A stretch of DNA of 64,000 bases, from the NCBI RefSeq assembly GCF_036785885.1, contig NC_092312.1, positions 12,480,001 through 12,544,000 on the forward strand. The letters are read 5' to 3'. The DNA is from Coffea arabica. Lineage: Eukaryota > Streptophyta > Magnoliopsida > Gentianales > Rubiaceae. The position numbers were made by a program, and so were the translations under genes. Below the pieces are notes generated by a model, which was not told the origin of the DNA, searched no databases, and worked only from the letters and a program-made list of their open reading frames with translations. Shown piece after piece: positions 1-64,000 of the stretch. Each line of letters opens with the position of its first letter. Position 1 is the first letter of the stretch.

Positions 1-866
1 GCAGATTTGAGGAGGTCCAGGAAAGATGTAAATCTGCTGAAAGAGAGGCTAAAAGAGCAACAGAGTTGGCTGACCAGGCTAGAGCTGAAGCAGTTGTTGC
101 TCAAAAAGAGAAGAGTGAGATCCAAAGAACTGCAATGGAGAGATTGGCCCAGATAGAGAGAGCAGAGAGGCACCTGGAAAGCTTAGAAAGGCAGAAACTG
201 GATCTCACCAATGAAGTGGAGAAATATCGTGCTTCAGGGATGGATGCACTGGCCAAAGTTGAAATGCTGGAGGCGCGAGTGGGAGAAAGGGAGAAAGAAA
301 TAGAGTCACTGTTGGAATCGAATAATGAAGAGAGGACTAGCACAGTTCAAGTACTGGAGAAGTTGTTGGATACCGAACGTGCGGCACGTGCGGAAGCAAA
401 CAATAGGGCTCAGGCGCTCTCTGTTCAGCTGCAAGCCACACAAGGGAAGCTTGACATGCTTCAGCAACAGTTAACTGCAATGCGACTAAATGAAACAGCA
501 TGGGATGGTAAGTTGAAGACTGCATCACATGGAAAACGAGTGAGAGTGGATGACTATGAACTAGGGGTTGAGTCCATTCACGATGTGGGCGCTAATGATA
601 AAGCAAGTAGAGGAAACAAGAGGTCTAAGAGTACTAGTAGCCCTCTGAAATTCAGCACTCCCGAAGATGGTGGTTCAGTATATAGGGGTGATGAAGATAC
701 CCATAGCCAGCAGACCAACACTGAAGACTATACCAAGTTTACCATACAAAGACTGAAACAGGAGTTGACTAAACATAATTTTGGAGACGAGCTGCTACAG
801 TTGAAGAATCCAAACAAAAAAGACATCTTAGCTCTCTATGAGAAGTGTGTTATTCAAAAATCATAG
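1..866 (+). CDS. GBPL3: Guanylate-binding protein-like 3 (GBPL3), C-terminal part, 5' partial
   Basis: The reading frame is open from base 3 to the TAG at 864-866 and continues to the left of the window, so only the last 287 or so residues are seen. They form a long charged coiled coil (ERCKSAEREAKRATELADQA, NNEERTSTVQVLEKLL, ERAARAEANNRAQAL), then a basic stretch (KTASHGKRVRV, GNKRSKSTS) that could be a nuclear signal, then a short conserved tail (FTIQRLKQELTKH, LKNPNKKDILALYEKCV). This tail is typical of plant guanylate-binding protein-like proteins, which have an N-terminal dynamin-like GTPase domain (not in this window). GBPL3 in Arabidopsis is a nuclear, condensate-forming protein involved in defence gene expression. 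No break is seen. Family assignment rests on the coiled coil and tail; which paralogue it is remains inference. Confidence 0.85.
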   Translation, partial: RFEEVQERCKSAEREAKRATELADQARAEAVVAQKEKSEIQRTAMERLAQIERAERHLESLERQKLDLTNEVEKYRASGMDALAKVEMLEARVGEREKEIESLLESNNEERTSTVQVLEKLLDTERAARAEANNRAQALSVQLQATQGKLDMLQQQLTAMRLNETAWDGKLKTASHGKRVRVDDYELGVESIHDVGANDKASRGNKRSKSTSSPLKFSTPEDGGSVYRGDEDTHSQQTNTEDYTKFTIQRLKQELTKHNFGDELLQLKNPNKKDILALYEKCVIQKS

Positions 867-1599
867 ATTTGGAGGCTAGCTTAGTACAGGTAGAGAAATT
901 ATTAGGAGGTGCTTTCAGACCAGGATTTGTCGGTTTCTCTGGATGTGGCAGTAGATGCTTTTTCGTATTGAATTCTGTTAATTTGCGTTCTTGCTTGACA
1001 GTTACTGTCTTTGGCTCAGTGTGTAATTATGTGCTCGGAAAATAGTTTTTGGCTTGTTACTGTGAACTGTAACCTGTGTAACCATATCAAATTGACTTCA
1101 AACAGATAAAAGAGTAGGTGCCATTAGATGTAGGTCGTTCTTTGTTGATATTACATGAAATTGTTTCCCCGTTTAACTTAAATTTGTTTGGGTCGAGCTC
1201 CCTTTCTTTCTTAATTGTCTGTACCCCATGCGGACAAAAAGAGTAACCTTCATTAATTGTTATTTGTTACTGAGCTTAAGCAATTGTGCATGCCAGAATC
1301 TTTATGTCACATGGGTAAACATCTTTTGGATGAAATAAAGCACTGAAAGGTCCTCAACTCTTCAATAACAAACAATCTAAAGTATTCAAGGTCAAGGCGA
1401 TGATTAGTTTGCTTATGCCACAGAAAATCATTCTTGGACCTGTTGAATATTCTGAAACACACCTTATTGTTATTAATAGTTTATCACGTAAGTGTTTATT
1501 ATAAACAAACAAACTTCATTTTATTTTAAAAGGCATTGGTCCTTGCATTGCTCACAATAGTATACAAATATGACTTCAAAGAAAGTTGATAATACAATT
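867..1599. other. 3' UTR of the GBPL3-like gene and AT-rich spacer
   Basis: Directly after the stop codon lies T-rich sequence without a long reading frame, which should hold the 3' untranslated region and polyadenylation signals of the upstream gene. No further gene is seen. Confidence 0.5.
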
Positions 1600-1705
1600 C
1601 GCGATTTGAAGAAGAGGGACTTGGCCTCAGACACAGATTTTGTCAAGAATATGGGCGGCCATCAACTCCTCCGGCAGGCGTTTGAAGGGATTTTCTTGAT
1701 TATCT
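1600..1705 (-). pseudogene. F-box gene relic (fragment of the F-box itself)
   Basis: Read on the minus strand from about 1700, the sequence gives NPFKRLPEELMAAHILDKI, then a 4-base insertion (TGTG-like) shifts the frame, after which SEAKSLFF resumes. This matches the F-box core of the family members further right (for example NPFERLPDDLIVSHILDKI and EAKSLCLI at 15335-16285). Only about 105 bases remain; both sides are unrecognisable. It shows that the F-box cluster once reached to within 1 kb of the GBPL3-like gene. Confidence 0.75.
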
Positions 1706-3055
1706 TCCGGAATTTGTGCTGCTACTGTCTGATTAAGTATGGACTCCATTTTTCTTGACAGAACCTGAATCGCGAGGCCCAGAGAATTTTAGTATTTATT
1801 AAAGCTACTTGCCTACTAGCTACTATGATATTGCATTATGAACTTTGTTTTAACCCATTGGGAGCGAGGGATATGGGCAGGGGGATAAGTATAACAGTGT
1901 CATATATTTGTTAAAGAAATTACTTGTGCTTTCTTGTTGCTTGAGCATATGTACAGTACGAGACGGAGGAAAACAGCTATTACTGGGACGAAGCAAATTT
2001 TACTTGCGGCTAGAAAATATCGACCTATGCTATTCTCATAGGGGGAAATTTTTTTTTTTTTTTTTACCACTTTGATTTAGAGTGTTGCACGACCTTCTTT
2101 ATTTCTCTAAATGGTGCTTTATTTTATCTTGAACAAAAAATATTTATAGTATGAATATGAAAATTTATACTCCCACAATTATCAAACTAGTACAGTCTAC
2201 AATCATTTTTTGGCTAAACATGGGTTTTTTTTTTGTGCGAAGAGGAGGCAGGCCGGGGGGGGGGGGGGATCGGTTATAGACCACCGCCTTCTTTTTCCTT
2301 TTCTATTTCCCATATAAAACATGGATTCCCCCAAAAGAAAAAAAAAATCCTTCTTTGACAAACAAAGCAAAAATCTGTTGTTACAAATTTTAGTAGTAGC
2401 GTTATATACATCAAAAAGCACCTTGTCCCTCCTAATCTTTCTACCATTAAGTGGATCATAGGACCATGCTAGAGGGAATATCAGTAAAAAAATTTTACTT
2501 CTTGTACAAACATGCAACAAGTTGGATTGCTGAAATTGAGCCAACTACCCCCGTGGCTTGCTGAATGAATCAAATGGGCTTTAGTTGAAATACCATCAAT
2601 CTTTAAGTACAGATTTTTCTCATGGATGGTCCAGACCTGTGTTTTTAACTGGCTGTGGGCATGTCCACACTCCACTAGGGTTTCCACTAAAATTTTTCGT
2701 TTGGACCATATTTATTTGACTCATTAACGGTAAAGTTATAATGACAACTCTGCTAAACTTTCAGGGGGAAAATTAGGGGAAAAAAGAAAAAGAAAAACAA
2801 AGAAAATGAGGGATATAAATAGAAAATTGTTCGCCCCTGCCCCAGAGATCATATGCTCATGCTACTGCTTTCCCATGAGACCAGAGAAATGGTCAATTTA
2901 TTAAACGACATTAAGTCAGGGAGAAACTAAAATTAACCAAACATCATGATCTAATTAATACGCTAATGATATATGATGGATTATAGATGATGAGTCTAAA
3001 ATCAAACAGATAACCATACGATAAAGGAATTAACAACTAAAAGACTGATTAGTCA
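1706..3055. other. Gene-free AT-rich spacer
   Basis: Contains homopolymer runs, including T(20) near 2050 and G(14) near 2256, and short chance reading frames only. No coding similarity, tRNA or clear transposon end was recognised. Confidence 0.5.
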
Positions 3056-4192
3056 TTATATCATGCTACTTGCAATATATTCGTCTAAACAGGCTGGTTT
3101 CTTGAGCATTTCGGTGGCAGCTTCGCCAAAAACTTCCTCTTCCCCTTCAAAAGCATTTTTTGCTATCGATTCAACGTCTTCATCATCATTCAATGCACCC
3201 CATGTTATCGCAAAAATGGAGACCCCCTTCATCACACACCCTGTTGATGGAAGCCTGACCACTTTCGCATACCACAACTTTAGTTTCGGATCACTTTTAT
3301 TGCCAGCCATATTTGTTCCACTCCTCAACTCAGCAAGCTTTGCCGTCCCCAAAACAGCCTTCCCTTGTTTCATTCGATCTGTAATTACGATGCTTTGAAT
3401 CCGAGCAGGTAAGACAGGAGCAAATGTTCCGAACATTGTCAACATCGACCGAGCATCTTCTGAGACCTCCTCCAAAATGCACATCTCTTTCTCCATTTCT
3501 CGCCGGGCCAACACTACTACTTTTTGATCATTTTCCTCCTCTTCATTATGACAGACAGCAGGGCCTAAAGAGGCAGCGCTCCTTGCATGAAACAATATGA
3601 AGCCTCCAGAATTCTCAGGCTTGCTTTCTGCTTTCCACTTGAATATGGGCCCTGTTGGAAATTTGGGACTGTCTAGACCACCTTCAGTTATTAAGCTTGA
3701 AGGAGTTTTCAACATCTTACGCGACCCCGAGAATTCAACTTCCACATAGAGAAATTCGAGGGACCTGAATTTCATTATGAACCTGACCAATTGCAGAAGC
3801 AAGGTTATGCTTTTATCAGAAGAAGAGGAGGAGGGACGAGACTTTTGGGAGAGCCCGCTTAGGAAACGAAAGGGATTTACTCTCTTGAGGGAATGGAGGA
3901 GTTTCCTGGGCATGGATAGAGACTGAAATGTGGCGGTGGAAGTGGGTGCATGAGAAGGAACCCCGCCAGGGATGCCAAAAATAGTGCAAGAAATGGTCTG
4001 GGATTGAAGAACCAGGCAGGCAAAGCGTTTTGAGAGCAAATAGCAGCTGAAGAGGGTTTTGGCTTCAGGGATCTTGCCAAGTATATGGGATACTATCAGT
4101 TCATCTGGTAACCGATTGAAGTGATTTTGTTCTTCTTCTCCTTGAGGAATTTCTTTTGTAATCACAACGATTTCATTTTCATAAGTCGCCAT
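3056..4192 (-). CDS. F-box protein, AUF-like family (copy 1, intact)
   Basis: A single uninterrupted exon of 378 codons. The start at 4190-4192 (MATYENEIVV) was chosen over an in-frame ATG 39 codons upstream because all paralogues begin shortly before the F-box and a TATA box lies about 90 bases upstream of it. The F-box is near residues 27-70 (FNRLPDELIVSHILGKI, EAKTLFSCYLLSKRFACLV). It is followed by a Ser-rich insert (SRPSSSSSDKS), the family segment LEFLYVEVEFSGS, and the C-terminal block IQSIVITDRMKQGKAVLG, LPSTGCVMKGVSIFAITWG, KNAFEGEEEVFGEAATEML. F-box proteins of this plant group (AUF1/AUF2 and relatives) are expected to bind SKP1 and select targets for SCF ubiquitin ligases; the target here is unknown. 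It is the most divergent of the intact copies and is closest to the pseudogene at 5257-5870. Confidence 0.85.
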   Translation of the reverse strand: MATYENEIVVITKEIPQGEEEQNHFNRLPDELIVSHILGKIPEAKTLFSCYLLSKRFACLVLQSQTISCTIFGIPGGVPSHAPTSTATFQSLSMPRKLLHSLKRVNPFRFLSGLSQKSRPSSSSSDKSITLLLQLVRFIMKFRSLEFLYVEVEFSGSRKMLKTPSSLITEGGLDSPKFPTGPIFKWKAESKPENSGGFILFHARSAASLGPAVCHNEEEENDQKVVVLARREMEKEMCILEEVSEDARSMLTMFGTFAPVLPARIQSIVITDRMKQGKAVLGTAKLAELRSGTNMAGNKSDPKLKLWYAKVVRLPSTGCVMKGVSIFAITWGALNDDEDVESIAKNAFEGEEEVFGEAATEMLKKPACLDEYIASSMI

Positions 4193-4277
4193 TTCCTGTA
4201 ACTCTCTCAATTCAATTTTCTGAATAGGGAACTGAATTCTGAATTTTCTTGAGGTGGGATGAGGGTAAGAAAATCTC

Positions 4278-4285
4278 TTTATATA
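4278..4285 (-). promoter_or_regulatory. TATA box of F-box copy 1
   Basis: TATATAAA on the minus strand, about 86 bases upstream of the chosen ATG at 4192, a normal distance for a plant core promoter with a short leader. It supports the downstream start codon, since the longer reading frame would begin almost at the TATA box itself. Confidence 0.6.
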
Positions 4286-4309
4286 GGACCACTTCTCCTT
4301 GCCACCCAA

Positions 4310-5256
4310 GAATAAGGCATTTACCCCTTGGAAGATGCAATTTACAGGTGTCAGAACCAGCTACAAGGGAACCATGCAATTAGGTGTGATGCAAGTAGGA
4401 CAAGCGGCATATTCTTATTGTGCAACTAGCAGAGGATGCAAAGGTAGTCGCTGTGATTTATCTATTGGCATCATCATGAGATGCTCTCACGAAAACGAAA
4501 TTGGTATTTCTCGGCAAGAAAAGAATTTCCAGGCACGTGTTCTAAATTGACAGAAATACTACCAAAATATTTACCTATTAGAGACATACAATACAGTTTA
4601 TTTGGGCAAGTTTTTCCATTTTTTTTTAATCCTTTTTCGTTTGAAATTAGTTGAGTAGTTGTAGGACCTAATGCAGAGTCTTGATTCCAATTCATCTCCA
4701 TGCATTTGAAATTTGTATACCACATGAAATAGAAACTAAAAGGCAAATTCTGACTTTCTGATACACATTTTCTGAGTGCAGTGTAATTATGCATCTTATA
4801 GAATATGGGAACGATAAGTTCATTATTAACCATGTTTATACGTTCGTATACAGTATGTATACTTGGCTATTAAATTTGTTAACCAATTGATAAATGCTCA
4901 GTTGTTTGGAGTCCTATTCCTGAATTTATCATTACCATTTTTGAACTCCACTTCCACTGATGCAGGGGGAGCAAGAGTATGATGATGTTTGACTCGTAGC
5001 TGAGTTTTGTAAAAGATCTGCTTTTTTTCTGAAAATATAGAGGAGCAAGGAGCACAAGTTTTTCTCATTGGAAACAGCAACATGGCCATCTTAATTTAGA
5101 GAAAATTGACAAAGCTTACATGCCATGCCATGAAGGTAGATGAAAGAAAAACAGAAATCAAGCGAATGTAGGCAGCTGATAGGCTGTATATGAACAATTC
5201 CAGATCAGTCTCAGAATCTAACAACTAGTATCAACTTCAGATTGATCCAATCATTA
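4310..5256. other. Spacer between F-box copies
   Basis: Promoter-side DNA of F-box copy 1 followed by AT-rich sequence. No gene or readable transposon end was recognised. Confidence 0.45.
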
Positions 5257-5870
5257 TCAAATCGGTAGTCTGGCAGGTTTCTTCAGCATATCAGAAACAG
5301 CTTCACCAAAAATCTCATCCCCTTCAAAAGCATCTTTTGGGACAGATTCAAAATCTTCATCATTATCAGTAGCTCCCGCTTTCAGTGCTAAAACAGTCAC
5401 CCCCTTCATCGCATTGCCTGAAAAAGGCAGCCTAAATAACCACAGCGGCACTCCACACCTTGAGCTTCCCATCATTTCGGGTCATAACCGTACTTCTACT
5501 CCGCAACTCAGCAAGCCTTTCCGCCCCCAAAACAACCTTCCCTTGTTTCATTGAATCAGTAATTACAATGCTTTGAAGCTGTTCCGCCAGAAAAGGAGCG
5601 GCTTCTGTAAACGGAATCAACCTGAGAAGAGCATCTTGTACAGCATCCTTGAAGATGCACAGGTGTTCGCATGCGCCTCGTCGGGCCGTCAGTTCTTCTC
5701 CATGATTATGATTCATGCTCACCACCACCATCAGCCACAGGAGCAAGACCCTTTGCAAGAAACATTATAAAGCTTTCTGAGCTTTGACTCTTGAACTCTC
5801 TCCATTTCGTGCAACTCTCTCAATCCTCACGGGCAACTGCTTTCTGATTTTCTTTGCCATGGGCTGGAAG
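5257..5870 (-). pseudogene. F-box pseudogene with internal deletion and frameshifts
   Basis: The C-terminal half is clear: SSESFIMFLAKGLAP, LQSIVITDSMKQGKVVLG, then FSGNAMKGVTVLALKAGA and DAFEGDEIFGEAVSDMLKKP, all matching copy 1 at 3056-4192. The F-box half is missing. Bases upstream of the ATG at 5803-5805 (TTGAGAGAGTTGCACGAAATGG) instead match the 5' leader of copy 1, so a deletion of roughly 0.6 kb joined the leader and start codon to the middle of the gene. Two frame changes follow: one near 5720-5750, and one 4-base insertion at about 5434-5438 (GTGGTT-ATTT-AGGCTG where AGGCTG should follow directly). It cannot make the family protein. Confidence 0.85.
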
Positions 5871-6966
5871 TGGAAGAGACTAGCTGAGACAATCTTTGTT
5901 TTCAGATTATAGAGTATAGCGGGGCTAATCGTGATTTGGTACCCAAGAACATGGTAGGATCATGGAGTGGAGAGGTTAGAGCTAGTGCTACAGCGCTGCT
6001 CTGTCATGTTTTGAGGGCGTTGTTGGTTTTTGTCTCTTCTCAGGTGTCAGTTAGTCCCCGAGCTACAAATTTGGATAATTCAGAAATGGAAAGCTAATAT
6101 GCGACTCATGCTATTTTATCAAGCTACGCTATCATAACCGCTTGGTACTTTCACAAAAAGACTCGAAACAAGCGACAATCATTTGATTGTGCTTTGCAGC
6201 TAAATGCCCATGCAAAACAACCCGAAAAGAAAGTTGACTTGTTTTCTCCTCTCTTCGTTAAAGTCCACGTCTAAATCACAGGTGACAAATCTACAAACTT
6301 GGGGAGAAGAAAGGTTACGAAGAAGCAAAACTTGGATGATCCGAATACAGTAGTGTGGTGAGCTAGCAATTGTAAAATCCGTTTCATCTACTTGAATGGG
6401 TTCAGAATACTCCTCGTGTGTTTTGCTACAAATTAAAAGAGGAAAAACAAGATGAACTCTTAATACTCGTAATGAGACGGAATCAAAATTCATCTGCTCG
6501 AAACATTTCCTCAGAACTCCCTGTTGAGCATTCTTCACTGTATAGCTAGCTTCTCTTATCAAGGACATACAGTTTTAGAAAAGGCGAGCATGTTTATTTC
6601 AATCTCATCTATCATGACCATGGATCGGAATTTTTTTGAGAAATATATTTGCAACATTTTGTATGTACGCTCCAATTCACTCTAGTAACTCACGTGCATC
6701 ACATTTTAAAAAAGTACTTGGAAAATGCAATTGAATGAATATCAATCATCAGGAGACGCAACTGGAGTTTATATAGACGTCATTTGTTGAAAGACTTGAA
6801 TCAATGGCCTATTGATTTCTGTTATTAAAATCCCAAAACAGCATAAAAGCTAATTTCTTTTTGTACCCTGTTAATAAAACTTTTTCAACTTTTTGATTAA
6901 GCATATAGCACCTACTAGGTCAAGAAGATGAAAAGCATACTGTAGTAATTTGACATACATACATAC

Positions 6967-7003
<37 letters not shown>

Positions 7004-7188
7004 AAATAAAATAAAAAAGTGATTAAAAAATATATTAACAAAAAAATATAAAAATTTTCTGCAAAAAATCACAATTCAAGCAAGGCCTTATTTTCTGGCC
7101 CACTAAAAGTTCACCACATATATTTGCTGCACAAAATGACTAAACAGTCCACGAAATAGAAGCTCCAAAAAAGTTCGAGACTCCTCTC
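5871..7188. other. AT-rich spacer with MITE fragments and (AT)n
   Basis: Holds an (AT)n microsatellite at about 6967-7002 and fragments related to the GTTTGGATTGC MITE family (near 6616-6730 and 7000-7070: TAAAAAAGTGATTAAAAA-type interior). A 122-codon minus-strand frame at 6200-6568 has no recognised similarity and is not accepted as a gene. Confidence 0.45.
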
Positions 7189-8139
7189 TCAGTACAAGCT
7201 GAGACGAAATGAAAAGTCCTGTGCCGGCAGAACTTCATGTGAAATCAAATCCCTCTTCATCATTTCCACTGCAGCTTCCACATAAACTTGGTGATCATCT
7301 TCCCCATCAAAAGCTTCTTTGGCAATCAAAAGATCATCATAATCGCTCCTCTCGTTGCCTTTGCTAATAAAAAGAGTTACAATCTTCATCACACCGCCTG
7401 ACGATGGAAGCTTCAGAAACGGTGCGTGCCACACTCTGATGCTTGTCTCTCCATCCCCAAAATTACTATTTCCATTCCTCATCCGAATAATATCCCTTCG
7501 TGCAAAACGAACCTTTCCTTCCCTCTTTGAGTCAGCGACCACAACTTTTTGAAGGGATTCTGGCAGCAAACGAACCAGCATTTTCACGAAGTTGAAGCGC
7601 CAACAGGCCATGTTCATACAACAATTGAAAAACCGCCTAAGCAAACTTATTAGATCAGGATTAACCGCATTGCCCTGATCATTATCGTCGTCAGTAGTAG
7701 TTAATCGAAGGCTTCTAGCTGTAAGGACGATGAAGCTTGCAGATTCGGAGTCAATCTTCCACTTAACTACTGGTGGGTCCACGTCGACGGTGAGATTCCG
7801 AGAATAGTCAAGTTCGACATAGAGGGATTTTATGGAGCTGAATTTAGCCAAAAATTTGGCAGAGGTTTCGAAATCGAGGACTTGCCCGGGGGCCCTGGCC
7901 CAATAAAGATCAACTCTGAGGGAAATAACCTGGGTTTGGTAAACTAGAGAATAAAAACGCCTGGAAACTAATGAAATCAAGCAGAGGGACTTGGCCTCAG
8001 AGATTTTGTCCAGAATATGGGAAACTATCAAGTCGTCTGGCAAGAGTTTGAAGGGATTCTTTGACGATTCTTCTCGTTTCAGAATCGAATGTGGCGGTTC
8101 TTCAGCTGCTAGCACAGTCTGGTGGAGTGAATCCTCCAT
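7189..8139 (-). CDS. F-box protein, AUF-like family (copy 2, intact)
   Basis: A single exon of 316 codons starting MEDSLHQTVL. The F-box is at about residues 32-75 (LLPDDLIVSHILDKISEAKS, LISLVSRRFYSLVYQTQVIS). Then come KFSSIKSLYVELDYSRNL, PPVVKWKID, a Cys-containing helix (FFNCCMNMACWRF), and the C-terminal family block LPESLQKVVVADSKREGKV, LPSSGGVMKIVTLFI, KEAFDGEDDHQVYVEAA. The role is inferred as substrate adaptor of an SCF ubiquitin ligase. It is a close paralogue of 15335-16285: same length, about five residues in six identical by eye. About 230 bases upstream of the ATG are also shared (including GAGGTGTATCGTG-like and CCCGGTCACGC motifs), so the promoter was duplicated with the gene. 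Confidence 0.88.
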   Translation of the reverse strand: MEDSLHQTVLAAEEPPHSILKREESSKNPFKLLPDDLIVSHILDKISEAKSLCLISLVSRRFYSLVYQTQVISLRVDLYWARAPGQVLDFETSAKFLAKFSSIKSLYVELDYSRNLTVDVDPPVVKWKIDSESASFIVLTARSLRLTTTDDDNDQGNAVNPDLISLLRRFFNCCMNMACWRFNFVKMLVRLLPESLQKVVVADSKREGKVRFARRDIIRMRNGNSNFGDGETSIRVWHAPFLKLPSSGGVMKIVTLFISKGNERSDYDDLLIAKEAFDGEDDHQVYVEAAVEMMKRDLISHEVLPAQDFSFRLSLY

Positions 8140-9393
8140 TTCTCACAGAAATTTGAGTCTGAACTCTCAGATTGCTGAAGCAGAGAACTGATCTTGCAGC
8201 ATTTAACTACACTGATGATTTTTGGAGATTTTTTAATATTTGTTGGTTCTCGTGCCCTAGGTGTATCGTGCAGTATAAGGCTATAAGCCACGGACTGACC
8301 AATCCCGGTCACGCAGAGGAGGAGAAGAAGGGAAGAGGAATTAGTCAGTCCGGGAAATTGAAATGAATGGCGGGAAAAAAGGAATTCTACTATCTCTCTG
8401 AAACAAGCTTTGCTTTGGGCTCTCTCTATGGGGACTGGGCTCCCAGCTAAAGCCTATTGAGGAATTTCCACTTTGACCACCAATTGTAAGATTCGAAAGG
8501 GCAAATGCACTGCAATTTTCTTAGTGTAACTAAAAATTTAATTAAATTTTCCTTACCATTGCGCATTTTGCGTACCACAAGCGATCCCATTGCAACCAAG
8601 CTCCTGTTGTTAAATTAGGGCAAATAACATTTTAGCTCCTGTTGTTAAATTAGGGTTTTTTCCCACCTAACCAAATAAGCAGCCAATGCAAAATCTTGCG
8701 CCTTTGGGGGTGCGGGTGGTGATCTTCTGAGAGTAGCATTCTCCCCGAAGAAAATAATTCACTTTGAATTATAAACTATACAAGAATTACGTAAGGTATA
8801 AAAGTGATTAGGAAATGCAGCTACAAAAAATATAAAAAATTTTCTGCGTAAAAAAGATGACTAATCCTTTTCTCTCCCATACATAATTTCTCCGAAAACA
8901 TGAAATCTTCTTTTCTGTTTTATTTTGGCGAAATTTTCTCATCTTTTTTACACTCAAATCGAAATGTTCTCTTCTTTTGTTCTCTTTTCTGTGCACAAGT
9001 GTATACCCCCAAGTTATAGATCACAATTAACATATCCCGCCAGATCAGATAAAGTGAAGAAAATCACGAAGAAGCGTATTAGAATATTACAACATGGTTG
9101 AGCTAAAAATTTTAAACTCAGGTGCTTAGAAAATTTCGGTGGAGTGGATGTAGAATTTAATTTGTTAATGTATTCAAAATTGGTATTTTCAAGGAAAATA
9201 CAAGAAGAAAATATGAGACACAACTAAAGCTTCATTGTTTACACTTGACATTTGATAATACAGCTGTTACATGTTTTGAGCATCTGGTGAAAGTCATACT
9301 TCTGTTATTCAAAAGTTGTGTGCAAGAGAAGTCGATAGTTGCATCTTTTGTTGAAGTAGTTTAACATAGTTGTATTATCTATTAGAGCTGTAT
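8140..9393. other. Promoter of F-box copy 2 and AT-rich spacer
   Basis: The first 230 bases are homologous to the region upstream of 16285. Near 8599-8657 a segment of about 20 bases (CTCCTGTTGTTAAATTAGGG) occurs twice with a 13-base gap. A MITE-like A/T-rich piece lies near 8800-8850. No gene is seen. Confidence 0.5.
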
Positions 9394-9699
9394 TATCTAT
9401 TAGGGTTAATACCACTTTGTCCCCCCAAACTTTGGACGATTACCCACTTCAGTCCCTAAACTTCAAAATGGGACACTTAAGTTCCTAAACTTATAAATAC
9501 CTCCCACTTAAGGAAAATTGTTAACAAATCCTGAATACCGTTGGTGGTCGAAGTGTCCCATTTTATAAGGGTTTAGGGATTTAAGTATCCCATTTTATAA
9601 GTTTAGGGATTTAAGTGACAGGTATTTATAAGTTTAGGGACTGAAATGGGTAATCGTCCAAAGTTTGGGGGGACAAAGTGGTATTAACCCTATCTATTA
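9394..9699. mobile_element. Mutator-type MITE with 9-bp target duplication
   Basis: The element spans 9403-9690 (288 bp). Its terminal inverted repeats are about 60 bp, nearly perfect (GGGTTAATACCACTTTGTCC at each end, one mismatch near base 45). It is flanked by the exact 9-bp duplication TATCTATTA at 9394-9402 and 9691-9699. Long inverted repeats with a 9-bp duplication are the mark of Mutator-like elements. There is no transposase, so it is non-autonomous. The intact ends suggest a fairly recent insertion. Confidence 0.9.
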
Positions 9700-10338
9700 T
9701 GTCCTTAATTATACTTTGTCGGAAGAATGGATTATAGACCACCAGCCTCAATTAAAAAAAAAAAAAAAAAAAAGGGTTGATGTTCAAGGGTTTGACCAGC
9801 CCCGAATGTCATCAACACCGCGAAAACAGGTTAAATTAATTCTAAGCCCAAGTCATCGTATTACTCGGACATGATTATGATTTACTGCAAACATTCGCAA
9901 ACAGTCTTGTAAATGTGGAAGAATGACTTGCACTTTATTCAACCTAATTTAAACTGCTCATCAAGATTCAGTTTTAGATGATGAATTGGTCAGTAATTTG
10001 CTCCTACAAGAAATTTCTGTTAAATAGAATTATGTCTTTGGAAGCTGCCACCAAATTATGTTTCTGCCCCAAAAGGAAATTGCTTGCCGTGGCTGCTGAC
10101 CAGCTCGAGCCCAAGCCAACGTAATTTAGAAAGAGTTTTCGGGCAGCTTCCCGTGCAACTTCGAGGAAGGCCTACCACCTGACGCCGCCATGTAACGGCC
10201 AAGAAATTTAACTGCAAAAGCGCCCCGAATCCAACGTAAGACACCCTCATCTGTACATTAGTTGGCATCTCCTTCGCCCCTACCACTCCTTCCACCAAGA
10301 AATTTCGCTCTTTGATCGATCTTCTGCCCATCCCTTGT
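9700..10338. other. Spacer and upstream region of the EF-hand gene
   Basis: Contains an A(19) run near 9757 and GC-richer sequence from 10060 on (clusters of CCACC and GCC motifs) that probably belongs to the promoter of the gene at 10437. No additional gene is recognised. Confidence 0.4.
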
Positions 10339-10346
10339 TATTTAAA
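10339..10346 (+). promoter_or_regulatory. TATA box of the EF-hand gene
   Basis: TATTTAAA on the plus strand, 91 bases upstream of the ATG at 10437, followed by a C/T-rich leader. Position and context fit a plant core promoter. Confidence 0.55.
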
Positions 10347-10436
10347 GCCCTCTAGCACCATCCCTTCCTTCACATCAACTTCTTGTCTTAGGCTCTTAGC
10401 CTCTCCTTCGTGCATCAATATTTGGTACCGAAAATA

Positions 10437-10781
10437 ATGGCATTAAAAGGGTATCTTGTCGAGTTTGAAGACTTCTTCCCTACAATGGTGGAGAAACTTG
10501 GCGCAGAAGGATTCTTGGATGAGCTAGGCAATGGGTTTAGGTTGCTGATGGATGAAGAAAAAGGGCTGATCACATTGGAGAGCTTGAAGAAAAATTCAGC
10601 CTTGTTAGGTTTGCAAGACATGAAGGATGACGAATTGCGATCTATGTTAGAAGAAGGGGATTTGGATGGCGACGGGAAGCTGAATGAAATGGAGTTTTGT
10701 GTTCTTATGTTTAGATTGAGTCCTGAACTCATGAAGACTTCAAGAGTGTTTGTTGAAGAAGCTATATTAAATGAGTTATAG
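10437..10781 (+). CDS. Calcium-binding protein of the PBP1/KIC type, single EF-hand
   Basis: An intronless gene of 114 codons, starting at MALKGYLVEF; the frame opens upstream only at a GTG, so the ATG at 10437 is the natural start. Family hallmarks are FEDFFPTMVEKLGAEGF, NGFRLLMDEEKGLIT and SLKKNSALLGLQDM. These are followed by one canonical EF-hand loop at residues 75-86 (DLDGDGKLNEME, with acidic ligands at positions 1, 3, 5 and 12) and the conserved EFCVLMFRLSPELM. In Arabidopsis, relatives bind the PINOID kinase (PBP1) or a kinesin-like calmodulin-binding protein (KIC) in a calcium-dependent manner, so a cytosolic calcium-sensor role is likely. The length is slightly below the usual 125-135. 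Which of the two paralogues it corresponds to cannot be decided here. Confidence 0.9.
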   Translation: MALKGYLVEFEDFFPTMVEKLGAEGFLDELGNGFRLLMDEEKGLITLESLKKNSALLGLQDMKDDELRSMLEEGDLDGDGKLNEMEFCVLMFRLSPELMKTSRVFVEEAILNEL

Positions 10782-11419
10782 GCTCTAATTTAGCAAGTAA
10801 TGGTACTGTAGATTAGTAGATAAAGCAAGGGCCTCCATCCTATTGCTTGTGTTTACTAGAACGTACTTCTCGAATTAATTTTGTTTACAATAGGACTAAT
10901 TACTTTCTGTAAATTTTGTCTCATGAATTTTGGCTCATCGGCAGGTACATGAAATCCTAGATCAAATTGCAGTAACGGCGTGACTTTGGAGTATATATTC
11001 TATAGTAATGTGCATATCGGAAGCCTGATTGATTAAGTTTAATTAATTGTTTATCCACCGACAAAGTTCGGAGTAGCATCTTCCCAAAGAAAGCACAGCC
11101 AAAAAACAGAGAAAGATCGTCCAACCATATTATGCTTTGTCATTTGAAGGCAGTCCTATTAGGCGCACTAAAATAATGAGCCATTTCTAAGCTACAAACA
11201 CGTACATGTGAAAGTTGAAACCATTTTCGTCATTCAAAAAGGAAAACGAAGACTTGTGAAAGGAGAATAGGGAGATTAAAATTGACCATTAAGGTATGCA
11301 CATAATGTTGCATGACGTATAAACGAGTACTACTATAACAAGGAAGCTCGACTTTGATCTTTGGCTTCACTATCCATTAGTTTACAGTTAAGTAGTTTTC
11401 TCGAGTTTTCGTAAGAAGG
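10782..11419. other. 3' flank of the EF-hand gene
   Basis: Presumed 3' UTR followed by AT-rich spacer without recognisable genes or repeat ends. Confidence 0.4.
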
Positions 11420-11751
11420 AAATTATTCGAGTAGCCACTAAACTTTTCAAATAGTCGAGTTTTGGGTGTTCAATTATTAATAATATATTTGTACCTACTA
11501 AATTATCAAAAGTGTAAATTTTAGGTCATACAATCTATTTTGTTGTTAATTCTGCCATACCTAACTATTAATAATACGTCTCATGAATCGTGCAAATCCT
11601 TGAATCTAGCAGAGTTAACGGTGCAATCAAATAAAATTGTCCAAAATTATACTTTTAAATTTTAATAGTTTAATGGATAAAAGTATACTGTTAATAATTG
11701 AATGGCTAAATCTTGACTATTCAAAAAATTCAATGATTATCCGAATAATTT
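11420..11751. mobile_element. MITE-like imperfect inverted repeat
   Basis: About 330 bp whose two halves are imperfect inverted copies. The left end AAATTATTCGAGTAGCCACT and the right end (minus strand) AAATTATTCGGATAATCATT start alike, and the similarity continues inward (CAATTATTAATAATATA against CAATTATTAACAGTATA). It has no coding capacity and no clear target duplication, so the superfamily is not assigned. Probably an old MITE. Confidence 0.6.
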
Positions 11752-12023
11752 GCTCTTAGTTTTCTCGCACGGAGTTTTCACTTTTTTTTTTTAGGTTTTT
11801 GTTATCCCATTAACATATGGTTACTTGTGTCAATGTAACTGATCATCTTCTTAGCTGTCTGACTTTAGAGGTTGTACTTGTTTGGTATAGTGTGCAAATG
11901 AAATGTGTAAAACTCAAAATGCATAAAAAAAAAAGATTCAAAATGTATAAGTGAATCTTAAGAGATGCACGAATAAGATTTATATTGTACAAGCGAGACT
12001 TGAAAATAACTGTCAAAATGGAC

Positions 12024-12415
12024 TAAGGGTCCGTTTGATTCAATGTAAAATATTTTCAACGAAAAATGTCTTCCATGAAAAATTTTATCAAGGAAAATAA
12101 TATCCTTCTCCATGTTTTTTCCTGTGTTTGGGAGGAGATGGAGACTACAAACCTTTAGTGGACTATTGCACAAGTGGTGGGTTTTGTTCTGAAACTTAAG
12201 GCTGGTGGAAGAGCTTGAATGGATAGTCTCACGACTAACGATGCGGACATAAAAAATAACTTCAATTCATTTATATGGGAAGTCATTTTACACCATCTAA
12301 TGTAAAATATTTTCGACAGGAAAAATTTTTCCCAAAACAATAACCCAACCAAACAATAGAAAATCAAGAAAACATTTTCTGGAAAATATTTTCCTTCCAA
12401 ACAAACAGACGCTAA
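12024..12415. mobile_element. PIF/Harbinger (Tourist-like) MITE
   Basis: The element spans 12027-12412 (386 bp), from GGGTCCGTTTGATTCAATG to TTCCAAACAAACAGACGC. A TAA target duplication lies on each side (12024-12026 and 12413-12415). A 3-bp TAA/TTA duplication with GGGTC(C/T)GTTTG ends is typical of PIF/Harbinger MITEs. The right end is nearly the same as that of the larger element ending at 26582 (GGAAAATNTTTTCC core), so both belong to one family. Confidence 0.8.
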
Positions 12416-12520
12416 GGGTTTATTGATTGCTGTGCAATCGCATCCCCGTCTCTAGAATTCAGAGTTTTTCAAACCACCAAAGATGTGTGAGCAAATTGAA
12501 AATTATCTTTTTGTTTTCTT

Positions 12521-13002
12521 CTCCCAAGTAGGGCTGCAAACGAGCCGAGCCGAGTCGAGTTTTGAGCTAATCGAGCCGAGTCTCGACTAAATTTTACCGA
12601 GATCGACGAGCTGGCAATTTTCGAGCTCGAGCTCGACTCGAATCAAGTCGAGCCGAGCTCGAGCTCGAAAAAAATAAAAAAAAATTATTTTATTTTTAAA
12701 AAAATAAAAAAAATAATATTTTTTTCTGAATAAATAATAAAATATTAAGGATATATACGTAATTTCACTATGAAAATAAAAAATTAAAATATATTTATAT
12801 ATAATATACGTAATTTTATTATTAAATAAAAATAAAAAATATATATAAATATATATACTCAAGCTCGCGAGCCTAACGAGCTTAATATTCTGAGCTCGAG
12901 TTTGACTCGAGCTGGCTCGAGCTCGATTAATCACGAGCTCGACTCGAGCTTGACTCGAGCCGCTCGCGAGCGGCTCGATTCGTTTGCAGCCCTACTCCCA
13001 AG
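12521..13002. mobile_element. hAT-type palindromic MITE with 8-bp target duplication
   Basis: The element spans 12529-12994 (466 bp), with ends TAGGGCTGCAAACGAGCC and the inverse GGCTCGATTCGTTTGCAGCCCTA. The exact 8-bp duplication CTCCCAAG lies at 12521-12528 and 12995-13002. The outer arms are made of repeated GAGC/GCTCGA words that can pair with each other over about 120 bases; the middle (about 12665-12855) is almost pure A/T. TAGGG ends and an 8-bp duplication identify a non-autonomous hAT element. A diverged relative lies at about 51455-51830. Confidence 0.9.
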
Positions 13003-13159
13003 TTACAGAAAATTATCGATCTATTCACTTAAGGGAAGTTCTGAGACACGAGAGTAGTTTATGATCCAATTTCTTCTTCTTCTTCTGTCATTTTGTTTTT
13101 TTCATTTTATTTGATTTAGGGTCCAATTTTTTCTTTCAAAGCTGTCTAAGCTCGCAATC

Positions 13160-13995
13160 CATTCTAGAAATCGTCACGATCATCATCATAGCTAGCACTT
13201 TTATGTCCATTTCACATAAACAGAGTAAACCATCTACGTAACTGAGCCAGATGATGGCAGTTTTTTAAGTACACCAGCATGCCTTAGTCTGATCCTCCTC
13301 AATCCATTCTAGAAAACTTTACCTCCAATTCGATTCCTCGTCTCATCAATTTCAATTCCATCGATAACAAGCCTACCATGCTGCTCTGAATCAGTGACAA
13401 CTACATCTTGAAGGGATTTTGGTAAGCAAAGAACCTCCACTTGGACGAACGAGAACCAGAATGCAGCCATCTTCAAATGAAAACTCAAGCAAGTCCAGAG
13501 CCAGTCAATTTGGTCATCGTCAACATGACCATCATCCTCTTGTTCAGTGGTTAAATCATGAATATAACTAATGTCGCCAATGGTTAGTAAAGTAAAGCAG
13601 TTGGATTTAGAGTTATAATTCCACCTTGCTGGTGGGTACTCGTTCATCAAAACTGAGATCGTCATGATCGAATTCCACAACAAGGGATCTTAAGGACTTG
13701 AATTTCCTCTACTGCACGAGTGAGCTGAAGCACTCAAGTATGAATTTCAGGGGAGCTGAAAGGAGTTGAAGGAATTTCACTTTTCTGGGGAAAGAAGGAA
13801 GACAGAGATGGAGAAAAAGGGTACTCGTCTGTTCTAGTTCTTTGCGGGAATGGAATCCGACGAGGGATGGTGAAGAAAAGAGTATGAATTTGGCAAACAA
13901 GAGAAGAAAAATGTTCGGAGACCAACGAACATCTGTACAGGGACTTGGCCTCCCCGATTTTGTTAAAAATTCATCTGGTAATCTTTCGAAGGGAT
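13160..13995 (-). pseudogene. F-box pseudogene
   Basis: Family blocks in order on the minus strand: DPFERLPDE at about 13985; then a short deletion that removes the LIVSH part of the F-box; KIGEAKSLYRCSLVSEHFSSL; a frame change; PPARWNYNSKSNCFTLL; LPKSLQDVVVTDSEQHGRLV (about 13360-13420). Past a stop at 13309, a further remnant near 13225-13275 reads LPSSGSVT followed by a stop, matching LPSSGGVMK of copy 2. The gene is therefore dead through several independent lesions. The C-terminal remnant is easily missed because it lies outside the longest open frame. Confidence 0.8.
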
Positions 13996-14863
13996 CTTGT
14001 TCTTTTTTCTTTTTTTTTTGGTCCTGCTTCTATTATACAAAATGGAGATTTTTGTTCTTCTACTGGCAATATTTCATCAGCCAGAGCTTCCATTCTGTTT
14101 CACAAGTCCGGAGGAGTACTTTGCAAATATCTGTTTGCTTTGTGTTTTTTGGTCTAGCTTAGTGTCAACACTGTGAAGTCTTAACTTTGCTTGAAAATTT
14201 GGTATGCTCTGACGTTTCGTCTTTCTGGGTAGCCAACTTGATATGGGCTCTGCCTGGTGTTTGTTTTTCACTGGAAAAGGAAAAAAAAAAAAAAACTTTT
14301 TCACAAGGCCTAAGCAATATTATAGCAAACAAAAATGGAACATGTTCAAGAACAACACAAAAATTATGTATTCAAACAACTCGATGGATGATATTGAGAG
14401 TGACGGGCTTCAAGAAATCCCCCATTATAAAGTGAATGGCTAACTCCACCATGTTGGGGGGGCGGAAAATGCAAGTGGGATTTTACAGGGTTTAGATTTT
14501 GTCACTCTTGATAATATGTGTTTCAAGACTGAGACAGGCTCGCGTGTATTTCGACACGATTGTATGAACCAAACTCAAGAAATTTAAAAACTAACGTGAA
14601 AACGTGGCGAAATCACCGCCATCAAATTCCTTGAACGGGTTGTTGCCTTGGCATAATTATTCTACTCTTTTGTGGGTAGAGGAAGACAACATTTTGGAGT
14701 TCTGATAGAGTTTAAACTATAAAGTGGCGAAGCAATAGGCCCAAGGCCCAAGGCTTCCACACGTCTCAGAAATGTGAAGCACGGTACATAGATAGATTGA
14801 ATGCTTCATCTTGGAGAAAATAAACCAGCACTGCATATAAATAATAGACACTAGAGCAGTACT
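13996..14863. other. Spacer upstream of the F-box pseudogene
   Basis: AT-rich DNA with several homopolymer runs and only short chance frames. No gene or transposon end recognised. Confidence 0.4.
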
Positions 14864-15004
14864 GCTTTGGATTGTGATTTTTTGACAGAAAATTTTTTTT
14901 ATGTTTTTCGAGAAATGTATTTTTCAATTATATTTTTATTTCACGTACATTAAATTGTTATAATATATTTTTTTACAATAACCCCTAACAATAGCAATCC
15001 AAAC
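14864..15004. mobile_element. GTTTGGATTGC-family MITE
   Basis: About 141 bp bounded by GCTTTGGATTG and the inverse GCAATCCAAAC, with a foldback interior rich in A and T. It has the size and ends of a short MITE family present at least six more times in this window. No target duplication could be read. Confidence 0.65.
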
Positions 15005-15334
15005 AGGAAGGAAGGAAGATGATACCCAATGCTAATTCAGACAGAACGCCTTTGCATGGATTAAATTAGTTTGAACAAAAGGGGACACATTGTAAAACAA
15101 GTAAACAACCGCAATGTAATTCTCTGTTTCACACTTGATTTTCATTCTTCACTTGATTTTCATTCTTGTCTGTCCTTCCCTAAAAATACAAGCATAACTA
15201 ATGACTAAACTTGAGCCAGAGCAAATATGCTTACATGGTCAGGTACTGACCACTAGCTCTAGAAGATGGAATCTGATGCTTATCCTGACTGATTCAAACG
15301 ATCAACTGAGTTGCAACCTTTCTGCTCATGTCAC

Positions 15335-16285
15335 TCAGTCCAAGTTGAGATAAAATGAAAAGTCCCGTGCCGGCAAAACATCTTGTGAAATCAAATCCCT
15401 CTTCATCGTTTCCTCTATAGCTTCCACATAAACTTGGTGATCATCTTCCCCATCAAAGGCTTCTTTGGCAATCAAAAGATCGTCACTATCGCTCCTATCG
15501 GTGCCTTTGATAATAAAAAGAGTAACAGTCTTCATCACATAGCCTGACAATGGAAGGATCAGGAATGGTGCGTGCCAGGCTTTGACGTTTGTCTCTCCAA
15601 CCCCAAAATTACTATTTCCATTCCTCATTCGAATAATATCCCTTCGTGCAAAATGAACCTTTCCTTCCCTCTTTGAATCAGCGACCACAACTTTTTGAAG
15701 GGATTCTGGCAGCAAACGAACCAGCTTTTCCACGAACTTGAACCACCAACAGGCCATGATCATACAACAATTAAAAAACCGTCTAAGTAACCTAAAATGA
15801 TCAGGATTAAAAGCATTGCCCTGATCATTATCGTCATCAGTAGTACCCAATTGAAGGCTTCTAGCTGTAAGGATCATGAAGCTAGCAGATTCGGTGTCAA
15901 TCTTCCACTTGACTACTGGTGGGTCCACGTCACCGGTGAGATTCCGAGAATAGTCCAGTTCAACATAGAGGGATTTTATGGAGCTGAACTTAGCCAAAAA
16001 TTTGGCACAGGTTTCGAAATCGAGGACTTGCCCAGGGGCCCTGCCCCAATAAAGAGCAATTCTGAGGGAAAGAACGTGGGTTTGGTAAACTAGAGAAGAA
16101 AAACGCCTGGAAACTAATGAAATCAAGCAGAGGGACTTGGCCTCATAGATTTTGTCCAGAATGTGGGAAACTATCAAGTCGTCTGGCAAGCGTTCGAAGG
16201 GATTTTTTGACGATTCCTCTTCTTTCAGAATCGAATGTACCGGTGCTTCAGGTAGGAGTATAGTCTGGTGGAGTGAATCCTCCAT
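15335..16285 (-). CDS. F-box protein, AUF-like family (copy 3, intact)
   Basis: A single exon of 316 codons starting MEDSLHQTIL. The F-box is at about residues 32-75 (RLPDDLIVSHILDKIYEAKS, LISLVSRRFSSLVYQTHVLS). Then come KFSSIKSLYVELDYSRNL, PPVVKWKIDTESAS, FFNCCMIMACWWF and the C-terminal LPESLQKVVVADSKREGKV, LPLSGYVMKTVTLFI, KEAFDGEDDHQVYVEA. It is the sister copy of 7189-8139 with an identical length and no indels, so both may still be under selection. Changes cluster outside the conserved blocks. Its promoter side is interrupted 375 bases upstream by the Helitron starting at 16660, which may have altered its expression (inference). Confidence 0.88.
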   Translation of the reverse strand: MEDSLHQTILLPEAPVHSILKEEESSKNPFERLPDDLIVSHILDKIYEAKSLCLISLVSRRFSSLVYQTHVLSLRIALYWGRAPGQVLDFETCAKFLAKFSSIKSLYVELDYSRNLTGDVDPPVVKWKIDTESASFMILTARSLQLGTTDDDNDQGNAFNPDHFRLLRRFFNCCMIMACWWFKFVEKLVRLLPESLQKVVVADSKREGKVHFARRDIIRMRNGNSNFGVGETNVKAWHAPFLILPLSGYVMKTVTLFIIKGTDRSDSDDLLIAKEAFDGEDDHQVYVEAIEETMKRDLISQDVLPARDFSFYLNLD

Positions 16286-16752
16286 TTCTCACAGAAGTTG
16301 AGTCTCAACGCTCAGATTACTGAAGCAGAGAACTGTTCTAGCAGTATTTAACAACTGATTTTTGGAATGGGGGAGAAGCTAAATGATGACAGTGGCCAGA
16401 AGCCAGATGAAGTTCGCTTTCTCTGTTTCTTGTGGGTCCTCGTGCCCGAGGTGTATCGTGTAGTATTAAGCCACAGACCACTCCCGGTCACGCCGACAGA
16501 AGAGAAGAAGGGAAGAGGTATTTGTCAAATCCGGGAAAATTAGATCGTTCTCAATTATATAATTGATTTAGAAAGGTCTGAGATTTACTGCCGTTAAATA
16601 CTAGGATCATGGTGGGATCAGCGATGACCGGTTACATACATCCTATCCTAATCAACATATCTAGTCTATGCGGGAATGGGGAGCTTTTCAATCGAGTTCT
16701 GATTGCTGACGTGGCGAGCTTCCATTGGCCGATTGGTGGTCGTCTGCCTCGT

Positions 16753-16786
16753 GTGAATTCGCTCGCGTGAATTCGCTCGCGTGAAT
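16753..16786. repeat. Short tandem repeat near the Helitron 5' end
   Basis: GTGAATTCGCTCGC occurs twice in tandem followed by a third partial GTGAATT, about 95 bases inside the element. It may mark replication slippage or a subterminal binding site of the element. Confidence 0.6.
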
Positions 16787-17395
16787 TTGGTCCGTCCAGC
16801 CGATTGTTTCTTTCTTTTCTTTGTTTGCTTGGATGTCTACATTGGAGCCTGCCGCAAAATTGTGGTCCCACGTCCTTTGGTTTTTTTTCCCTTTTTTTTT
16901 TAAAAATTGGATGGAAGTGCTTGTTAATAACCTTTTTTTGGATGCTACAGCCCCTCTCATTCCCTTGTTGGTTTAGAATTATCCCGGCAGAATTATCCAA
17001 TAATTCCCTTATTGAATTGGAATTATCCCTCTTTTTAAACTATCTAATTAGCATTTTCCCCAATTGTTAGCTAAAGAATGCCTTTTGTGGTTCCTCAAAA
17101 AAACGCACATAATTATCAAATTCTTTCCAATTAATTGTTCGTTAACTGATTAATAAACTCGATTTTTACTTATTACGTAACGAATCGCATTTAGCTATCC
17201 CCCTCTTACAATTATTGACATATTTGGACTTTCCAACTAAATCGCAATTACTTATCGATTTCTTGTAATTGCCTTATATTAATTATTGGCACATGCTTTT
17301 TTTTTTTAGAATGAGAGGGGGTTTATTTGGAATCGATTTTACGTAAACAATCAACAATGTGGTGCGCTTCCGTTGGTGTCATTTATTGTTTGTCC

Positions 17396-17968
17396 ACGCC
17401 GCGCACCGCATTTGATTATCGATTCTCCGTTGTTAATTTTTATAACTATTTATTTATCTCTTTTTATTTGGATTCCCTTTTTTTAACCAATAAATCACGT
17501 TTAATTACCAATTATTTATTCTTAATTGTTAATGACTTATTAATGATGCCATTTTTTCCCTTTCTCAACAATAGATTGTGTTGCCAAAAAACTTGATATC
17601 CCGGTTCTTTACAATTATTACTACTTTCCCTTTGTTTCCAGATAAATTGCACTTATTAATAATTACTTTTTTTTTGCAATAATTGCTTATATATTATCTT
17701 TTTTTGCAATAATTGCTTATATATTATCTTTTTTTAAAATTGCTTTTGTTATCCTTCAATTGTGAAAATTTTACACTTCAATTGATTTTACCTGGTCACG
17801 CCACACACCATGCTTAATTATTGATTCCCGACTATTAATTGTTATAATTATTTGCTTACCTATTTTTATTTGTGTTCTTTTTTTTGTTAGCAAACAAATC
17901 ATATTTGATTACCAACTTTTTAGAATACATTGTTAATAACTGATAAATAATACCATTTTTTTTTATCG
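17396..17968. repeat. Diverged direct repeats inside the Helitron
   Basis: A block of about 165 bases (CACGCCGCGCACCGCATTTG at 17396) recurs diverged at about 17797 (CACGCCACACACCATGCTTA) with the same order of A/T-rich words. Between them is an exact 30-bp tandem duplication at 17671-17700 and 17701-17730 (TTTTTGCAATAATTGCTTAT plus 10 more bases). The interior has grown by duplication of non-coding sequence. Confidence 0.65.
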
Positions 17969-19650
17969 CCATTTTTTGTTACCCAACAACTGGCATTTAA
18001 TTCATAACTTTTTTGCAATTATTAGCAACATTTCTTTTCTTGTCAGAGATATCACATTTAATTTCCTTTTTTCCAAATTTCATTAAGAAAATGTCCTCTT
18101 TTGTTTTGGGTTGCCCAACAAATGGACTTTAATTATCAGTTTTTTTCAATTACTCTTTTATTAATTCGGTTCTGATTTGGCAGTTTTATTGCTACAAAAA
18201 TCACATTTAATTGCTGGCCTTTTTTAGTATTAATACTTTTTGTTACCCACAAAAATCGCATTTAATTACCAATTCTATGTAGTTATTAGCCAAGAAATAT
18301 GCTTGTCTTATTCTTTTCTTTCGTTACTTTTCCTGTCGTAACCAAACTCCTTATTGCTAATCTGATTGACTCATTTTTACAAACAAGCCTGCATCTTGTT
18401 TGTTTAGTTCTAGAGCAAGCTTTCTCGAGTTCCTCATCAGTCACTACTTGTCACCAGCCTGTTTCTGCCGACAAGTGACTGTACTTGACCTGATTAATTG
18501 CTACCTTAATTTTCTATATTACCCATCCCTTGTGACTATATTTACGATTCCACTCCATGGACCTTGTCGCCTTTTGTCCTTTACTTGAGGTTATGTTTGT
18601 AAATCTATAAACAACCGTCATTTTTCGCCATTGTCTACCATCAGCTTCCTTTTGCTGCGGTTGATTGACACTGTTTGGTGTTTTGCATTTGCACAATGGA
18701 TACAGAGTTTCTCTGGTTTTCCGCGGCGGATTTTCTACTGAGCATCATCATGAACAATGGTAATTGTGCACCCGCTGCATTCTTTTCTCTATTCTAAAAC
18801 TCTTGTTTCTTTGTTAGCCAGAGGGAACTACCTCATACCGATTGTTCTTCGTTTTCTTTGGCTGTTTTGAACCTTCATTTTCCCTAATTTATCAGTTTGG
18901 TTTTAATTTGCACTGGTGCTGTCGTTTTTGCTTTCCTGGTGAGCATGTTGGTTTTATAGTTCGGCTTAATTTGTTGTTCTTTAACTGTTTATATATTTCA
19001 AAGATTGCTATCAGGCTGCTTTGCTTTTTATTTCTTCCTTGCTTCTCGGCTTTCTAATGCACTGGTTCAACTATTTTTTCCCTTTTTTTGTCTGCCCCTT
19101 CTAAATTATTATCACCGAATTAGCTTCTATTTTTCTCTCCCATTTTTTTCACCTTTTCTTATGACCTCTTACATGATTGCCATTTCTTTGATAGTTTCTG
19201 CTGCTATTCACTTCTGCGGTGTTGAGCTTCTTCGTGTTCACAGGTTAGCTCTTCTGATTTTGTTCTCGTTTTACTCTTTTCTCTATATTTTATCCTTAAT
19301 TTATGCATCTTTGGGATACATTTTCTGATGCATCAGCACTTATGGCCTGCTCCAGCTTTTCCTTTTTTTAGTTTGGGACTTTTTGACTTCCTGTATCTTT
19401 TGTGATCCTTATTCTTGCATATACGTGTTATTCTATTGTTTCTGCTGCTATACTTACATGCCTGATTATTTTTTATGTAAGCATTTGTTCTTTGCTCGGC
19501 TGCCGCTATTAACTCCTTCATCTCTTTGTGTTCGCTTGTTTTTTGCCTGCTCTGCTTTCTGCCAGTTTTCGATTTACATTCTTTTTTGCTAAGTTAGACA
19601 TTCCTTTCTTTATATAGTCCTTCGACATTTTTTGCTCTTACTAAAAAACG

Positions 19651-20034
19651 ATGGATGGAAATGCTACTCGCCGCAAAAAATACGCAGAAATGCCATCTTC
19701 GAAAAAAATGCAACTTCTGCAACGCCGGAAAGAAAATAGAGCTGCCAAGAAAAAGAATGCGCATTTACTCCCACGTATTCGTAAGGTTCCACTAGGTTAT
19801 ATGGAATCGGGTGTTTCTTTCCCTGATTCGCATCATGAAACCCTTGATGGTGCGAATCACTCTTCTATACATAGTGAAATCTTAGGAGCCGAGGCCTTGA
19901 AGAGCGGTAATGACAATGCTGCTGTCATTACTGAGGCATTACAATATATGTCCTCTCATGAATCCGCTCCTTTTATTCCTCGCGTCCATTCTGCTCCCTC
20001 TTCTCAGACTGCAAACGACATAGCGGGAATCTGA
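19651..20034 (+). CDS. Helitron-borne basic protein exon, function unknown
   Basis: A 127-codon frame starting MDGNATRRKKYAEMPSSKKM, rich in Lys and Arg at the N-terminus (LLQRRKENRAAKKK) and Ser/His-rich later. It lies inside the Helitron directly before the B3 region and probably belongs to the same transcription unit. After its stop at 20032-20034 another frame stays open from 20028 to about 20150 (LPWTVPLPDLLHMNAIASRG), so either a splice or a frameshift joins the parts. Basic starts of this kind are seen in Helitron-encoded proteins, but no domain is recognised. Moderate confidence that it is coding, low for any role. Confidence 0.5.
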   Translation: MDGNATRRKKYAEMPSSKKMQLLQRRKENRAAKKKNAHLLPRIRKVPLGYMESGVSFPDSHHETLDGANHSSIHSEILGAEALKSGNDNAAVITEALQYMSSHESAPFIPRVHSAPSSQTANDIAGI

Positions 20035-20210
20035 TATTTGATGTTATTCACTTTTGTGAACTACAAAAACAAGTTCTTCTGCCTTGGACCGTCCCCCTAC
20101 CAGATCTATTGCACATGAATGCCATTGCATCAAGAGGTCAAAATACCGCTGTACCTATCTCATATCCTCATCTATATAGTATATTATTTTTAATGTAACA
20201 CAGTCATTTG

Positions 20211-20737
20211 ATGACAGATGATATCCACATGGCCGCTACACACCAGCAAGTTACTTCCTCGCTAAGACCAGATTTCTGTCAAGATCTATCTGATTCAGTG
20301 TGCTTTTATCAAATCTTTAACTCCGCAACTCCAAACAGCTTGGTAAGCTATTCTATGTTTACCTGCATTCTCTTTTTTCATCTCAACTTTCTCGCAAGCA
20401 ATTTCCTTTTGTTTCTGCATATCTTCTAATCTGCACCTTTTGATGATAGAAAATTCCGCGCTTTGTTGATCACTTCATCAATGATATCAAGACTCCCATG
20501 TTACTTATCAACACTGGACAAAAAACTACTCAAATTGCTGTAAAGCATAAACGCCTTCACCGAAACTGGAGAGATTTCGTTCTTCAACATCAATTGCAAC
20601 ACAATGAAACTCTGGTCTTTGTTCCGGAATCTGAAAATATATTTACAGTTTTAATCTTCGATGATACCGGAGTTGAAAATATTTTCCTTGGTATCACATA
20701 TTCAATATTTATTCGGATGCTTAATGAATTTAGCTGA
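20211..20737 (+). CDS. B3 DNA-binding domain coding region inside the Helitron
   Basis: Two exons join in frame at an intron 20343-20449 (GTAAGC..ATAG). The joined reading runs FCQDLSDSVCFYQIFNSATP, NSL|KIPRFVDHFINDI, then HRNWRDFVLQHQLQHNETLV and FTVLIFDDTGVEN, ending at TGA 20735-20737. Order and spacing match the B3 fold of plant REM-type proteins: an N-terminal F-x-x-I/V-F strand, IP-x-x-F, W-x-x-F-V-x-x-x-x-L, LVF, F-x-V-x-I-F-D. B3 domains bind DNA in plant transcription factors. The upstream boundary is uncertain, since the ATG at 20211 may be internal and a stop lies near 20196. It may be a captured host gene or a native part of this Helitron lineage. Confidence 0.65.
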
Positions 20738-20918
20738 ACCGTGCAGTGTAATTTACCTATCGATTGAATACATTACTGGTAGTTTCTACTTCTTCTTAGC
20801 TAAACCAAGCAACCACTACCCCCACGATCAGTGTTAATGCATTGATTCTTCTTTGAATTAACTAATTTTACAAAATTAATTATTCAACTGGGCATTACTG
20901 GGCATCACTGCTTTCACC

Positions 20919-20949
20919 CACCGCGCATAGCGCGGTGATCCCCTCCTAG
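20919..20949 (+). terminator. Helitron 3' hairpin and CTAG terminus
   Basis: Stem CACCGCGC/GCGCGGTG with loop ATA, followed by ATCCCCTC and CTAG, then T outside. This is the signal at which rolling-circle transposition of a Helitron ends. Confidence 0.9.
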
Positions 20950-20984
20950 TCCTATAAAAGAGCGAATGGTCCTAGGAACACTGA

Positions 20985-21440
20985 TTTTGGTCCCTCATTG
21001 GCACCTTAAATGTGTGGGTAGTTTTGTAATTTTTGAACAGGGGTGGTGCGGTTATTGTGTGCTGCTTTGAGGAATTTATGGCTGGCATTTGTTGTTGGGT
21101 TGGCTTTTGACGGTGGTGCCCTTATATGCCGATCCTGCCCTTGGTTCACCTATTTGAGAATAGTGAATTTGGTCCCCTATTGGCACCTTCCGTGTGTGGC
21201 CGGCCAATTGTGGAATTGCACAGAAACATTTGGTCATCATCCTAGGCTGGTGCTGGACAATTGCATGGCTGTGAATGATCATTGTATCTGGACAATGGCA
21301 CCTTCCGTGCGTGGCCATCTGTGGAATTGCACAGAAACATTTGGTCATCCTAGGCTGGTGCTGGACAGGATAATTCAAAAAGATGCATATATTAATCATG
21401 CAGTGCGATTAAGCGATATTAATCATGCAGTGCGATGGTG
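20985..21440. repeat. Degenerate direct repeats next to the Helitron
   Basis: The words TTGGTCCC(C/T)..ATTGGCACCTT and GTG(T/C)GTGG occur at about 20988, 21169 and 21296. A longer unit of about 70 bases (GTGGAATTGCACAGAAACAT to GGCTGGTGCTGGACA) is present twice, at about 21208 and 21317. A 20-base unit (ATTAATCATGCAGTGCGAT) occurs twice near 21391-21436. A 176-codon frame over this region is built from the repeats and is not accepted as a gene. Confidence 0.65.
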
Positions 21441-21636
21441 CTCTGTTGTTAGACCAGTTCTGCCTTTCCTGATGTTAATACTACTTTTGTCAATGCAGTA
21501 TCTTTTGCAGTGTAAATACACTTTGATCATGAGTTCCAGCAAAACTAACAAACTAACCCCGTTGCAGAAATAATTTATGTCTGGCGGCGCACATCAACTC
21601 GTATCTTAAAGGGTATGAATATTCACCTAATCTATC

Positions 21637-21637
21637 G

Positions 21638-21686
<49 letters not shown>
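21637..21686. repeat. (AT)n microsatellite
   Basis: Uninterrupted AT dinucleotides over about 48 bases. Confidence 0.9.
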
Positions 21687-21691
<5 letters not shown>

Positions 21692-22088
21692 TAATAATTA
21701 TTATTCTTTTTATTTAATGTTATCTTTCTTTCCTTGTATTTATTTAACTTTTTTAATTAATCTTATATTTTTAAAAATATAGCATTTAAAATATATCTTA
21801 ACGAGTGTCCTATGATTAGAGCACCCATTACATAAACCATATATTAAAACTGCCTGCATGTATCGTTTGGGAATTTAAATAGTGGAGACACTGACTAAAA
21901 CTCAGGTATAAGGAAATAAGATAATAATATATTTGCAAAAAAAATTTAGTGGTTAAGGGTGATTTGTAACTTTTAAAATTATCACGATATAGCCTTGCAA
22001 AAAATAATGACTAAGAGTGATTTGTTAAATCCAATTTTAGAATGTCTGTAACATTTTTATTAAGTTTCGATTTTCAAAAGTGTAGAAC
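21687..22088. other. AT-rich spacer
   Basis: No gene, RNA or transposon end recognised. Confidence 0.4.
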
Positions 22089-22628
22089 CAATAAAATTCA
22101 TCAAAAATATGTAGGAGATATATTTCATAAAATCAATTTATATGGGGAGGCAATTCATACACATAAGAATATGTGTGGGACAAGAGGAATAATACCAATA
22201 ATAATCTATTAATCACATCATAAGAACAAGACTCTTAATCCTTCACTCTTCTCAATTAAACACAATAATATGACTCCCTATTTAGAGATTAGATGACTTG
22301 ATAATTAAGTCTTACAACCATAAGAAATTTCCTAATAAGATACTAATTCCTAAACAATAAAAAATTCATCAAAAATATGTAGGAGATATATTTCATAAAA
22401 TCAATTTATATGGGGAGGCAATTCATACACATAAGAATATGTGTGGGACAAGAGGAATAATACCAACAATAATCTATTAATCACATCATAAGAACAAGAC
22501 TCCTAATCCTTCACTCTTCTCAATTAAACACAATAATATGACTCCCTATTTAGAGATTAGATGACTTGATAATTAAGTCTTACAACCATAAGAAATTTCC
22601 TAATAAGATACTAATTCCTAAACAATAA
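22089..22628. repeat. 268-bp direct tandem duplication
   Basis: Two head-to-tail copies with a constant period of 268 bp (for example TGACTCCCTATTTAGAGATT at 22271 and 22539). They differ by only about two substitutions (ACCAATAATA/ACCAACAATA and CTCTTAATCC/CTCCTAATCC) and a short A-run, so the duplication is young. No coding content. It may derive from an LTR-like repeat, but no internal retrotransposon region lies between the copies. Confidence 0.9.
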
Positions 22629-24395
22629 AACTACATAACTTAACTCCAATAGAATTACTAAAATTCTAATTTGACTAAAACACTACTAAATAATAATATG
22701 AAACTTTCTAATTGTGAGCCTTGATTGAATATGCCAACAAAAAGAATATGAAATAAAAAAAAATGTGGTTAGTTTACTAAGTTTAGTTTGCATTGAATTT
22801 CTAAGTGGGGTAACATGGAAAAGTGTACATTCCCGGTAGAAAAGTGAGCAGCCGGGGAAGTATTGTTTCATATGGAGTAAATGGGTGAGAAATCATTTTT
22901 TCTCATTTTCATATTTCACCCATGAAATGGTACATATTTTTTAAAGAAAATATTTTATTGAATAATATTCAAATGAATATATGACCACGGGAACATTAAG
23001 TCCTACCTCCTTCATTTAAGAAAATATAAGCGTGAAATAAATTTAAGGAACAAAAAGGTTCAAATAAAGGCTTTCCGTATAGTATGGTCCAGATTGATTA
23101 TATTGTGAAGGTACATGAATTGTGGAGACTTGCTCTTTTCTGCCATGAAATAAACTATTCACATTTAAGTATAATTGATTTAAATACTGAGTTGGTCCGG
23201 TGATTAGAGGAGAACTCTTAGGTTCTTTTCTACCTTCAAGTTCAAAATTCGAATTTTATACCTGCTAATTAAGAGTGTAAAAGGTGTGTGGAAGGATGGG
23301 AAGGTTAAAAAAAAAAGGATTGTCTTTGTTCATTTAATTTAAAGTACATGGAATTGCAAATGAAATTAGTTACGATATTGATGTGGCTGGTTGTTTCAAT
23401 AAATTAATGTTTCTTAGTCTTTAAGTATTAGTCATTTCTTATTCGTTTATTTGTCATTTAGTAGTATTAGTCGGTTGTTGCTGCTCAGTTGGGTCGATTG
23501 GTGACGCCTCTCTATTTCTCTCTCTCTCTCTCTATATATATATAAAGAGAGAGGGTGACCAAAGAGGATCTTTTTACTGAAATCGGCAAACTTAACATTT
23601 AAGCTAACCCCACAGGAGAACTCCAAAAGACGCTAATTTTTGAAGCTTCCTATTAAACTTAAATCCTAAACCCACAAACCCCAGCAGATCGATGTGGGGC
23701 GCGGGACGGGGAAACAGGAGGTTGCTACTAAACCCACTAATGGAACCCACCCCACTTTGATTTTTAGCCCTCGCCACTAGTCAGTTTTCTTTCCACTGAA
23801 AATCGATAAACTTAACATTTAAGCTAACCCTCGACAATAAAGGATCAAAATGATCCATTTTAGTGGCACACATACCATACATATGATCAATTTTGTTATG
23901 ATTTTCAAATTTTCATTAAAGGTTTATTGTACATAAAGAATTAAATTAATTATAATATAAAAAACGAGGGTCCAAAATGACCGTTTATTCTTTGACATTG
24001 ACTAAGCCAGCGTCTTCCACGGTTTTGACTATATGGTAATTTATCCCTTAACAACGGATCAATCAGCCTCATGTTTGCGTGTCCGACAACAGTGTGTGTT
24101 ATCTTCAAAAGCTCGAAGATAAAGTATTAATCCTTTCATACTCTTTCGTCTTGTTGCAGACATATGTGCCATCTGCCAGTCAAAATTTTGGACTCAGAAG
24201 ATGGAGTTGGAGTATTTAATGAACTGTAACATAGATATGCAAATTCTTAAAGAAGTGAAATACCGAACAACCACAAAAAATTTGACGCGAAGAGAGTAGT
24301 TTATATGGGGCCAATTGCTTCACTTTGGAAGCTTTTGCTCGATCTGCATCATGCAGGCATCCGTCATATGATATTTGTTTCAATTTGAAGCTTTG
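22629..24395. other. AT-rich spacer with SINE-like and local repeats
   Basis: Near 23190-23265 a stretch has tRNA-like A- and B-box words (GGTCCGGTGATTAGAGG and GTTCAAAATTCGAATTT) and may be an old SINE. (CT)n/(TA)n lies at 23513-23550. AACTTAACATTTAAGCTAACC occurs at 23589 and again at 23809. No gene recognised. Confidence 0.4.
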
Positions 24396-25087
24396 GATGA
24401 AGCTAGGGGTGGCAATTTTCGACACGACCTGAAAACACGACACAAACCTAACACGAAATTAATGGGTTTGGGTTGAGATTTCGGGAATTCGGGTCAGAAT
24501 CGGGTTGAACCCGTTGAACATGAAAAAAAAACATGCCGATTTCGGGTCAACCCGTGGTGACCTGATATGACCCGTTTACGAATTAAAAATAATTTAATAA
24601 ATATAAAAATAATTTTATCTAACTAAACTAAGTTATTCTTTTTTTCAAAGGCATTAATTACTTAATCCTAAATGAATTTATTTAATTTGTGTGAAGTTGA
24701 AATTATTATATTTGGACAAATAATATATTATATTATTTTTTACTTTTATACTGTTTTAATTTATTTTATATTTTATTAGGGATAAAACACTTTTACGGTG
24801 TTTAATTTATTTTAGATTTGGTTTGGAATTATTTATTTAAATTTTTATTACTTGATTATGTAATTAGTTTTGTGAGAAATTGATTTTATTAGAAATTATA
24901 GTGATAAATTAATAAATTAAAATTAAATTTCGAGTCATTCCGGGTCGACCTGCCAACCTGAAATTTTTGAGTTCGGGTCAGCGTACCTGACCCATCACAG
25001 GTTGACGGGTCGGGTTCGGGTCAACAGATTTTTTGACGGGTCAGGTCAGAACCTGATTGGACCCGAATTGCCACCCCTAGATGAAGC
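24396..25087. mobile_element. hAT element, non-autonomous, 676 bp
   Basis: The element spans 24404-25079, from TAGGGGTGGCAATTTTCGAC to CCCGAATTGCCACCCCTA. The exact 8-bp duplication GATGAAGC lies at 24396-24403 and 25080-25087. The subterminal arms are full of CGGGT/ACCCG words on both sides, which is usual for hAT transposase binding regions. The interior is A/T-rich without coding capacity. Confidence 0.92.
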
Positions 25088-25262
25088 TATGTGGCTAATT
25101 TTTTTCTGGGGATCCATCGACATTACCAGGCAACTCTTTCCAAGTTTTATCTTATTTTCTTGTTTCCAAGGGCAAATCCAAGTAACGCAAGCAGGAGTAG
25201 TGCAACAAGTAGCAAGAATCAGAAAATAAAAATTTAGTTCATTACTGCAAAAAGAAGCTGAT

Positions 25263-26585
25263 TTAGGGTCCGTTTGGTTGGACTGAAAATATTTTCCCTA
25301 GGAAAATATTTTCCATCGAAGTCATTTACCTGGAAAATCACTTTCTTCCCCATAATTTTCTAATGTTTGGTTATTAAGTGAAAATATTTTTCAAATTTCT
25401 TTTTTCATAATTTTCCGGTGTTTGATTTGTCAATAAAAATATTTTCTGATATATTTATTAATATGTTGTAAATATTTTTCTACTCTCAAAACATTCATTT
25501 TATTATAGGTTAATTTTAGTTTTTATCAATTATAATCATATTCTCATTTTTATAAAATATTTATTCATATTACACCATGAACTCTTAAATGGAATTATGA
25601 ATGATACTAATGAATTGGCTTTTTACCTTCCTTCTAAAAAAAAAAATCATTAAGGGCCGAGAGTCTCTTCATGTAAGCGAAGAGCAAACATCAGTTTCTG
25701 AAGACCAAGATTTGGATATTTATCGGCTTCTTGGATGATAATATCCATTCCCAAGCATATTAGCATCCTCTTGACAGTCTCCTTTCTGTTGTCCTCATCA
25801 TCGTCAGCCTGCTTTGACAGACACACCCAAATCCTGGGGAGGAAATGATCCCTCACCTTCCTATTGTTGAAGATTAGCTGACACAGGGTCGTCTTCCCGA
25901 CCCCGGTCATTCCAACTATTTCAAATGCCTTGAATCCATTTTTACCCTCTTTCCTGAGAAGCAGCCTCTCCAAGAATCTCTCTTTGTCCTCGAATCCATG
26001 GACTTTGCTTGGATCCACCGTTCGCGAGCTCTACCGATATGTATCCAAATTCTCTATTAAACTTGCGTCTGCAGCATCCTGTCCAGTTGTAGCAGCAGCA
26101 GTAGACCCTGCTCCTCTTTCACTGCCTTCCCCACCTTCTAATTTCTTAATAATCTCCTTGAGTCTCTTGTCAAGTTTATAAGCGAAAGCTAGTGCATCAG
26201 GACTGTATATACTCTGGCCTTTGACCCTCACCTAATTGGAAGAGTTGCTTACCTCTGAAAGTGGGTCTTGGCCGGAGCTGGAGATGCCGCCGGCGAAGAA
26301 GGGATTGGTTTGCCGATGAGCTGTTGCCGGAGATGGTCTTTTATCGCTGCCGAAGAAGGGACTGGTCTTTTGTCGATGGTTCACCATTGGAGCTTGTGAA
26401 AAGAAGACTGATTTTACGGAAGGAAAATAACTTCACAACGATGGATGAAGAAGTTATTTTCCTCCACTTGGTGTAACTTATTTTCTGTCAGAAATTATTT
26501 TCCCAAATTAATTGACAACCAAACAACAGAAAATGTGGAAAATGTGTTCCGGAAAACATTTTCCATCCAAACAAACAGACCCTTA
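25263..26585. mobile_element. PIF/Harbinger-like element carrying an NB-ARC gene fragment
   Basis: The element spans 25266-26582 (1317 bp), between GGGTCCGTTTGGTTGG and CCATCCAAACAAACAGACCC, with TTA on each side (25263-25265 and 26583-26585). The inner ends (GAAAATATTTTCC words) match the 386-bp MITE at 12027-12412. Instead of a transposase the interior holds part of a plant resistance gene (25650-26231, minus) and a GC-rich stretch (26257-26420) with the repeated unit GCCG..AAGAAGGGA(T/C)TGGT. This is the arrangement of a Pack-type transposon. Confidence 0.75.
25650..26231 (-). pseudogene. Captured NB-ARC (CC-NBS type) gene fragment
   Basis: The minus-strand reading gives DALAFAYKLDKRLKEIIKKL (coiled-coil-like), an Ala/Gly/Ser linker, LIENLDTYR, an in-frame TAG at 26031-26033, then VDPSKVHGFEDKERFLERLL. 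The nucleotide-binding P-loop GMTGVGKTTL follows, then FLPRIWVCLSKQ (RNBS-A) and MLICLGMDI. The frame ends at 25650 before kinase-2, GLPL, MHD and any LRR. The wording resembles the small NB-ARC proteins related to Arabidopsis At5g45440/At5g45490. An acceptor-like TTCCAATTAG just upstream of 26231 suggests the fragment was taken from genomic DNA with an intron border. It is a fragment, not a functional receptor. Confidence 0.8.
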
Positions 26586-26897
26586 AAGGCCATCCCTTAC
26601 ACTGTGTGCACTTGATCATCTGAAGTTTCAGCCTTTCAGGAAAACTGTTGGGCTTATGATGTTTAATTAGCTTTCGATTTTGTAGTGTATCTTTTGAAAG
26701 AAGACCACCTTCATGTGGTGGAGACTAGATGTGATGTCCCGCATAGGTGGAATAGAGTTAAAATGATATGTACAAGTTGCTTGGTCTAATCCATACACAG
26801 GTGTACTTCAGAGTTTGATGATGCAAAGTAGAAGTGATTGCGATATCTCACATTCATGAGATGGAGTATTGAATGCAAGTAACTCCATAACTAGAAG
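26586..26897. other. Spacer with repeat remnants
   Basis: Contains GATATCTCACATTCATGAG near 26845, whose relative GATATCTCACATCGGTGCG occurs at about 28544 on the far side of the next element, so this was probably repetitive DNA before insertion. Confidence 0.4.
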
Positions 26898-28475
26898 TAG
26901 GTGTGTGAATCGAAATTAATAATTTGAAATTTTGAAATCGAAATTTTGGTATCAGAATTTTTGAAACTGATACGAATCCACCACGAAAGTATGAACTCGT
27001 ATCCCACCAAACACTGGACCAAGATGAAGAAATCAAGTTGGGATGCGGAATAACACTTGATCCGTCTAAACCTTAATATTATGAATCTTGAATTAAATCT
27101 CAACCCATAATTAAATGATTAAGTGAACCAATGTTATTAGTAGAAGAACGCCACAACTAAGGTGTGTACTTGATTGATAAGTTCAAATTGAATAATTTAA
27201 CAAAACTCTCAAGTATTCAAGAAATGTTCTCTTGGAGCAAGAGAAAAGTGATAACTCACATATTTCTGAAAATTTTCAATAATAATAAATATTGGAAAAA
27301 CTAGGCTATTTTTAGCCTTACAATGACTCAAACCCTGATGTGATTTGGACTAAAAATCCAATTAAGATTCGGCATCTTTGAAAACTAATCTGGCCGAATA
27401 TTTAACTTTATAATTAAACCACTAAAACAGCAATTAAATTGACAATTAAACCCTTCATTTGACACTACCACTAAACAACATTATTTACTAAAACAACTAA
27501 CTAAACTAACTTGCTTCTACTCTTTATGAATGATAACAAGTTGTAGTAAAGTAACATTACCAATTCAGTTTTGAATAATCTTTATAAATTTGGAAGGGAG
27601 CAGGTTCTTCATGTTTGCATCATTTTTCTTCTCTTAAAAGTAATTTATCCACAAATTGACAGTGCGCTTAGAAGATAGTAACGTTGGAAATAGATGAAGG
27701 ATCATGAGCCAAGCCATATGTCGTTTGGTCAGCCTCAGGTTGCTTTCGAACAAAGATATTCGCCAAGATAGGAACCAACTTGTATATAACTTGTGAAAAT
27801 TCCAAATTGCACTCCAAAACTCTCTTGTCGACCTTTGGTCATGGATTTGCACATTGGGACTTTGATTGTGCAAAGGTGTAAAATCCATCACTAGTTGACA
27901 TTGATTTGGATCATCTTGCATGGACAAAACGTGGAGCAACTTGTTGTATGGATGAAGTGCTAAATAACTCGTGGAGGACAGTTTTGGAATCTTGCGTGAC
28001 ACACAAATTCTCATTTTCTAACATATGAAGCAGCGAACAATTGAATTCTACTTCATGAGGGTTACTCGAACTAGTACAAATTGAAGTTGACAAATTGAGC
28101 GCTTGGCCACCAGCTTTTGAACGTGTAAATAAGCATGAAAGATCACCACTTTTAGTTGGAATAAGCACAGAATTTTGGTGTATATAAACAACATTTATAT
28201 AAATAATATATATATGTAATATAATTTTTATATTATAATAATTTTTATATTCTTGAATTTGGTAATTCGGAATTTATTATATTTCGATTTCAATTTCGAA
28301 TTGTGAATTCGAAATCGGAATTTTCGATTTAAAAAATCCCATTACCAAATTCGACCCAATTTCGTCTAATTCGAAATTAGATATTCCAATTTTCATTTGC
28401 GAATTACCGAATTCAAAATTCTGAATTCGATGGATAAATAAAAATTTTTCGATTTTATACACTTCTAAGTAGAAG
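26890..28475. mobile_element. hAT-like element, 1570 bp
   Basis: Proposed span 26898-28467: the left end TAGGTGTGTGAATCGAAATT and the right end (minus strand) TAGAAGTGTATAAAATCGAA are imperfect inverted repeats. The flanks ACTAGAAG (26890-26897) and AGTAGAAG (28468-28475) agree at 7 of 8 bases. Next to both ends are many GAATTCG/CGAAATT words. The interior (27630-28170) holds two overlapping minus-strand frames of 126 and 85 codons without recognised similarity, possibly a captured or decayed gene. Confidence 0.6.
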
Positions 28476-30041
28476 TGAAGGTCCTTTAGAGTTCGAAAAC
28501 ACAAAGTAGAAGTGATGGTGATATTCGAAAAGTAGAAGTGACGGTGATATCTCACATCGGTGCGATACAGTAGAAATTTGACCTATGTCGAATGAGATAA
28601 CGTCCCCAATTATGTTTGGACCTATATGTTTGCAAGTAATTTGAATTAACCATTTTGAACTTATAGTTTCATTCATAAGTAACTTGGGTCAACCCCTAAA
28701 CAGTAATATAAAACCCAAGTCCCTTAAGTTGGGGTTCTAAAGAAAATAGAGAAACTCTGAGATTGAAAGTTAAAAGCCAAGAAAATAAGAGAGACTTAAT
28801 ATACAAATAGGAAAACTTTGTATATATGTGTGTGTGTGTGAAAGAGAGAGAGGTTAGTGACATTTTCTTATTCTTATTAGTAAATGAAAGTCTTACAATT
28901 TAGGTAACTCAAATTATATTTAAAAAAAAAAAATTGAGAACCGGGCAATTGAGCCAAATCAATAGTTTAATTGATTTTTTTCCGATTTTGATTGGTTTTT
29001 TACGAAAGCAATTTTGTATTGCTAACCAATTCAAGAAGAAAGTTAGTTCGACTGGTCCGATTCGAGTCTAACAATTATGTATTGCATCTCTGACACTTTT
29101 TTTTTTTTGTTTACCTCAACTTCAAAATGTGACGGGATTGGCCATATTCTATCTAAATACTAGAAAGAGTTGTAGTAAGATGGTGGACGCTGTGGGATTA
29201 AATCTCATAGATGTCTTCCCAGCCGGCTAATGCTAAAAATTTGGGGGTTAAATATTCTTTTTCTTAATGTAATATATGCAAAAGGCAAAAAAAAAAAAAA
29301 AAAAACCAACAACCATTCCATGCATCAACACCGGCTCACTGCAACAATAATTCCATTGTATCCTAGTTGGCGGCCACGCCCAACAACAACACCCTCGAAA
29401 CATCCAACAACCACCAATATAATCCCAAATCAAGGTAATTTTCCTGATTCTCAACCCCTCGCAAACTACAGATCCCAAATTTCAACCCAAATTAATAAAT
29501 TCTCTAGCCATCAAACTATAATAAATTGGCATCCAACAAATTTCATGCCAATCATTTCACTTTAGCAGCGAGTCTAAATTAAATAATGGGCTTACGAGTG
29601 TGTCTCGAAAACGGATCACAAATAGGAACGAAGCCAAACTTCTATGAATAGTTTTGCTTTCTTTTGCTCCTTGAATTATACAAGTTGTTTTCTTTATTCG
29701 TTTATTTATTTATGTATCAATTTTTTAAGGGGGGTAAATAAATTATAGAAGTTCTGAAAAAGAACATTAATGGGAAAAAGAAACATTTAGGAGATGAAGT
29801 GGAATATACAGCAGACATGAATAATGTGGTTGTCCTCGGAGAGATTAGTCCTGGTGGTTACAGAATTCTGGTGCAGAACCGTGCCGAGCAAAGGTGTTGA
29901 TTCAAAAATAGAGAAGGGCAAATTAGATATCCATCCAGGAGATAGTTGCCAGCTTCCCAGTTAGAAATTAGTGGTGATGATTTGTCCATCACCATCTTAT
30001 TTTCTCTTGAGGTGATTTAACAGCAGGCGGCTGTATCACCA

Positions 30042-30076
<35 letters not shown>

Positions 30077-30106
30077 GCTTAAGCAAATAGAGGAAGAAAG
30101 TAACTA
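28476..30106. other. AT-rich spacer
   Basis: Contains (GT)n at about 28825-28840, poly-A runs near 28920 and 29287, and a T(33) tract at 30040-30072 just beyond the truncated end of the F-box pseudogene. No gene recognised; a plus-strand frame at 29230-29565 is low-complexity. Confidence 0.4.
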
Positions 30107-31114
30107 CTAATAGTTACAGTGTTTCCCCACTTGGACTTCACCTTTTCCCTTGCCTTTGGCTTTGGGCTTGCGCAAGAAAAAAGCAGCCACCTTCATATCA
30201 GGAGATGGTAATAGTGCCATAGCATCGCACATTGCTCCGTTCATCTGAAGTTCCTCGAGGGTAGATTCCTCCCATATTTTCGGCAAAAACTTGCTTTCTT
30301 CCTCTGGGGTCATAAATGGCCTTACTTGACTAGCAATCTCCAGAAGATCCGCTTGTCCAAAACCAATCTTGCCTTGCTTCTTCGAATCGGTGATTACAAC
30401 TCGAGCAACGGATTCAGGTAAACAACGGAACAGGCCTCCCATAACTATGCAAGTGCAAACAAATATCCCAAAATGGATATCAAACACAACCTTGTGCAAA
30501 TCAGCTTCCCTAGCTTAGATGTTTTTACCCTCTTCGTCAATGCTTCTCGGGGCCATTACTAGAATAAAGCACCAAGAATTTGAGTCAAACGTCCACTTTA
30601 CGGCTGGCTGCTGGGTGAAATTGAGGTCATTGTTGTTGCCCCCGCCGGAAGCGGAATAATCGAATTCTACGACAAGGGATTTCAACCGAGTAAACTTACG
30701 AAGAAATTTTGGCAGATAATCCAGCACTAGGAAGTGATCGAAGGCACAATAGGGTGGCGAAGATGGCCGCATGACGAAGTCATAGGCTGCCGTCTGAAGA
30801 AACCCCATAGGATAGGTGACAGCATGGACCAGTTTGCCGGGAAAAGCAGCCAGTCGGGGTGTGGGATCACATTGGACGAGTGGGATCTGAACAGGGATTT
30901 TGAAAGAAACAGATTCGGATTTGTAAACAAGAGAAGAGAATCTTTTGGAGACTAAGGAACACCTGCAGAGGTATTTGGCTTCAGAAACTTTGTCAAGAAT
31001 GAGGGAAACTATTGCGTCTGGTAATCGCTTGAATGGATCAACAATTTCTTTTCCTCGATGTTCTTCTGCAGCAGCTGCTCCTAGTGTTGCATTAACAAAC
31101 CCCATATCATCCAT
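30107..31114 (-). pseudogene. F-box pseudogene with one nonsense codon and lost C-terminus
   Basis: Starts MDDMGFVNATLGAAAAEEHR (ATG at 31112-31114). The F-box is RLPDAIVSLILDKVSEAKYL, one residue shorter than its sister at 33701-34825 (SDELIVSHILDKV). The reading is collinear with the sister through APRSIDEEGKNI, where TAC (Tyr) has become TAA at 30515-30517. It then continues in the same frame (AREADLHKVVFDIHFGIFVC, LPESVARVVITDSKKQGKIG, SPDMKVAAFFLRKPKAKGKG). It ends early at 30107 without the sister's last 50 or so residues, close to the T(33) tract at 30040-30072. The upstream half could still make a 200-residue F-box-only protein. Confidence 0.85.
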
Positions 31115-31744
31115 TTCTTCCCCTTTTTTTTTTTTTTGATGGGCAGATTTATGAGTGTGAACTGTGAAGTAGCAGCTACTTAATGCTCTTTTCCAAACCA
31201 AACTAAGAAAATTTCCTTTCTATGGGTATGAGTTTTTAAAAAGAAAATTATTCTTGGAGACCAAGTAGCTACTACTAGTACAATAATGATAATAACGGTG
31301 TATGTACCAAATCACAAACGAGAGGCGGTTCCTCTTTTGTCCGCGTGCAATTGAAGCTCAGCAGCTTTTTATCTCTGCCTCTCGCGGTGAGGCGAGAGAG
31401 CTCATCTTTTATGGTCTTTCTGATTTTACCTCGATTCGACATGGAGTACTATAACGGTAAACAAGACATCGGCCCTTTCTTTTAAAGTGGAGGACCGCAG
31501 GACAGCTATATTAGCTTTTAACAGCGGTGAAAATAGATATTGATCACTTTATATTTCAAATTTACCCAGTCTCAAAAAACTCCTAGTTCTTATTAATTAG
31601 TCAATAACCAATTGTTAATCCGTTTGACTAGTTACAACATGAATATTAAGATATTTCCAATTTGAGTTGTAGTAGCATGATTCAAAGATATAAGTCGCTC
31701 TACTTATCGACAAAACACACCGGAAAAGGGATCTATTATTCAAG
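31115..31744. other. Promoter side of the F-box pseudogene
   Basis: The first 150 bases resemble the region upstream of 34825 (GAAGCTATTCTTGGAG-like words), so the two genes were duplicated with their promoters. No gene otherwise. Confidence 0.45.
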
Positions 31745-31972
31745 GATGATTGGTTTCGTCATAAACCGTTTTCCTAACTTTTGATTAACACGGTAAATTC
31801 TTTGTTACGTCTTTTCCAATTTTTGTTATGGATAATAACAAAAAGATATAAAGTAAAAAATTCACTTAGACGAACAAAAGAGTTCAGATTTAAAAGCATC
31901 AAGGACTAAATTAGTTTGTGCTGAAATTTCTAATGACCAAATTGGTCCATAAATATAAGAGGACTGATTCTC
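31745..31972. repeat. Diverged dispersed repeat, copy A
   Basis: GGACTAAATTAGTTTGTGC followed by AGAAATTT-like words and a preceding A/T-rich block recur in the same order at about 33095-33280. Probably an old transposon piece. No coding content. Confidence 0.5.
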
Positions 31973-32115
31973 GTTTGGATTGCTATTTTTTTTGAAATTT
32001 TTATAGAAAAATGTATTATACTGATTTGATGTACATGTGAAATTTAAAAAAAATGATTAAAAAATGCGTTCACCGAAAATGTAAGAATTTTTCATTGAAA
32101 ATTTGCAAGCCAAAG
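31973..32115. mobile_element. GTTTGGATTGC-family MITE
   Basis: Bounded by GTTTGGATTGC and the inverse GCAAGCCAAAG, with the family interior (GAAAAATGTATTATACTGAT, TGATTAAAAAATGCGTTCAC). About 143 bp, foldback. Confidence 0.7.
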
Positions 32116-33094
32116 ACCTTTGATTCCACAAAGTTTATGGAAGAGCCTAATGTTCATGTGCGAACAAAAATAGAGCCATGTTGGTCTCAAGTTTAAATTT
32201 AACTAATTTGTGCGTTTGTGTTAGTTGACTTCATCTATTTTGTTGCTAGCTTTTTCAGCGGAGAGAAGGTAACTCACCTAAATATATGTTGAAACCTGTA
32301 TAAAAGGCATGCTATTTTCACATTTATGTCAACCAAAATATAGTGGCAATGTGACAACAACAAACATATGTTTTTGTGGTAGAAAATAAATTATTACAAT
32401 AAATCTGTGGAAGAGGTGATTCTCTGACGCTAACAATGAAATATTTTTTCATCCACATGTTGGTGTATTTACATAACTTGTATGCTACGTCAATCCTGGA
32501 TTCCTTTTTTTTTTTTTAAATCAAATGGCAACAGTTAGTCTAATTTAATCCTACTTCTACTCTATTCTAGCCTACACTAGGAGGGGGAGGAGAGCCCCAT
32601 TGGGACCTAGAGAGATTAATGAGGATTAAACCACCATTGGATTAAATGGATGTACTACGCACGTGTACAAATTTAGAAAAAAATCGCATATAATGACACA
32701 TTAATGGGACGTAAGGTTTAAACCCTTGATCTCCTATCCCACTAAGATTTAAAGTCATTGGTGGTGACTAATAGCCCAAAGGCCGTTGGTTACTCCTGCA
32801 TTCTTTCGATAAGCACAATTGAGCTACAACCTACATGTCATAACCAAAATTAGACTACCCTTTCCATTTATTGCGAGATATATTATCTCGTTTGGATTGT
32901 TATTTATTGCATGCTTGGTTTAGAAGTATTTGATTAAAGAACATTGAAGATGAATAACAACTTTTTTATTTAAATTGTGTTGGAGATTTTACTAGCCTTG
33001 GATGCTTTCATATTTAATTTTCATACTTGGTGGGCATCGACCTCGTAAGTTGTACCCACCCACCCCTAATTCAAAAGTGGCATTTTCCTTACCA
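32116..33094. other. AT-rich spacer
   Basis: A stretch at 32505-32800 (poly-T followed by GGTTTAAACCCTTGATCTCC) looks like old SINE or LINE debris. No gene. Confidence 0.4.
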
Positions 33095-33280
33095 TTGATT
33101 AAACCATTTTCCAACTTTTAATTAATTTGGGGAAATTCTATTGAATTGATTTCAATTATTATATCATGAATAATACTTAAAGGTATAAAGGACTAAATCC
33201 ACTTAGAGCGTTGAGATTGAAAATATGAGGGACTAAATTAGTTTGTGCAGAAATTTAGAAGGACTAAATTGGGCAATACT
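33095..33280. repeat. Diverged dispersed repeat, copy B
   Basis: Second copy of the block described at 31745-31972 (GGACTAAATTAGTTTGTGCA at about 33230). Same orientation, clearly diverged. Confidence 0.5.
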
Positions 33281-33700
33281 ATGGCAATTACAATAATATT
33301 ATGATAGATTGAAGGTACTAAGTACTAATTCTCTTCAGTAGAATAGAAACTCCCCTTCCGATTTCATTCCGGAAAACAAAACTGTTTAACACCACATCAG
33401 CAGTATCTTTCAGATCCCTTAGATTAAGTGCTACTACGACTGCAAATCTCAAGAACCATACCTTCCTTTCTTTCTCCCAAAACTACCTTCCCTTGATTAC
33501 ACAAAAGACTAATAACAATTTAACAACCCCAGATTTGATCAATAAAAAGAACAAAAAATACAAAGAGAGAGGGAGAGAGTAGCAACAACTAAAAACCCCA
33601 GAACGAAAAAAAGCCCGAAATCAAAATAACTGCTACTAATTAACGACTTTTCACTTCACAGTTCACATCCAACATCCTACTGCTGCTATTTTTTTTTTGC

Positions 33701-34825
33701 TCAAAAACTTCCTCTAATCTCCTTCAGCATCTCCATAACAGCATTGAGACAGAAAGCCTGTGGACCTTGGAAGGCTTTTTTAACCTCCTGGTAATCATCA
33801 TCGCAATCACCTTCGTTACCGCGGGCTTTACTTTTGCCTTTACCTTTATTACCCTTGCCCTTGCCTTTGGCTTTGCCCTTGCCCAAGAAAAAACTAGTCA
33901 CCTTCATATCAGGAGCTGGTAATGATGCAAATGCTGCGCTTATTGCGTGCATCTCCTGAAGTTGCTCAAACGTAGATTCCTCCCATATTTTAAGCAACAG
34001 CTTGCTGTCCTCCTCTGCAGTCATGAATGGCCTTACTTTACTAGTAATCTCGACGATCTCAGTTTCTCCAAAATCAATCCTGCCTTGCTTCTTCGAATCC
34101 GTGATTACAACTTGAGCAAGGGATTCAGATAAAAGACGGACCAGACCTCCCATAATTATACAAGAGCAAACAAATACACCAACATGGACATCAGACACAA
34201 TCTGATGCAAATCAGATTCCCTGGCGTAGATGTTTTCACCCACTTCGTCAATGCTTCTAGGTGCAATCACTAGGACAAAGCACCAAGCCTCCGGGTCAAA
34301 CGTCCACTTTACGACCGGCTGCTTAGCGAAGTTGAGGTTGCCGTCGACCCCGGAAGCCGAATAATCGAATTCCACGGCAAGGGATTTCAACTCAGTGAAC
34401 TTACCAAGAAATTTCGGGAGATAGTCCAGCATGAGGTCCGCATCAAAGGCACAGTGGGGTGGCGAAGATCCCCCCCTGATGCATTTGTAGGCCTTCAGCT
34501 GAAGGAAACCCATGGGATAGGTGACAGCATGGACTGGTTTTCCGGGGAAAGCAGCGAGTCGGGGAGTGGGATCGGGCTGGACCACTGGCATCTCAACCGG
34601 GATTTTCAAAGAAACAGATTTGGATACGAAGACTAGAGAAGAGAATCTTTTGGAGACTAGGGAACATCTGCAGAGGTATTTGGCTTCAGAAACTTTGTCA
34701 AGAATGTGGGAAACTATCAACTCATCTGATAATCGCTCGAATGGGTCATCATTTGCTTTTCCCTGATGTTCTTCTACAGCTGCAGCCGCTCCTAGTGTTA
34801 GATTAGCAAACCCCAAATTCTCCAT
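33701..34825 (-). CDS. F-box protein, AUF-like family (copy 4, intact, with Lys/Gly tail)
   Basis: A single exon of 374 codons starting MENLGFANLTLGAAAAVEEH. An upstream in-frame ATG is rejected because the extra residues are a translated A-rich leader. The F-box is near residues 32-75 (RLSDELIVSHILDKVSEAKY, CSLVSKRFSSLVFVSKSVS). Then LKSLAVEFDYSASG, QPVVKWTFDPEAWCF, SESLAQVVITDSKKQGRID and PAPDMKVTSFFLG. An unusual segment of alternating Lys and Gly (KGKAKGKGKGNKGKGKSKAR) follows before the family C-terminus VKKAFQGPQAFCLNAVMEML. A basic low-complexity insert is not present in copies 1-3 and may give nucleic-acid binding or simply be repeat slippage. SCF adaptor role inferred. Sister of the pseudogene at 30107-31114. 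Confidence 0.87.
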   Translation of the reverse strand: MENLGFANLTLGAAAAVEEHQGKANDDPFERLSDELIVSHILDKVSEAKYLCRCSLVSKRFSSLVFVSKSVSLKIPVEMPVVQPDPTPRLAAFPGKPVHAVTYPMGFLQLKAYKCIRGGSSPPHCAFDADLMLDYLPKFLGKFTELKSLAVEFDYSASGVDGNLNFAKQPVVKWTFDPEAWCFVLVIAPRSIDEVGENIYARESDLHQIVSDVHVGVFVCSCIIMGGLVRLLSESLAQVVITDSKKQGRIDFGETEIVEITSKVRPFMTAEEDSKLLLKIWEESTFEQLQEMHAISAAFASLPAPDMKVTSFFLGKGKAKGKGKGNKGKGKSKARGNEGDCDDDYQEVKKAFQGPQAFCLNAVMEMLKEIRGSF

Positions 34826-35351
34826 TTTCCTTTTCTTCTTCTTTTTTCTTTTAAAATCAGAGAGTGAACTATAGCAAGTCGAGACCTTTTTCTGATACTT
34901 CAAAATTTTTTGTTCCTATGGGGTATGCCTTTAAAGGAGGAAGCTATTCTTGGAGCCCAAGTAGTGGGCTAATCCTATAGCTATAAGGTACAGTAACAAT
35001 AAACGAATCATTCGTCCAGCATACAATTGAAGGACAGCAGCTTTAAGTCTTTTTACCTCTGCTGAAAAATTTCCCCCCCCAAACCTCTTCACTTTCACGT
35101 GATTCTCTATCATTTATGGTCCTTGCATTTTACCTCCATTCAACACGTAGCTGCATGATCGGCAGTTTCTTTTTTTCTCTTTTTTTCCCCCACAAAGTGA
35201 AAGACCGGCTGACAGCTACAGTATATTTATTATCTCCTCAGGATGAACAAAAATGTAGAAGGACAGCTATTAGCCAATGCAGCTTCTTTCCACTGCGGTG
35301 AAAGAACTGAGGAGTTTGTACTGTAATTTTATTATGAAATGTAACGGGTTT
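34826..35351. other. Promoter side of F-box copy 4
   Basis: Leader rich in A on the coding strand, then AT-rich DNA. The first 150 bases are shared with the region upstream of 31114. Confidence 0.45.
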
Positions 35352-35519
35352 GTTTGGACAGTGTATTATTTGAAATATTATTTAGAATAATTACTGTAGC
35401 ATTTTTTGTAATGTGATGTATATGAGATAAAAAAGTGATTAAAAATATAAAAAGGTAGGTTGAAAAATGCATATATAATGCAAGCGAAATATTATTTGGG
35501 ATAATTGGGGTGTCCAAAC
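35352..35519. mobile_element. MITE with GTTTGGACA ends
   Basis: Bounded by GTTTGGACAGTGTATTATTT and the inverse AAATAATATTTCGC..TGTCCAAAC. The interior contains GTATATGAGATAAAAAAGTG, as in the GTTTGGATTGC family. About 168 bp. Confidence 0.65.
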
Positions 35520-36338
35520 AAACTGCAGTTTTTGTTTTATTATCACACTTTTATCATTTATTTTATTATATAATTTAATAAATAAAAATTACATGATTAG
35601 AATGATCGTGTGAGTGTGATTAATAAATATGAGAGTACAAATAACATTTTTTTGATTGAAATTTATGTATTGCAAAAAAAAAAAAAAAGGCTCAGAAACA
35701 GGATTTTATTTCTCATTCCAAGTGGCCACACCATTTAGACGATTTTATTTCCCATTCCAAGTCGCCACACCATTTATTTTTAGCTTTCTTGCAGTCAAAA
35801 CGGAAGCAAGAGCTGAGAAAGGAAATGGGTGGCCCAATAAGCTCGCTCACTTACTCATGGCAATAAGAAGATTACGCTCCTCTCTAAATTGTCACAAGGC
35901 CCACGACTGGTAAACGAAAACAGCCCAAGAGGCGAGCGTAGTCCATAAAACGATAATGGAGAAAATTGATTCTGTGCTCCATGGATATGACTCAGTGGTC
36001 TTGTTCTCCCACAATGACAAAAAATTCACGATAGTTTCAAGGAAAATGTTATTTACACTCTAATTTTTACTATTAATTATATTTTTTTCATTTATTTTAT
36101 CATATAGTCTAATAAATAAAAAAAATATATGATAAAAATGATAGTAAAAGGGCGATTAACAAAAATGGAAACGGAAATAACATTTCCCTAACATAATTAT
36201 TATGTGTTTCAATTTTCAATAGTGGTTGAAGACCACTTGTGAGAGTGACACCCAATGTTGAGTATCCAATAGAATGGCGTTATGTTATTCCACGTGAAAA
36301 GAAATAGTCAGATATGAAATCATTGTGCTATCTTCTTC

Positions 36339-36372
<34 letters not shown>

Positions 36373-37194
36373 GAAAAGGAGGCATTGTGCTATCTTAGCT
36401 ACAAAAACTAATATTAATCAAAATTTGTTCAAATAAGTTATGGTCTAAGATTTGGCCATATTAGTGTTCAACAGATACTAATTTCAAGAAATATGGTTGC
36501 ATTAAAATTTTCGAGCTTATTTGACTGTTTTTCATGGAATCTGCATAATAACCTCAGCATCCAAGTGAAAAAAAAAAAAAAAAAAATTTGTACGATAATA
36601 CTTGTTGATTTTTTAGTTTAATTTAGAACTAACATTTTATAAGTGAAACGTTATGAAATTCTCGCTATCTCAACATCTCAGAAATGAAAGCAAACTCCCA
36701 TATGCTAAGACAAGAATGATCCCATCCAATTGCTGCCTCATACACAAATTTGGGGGGATCCCAAGTGATTGTGTGCTTATGCAGCTGCTCATCTCCTGAT
36801 ATGAAATAAATTGAGGAAGCAGTGCTTCAATCGACTAGCAGCCTTATGTTCTACCAGCCTGTCCAAAATTTACTCAACATTGCTAGTGCTAGCTAGATGT
36901 TTATATAAGAAGAAAAAAAAGGCCGATTTCAAATAACCTCCAAAAGCATGATCTGGTACTCAACAAGGACAATTGGAGCAGCAGCCTTTAAATGTTACGC
37001 CGCAAGCTGGGATTTCTTGAGAACAATCTCCCATCTAGTATAGTTTATCATTTCCCATAAATGTTGTTGCTACTCTCTATCAATCTTCCACACCCTTTCC
37101 TTCAAAAACTTACAATGATTGCATTCCCGGGATCAATCTCATGATTTTGGCCTGCAGCATCAAATCTTCCAAGCCATTCCCTTCAAAAAGTTAC
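35520..37194. other. Spacer and 3' flank of the MLO gene
   Basis: A 33-base near-repeat (TTTATTTCCCATTCCAAGT and GTCGCCACACCATTTA) occurs twice at about 35704 and 35745. Poly-T and poly-A runs lie near 36346 and 36567. The part next to 37195 should be the MLO 3' UTR. No other gene. Confidence 0.45.
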
Positions 37195-40156
37195 TCAAAA
37201 CTGTTGCATTCTTCCCATATCGAAGCCCTCAAAAGATCCCACCTTCTCCATTTGCTTTCCAGAATCACTAGTGTCATCATCTTCTATCTCAGCTGATATA
37301 ATGGACTCATCGGCAGCGTATCCTAGTTCTACAGACAGGGATGCGTCGAGAGTGCTGAAAGATAGTGAAGTAAGTGAAGCATCTAACGAAGCGTCTAAAG
37401 AAGGGGCGTAATGGCTCCTCCTGGCTATCTTTTTCCTGGCTTTTGCTCGCCATCTTTTCAGGCCTCTGACCACTGCCGCCGGAAATGCATTTCTTAGCGT
37501 TGATGTGCCCATCTGCTCAGAATTAAATTTCATCGCCTTAGCCATTTATCTTCAGACTAGTCAGATGGTGTTGATTTCAATGTTTCATGGTACAACAGTT
37601 GCATTGATAACATAGTAACGTTTGACTAATTCTACTTGCCTGAGTTACTAGAGCATAAAGAGGAAGCGTTACGTAGCCACAGAGGAATTGAACAAGCACT
37701 CCCATGGTGACTCTTATTACAATGTCTTCAGTTTGTCGGTGGAAGCAAGATCTCAGTCCAAACTTGTACTGTTCATAGAGGGCTCAATTTTTAGCACATC
37801 TCCTCTAGGTTAGGAAAGGAATGCATAAATCATTTCTTCACAAAAGCTTACCCAAGTCCATGAAAAAAATGCCAGCTGAAATGAGTTCTGCAATGATAAA
37901 GACAGCTCGAATTAAGTTGTGAAGAAAAAGAATTGGTCCAAGAAGTTAGTACTAGAGTATGGTTGATGAAATAGAAGGCTGTCGATGGACGGAGTATCAG
38001 GTTTTTACTTTTACCAAGTCATTTTCGTTCAAGAACTTTGTACTCATATTTTTTGCTTTTTATAGTCCTTTTCACGAAGTAATCTACGCTCATTACAACG
38101 AAATCATGCAGGATTCTGCATAGCATAGTAAGAGGAAAAGGTTACCTGGAATAAAATAAAGTGCATTAGGTGGAGAAGCAATTCTGGTCGATCAAACCAG
38201 AAGAAATGGTCACCGGGCCTAACGAGAAGGCTTCCTCGAATCACATAGGATTTGTCATTGGTGTCCAAGCACATTCTCGTTATAATAGCTTGTAGATTTG
38301 TCCCAACAGCCAGCAGAAACTGAAATGCAGGATATCAGTATTCAACAACGACTCCATTGCAAACTTTGGAACAGGAAACTATTTATATTGACTTTGCTTA
38401 CCAACAATGGAATGAAGGGCAGCCAAATATAGCTGTGAAAAACTGCACGAAGAAGGCAATTAGTATATGTTAATTGTGGCATACAATTTCATCTCGCCAA
38501 GAATATATAGTATTATGGATAGTGGAGTAGGTCTAGATTTTACCGTATGCATTGAAGAATATGAAAAGTACTGAGAAAATCCAGATACAGAGGCTGCAAA
38601 AGATGTCAATTTTAGGAGTTATTTATATGGCCTAAGCGTCATTCTAAACATAAATAAGGATGATGCAATGACATTTTTTTTCAAAGTTTATATTACCTCA
38701 TCCCAATAACCACTCCAAAATCTTTCTCCAAACCTCTCCTCAGGTATTTCTGGAAGTCAAAGCTACTTTTTTCTTTACAATGAGCCTGAAAGAAGCATGT
38801 CAAAGCAGGGTATTAGAAACTCTGAAGCTAACTGGCAATAAAGCTGTTCGATATTCTGAAGACACAGAGGAAGAAGTACCGCGACAAATCCACGCCGCAG
38901 AGTTAAATAGTCAACTTTGGAAACGGAGTTAAAGAATTGTCGAAAGAAAACAACCTGCAAAAGAAGTTGCCAACAGAACATCAGATCCAAAAGGAATGCA
39001 TTGGATAAAATGCCAAAAAGATTTCGAGTGAAGCACTAACTGGTAAACGAAGAATTCGGTATTCACTCCAAAATCTGAGATGCCGCCTTCCAAATGTTGT
39101 TTGATGAATAAGCTGGAATCTTCTTGGATCTAAGTGAAGATCATTGAAGTTCAACAATGAGCTGAAGAAAAGTCATGTTCAACAATGAGCAGATTACATT
39201 GTCTAAGTAAACTCGTGGTTCCATATTAACTTAGTCTGATCAGAAGAGTTCAAGAACTTAGCCAAAACTTATTTGCATGCTTCCTGAAATTGTTTGCTAT
39301 TAGACTTCCTGAGAGATATAAGACATTTCCTGAGCTGTTCCAAGAGTCTAATTGACAATTACATCCCGTGTTGCCATGTAATTGAAATTTCCAACTCTGC
39401 TTTTCCGAGTTTTGGAGCAGTTAACTGATGATTTTCAGGTAATAGAAGGAAGAATAATAATATTTTTAGCATCTCAGAAGACCAACAAAAACAAATGAAA
39501 AGTCTACCATTTGAAAACTGATATTCCATGGTTCTTGTTTCTGCCTCCCAAGATTCCCATTTTCTCATCTGGAAATTGTCAGATTGACCACAAAAGCCAA
39601 TGATATTGATCAGATACAGGTCTTCAAGTTTCCTCTTCATGAAAGATACATAAAAAAGTCCAACGTATGCATTTGAAAGCTAATTTGGATTTGTATGGTA
39701 TAACAAGATCTAATCAATCCTTAGTCAAGCCACACCACAGGAATATTTGTAAAAACAGTGAATTCTTACCTTTGCCATTCCAAGACTGAAAGTTAGAAAT
39801 GAAGATAAAACGTGGACAAAAGCAAGCACAAAAATTAACATCTGGAGTTGCTGCGCACCTTCTCTTGACATGAACGACATTTTTCCCTGTCATCACAATT
39901 TCAAAAACCACGTAGTAAAGATTCAGCTCTTCATCTCTCAAGAAACAGGACTCCATTTTTATCGATTCATAGTCACCAATCAAGATACTTGATTAATTAA
40001 TGTGGAAAAGAAACACGAAGATAACTGCTGCCTCATAAGGGTAAGATTCTAACCCAAAATATGAGACTTAGATCCCATAAGTTCAATGTCGTACACAAGT
40101 TTCATAAGCATCATAGTAATGATTTCCAGCACAGGATAGGTGAAATCTTGGAGAGA

Positions 40157-40187
<31 letters not shown>

Positions 40188-40873
40188 TTTAATATGATGA
40201 ACATATTCATTTTTCAACAAAATTTGTTGAAACATTCAGTAAAAAACCTGTTAGGTCGATACCTGTTCTTGACATTTTGATTCTTCATCGTCTTCACTAG
40301 TCAAGCTTTGACAAGGTAGGAAGGTCTCAACAACGCCCTTTGGAATACAGATTTTTGCAAGCGGCCTTTCTCCCACTGTCAGCATCAAAGAGATGAATCC
40401 CAAGAGCAGTAAATCTGCACATAACATCATATCCATGCAGAGCATTGGCAAGGAAAAAAATGTTATTTCAACTATCTACTCAAAAGTACAGAATAAACCC
40501 TGGTATGTGTAGCATAATCCCATGATACTCGAGAAGAATACTGGGCATACAAGTGTGGCTGATTTTTTTAAGTGTCCTTACCTGATTTGATTTTGCTCAG
40601 AGCATGAAGAACATACTTTTTCCTCTTCCTCTGTAAGTACTGTAGGAATCCAGAACATCAAATATCAAGCAACTGCAGGCGTCTGTACTGTTGATCAGCT
40701 AAAAATGTTTGAAGTGAAAGGAGATTAAGAAATGTATGACTTACCTTAGCTAGAAGATGAAGACCATGTTCAATAAGTATGGAAACAGCAATCAAGATGA
40801 AACAAACAACTGCCACTGCCCATGTTGATGTATGCTCAAGAGTTGTCTCCTCATGTCCACTTCCTTCAGCCAT
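37195..40873 (-). CDS. MLO: MLO-family seven-transmembrane protein, complete, 14 exons
   Basis: Exons (high to low): 40873-40745, 40639-40582, 40414-40263, 39886-39770, 39568-39508, 39129-39041, 38954-38880, 38785-38697, 38593-38544, 38442-38402, 38319-38146, 37887-37852, 37768-37640, 37512-37195. All phases agree, giving 505 codons. Hallmarks: TPTW-like [97 protein letters not shown] and [18 protein letters not shown] basic calmodulin-binding segment with Trp ([16 protein letters not shown], about residues 417-432) precedes an acidic Ser-rich tail. MLO proteins sit in the plasma membrane, act in calcium signalling and in several plants are powdery-mildew susceptibility factors. Oddities: the last intron starts GC (GCAAGT), and the first extracellular loop is short, with a possible skipped 52-base exon at 40095-40146. 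Confidence 0.93.
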
Positions 40874-41740
40874 CTCTGGGTGGAGTAGTCCGGCTATGCT
40901 TTGGTAGACAATTACTTAGGTTAGTACCAACCCTTCAGAAGAAGAGAAGACAGCCCAAGAAATTGAAGGGATTGAAGAAAAGTGTATCCGGTAATGTGGG
41001 GAAACAGAAATTTTTGTTTCCAATTCTTGAGCATTTGAGACTGGAAAATGCTAGGAAAAAATTGCAACAATAATAATAACACCCCGGGAAATAGAAAATG
41101 TCTGCTGATTGGTTAACACTTTTAGAGTAATTGGTCTATATTTGGTCACTGCTATTTTCTTTGATTTTATTTGAGTGCTTGGTCAAAATATGAAATCGCT
41201 TTTGGGGCGATGGTTGACTACTATTCCCCCGGCGTAACGAAAGCGGTGACGTGGGTCAAGTGTAAACGGTGATGCAGACGACAATTAAGAATGTCGTTTT
41301 TTTGTTTGGCTTACCTCAAACCGGTCCAACCATAAGGGCCGCATGGCTAAAAATAAAAAATAAAAAAGCCAACCGCGGTCTACATGGTGGTGCGGAGGGG
41401 TGAACCAGGCTTTAATTGGTGCGGGCATGATCGGTGGTGACTGTAGCCTCAAGGTCCCACTATAGTGTGAAAAGGATTTCGATCAACGCGTGAGGTAATC
41501 CTCGTTGATGGTTTATGGTGCACCGGCGGCTTTATCCCCCGTTAGTCTTGTTCAATTCGGGCATCACAAGTTGTACTTGCTACATTTCGAAGTAAATTGG
41601 TAAATTTTATAATTTTTTCTGGTTCTAGGTGAATTTATAATTTGTTATACTATCATATTTAAATTTTTGTTACAACTATTTTCAATTCAATTACAAAGGA
41701 CAATTTTTGCGGGAAATGAAATTTATGAGGCCGACTAGTT
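40874..41740. other. MLO promoter and spacer
   Basis: Upstream region of the MLO gene followed by GC-richer DNA at 41220-41560, which can form small hairpins (GATCAACG..CGTTGATG near 41480) but shows no coding similarity. Confidence 0.4.
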
Positions 41741-41744
41741 AACA

Positions 41745-41970
41745 TATAATGTCATTCCAGCAATGATACAACACCCAAGTATAATGTCATTCCAGAGGCT
41801 GTGGCAGGGAGTTAGTGGGTATATAGACCCAATTAAACCAAGGGAGTGTTCTAGCACAACCCTCAGATTTTTTTCGCTGCAGGTGAGATTTGAACTCTCA
41901 CCAACAGCCCAAGGGGAACTCAAGCCTCTCCCTGATGATGACCACTGAGCCATTGGCCTAATATTCAAAG
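41745..41970 (-). mobile_element. tRNA-derived SINE
   Basis: On the minus strand the head reads GGCCAATGGCTCAGTGGTCA, with an A-box (TGGCTCAGTGG), and 60-odd bases later GAGTTCAAATCTCACC, matching an RNA polymerase III B-box. TATAATGTCATTCCAG is repeated at 41744 and 41781 at the tail side, possibly a rearranged target duplication. Boundaries are approximate. Confidence 0.6.
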
Positions 41971-42609
41971 AACGTTCAGGTATACATATATATATATATA
42001 TATTAGTTACATCAAAATTATATGGTGTCATCTGATTTCTACATTTTGAAATTTTGCCATAGTGATAAAATTTAGACTATAAACCTCTTCCAATAGTTGC
42101 TATTGACAACCGTTTGTACCCTTACTCCCTCGAGGGCTTCAAGTGAAATTCAGTTTTGAAGCAGCAATGGTCATCAATGACTTAATACTGCGTAGGATCC
42201 ATTCATAACAGGTGTAAAGCTTTGATAACAAATTGTAATTCACTGAACACAATTAGTACAATCTTGTAATGGGAGTATTAAAATCTTGTACTGTTCACCA
42301 AAGAAAAGTATATGTTGAATTTTTGTATTGTTGGCAAAATTCACGCTATAAAAAGTTTGGGGCAATTGCTTGTGACAATCGTCCTTGCCCTAAGCCCCAC
42401 GTGACTCAACTCCGACTGCATGTTCAACCAAACTGAGGTCTCGAGGCAGTTTGCAATCCAGATTCAATTGCTTCTCTTCCAGTTCAATCTAAAGATTTCA
42501 AATTTTAAATTAAAAAAAATTTAAAAAGCACCAAATTTATAATTCATGGTTCAGATTGGGCAATGTATGAGTTGCAAATTGTCTAGTGCACTTACATCTA
42601 TAGCACTAC
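41971..42609. other. AT-rich spacer
   Basis: (AT)n at about 41983-42001; nothing else recognised. Confidence 0.4.
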
Positions 42610-42881
42610 TAAGGCCCTATTGGATAACCCAATTCAACATTTAAATTTAATGAATTCAGATTTTAGCATGTTCAGACGTGTTTGATAATCAAAAATTAAA
42701 CATCTGAACTAATTTAGTGGCACTGAATTTTCTAGGCAAACTTGCTTTCAAAATTAAGTGATAAGCTATTCATTTATCACTGAATGTGATATACACTCAA
42801 ATCTATTAAATTTAATAATTAACAATTCAATATCTTAATGGATTCAAGATTTAGATTTCAATTTTATCAAACATACCCTAA
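42610..42881. mobile_element. PIF/Harbinger (Tourist-like) MITE
   Basis: The element spans 42613-42878 (266 bp), from GGCCCTATTGGATAACCC to TTATCAAACATACCC. The ends are imperfect inverted repeats. A TAA duplication lies on each side (42610-42612, 42879-42881). The interior TTTAATGAATTCAGA is typical of a widespread plant MITE group. Different family from 12027-12412. Confidence 0.7.
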
Positions 42882-44211
42882 GTCCATGGTCATGGAAAAA
42901 TATCTAAGCTCATTTTTAGTTAAACCTAATATAGACGCAAAATGTAGAAATTTTTTTCTCCTTTTTTTTTGGGTCTCGCATTTCTTTGTTTGGGCCCATA
43001 AATTAAACTTATACAGTAATATTTTCTAATCTGGTCCGTATGGTTCAAGATTTGGGTACTCATCTGATTAGAGCACTTCAAACTTTTCATTTGTATTCTT
43101 GTAAAGGATATAAATTTTACATTTGTATTCCACAAGACACTGTTGCTAACTGGTTATAGGGATACAGTAGGATCTGGATCAGAATAAGACTGCTACAATG
43201 CATTGGCTTGATTCGGCGAAATACAGAGCCCAAACTAGAGAAAATACCATTCTAGATGAAGAAAGAAACTCCACCAGAGAATAGTGGATGGCGGAAATAT
43301 ACTTAGCATTGGACACTGTTATCGCGACAAGTTCCGCCAATGCTAATTTGTCAAAGAAGATTCAAGAACTGGGAGATACTCAAAAGCAAGCTCCAAAGGA
43401 AACAAACAGGATGAAAATTTAAATATTACTTCCCACACTCCACAGTTCATACAGGATATCAGCGTGCATATAACCATGTTATAGAATCGCAGGTCATACA
43501 TTCTGAGGAAGAACTTTTTCCTATGAACTGAATAAAGAAAACAATAGAAGAAATCAAGCCCCTCAACTCACAAATCGTGTTCATACAACAAAATCCAAGG
43601 AGCTTAGGGACAGATGGCAAATCTAGTTGAGCCGTTGGCACAACTGCTTCAAAAGTACATATCCATGGGGAAGAACTTGCCCCAGAAATAAAAGCTACTA
43701 CATAATTTCTTCTTTTCAAATTGATTGTCATCAAAATGGACATTTAAATCATAAACAGAACCATGCAGAATCTTTCTAAGAAATTTAGAGTTTTAAACAA
43801 GCCATCGGAGCAGCTATGCCTTTCATGCACTGCATCATATAACTGAAGCCTCAGATGCCTCACTTACCTTCAGTCATTCGGTCTAAGGAAATAGAGATCA
43901 GGAAACAAGCTGGCTGCTGCTCAGAAATAGAGCTGACCAATTTTCTTAACTACCATTCCCAATACCACGACAAGAGAGACTAAAATCTGTGCCTCTGACG
44001 TTTGCTGAAACGTATCTTCATACAAATCCTAAATCACGCTTGCTTTGGGATTTTAGCAAAACACCTATCCATCTTTACTTCATGGCATGCCTTCCATTTT
44101 TCACCATAGTGGTCAAAAGCAACAACAACTAATATAAAAAGTTCAACTAGTTATAAGTCATTTCATCATCTGCTCATTTACTTGTAACTCAGATGTCAAA
44201 ACAGATTTGCA
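42882..44211. other. Spacer and ARF3 3' UTR
   Basis: The stretch up to 44211 should hold the ARF3 3' untranslated region. No other gene; frames here are short and without similarity. Confidence 0.4.
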
Positions 44212-47200
44212 CTACAAAGCTATATCGAGAAGCATATCTCTTACATTATAGAGGTCACTTACTTTAGTGCAACTGTTTCCAGTTACCTTAGTGACAAGTG
44301 AAGGCTTTGGGTGCAATTGCACATCATTCTCGGGTACAAAAGCTGCGTCATGGTCATAGGGCATTTTGACTTGAATTTGGTTTTCTTCATTTGTGCCATT
44401 TTTCCCCTCAGCCAAAGGAAAACCAAAAAGCCTGCAACTATTTTTGCACATGGAAACTGCAGTCTGGCCTCTTCTATGTGATGATTCATTTGGAAAAGCA
44501 GTGTCTGCATAACCCAAATTCCTATGGTCTTTCAAGAAACCAGAACTGGATCCATATACATCTTCCCTCCTAGAGCTACTCTCAGGAGAACACACGCTGA
44601 TCCGCCTAATATACCTTTCAGAAGTATCAAATAAACCCCGGTTGCAAGCCTCTAACTTCTCCAAGTTACCACCACATGGTGCATCACGCACTTTAGAAAC
44701 TGGATAGCTTGCTTGATGAAACATCATAACAGAAGATGGTGATGACAGCTGCCCTGATGGATTGGGAGGTTGAACATGAGTAGGATAACCCCGAATAGCA
44801 GACCATCTGTTCCCCTGGCCTGGGACCTGCACACCATTAAGTATAGAAGACCCACTACTTTCTAGCACAATATCAACAGCAGGCCCTCTTCCATATGATT
44901 GGTTCAGAATAGTTTCTTGACCTTGCAAGACCTGATTGAACTGAAAAGGTTCAACAAAGCTCACTTCGTGTGAAGCAAAAGAGTCTCCTTGCAGGGATTT
45001 AAGCTGATTTGGCACTACAGAAATCCTGGAATCTTTAGTATTGGGAAAAGATTTCATTTCTGATGGATGCTGACTCGAGGCATCAAAACCATCATATGGA
45101 TTATTCAAACCTACAATTTCTTGACCTTGCAAGACCTTCTGCAACCTTATATCTCCATATTCTGATATTCCTGTTGCATCTGCACATGGCATGGATTCAT
45201 TAGATCCTCCTTAGTTAAGTACTTATAAACAACAAAACAGTACAAGGGATGGCAGAGACCTCTGGCAACTGAATGTTCAGGTTTGGTCGTTAGCAAACCG
45301 GTCCTCGTCCTTTTTGTTCCCAGGGTCACTAAGCTGCTGTGACCAGAAACTATACCAGATGGCTCAATCTCCCAAGGGGACACTCGATTATGCCGAGACA
45401 CCTCCATATCATCCCACCTAACCTGTAGAAACCAGCAAAGAATACGGATGAATCAATATCAGGATGTCAAAAAACTATCCCTCACACAAGAAAAGTTGAC
45501 CCACTGACATGAAGACGAACACATGTACAAGCATTAAATCTCTTTACAGACAGAAGAAAAATAGATTATTGACCAATATCAGAACATGAATAAAGGGTTC
45601 CCTCTAGCAAATGGAGTCGCAATCTCAAACAACAGCAAAACTTGGAAATAACCTCTACCTCAGGCATAAAAGAAGAGCACTATTTAGTTTTCCAGGATGA
45701 CAAACAAGACAAGCATATGAATCAGTACATGAGATTATGTTGAATCTGCATACATTCAAGGTGATGATTACCCAGAAGGATCGCAAGTATCAGAATTACC
45801 GAATTACAGGAGTATACATTTTGCATTTAAAAAACAGCTCACTTGGGCATAAGCAGGTTTATGAAGGTTCATACAAGTGCCACATCAAAAATTAACTATC
45901 AAACTACAGTTCATAATCCAGAAGTTTTAAACACATCGAAAATTTTCTGTTTTCTGTTTCTTTTAAAGGATACTAACCACAGTAAATATTGCCAATCTTT
46001 TGAACACATACAATATTGTATAGGCATGTAAACTCTCACAAGTATTGAATGGTTTGCCACCCACTGATACCTCTTGTATAACCAACCAAAAAAAAGGAAA
46101 AGCTTAATCCTAGTATATCGGAAGCCATGTATTTCACATCTCTGAAATGTGCAAACATCATGTTTGGTACCCTATTAACTTCACTTAATCTCAGGCCACT
46201 CTAGTTTTTACTTTTCTCAAACTCAATAATGCAAAATCCTCCGTATGCTTGACATCTGTTCATTTTCTTGCTTCGTCCCATCTTCAACAATATATTTAAG
46301 AATAAGTTATTTGGCAATTTCTAGACAGCAGCTGATGAAATAACTTCCATAAAGATGCTACAGTGCCTTTCTTTGCAATTTGAAGCAGCAACAACCTTGC
46401 ATATGATTTCTAGCTGTTAGCAAGAGATTAGGTACCAACCAAAGGGATGGAAAACCTAGTCATCAAAAAGAAACTGTGCTACAGTTGCAAAACTAAAATT
46501 TCCCAAAATTCTTAATGTATAGGAAAAAAGTTAAAAACATTTTAAGTTTCTAACCTGTATGGAAAGACTACCAATTCAGATAAAACATAGACATTTTGTC
46601 AATTGAACTTCTTAAAAGTGGTAAAATGCATAATCTGGACATGCGCAAGCCATATTACCTAGGTAACAATTTACAGAAGTAAACCATAAAAGGAGAATCC
46701 AATGTTTAATTCATGTGGATCCTACGGTTGACAAATTTAAAATGCATATCTTGCAACAGTTTACAGCATGAAGAGACAAGGTGCAGGCCTCTAAAGCATC
46801 ATTTGAATCAGAAACTCTCAAGCTAGCTAATAATAGAACATATAGCAATCAAATAAGATCATACCAATAGACACCTCCATCTTGAACCAGACCACCTAAC
46901 AGGATCAGCATCACTTATCCCAACAATAAGTCCAGTGCACCTGCCATAGCAGTAATAATTAGTTGAGATAGTCTAAGCCTTTGAATCGTGCAATGTAGTT
47001 TCAAACCAACCTTCTCTCAGCTGCATCTTCTGTTTCAAAACGCATTTTAAATCTCATTCCCGCTGAAATAGAGTGTGCAACACTCTTTGAGAATCTTTGG
47101 TAAGGTACAATAAACTCTGATGAGCCAGCCCTACAATATGCAGGTGCAAAAGAGAAGACATTCTGGGATAAACAAACTGGAGAACACTATTCAGCTACAT

Positions 47201-49634
47201 GCCACACTAAAAGAAATTTCAGACCAACAGTTACGAGTGTTTTTACTCAACACAAGAGTAAATGTTCCTGTGGATTTTTATCATCCAACCACAAAATTTC
47301 ATGAAAACCTCCAACTAGTACAAGGAACTATATTGTTCAAGAAAATCGCCAAATTTAACTTTATTCTACTACTTTAAAGGGCACGCATACCATGAACGTT
47401 TCCAAAACTTAAATAAATACATTCGTGAAATGACAGTAGTAGAGTAAGGCAATGCCCTCACGAAAATCTTATTCCACATTACTATTTGTGTTTTTCAATT
47501 AAGGATGAAAACAAATGAAGTAAGATTTTCAAGCTAATCTGACAAATGCAATTATCAATATTTTGGGACAAGTTTTTAGCTTGCACAGAAAGACTAGGAA
47601 ATGAAAATATCAAACATGCAGCTGATGGAATGAGACAAGTATATATTAAAATGGTGGAAGCAACTAAATTGAAGAAACTTTTGCTAGGAAATCAACTCAA
47701 ACCATCTATGATTCATGTCCATCACTTCGATCAGAGAGCAGGCCAGTGGAACTGCTTGTGTAACATACCTTGGATTGTAACAGACATTGAAGACCCTTCT
47801 CGTGGTCACAGCATTGACCACAGAAATGATGCTGCTGGCATTGAACTGTTGGCTTGCAGTTGGAAATGTAGAACAACTTTTTAGCTGAGCAGCTCTTCGG
47901 ATACCAAGCCTAAGTTCTCCATCACCACCCCTGACAGAAAAAGATAAAAAGCAAGCAGTTTTCATTTTTCTGACAAGAGATAGTATCTAGTACAAAGAAG
48001 GATAAACGACAAAAGCCAAAAAAATTCTTAGCATTTGGCACCTCAGAAAAAGAACAGCATCTCCAGAAACAAGCTTCTTCTTATTGACAAATGCACTCCA
48101 ACCGGTTGTCAGTAAATGCCTTCGGGGCTGCCCTGTTCAAACAGAATTTCAGACCACAAAATTAAGCAAGCCATCTAGCATGCATTCTTTAAAATGTATT
48201 TGGATCCAGTTCCAATAAATGATCATTTCTACATACCCCGGTATATGTGCCGAAATTTCCACTCCATTCCATGCAGATCCTTAGCTACAAGCTCCTGAGA
48301 AGGCCTCTGTTGCTCATAATCCTAAAATTGAAACAAATATAAAGGGAAAACTCAAAAGTCAATCAAGATATGAGCGCGCATGTTTAGATATGTTTCAGTA
48401 AAACCGTTAAAATTTGCAGCTTAGTTTGGTAAGCAAAAATCATCGTGGTTACCAGAGGAGGGAAACAATCTTCAGCAGCTCGACGAGGGACAGAGAAACC
48501 CCCATGAGTGCTAGTATCTGAAGCAGTAAGGGTCTTGCAGAACATGTGGGGCGTCAGAGACTTTCCAGCGCCTTCAACATCTTCTTCAGTTTCTACTTCA
48601 ACTTCCCCTTCCTTCCATTTATGCTCCATCTGCAGAAAAGGTAGCAAGATAGACAAAATTATTCCCCCCAACTGTCAAAAATGAAGAATACCAGCTACAT
48701 TAGGAAGGAAAAGCAAATACTGTTTCTGACTTCATATAGAACCGTGAGACCACATCTCATGATGAAATTTTACCTTGAAGCAGAGCAACAAGTTCAATAC
48801 AAAAACGCTTTCCGCTTGAGGATAGCAGGAGGAGAGTGGTTTACTCTTAAACGAAAAGCAAGTTGTATGAAATAGACGAGGATACTTCATTTGGCTCTAA
48901 TTGGAACCATTGCCTTCCCCTTACAGAATTCATTGAAAAACAAATACTTGCATGACACTTAACTTGGTTTTCAAAACCAAAAGGGTATCTCAAACAGAGC
49001 CCAATTAAGCTGTACCATAACCACTTAAAAACAGAAGTTTTGCAGCGAACCAAACCTGGTAATCTGGAAGCAGAGAAACTTGTGCATACACCTCATCAGT
49101 AGTTGCCTCCGCCTATCCCAACAAACATTTTTCACAACATTATCACAAGCGTACAAGAATTTTCAAAAAGAAAATGCATAAATGCAGCAACTTACAACTG
49201 GAAGACCATAAATAGATTTTCACCTTTAAATAAAGAAGACAATACTACTAAAAAAAAAAGAAGAAGAAGAAGAAGAGAGCACACATTTCAATATATTCGA
49301 CAAAAAATTACTGTACATGCATTTGTAAAAATAAAATAAAATAAAAGAGAGACTAAATTACATGGAGCTTGACATCGACGACGCGGCAGAAAATGTGAGG
49401 AGGAAGATCAATATTGGATAGAGAGAGCTGATCAGCGAGCTGCTCCAGGTGGCCCTGGGGCAAGTACACCACTCGGCTCCCTTTCTTCGGCAGCGAAATC
49501 AACGGCCCGGCACAAGCGTGCCATAGCTCCATACACACCGACTCCGAAGCAGAAGGCGTCATTTCACTTCCGTTGCCGTCGTCGTCGTTGTTCACCGTGT
49601 TCAAGTCAATTAATCCACACATCGTCTCCAACAA
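44212..49634 (-). CDS. ARF3: Auxin response factor 3 / ETTIN, complete, 10 exons
   Basis: Exons (high to low): 49634-49362, 49112-49056, 48629-48453, 48321-48237, 48132-48042, 47930-47769, 47130-47011, 46940-46865, 45422-45260, 45179-44212. All phases agree, giving 723 codons. N-terminus [10 protein letters not shown], then [20 protein letters not shown]. The B3 DNA-binding domain lies at about residues 136-238 ([39 protein letters not shown]). The ARF domain follows ([40 protein letters not shown]). The ETTIN-type tail ends [16 protein letters not shown]. No PB1 (III/IV) domain is present, as expected for ARF3. ETTIN is a nuclear repressor-type ARF that sets organ polarity and gynoecium pattern. 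Two tasiR-ARF sites in the last exon place it under TAS3 control. The second ATG (codon 5) may be the main start. Intron 8 (45423-46864) is the longest. Confidence 0.96.
44914..44934 (-). promoter_or_regulatory. tasiR-ARF target site 2 in ARF3 (3' site)
   Basis: The mRNA strand reads CAGGTCTTGCAAGGTCAAGA, the same core as site 1, 204 bases downstream. It encodes QVLQGQE. Two sites are the usual arrangement in ARF3 and ARF4. Confidence 0.93.
45118..45138 (-). promoter_or_regulatory. tasiR-ARF target site 1 in ARF3 (5' site)
   Basis: The mRNA strand reads AAGGTCTTGCAAGGTCAAGA, complementary over nearly its whole length to the TAS3-derived tasiR-ARF (core TCTTGACCTTG). It encodes KVLQGQE. In plants this small RNA guides AGO7/AGO1-dependent silencing of ARF2/3/4. 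Confidence 0.93.
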
Positions 49635-50272
49635 CCCACAACCCTAACCAAAAAACAAAAAGGTTCAAAACACGACCGCAATTTAAACCAACTCATCCAG
49701 CTCTACATGAATATGCATCCAAAGACAGCTAGCTACGAAGAGAGAAAATCCAAGTGAGAGAGAGAGAGAGAGAGAGAGAGTGAAGAAGCTCCTGCTCACC
49801 TTTGTTAGTTGCTAGTTGCCAGCTAGCGAGAGGTAATCAACAGAAGTACGGAGTTATCAGCCCGCGCACTTAACGCATTGTTTTAAAAATAATAATAATA
49901 ATAACATGACCCAGAGATGAGATGAGACTTGAGAGAAAGAGACCCAGCAAGATTTTTGTACTTTCTCTCTCTAGAAGAAAAAAAAAAACAAAATGGCTTT
50001 AGTTGAGTTTTTCCGTCCTTTTTCTACTTGTCGAAATTATACTCCGCCGGCATCAGCATGTCGCAAGGTATGGGACTTGTGAGTGAGGAGTAATGGACAC
50101 AAATATACACGAATTATTTAGTGGAAATTCCTCATGATCTGATTATTTAACAGTAGCTGAGCTGGTGGTGGAGGTGGTGGTGGTGCAAGTGGCAGGAGGC
50201 AGCAGGTGCAGAAGACCAGCAACTGCCGCTACTAAGAGAGAGAGGAAAGCAGGAGAGAGAGAGAGAGAGAGA

Positions 50273-50311
<39 letters not shown>

Positions 50312-50345
50312 GGGGGGAAGGAAAAGGGAATAAAAGAAAAATTAG
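49635..50345 (-). promoter_or_regulatory. ARF3 5' leader and promoter region with GA/CT repeats
   Basis: Holds (AG)n at 49757-49780 and a longer (AG)n-(TG)n-(AG)n tract at about 50240-50310, which are CT repeats on the ARF3 sense strand. Such CT-rich tracts are common in plant leaders and are possible binding sites for GAGA-binding (BBR/BPC) proteins. The exact transcription start and any leader intron cannot be set. Confidence 0.5.
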
Positions 50346-51454
50346 AAAAGGATGGAGGATTTTGTGAGAGCGAGATTGAGGGGAAGTGCGTACTATCGCC
50401 CTGTATTTTCGGGCGGATGTCTATTCTGTCCCCCTTCTCCTTCTACAATTTTCTCTCCTCACCCTTGTACACCCTTTTTTTTCTTTTCATTTCTTCTCAC
50501 CCTTCTAATACCAGTTTTTCCAATCTCTCAATAATTTTAATTTTTTTTTGAGAAATAGTTATCAGCTATCCAAACAAATTTTTGAAAGCTTCCGATGAGT
50601 TTAGCAGCTAATTCTAAAATTTGTGCTCTTTTCAATAAAATTAGCTGCTAAATTTGTAATGATTCCTGTATCTCGTTTTTTTTTTTTTTTTAAAAAAAAA
50701 CAATGATCTTTCTACCTTAAAAAATTTGGTGATAGATCGGTACAATTTTAAAAATATTTGGTGACTTTTTTTTATATATTTAAAATAAACTTTGCAGAGG
50801 CATCAGATATTTGCTTGCTGTATTTTTGTTATATTTGCAGTTACAAACGTAACATTAACATGATTATACTCTTTTTTTTTTTTGTTTAAAAAAAAGGAAT
50901 CACTTTTGCTTAATTAAATGCATTCTAAAAAAATTTACATGTATATAACCTTATTAGTTTATTTTGATTAACTAGATTATTAGGTATAAAATGTTCACTT
51001 GAATTGCTATTTTAAAGAGTTTTGTAGAATAAAATTAAAAAAAAAAGATTGAAAAAGGTGTTCATCCGCACCATCAAAACTTTTCTTTAGAAAAATACAA
51101 TCCAAAGACTTCTTTATCATGTTATCTTACAACGTCGCGTCACAAACAACAAATAGTATGACAGTATGGATCTCAAGATAGATATTTAATGGGATTAACT
51201 GCGAGGCTGTGCCGACTCCAGAGCTAATACGTGAACTCGTTTCGCCACCGTCCCCCCTCCTCATACAACCAGTATAAGATTTTCTTGTGCTGGGGGTCCC
51301 TCTTATCCTTTCTGTCATTATCTTCTCATGCATTTATGCTTATGGCCTTTTAGCCCGGAAAATGTGGGTTTAAGTGCCTATACATTTATGTTAAATATGA
51401 AAATCAAGCGATCAAAAATTTAATCAGGTTACCAATTACTTTCTTTATAGGGTT
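50346..51454. other. Gene-free AT-rich spacer
   Basis: T-rich runs at 50669 and 50872 and MITE debris (near 50537-50580 and 51005-51110, with AATACAATCCAAAGA). No gene recognised. Confidence 0.4.
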
Positions 51455-51830
51455 AGGACTGCAAGTCAACCAAATCAAGTAGAACTTGGATCTAATCGAA
51501 TCAAATCTTAACTTAATTTTACCACACTCGAGTTCGAACTCGGCGAACTCTTACAATAAAACTCGAACTCGAGTTTAAAAAATAAAAAATAATTATTTTA
51601 TTTTTAAAAAAATAAATAAAATAGTAATTTTTCTTAATAAATTATAAAATATTATGGATATATATGTAATTTTATTATTAAAATAAAAATAAAAAATATA
51701 TAAAATCGAATTAATTCGCGATCTAACGAGTTAAGTATCTTTAAATTAATAATTAAGTTCGAGCTCGATTTGATCAGTTGGAGGTCGACTCCAACTACTC
51801 GCGAGTGGTTCAACTCATATGTAATCTTAG
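51455..51830. mobile_element. Diverged hAT MITE related to 12529-12994
   Basis: Shares the layout and words of the element at 12529-12994: left GGACTGCAAGTCAACC, CTCGAGTTCGAACTC, an A/T core with AAAATATTATGGATATATATG, right CGAGCTCGATTTG and CTCGCGAGTGG. The ends are too degraded for a target duplication, so it is an older copy. Confidence 0.6.
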
Positions 51831-52518
51831 TTAAAAATATAAGTCATCGATATACTTTATATCTACCATAAAAGAAGCTAAAATGCGGCAACGGTAACAT
51901 CCCCAGATTGTAGCCATGGAATTAATTCTACTAATTTGGTCTCGATATGGCCTTTGTACCTAAAGTTTCTTCCTAGACAGTTGTACTCTCGTTTCTAACA
52001 AATATATTAAAAGCTAATAATTCCAACTTCAAGAGAGCGCAAGGGTACTTGGCCTTGTCGAGTTACCATAATATTAAATCCTTTTCTTCCTTTTTCATGT
52101 GGATATTTTAAGAGGTATAGGGGTGGCATGTCATAAGACTAGTACTTAGCACGACAATTATTGGGAAATTGGTGGAAGGAATGCAAAACTCATGAATGCT
52201 GTAAATTGGGATATCATTTCATATTTACAACTACATATATTTAAACTTCCGCAAGAATTAATAAAAATCCCGTCCACCTCCCCTTTTAGGACTACATTGT
52301 CAATGCATATCTACCAAAGGAAAAATGCCAATTCTGATCCAGTATGTATTTTAGCAAATATGTGGTTCAAGATTTCGGCTGATGCCACCTTTCGCTGAGA
52401 GAATAACTTGAACAAAGGTGCTTTTGATATCTAAGGATTGCGTCTCACTTGCTCAACTTTTACCAAATGATGATGTTAAGATATTTGCTTCAGCCACACT
52501 CATGCACTGAAGTTGCCG
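51831..52518. other. AT-rich spacer
   Basis: No gene or element recognised. Confidence 0.4.
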
Positions 52519-53334
52519 ATATTTTTTGGAATAATTTCAGAAACCTCAGCACTTAGTTTTTTTGAATTTTAAAAATTACACTTACCTTCCTTAATTTGAT
52601 ACTTTGGTAACTAAACCTTAAAATAAGGTCAAAAATTTAATGAATATTCTAAAATGCCCTTATTTTATAAAGTTTGATTCATTTTTCTAAACATTTGTAA
52701 AGTAATTTGACATGATTATTTTGAAAAAAAGACTCTCGAGTTTTTTCATACCAATATTTGTTATTTAATAATCAAATATAACAATAAATCTTTTGCTATG
52801 ATAAGCTATTTTTATAGTATTTTATTGGGGATATAGATTATTTTTAAGATAGAGAATAAAGTGTTATATTGTGTTTTTTAAATTTATGGACTGTTTTTTA
52901 ATAAAAGTTTATGGACTTGTTTAGTGATAGAACCACCATAGTTTGGTAGTGATTTTGAGCCATTTATTTTTAATTATTGTTATTTATTCTTGATTTTGAT
53001 ACAAAAAAAAAAAAGAGTTACAGAAAAATTGCATGATATTAAAAGTCATCAAAAAATTACTAGTTTAACGTTTGATCTGAATAGATATTAGCAACAATAT
53101 TGATAGTTCTTCTATACTTCTAATGAAATACAAGAGAAATAAATAAGAATGAAAAAGGGAAAAATTATAAAATCCATCATTTGTATAAACATGACAACAA
53201 GAGACTTTTATTAAAATGTTAATTGTCATTTTAAATGGGTAAGGAAAGAAGGTATAATTTTTAAAACCATAAGGAAACCACATGAAATTATCAAAAATCT
53301 CAAGAGAGGTTTTTGAAATTATCCCATAATTTTT
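52519..53334. mobile_element. Mutator-like non-autonomous element, about 800 bp
   Basis: Span 52528-53325. Left end GGAATAATTTCAGAAACCTC, right end (minus strand) GGGATAATTTCAAAAACCTC. The flanks ATATTTTTT and ATAATTTTT agree at 8 of 9 bases. The GGGATAATTTC(A/C).AAACCTC end also occurs alone at 62240. No transposase. Confidence 0.65.
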
Positions 53335-53359
53335 AGCATGGGATGGATGAAAACTTAAG

Positions 53360-53361
<2 letters not shown>

Positions 53362-53394
<33 letters not shown>
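53362..53394. repeat. (GT)n microsatellite
   Basis: About 16 GT units without interruption. Confidence 0.9.
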
Positions 53395-53396
<2 letters not shown>

Positions 53397-54890
53397 GGGG
53401 ATGGAAATTGAATTCAAAACCTCTAAATCCCTTTTGTTTGCCTTGTCTTTTGGTTAGCATTTAATAGCCATTAATTTCAGAAAATTTATTCAACAACTTG
53501 AAAGAGCATATATTATGCTCCATGTTTAAAATGACGAACACAAAAACTATAAGAGGAAAAAGAAAAGTTTACAGCAAGTACTTTAAACAAAAATAAACTA
53601 GACGCAACATGCTAATTGAAACTAAAATAAAGAGCCTTGACAAATAAAAAAAAATTAACCTTAGATTCCCTCGGATCAATCCTAATGAATTCGGAGTACT
53701 ATTACTTTACTAGAGAACCGAGATGGACAAAGTGTCTGTTGGACAAATAAAAAACAAAGGAGACCACAGATGAACTTTTTATGTAGGGGGAGACAGGATA
53801 TGGCTGTGGCCCCCGAGGACGAAACAGGAGGGTATTAACTTCCGCACATAGTAATTATCATCATTCTGTTTTTTTTTGGGACCAAGAACTCATCATTATG
53901 GTTACCCTGTTGGTGAATTGTAGCTTCAAGATAAGGGTAGACTTGTCAATTCATACAAGGTAGGGACAAAATTCTCAATAGTGAAATTTTCTTTTTCTTT
54001 TTCTTTTATAGTAATGGCCGGGTACAATTCCTTTTATAAAGATGCCAATCTTTGATAAAGGCCAAGTCAATTTGGGAAACCAAGCAAAAGAGGTCTAGTA
54101 GCAATCTAGCTAATAGCTTGGTACACCTTGTTGCAGAGAGCCGGACATATGGGGGTTACAATTCACGGTCGCCAGGCCCATACTTTTAAGTTCTAACATA
54201 TTCAGAGTTGCTTTCTCCTCCAAGTGGCGTTTGCTTAAGTCACTTTGAATCATTTTTAATAATCTAATTCACACCATAAATATGAAAAAAAAAATTTTAA
54301 AAAAGAAGTTAATGGATTTCTTTTGAACTAAGTTTGGTTATGTTATTGCCACGTTTCCCTCGTAAGTACTTTTACTTTCATGGTTGGCATCCCTTATTTT
54401 CATTTTGTAACGATCCAACACTACAATTTTAGTGTTAAGCAAGTCAATCGTTAGTTTAGCATTATGATTTCATAGTTCAACATGCATAAATACGTAATTT
54501 TGTTTTGAATTTTTAGCCAAGGAATGAAACCCTGCAATAAACACAAACTCATGGATATGTTCATCGCAATGATTCGGTTTGAACAATTCATTTATCAAGT
54601 ATGAATATCGAGAATATTTGGATTGTATATTATGTGAGATTAGTAAAATTTATAATCTTATTTGAAGAATTTTTATTGATTAACAACTAAATAATGAACT
54701 TGAAGAATCAAGACCCTTTTATATATAATACTTTCTATCTTACCATCCAATCTAATCCAACGTGTTCCGTGGGCTTGTTTCATATTAGTTAACCTTAGCA
54801 TATATTTTTAGGATTTTTGAAACACCTCTTCATCACGCGCTCCTCGTGAGCATGGTAAAAACCCTCCGTAAAGTGTTGACAGAAAATAGT
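53395..54890. other. Gene-free AT-rich spacer
   Basis: No coding similarity, RNA gene or transposon end recognised. Confidence 0.4.
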
Positions 54891-55058
54891 GTGCTTAGAT
54901 TGTAAATTATTTGAAATAATTTTATGAAAAAATGTATTATAACACATTTTTGATATGATGTATATGAGATAAAAAAATAATTGATATATGTGCTGATGAT
55001 GATGATGCAAGAAAATCAGAGTGTATATAAATAATGTGTAATAATTTACTATCCAAAC
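54891..55058. mobile_element. MITE related to the GTTTGGATTGC family, diverged
   Basis: Left GTGCTTAGATTGTAAATTAT, right TAATTTACTATCCAAAC, with the interior GATGTATATGAGATAAAAAA. About 168 bp. Confidence 0.55.
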
Positions 55059-56661
55059 AGTTCGGTATAGAAGTAATAGGACAATTTGGCCTTTGTTGCC
55101 TTGCTTGGTTCTATTTTGAGATAGACCCACCCAACCAAGTCATGAAATCATCAGACCTATTTTACACATCAGTCAAAGACCAGTATGTCAGTCCATAATC
55201 TGTTGGTTAAGTCATTTACCTCCTTTATTCTAAAAAAAATAAAAAGTCATTTACCTCCTTCTTTTTTTTTTTTTTTTGTGTTTTGATTGCTTGAAAGTTC
55301 AACACTACCCTCGCCTCTTCATGCAAAACGCAGCACCTTCGTTCCAAACCGAGACAGACAGGTCCTTTCTTGGGAACAGAACGTCCCAAGTAAATCTCTT
55401 CTCCTTCTTTGGCTACTTGCGAAAACTTCACATTATCGTCTGTTTGTGTTTTTACTTTTTATCTTCAGGGTAAATCAGGGATCCGCAGTAAATCAGACAA
55501 TCCAATAGAATCTTTTGCCAAATTTTATAGTCTTCTTGTTTTTGGAGTCGAGTAATATGTTGGCGAGTTTCCTAAACAGGAAACCAGTGAGCATTATTCC
55601 TCTTTTCTTGATCTGCATAAGCAATTGGAACTGGAGCTTCCTTCGCCATTACCCTATTTGGGTTCTTTGTATTTCTCTGAATATTTCTTAGTTCAACCCA
55701 AAAGTATCAATGAATGACCAATGAATCAAGAAGGCTAGACTTCCCAGTTCCCACGAAATGCTAAAGTTTGAAACTCCAGAAACATAGTGAACATCCTCGT
55801 ATTGCAATAAAAGCTTCTTTAGAATTACTTTCTTGTGTTTGTCTCGCTTCCCCAGCAGCAGCAAGCCATGTCCGGTCCCTAGGCTGTTGTCTTGGTCTTT
55901 CTTATTTTGGGAGACTCACATCTCATGCATTTTGAAACCTACAAATCCGGTTTTGCATGTAAATATAAAGTTTGTTTGGATGAAGAACATTTGGGAAAAA
56001 TTTTTTGGAATTAAACACGTTTTCCATGTATCCCATCAAAAAGAGCATTACAAGAACTAATCACTGCAAAACATAATCCCAAATACTTTATCAAGAGAGT
56101 CAAATTATTTATGGAATAATTTCAAGCCATGATTTGGACAAAAAAGCAAGAAAAATAACTAAAAGTTGTTTCTTTTAATATATTTTATCTGATAGAGGAA
56201 TGATGAAGTTTAAGAAGCGGGAACAAGGAAGATGGATTTGGATTGAAAGCCTTTGAGTCTCGAGATCTCAACTTTACCCATTGAATCAATACCTTCTCCG
56301 CTAACTCAAAATATAGTTTACAATAAAGAATATGCTTGGATAGGAAAGTATGTTTGAAATAATTGCTATCCAAATCATATTTTTTTAACTTGCAAAAATC
56401 TCAAACAAACTTTCAAATATAAAACCTTCATGCTTCTTGTTTTCTTTTAAATTATCATTAATATAATCACATTTTTTGTACTAAAAAGTAAGACAATATA
56501 AGGGCAAATTTTAAAATGAGATCATATTCTCTCTCGAAAAATAAATTTTTAATATTATATTAAGAAATAAATTACACGTCTCACAAACAAAAAGCATAAA
56601 AGGTAAGGGAGACTTGTTCAAGTTCGAGAATATCAAATGACATAAAAGGTAAGGGAGCCTT
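55059..56661. other. Gene-free AT-rich spacer
   Basis: CATAAAAGGTAAGGGAG occurs twice, at about 56596 and 56641, just before the next MITE. A plus-strand 65-codon frame near 55276 shows no similarity. Nothing else recognised. Confidence 0.4.
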
Positions 56662-56796
56662 GTTTGGATTGCTTGTTTCCGTTGGAAAATATTGTCGTTT
56701 TCCGTGATCACATTTCCCTATTAGCTTTTTCCCTCACATATATCAAATCGCTACAGTAATTTTTCCATGAAAAATGACGAAAAATGCAATCCAAAC
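56662..56796. mobile_element. GTTTGGATTGC-family MITE
   Basis: Bounded by GTTTGGATTGC (56662-56672) and GCAATCCAAAC (56786-56796), perfect 11-bp inverted ends. The interior has CTCACATATATCAAATCGCTACAG-type family words in the opposite orientation to 31973-32115. 135 bp. Confidence 0.8.
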
Positions 56797-57781
56797 ACAA
56801 CCGAAGATTTCTAAAATTATCCCATTACATTTTCAGATTGAGCATCTCGTGTTGCAATGATCGTTAAGTTTACATGTTCCAACACTAGCATAGCATATCA
56901 AGTCCTACATGGTGTCAAAATATCTCCATAGAATGCTATGGCATTCATTCTCGGATAATTGCTGCATTCTCCCCAAAAATATATATATATATATATATAT
57001 ATAGAAAAGAAATGGTCCCAAGTTAATAATAAGGTATATAAGTAGAATATCTCTTTCGTAGGAATCAATAATGATCATGAACACCAATCCAGGTGCAGGT
57101 TCACGTGCACACTAGCTCCCAAAGTAATTACTTGAATTAGCTTTTGGCTAACGCTGGTAACATCATATTGTTCTGCAAATCATATAATTTAGCCCAAAAC
57201 CTTATCGTAAACAACCTTATAATGATGCCTTTGACCAAAGCACATATTAGTTGTGTCTTGGGCAAATGGTCGATGTTAATTGATTTTTGACACTCGGAAT
57301 TTCGAATCATTGCTTATGCACGAAACCCCTAATTATTTACCCTAAATATAGTGCAAACACGGATGACGACGTATCTTAAAGTTATTCTTAATTTCGCGAA
57401 AGTGTACTTTACCTTTGTTGAATTGCCAAGAAAAGAAAAGGTAATAATGACAATGGGTCCCCTCCCTGCAAAGATAAGAACTAAGAAGAGAGTATTCCGC
57501 ACATCGTTTATGTACTTTCCAGCAAACCAATCATTCATGGAGAAAATATATTAATATAGTTGTATTCCTTAATTAATTAAAAACACGAAAAAGTTTAAAG
57601 TTAAGTGCTCCATTTTCTTGTTAATAAGTAGCAGCAGCACAAGTTCCTACAATTAATAAATATTCTAGCCAACTTATATATATATATGTATATTCCAAGT
57701 ATGATTTTTTCCCACTTTGATAGTGCCTAATTTAGCAAAGTTACTCCACTATTTAGCTGTTGAGATGAAACAATTGGGTTT
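56797..57781. other. Gene-free AT-rich spacer
   Basis: (AT)n at about 56979-57001 and near 57675. No gene recognised. Confidence 0.4.
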
Positions 57782-57925
57782 GTTTGGATTGCTGTTTATT
57801 TGTCAAAATATATTTGCTTACATCATTATTACAATTTTTAATGCACCTTTTTATCTTCCCAATTAACCTTTTATCTCACGTACATCACATCACAAAAAAG
57901 TGTTACAGTAAAAATATCTCTAATA
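57782..57925. mobile_element. GTTTGGATTGC-family MITE, one end only
   Basis: Starts GTTTGGATTGCTGTTTATTT and keeps the interior CTCACGTACATCACATCAC; the second end is lost near 57925. Confidence 0.55.
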
Positions 57926-58316
57926 ATGGTCAATGTCAAATTGGTGAAGTTCGCCTCTTATTTCTTTTGCTGGTAGAGAATTTCATCTATTACGATGAGA
58001 GTTAACATATATTTTGTCTTTGAAGTTAAGTTACCAATAGCTACTTTTCATATTATTAACATTAAAGGCACATTAACTTTTCAATAAAGCTACGTAATGA
58101 AAGTTAAAAGACCATCATTATCCAAAATTACCAAGCATATTAGACATCAATTATGTTGTTTCCCTGCTTTTTTTCGAGTACTAACTAAAGCACCCCTTTG
58201 TAGGCGTTGCCTTTTTACTCCAAAAGCAGGAGTTAACAACCAAAAAGATTGGCTATAATTCCGAAAAGTTTTAACACAGCCTTGCTGAAAGGCCATAAAA
58301 TAGTAAAGAGTTTCGA
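57926..58316. other. Gene-free AT-rich spacer
   Basis: No gene or element recognised. Confidence 0.4.
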
Positions 58317-58455
58317 TATTGCTATTTTTTTTTAAAAAAATATATATATAATAATAATTTGATATATATATATATATATATGAAGAAAAAAAATTATTGA
58401 AAAATATGTTTACGAAAAACGTAAAAGCTTTTTCTTAAAAAATTACATTCCAAAC
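58317..58455. mobile_element. GTTTGGATTGC-family MITE, diverged
   Basis: Left ATTGCTATTTTTTTTTA, right AAAAAATTACATTCCAAAC, with the interior ATTGAAAAATATGTTTACGA. Contains a small (AT)n. Confidence 0.6.
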
Positions 58456-61149
58456 ACCACCGAAATCTCTTCCTAAAAACTTTGGATTCTCCACAATCAT
58501 AATTGTGATCTAATACAATTTGGACTGTCATTATGGTTTCGTCCTGAAATACTTACACAATAATTTCCCATTAAAAGACATGGATAATTATGGCCTTCTT
58601 AGATATTCATGACCTTCTTATTTGTCGAAAGAGGAAAGGAGATTGAATCTAGTTTTCAAATAGGTTTTTTTTTTAATTAAGTGGATTAATAGTGGGTTTT
58701 TATTAATTGACTTTTTTAAAAAATAATTAATACTAATTTCCCACTTACTTTCGTGATGACTTAAACTCGTGATCTTACTAACCAAGCCATGCTTTGTTGT
58801 CAAATTGACTTGTGTTGCTCCATTCAAGTGATAGTTTAATTAATTTATCTATTTAATACTAGTAAATTTACTCTGATCAATTAAATCTTTAAGGAGATTT
58901 CAATGTGATAAGCAGTGATTACGAATTGGATGAGGCCCGACACAGAAGCACCCAGTCGGCCACTCGCTCGCTCCTTCCAGGGAATGGAGCGATGCGGGTA
59001 GCCGACACGCTCTGATGAGACAAAGACCGGTCTAGTTCCTTTTGGCAAGTCGTACAGGACCCCACAATCAAATCCCATCCCATTCACGCACCTGCCAACT
59101 ATCTCTTCTTCACACTGCACTCACTTCTTCGCCTATAGTCTACATCTATCGTGGTGGATAAGACCTCCAAAATTTTCGACCCTTTTGCAATTTACCCCTT
59201 CTATCATGCCTCCCCTTCTCGTTTTACCCTCTATGTAGTTGCAGTAACTTTGTAACTTTTTTTTTTTTTTGTTTCAAATTATGGTAGTTGTTGTTTTAGT
59301 ACATATTAAATGGTTGTAATTAGGTTGATTCAAGCTAAAGGGTTAGATTAAAATGTAGAATTATGGTAACACTTTTTTTTTTAGGTGATATGATACATGT
59401 ATGATAAAATAGAGAGTGATTAAAAATATGAAAAAAAATAATAAAAAATGTGTTTACGATATAATCAAAATAATATTAAAATAATTTGTGCATCCAAACG
59501 TGCTTTAAGAGACTTTTAGTATCAAAAGTAAATAAAAAAATCTTATGTTACTTTTCATTATTTTTATGAATTAATATTCTATATATTTCCTGTATATATA
59601 TAAAATTATTGTTGAATGTCTGACAATCAATTTAAATTTTACATATGTATCATGCATCAAACACGGTAGTGCATATAATACTACCGTCAGTGCCTATGAA
59701 ATTAACTCTATTTTTATTTGACGCACATTTGTTAGCTAAAAGAAATTTATCAAACCAAAGTCCATTTGTAACTGCATAAAAACATAAATCATTCTATGAT
59801 TGGTTTGCGTCTTATTAGCTATTCGCCTTCTCAAAGAACTCTTTTTTGTCTTTCTTTCTCTAAGAACTCGATAACGTACCTTCAAAAAATAAAAAAGGGG
59901 GAAAGAAAAAAGAAAGAAGAAAAATGGCTTTAGTCATGCCAAACATCCTGGATGATGAGCTGTGAGGGCACATTAGAGATTGAAAAACACATCACATGTG
60001 GGCTGTGGGCTAGTGGCTGATTTGAAGGCAAGGCAAACTGGCAAAAGGATGACTCCCTCAATCCTGTACTTTGTCCATTTGTTTGGGGTAAAAGAAGAGG
60101 GGGAAAAGAAAAAAAAAAAAAAAAAAGAAAGAAAGAAAAAGGGGAAAAAAACAAGGACATATGGGGGAGCGTGGACTTGACGTGACTAAAGTACGATGAA
60201 AGGCTGTGAGGGAGAGACCCCGTGGAGGTGAGGGGGGGAGCCACAGGCAAAACAGAGGTCAGAATCCTGAAGGAGTCTGCAAAGGCCCGCGAAAAAGTCG
60301 AGGGTCTCTGCAAAAAGTTGAAAGAGCCAAAACTTTTTTTCATCAGCTTTGCTCTGCTTTCATAATCACTGCTGCCTCGCAGGACCACAGACTCATCTCT
60401 CAATATGCCCATTTACCTCATGGCCTTTGCTTTTATGTTTCCATAACTGTTGGGTCTTTCAGTAATTAATAATATTTTGCCTTCCAAACAGTTACACAAT
60501 TCAATCCGAAATAAAAAAATTTTGAATTCGAAATTTTTATTCCTTATATTTCATCTTCATATCACTTATATATTAATAATAATTTAAACAAAATTTTCTT
60601 GTACCATTCACAGTAATATGACGGATATGAATAAATGATAACGAATGTTAACTTAAATCGAAACTTTTTATATTTTACAGATGATAGCATTAATAATTTT
60701 ATTTTCATAGATTGGATATTATTTTGTGAAAAAAATAAGTGGTTACATATTTACATGATATCCGTAGAATTCTAATATATTATTGCTTTTTTTTTTTTTT
60801 TTTTTGCTTTTAGGACCACAATTTAGACTATACGAAGAATTGGTAATAGTACCATCATCCCAATAAATTGCATGTGGGCGTACAATCCATTGAGATGTCG
60901 CTTTGAATTATACCTGAAAGCTTCCTTGCATTCACGGACACTCACACATTTGTTCACCAAAACAGTTTATATTTGTTTTTCCTTTTCGTTGTCCCCGAAA
61001 TGATCTGTTCCTATTAAAGGATGGAAAATTGCATGCTGCAATTACTTTGACATGCGTACTCATAAGAATGAACAACGACGTGAATTTCTGCTGGTGTTGG
61101 TAGCTTATTTTACCCATTAAAAAATGCTGAACATTGGAAGATAAGGTGC
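58456..61149. other. Gene-free region with two GC-richer islands
   Basis: Half a MITE lies at about 59385-59510 (TGTGTTTACGATATAAT, CATCCAAACG). GC-richer islands at 58920-59120 and 60185-60330 carry only short or low-complexity frames without similarity. A minus-strand 160-codon frame at 59930-60412 contains a long Phe/Leu run from a poly-A tract and is not accepted. A T(24) tract sits at 60788. Confidence 0.4.
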
Positions 61150-61413
61150 TTGATCGGCTTGGGATTAATGACAACAGCAAAGACTGAGACAATACTGGAG
61201 GATATACAGGAATTAAGAGAGCTGTTTGATCAACGCTCCTTTCCTTTTGTTCATAGATTAGAAAATGAAGTTCGCCATAAGCTAGCAAAACTTGCAACTA
61301 AACCATTTAATGATGTAAAGTGGAATATTAGCTTCCCAACATGGGTCAAAAGAATTATTAAACAGTTGTTTCTTTTTGTAACTAACACTTGTATTATTGA
61401 GTTAATGATATAA
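61150..61413 (+). pseudogene. Retrotransposon RNase H-like fragment
   Basis: The frame reads ILEDIQELRELFDQRSFPFV, HRLENEVRHKLAKLATKPF. The pattern (I-x-D-I..L..F..F.HV.RE.N..AH.LAKLA) is that of the C-terminal end of plant reverse-transcriptase-like RNase H domains (RVT_3 type, from LINEs). The catalytic N-terminal part is not recognisable, so this is debris. Confidence 0.5.
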
Positions 61414-62734
61414 TACGATGCCATTTGACCAAAAAAATAAAAAATAAGACTTGGGATTGAGAAAAGAATGAAGATAAAATAAGAAGAAAGTCTTTTTGTT
61501 TTTGTTGAGGATATAATAAAATAGATTTCAGAGTGAAGGTATGCTTTAGTTGAGGATATATGTTTCTTCTTTATTTTACGTATAGTCTCTCCTTCTTCTT
61601 CTTTTTTTTTTTCAATTTTTTGAGAGTGGATGCCTAATTCTTATCTTCTTATAACCTTTTACGAAGTACGAGTGCATGAGAATTGGTACTGAATCTACCA
61701 TGAGAAAGTGCTCAAACAGGCAACGTTGAGAAATGTGCTGATTTTCTACAATTTTTTCCCCAAGCCCACAGCTTTAACCATTGTGTTACCTAATGGGATG
61801 CAGCAATTGATCTCTAAGTCTTAAAGAGAAATACGAACCACAGATCTCAAAGTAGTCTTTTTACCGAGTCAGCCTGTACCCTACTCTGGGCTACTCTACT
61901 CTGAACCTGCCAGCAGAAATCAATCTGACCCATTCATTGCTACTAAAATTTTATATTGTGTGTGTGTGTGTGTGTGTGGGGGGATGAGGGGATTATGTTC
62001 ATTTGGTGGAGAGAGGATGGATGGCTGGTTCTGGGCTTTGCTGCTAGCTGAATAGGTCTGCTAGACTGCTACTTATGTACTTTCTCAACGCTGAGCCAAT
62101 GAGATCGCGGTGAGGAATCTGTACTTGACTGCATTTACGTTGGTTTAGGTTTGAAAGGACAATTTCTTTCCCCTAGAAAAATCGTTTTAAATGTGCCTTG
62201 TATTTTGCCGAATAAAATTTTGTATCCCTTTACTTTTAGGGATAATTTCACAAACCTCCTCTGAGGTTTCTGACACTTGCACTTAGACCCCTCCAGGCTT
62301 TAAAAACTTCACCTAGCTCCCTTGTTTTTTCAAATTTTGGTAACAATTCAGTCCAATTAGGATTAAAGTATTACTATCATGATAGAGATGACATTTATAT
62401 TATATGAATACCCTCTTCCTTCCTATATTAATACAAGATTGCTTGTTATTTAAAAAAGTAGAGATAATTATCAAAGTTGAAAGGGTATAACTGTAATTCA
62501 GGAATATTTTTCTGTTACATGGAGACATCTTCAGTAGCTGACAGGAATAGCCAACGGCAACTTGCAATCTTCCAATGGCAAAAAATTTTGAAACCTTTAA
62601 CTGCATAAAAACATCTGGAAAGCACATTTTATCCTCAAGCTAAAAGATTGTGAGGAGCATTAACAGAAGGCTATAATGAAAACATTTAAGCAGATTTAAT
62701 GGCCTCTTCGAGCGAACCAGCAAAATCCTGGAAC
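61414..62734. other. Spacer with Mutator-like end and (TG)n
   Basis: (TG)n at 61956-61978. At 62236-62300 AGGGATAATTTCACAAACCTCC matches the end of the element at 52528-53325, but no partner end is found. No exon of the NPF transporter could be recognised here although its 3' half should follow. Confidence 0.45.
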
Positions 62735-63920
62735 TCACCAACAACTTTCACTATTAAAAACAGATATTGCTATTGCAATCGCAAGGCCACAGTGAAGACA
62801 TCGCTCTAGCGAAAAGAATCCGCACAAATTGTATTTTTGCTGCTCAAAATGCAGATATTTCAAATGGTATGACGGAGGAGAAGAAGAAGAAGTTAATAGC
62901 AGAAGAAGCAACCAAGACACAAACAGGAAAAGGGATATTAGCAGAGCTAGAGTACTTGGCATTTCAGAAAGGCAATCTGATATTGCCGTGGAAACCTCGT
63001 ATAAATCACCAGCATTTGAAGGATATGGTAGTTTCCTCTTGGAAATTGTTGCAACGATAACTTGAAGCATTGGTGTAAATGGACTTCCACTTGGCTGCCG
63101 GTAGCGATAAAAAGGTTTTCCAACACAGAAGATCACAATTGTGGAAGCCATAACCACTGTAAGAATGATATCTGCCATACCCCAGCTGACGTGTTCTTGC
63201 ACGTAAACAATAAGAGTAACTGCTAGTAACAGTCCACAGCAGAGACCAAAGTTCCACCAATTGAAAAATGACATTTTATGCCTTCTTTCAGCTGGATGAT
63301 TACCATCAAACTGGTCAGCTCCAAAACTCTCCAATGATGGCTTGTGTCCTCCTGTTGCGATGGAGATCAAATAGATGCCAAGGAAGAATATCACTTCATG
63401 GACCTTCCTGGGGCTGAGGCAAATGCCAATATTGTCACTGGGTTTCAAAGCAGGGATCGTACTAGACATCGTTAAGAGAAGCAGACCCTGGCATTGAGAA
63501 AATGGAATTAAATAACTAAATTTGCTTCTAGGAGATCAGATCAAACAGTAACGCTAGAACAGGCATTCTAATAGTTCTCTATTATCTTTTGAGTAAATAA
63601 TAGTGCTATTTTATGCCTTTCATATCTTTGTTATTCCTATCATCAAGACAGGCGTTTTTTTTGCTTCTTTTTTTTTTTTTTTTTTTTTTTTTGTACTTTA
63701 AAGCTAGCAGTTTACCATGATATAGATGATGCATGAGATGAGGACTGTGGAGAAACGGCCCAGGTATGCATCAGCTAAGAATCCTTCAAGAAGTGGCATC
63801 ATGGTGGTTACCCCATACCAATAATTGACGCTCTTTGCTGCTGTTTTGAGATCTTCATTGGTCACTTTAGTCAGATAAATGATTAAGCTTGTTGCTATTC
63901 CAAAATAGCTCAACCTCTCG
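62735..63920 (-). CDS. NRT1/PTR family (NPF5.6/5.7-like) transporter, partial and probably 3'-truncated
   Basis: Two exons are seen: 63920-63716 (after TTCAG; ERLSYFGIATSLIIYLTKVT, WYGVTTMMPLLEGFLADAYL) and 63487 downward (GLLLLTMSSTIPALKP, GGHKPSLESFGADQFDG, FNWWNFGLCCGLLLAVTLIV, SGSPFTPMLQVIVATISKRK, LYEVS). These give transmembrane helices 2-6 and the start of the central loop of a 12-helix NPF transporter; the first exon lies right of the window. After LYEVS at about 62985 the frame runs on to a stop at 62735 with Leu/Ser-rich residues unlike the family, and no later NPF exon is visible to the left. NPF proteins move nitrate, peptides or hormones with protons across membranes. Either the gene is truncated (likely a pseudogene) or a very distant exon exists outside view. 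Confidence 0.8.
63488..63715 (-). other. Intron of the NPF gene with long poly-T tract
   Basis: GTAAAC donor at 63715 and ATGCCAG acceptor at 63488, with a plus-strand T(22)-plus tract at 63670-63692. Confidence 0.7.
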
Positions 63921-64000
63921 CTGAATTCAACAGTTGCATGTCAAAAGATTATAGTCCCTTGTGAGAATATAAGTATCATGCTCACGATATTGAAATCTAG

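Follow-up and report, generated by a model that had tools for sequence, protein, structure and literature searches.

Full-size Helitrons of Coffea arabica with RepHel, an RPA70-like gene and a probably transposon-owned double-B3 gene

Plant Helitrons have so far been described with a RepHel gene and often an RPA-like gene. The combination is documented for PHRPA elements and relatives of Mothra in the accessible part of PMC4683698, a paper in which the term "B3 domain" occurs zero times. In the available portion of a wheat paper (PMC13286980) B3 is not named. Further Helitron domains listed in the accessible sections of a review are RPA, OTU protease and AP endonuclease (PMC6431247). Outside the Helitrons, VANC of the VANDAL transposons is an accessory DNA-binding protein that, according to the accessible text of PMC5735166, binds a nine-base motif that occurs at high density and with uniform orientation in non-coding sequence; VANC proteins evolve together with their motif (accessible parts of PMC5735166 and PMC10398659). 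No report of a Helitron-owned B3 gene was found in searches of the open-access literature. The listed open-access papers joining Helitron with "B3 domain" or "reproductive meristem" do so incidentally, as far as their titles and the beginnings of their abstracts go, and among the papers listed for wider searches none connects Helitrons with B3.

We analysed 64,000 nucleotides of Coffea arabica (GCF_036785885.1, NC_092312.1, positions 12,480,001 to 12,544,000, forward strand), in the following called the window, together with related elements of the same genome. The elements share with the plant RepHel and RPA Helitrons the TC...CTRR ends, the 3' hairpin, the A-T insertion and the RPA70-like second gene. 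What sets them apart is a third gene, placed downstream of RPA, which encodes two B3 domains. Full-size Helitrons with RepHel, an RPA70-like gene and a double-B3 gene exist in this genome, the B3 protein very probably belonging to the transposon and acting, as we infer, on its own non-coding DNA. As extra functions added to the Rep-helicase core, the accessory domains of Helentrons (OTU protease, AP endonuclease) are comparable; they are, however, different domains and are assigned to animal and some fungal elements in the sections of the review at hand (PMC6431247).

The window element and its full-size relatives

The Helitron in the window (Table 1) has termini reading TCAACATATC...CTAG between a host A and a host T. 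Its 5' end TCAACATATCTAG directly follows the host A and its 3' CTAG directly precedes the host T, giving 5' TC and 3' CTRR ends and an A-T insertion without target duplication. The GC-rich hairpin, which Helitrons usually carry some 10-12 bp from their 3' end, has arms of 8 bp (20919-20937) and stands 12 bp before the end of the element. The 5' end TCAACATATCTAG and the 3' CTAG are common to other copies sitting at different sites, and some relatives begin with TT, not TC. An earlier note on this DNA had proposed Helitron ends around the B3 segment and no Rep/helicase between them. Both points are borne out, the ends being those of 16652-20949 with hairpin and CTAG, and the Rep and helicase exons being absent in comparison with full copies, RepHel exon 1 excepted. 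In the copies on C15 and C16 (L012, L014), a second Helitron-like 5' end (TTAACATATATAGTC) adjoins the 3' CTAG, similar to tandem Helitron insertions. The host flank in the window shows, by eye, a nearly identical direct duplication of ~270 bp (about 22090-22355 and 22363-22628).

Table 1. Features of the deleted Helitron in the window (positions within the window)
Feature	Position	Strand	Remarks
Helitron, non-autonomous, internally deleted	16652..20949	+	4298 bp; between A (16651) and T (20950)
Degenerate repeat array, consensus AAATCRCATTTAATTACCAA; candidate binding-site array (inferred)	17100..18272	+	10 same-strand matrix matches
RepHel first coding exon (basic segment), cut by deletion	19651..20021	+	aligned with exon 1 in full-size copies
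B3-gene exon 2 remnant: C-terminal part of first B3 domain and linker	20022..20136	+	frame reads SGNLIFDVIHFCELQKQVLLPWTVPLPDLL...
B3-gene intron 2	20137..20217	+	frame joins across; GT in 20/20, AG in 19/20 copies
B3-gene exon 3, first strand of second B3 domain	20218..20342	+	third-position excess in own frame
B3-gene intron 3 (intron of the earlier note)	20343..20449	+	GT in 19/20 (one GC), AG in 20/20 copies
B3-gene exon 4, rest of second B3 domain	20450..20737	+	Pfam B3 21.6 bits
Helitron 3' terminus: hairpin CACCGCGC-ATA-GCGCGGTG, then ATCCCCTCCTAG	20919..20949	+	read directly; in most aligned copies

Full-size copies were found on C20, C15, C16, C12 and C1 of the same genome. Those on C15, C16 and C1, for which both ends could be located, measure about 13.4-13.6 kb; in the C20 copy similarity is lost within the last exon and the 3' end differs. 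The gene order is RepHel, the RPA70-like gene and, ~1 kb further, the double-B3 gene. RepHel, the gene by which autonomous Helitrons are recognised, was confirmed in the C1 copy with Helitron_like_N (PF14214, 184.4 bits) and PIF1 (PF05970, 175 bits) and in the C20 copy with Helitron_like_N (PF14214, 190 bits). The RPA70-like gene matches a solved RPA70 in phmmer (E 4.5e-8). Since the RepHel frames are interrupted in several full-size copies, we claim activity for none of them. On C6, four helicase matches with identical scores (16688149, 16806328, 16865533 and 17008512), each with RPA, have second-B3 matches 13.5 kb downstream; the four loci probably arose by large duplications of a single Helitron region.

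Structure, linkage and conservation of the double-B3 gene

Alignment of 20 copies led to a gene model of four exons and three introns with 263 aa as modelled. Exons 1 and 3 each encode the first strand of one B3 domain, exons 2 and 4 the rest. The splice dinucleotides of donor 1 and acceptor 1 are present in all 20 copies (for introns 2 and 3 see Table 1), and AG directly precedes exon 4 in 25 of 25 loci from many families. Behind the first domain, 19 of these 25 loci have a linker WTx[PH]L; behind the second, a PW[YH] tail stands in frame in 23 of 25 loci other than the window.

The spliced 263 aa protein of the copy at 402 kb on C1 matches Pfam B3 (PF02362) in two stretches with 35.7 bits (E 8e-9), above the gathering cut-off of 30.1. 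Single exons have B3 as their best match in seven of seven cases tested, with 17-23 bits and thus all under the cut-off. The same applies to the window, with 21.6 bits (E 2e-4) for the exon from 20450 and 21.4 bits for the spliced exons. B3 coding sequence within a Helitron, as the earlier note had read it, is therefore real by the full two-domain relative, whereas the window exons themselves remain below the threshold. Searched against solved structures, the profile of the second domain reached the B3 domain of At1g16640 at E 0.0064, with the unrelated beta-2-microglobulin at 0.034; the profile of the first domain reached no solved B3. AlphaFold2 models of single exons are of low confidence (mean pLDDT 63.5 and 61.0). 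With two tandem B3 domains and a full spliced protein passing the Pfam cut-off, the product resembles REM-type B3 proteins (PF02362). It differs from them in being encoded by a transposon, in forming clades separate from the 20 host exons sampled and in its own linker WTxPL and PW[YH] tail.

Judged from its sequence, the window copy of this gene is a broken relic. The first B3 domain is reduced to its C-terminal part, the complete exon 2 being present in copies on C20, C1, C14 and others, and the conserved FPWY tail after the second domain is out of frame. The intron given by the earlier note proved exact (GT...AG). Its argument that the kept B3 frame speaks against decay fails for this broken copy, in which the frame is kept because it was inherited from the full-size element.

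In each genome search the best 150 places were scored, and all counts are lower bounds. The first B3 domain gave at least 150 matches with identities from 100 down to 36%; by hand count, 38 of the 150 listed contain a stop. Likewise, at least 150 matches were obtained for the second B3 domain, and for 121 of the 150 listed a first-B3 match is found no more than 1 kb upstream. Of the 150 listed first-B3 matches, 81 have a same-strand helicase match at a distance of 3.1-6.0 kb upstream, compared with 0 of 150 on the opposite strand and 0.08 on average for random positions, which were drawn over 54 Mb for every contig. RPA occurs 0.5-6 kb upstream of 99 of the 150 listed matches; within 15 kb, 110 have helicase or RPA and 40 have neither. 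Starting from the helicase end (best 150 of 995 candidates), the full order helicase, RPA, B3, B3 was observed for 80 of the best 150 matches. A B3 match within 8 kb accompanies 47 of the 50 helicases most like the query, 40 of the next 50 and 4 of the last 50; 10 of these last 50 have one within 15 kb. Two of the 52 helicase places lacking a B3 match were read, and both (L041, L042) carry a diverged double-B3 gene. The fall in B3 linkage thus reflects the search at least in part. Both loci also show an extra conserved upstream exon (L041 about 3944-4396, L042 about 4226-4573; KNPF.KW ... GEP.LYS ... QWLQ.I) that matches no Pfam family.

In linked pairs, the identities of first B3 and helicase are correlated with rho 0.85 (n 87), and with rho 0.73 (n 71) outside the own subfamily of the window element. 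Joint descent of B3 gene and helicase would give such a correlation, repeated capture would not. Selection was followed by means of a tree built from 19 close copies, from which the C20 and window copies were left out; stops and gaps were set aside. Internal branches carry 62/38/119 changes at codon positions 1/2/3 of the four exons (p 5e-11), terminal branches in contrast 67/75/79 (p 0.6), and the two patterns differ with p 4e-5. Internal changes in introns and 3' region amount to 63/50/57 (p 0.47). The branch pattern is that of a gene apparently needed while the elements multiply and decaying afterwards. Codon models, whose null versions had kappa held close to the estimated value, gave omega 0.50 for the 19 close copies (lnL -2777.8 vs -2797.9 at omega 1). 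Across 25 diverged loci (20 from matches without stop in the first B3, two close copies and three other reads) omega is 0.22 (lnL -6914.8 vs -7170.2 at omega 1); this value, as well as the count of 25 intact genes in 25 loci, is biased towards constraint, because the loci were chosen with an open first-B3 frame.

Repeat array and proposed role

In the non-coding 5' part of the window element, 0.4-1.6 kb from the 5' end, the repeat AAATCRCATTTAATTACCAA recurs in one orientation. Repeat finding gave it as family D1 with 7 copies in the window. A weight matrix trained on these 7 copies finds 10 matches in the window, a count that is circular for this reason, compared with 0.23 in shuffles and 1 on the minus strand. 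Elsewhere, matches were obtained in the C20 copy (8), the C15 copy (7), the C1 subfamily (10) and the related family L084 (7), close copies sharing the array by descent, while the element bodies of C20 and C1 contain 0 same-strand matches. The expectation of a window-type array in every family failed. Outside the own subfamily and L084 the array is not clear in any family examined: the 5' regions of eight other families gave 2 same-strand matches in L085 and 0, 0, 0, 1, 0, 1 and 3 in L086-L092. De novo repeats stand clearly above shuffles in L085 (12 vs 5-7), marginally in L087, L090 and L091, and not in L086, L088, L089 and L092. The repeat of L085 is a different one, TTTGCTTATTCCCTCG, with 12 copies on one strand (L085:500-3940), often spaced by about 141-150 bp.

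If a transposon retains a protein that binds double-stranded DNA sequence-specifically, the likeliest use of this protein is on the element itself. Reading the sequences in this way, the double-B3 protein most likely binds the element's own non-coding DNA. The putative sequence-specific binding to double-stranded DNA would act, for example, on the repeat array upstream of RepHel, and it may maintain transcription of the element's DNA or protect it from silencing, which is the role of VANC in VANDAL, or load replication proteins. The likeness to VANC of the Mutator-like VANDAL elements of Arabidopsis would at most be one of plan, an accessory DNA-binding protein with a dense same-orientation motif. 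It would hold between different transposon superfamilies, and the array occurs in few of the Helitron families examined. If the gene is owned by the element, we put self-directed expression or anti-silencing at about an even chance, a part in the transposition complex at a minor one and host targets at a still smaller one. That a plant B3 transcription-factor gene was captured long ago, duplicated to two domains and made a third core Helitron gene in this species, perhaps even across flowering plants, its protein binding the element's own iteron-like repeats against silencing or for the start of rolling-circle transposition, is a more tentative reading, which we consider somewhat doubtful. If the third gene, kept by selection, does encode a sequence-specific DNA-binding protein, a plant transcription-factor domain would be a working part of a rolling-circle transposon. 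This would offer a direct handle on two open questions, namely how silencing is evaded by plant Helitrons and by what means these recognise their own DNA. Transposon genes may also be among those counted as B3 genes in plant genomes.

Alternatively, the double-B3 protein could belong to the transposition complex and recognise either the Helitron termini or the target site. The gene is kept beside RepHel and RPA in fixed order, and with its two B3 domains the protein could contact two sites on DNA. The matrix matches, however, lie in the 5' part with none near the 3' end, and no terminal repeat matching the internal array was seen. Helitrons of other lineages, as far as is known, move without a double-B3 gene. 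We regard this role as unlikely, though worth keeping in mind. Action on host genes, for instance on development or germ-line expression such that transposition occurs in inherited tissue, appears rather improbable. B3/REM relatives do regulate plant genes (accessible part of PMC6821719), and most families examined show no recognisable shared repeat array; on the other hand, the location of the gene inside the element and its decay following insertion fit a function in the service of transposition.

Origin of the gene and the internal deletion

The host genome contains at least 150 PF02362 places, of which 20 among those listed were sampled; a nearer host gene may exist. In a tree with these 20 host B3 exons, 14 of 14 first and 14 of 14 second Helitron domains each form one clade with bootstrap 100. 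The host exons nearest to the Helitron clades look REM-like (labels by our own reading), with joining supports of 45-63. The best identity of the 28 Helitron B3 domains to the sampled host exons is 22-34%. Recent capture from a sampled host gene was rejected on account of this identity of at most 34% and the separate clades. For the double-B3 protein we propose an ancient origin from a plant B3 (REM-like) gene. Twelve B3-profile matches at C9:5100212-5144394, spaced by 3995-3996 bp and each with one TAG and one TAA, are a tandem array of a 4-kb unit carrying a broken host-type B3 exon.

A fragment of a host B3 (REM) gene, captured and merely carried along as cargo, is strongly disfavoured and in our estimate very improbable. 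Plant Helitrons do capture host gene fragments, as stated in the available sections of PMC6431247, and the host has many B3 genes. Against this stand the one fixed place of the gene in many diverged families, its co-inheritance with the helicase, the conservation of the protein on internal branches only together with the low omega across families, and the distance to the sampled host exons. The two options of the earlier note are thereby separated. A simple recent host capture does not agree with a best identity of 34% to the 20 sampled host exons; a B3 protein of the Helitron lineage's own agrees with linkage, co-inheritance and purifying selection, but not in the form of a basic-B3 fusion.

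The 1087-bp segment 19651-20737, which the earlier note had taken as one arrangement of a basic segment and B3, matched 40 scored places in its own genome. By hand count, 24 of the 40 rows match only from about 366 onward (start 366-370, running to the 3' part), and other rows match 1-371 only, so that the query splits at 366-371. Within single elements, e.g. on C20 and C1, the two parts are ~9.4 kb apart. The deletion junction is a 6-bp microhomology, CGACAT, at 20016-20021. In the profile search the basic segment matched 0 Pfam families. Its frame, opening at 19651, stops at 20032-20034, and hence there is no continuous basic-B3 frame. The arrangement in the window is a deletion product, in which the first RepHel exon became joined to the 3' portion of the separate double-B3 gene. 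A single protein of basic segment and B3 carried by the Helitron lineage, for which both segments in order in the window and two sister copies would speak, is refuted by the full-size copies, where the segments belong to two genes, and by the stop in the joined frame, and can practically be dismissed.

The same deletion junction occurs at two further places, on C7 and C3, with 3' flanks that differ from those of the window. The deleted form has therefore itself moved, presumably in trans, and the window copy would be such a passenger. In the C3 copy with this junction, the second B3 exon contains an insertion of ~600 bp.
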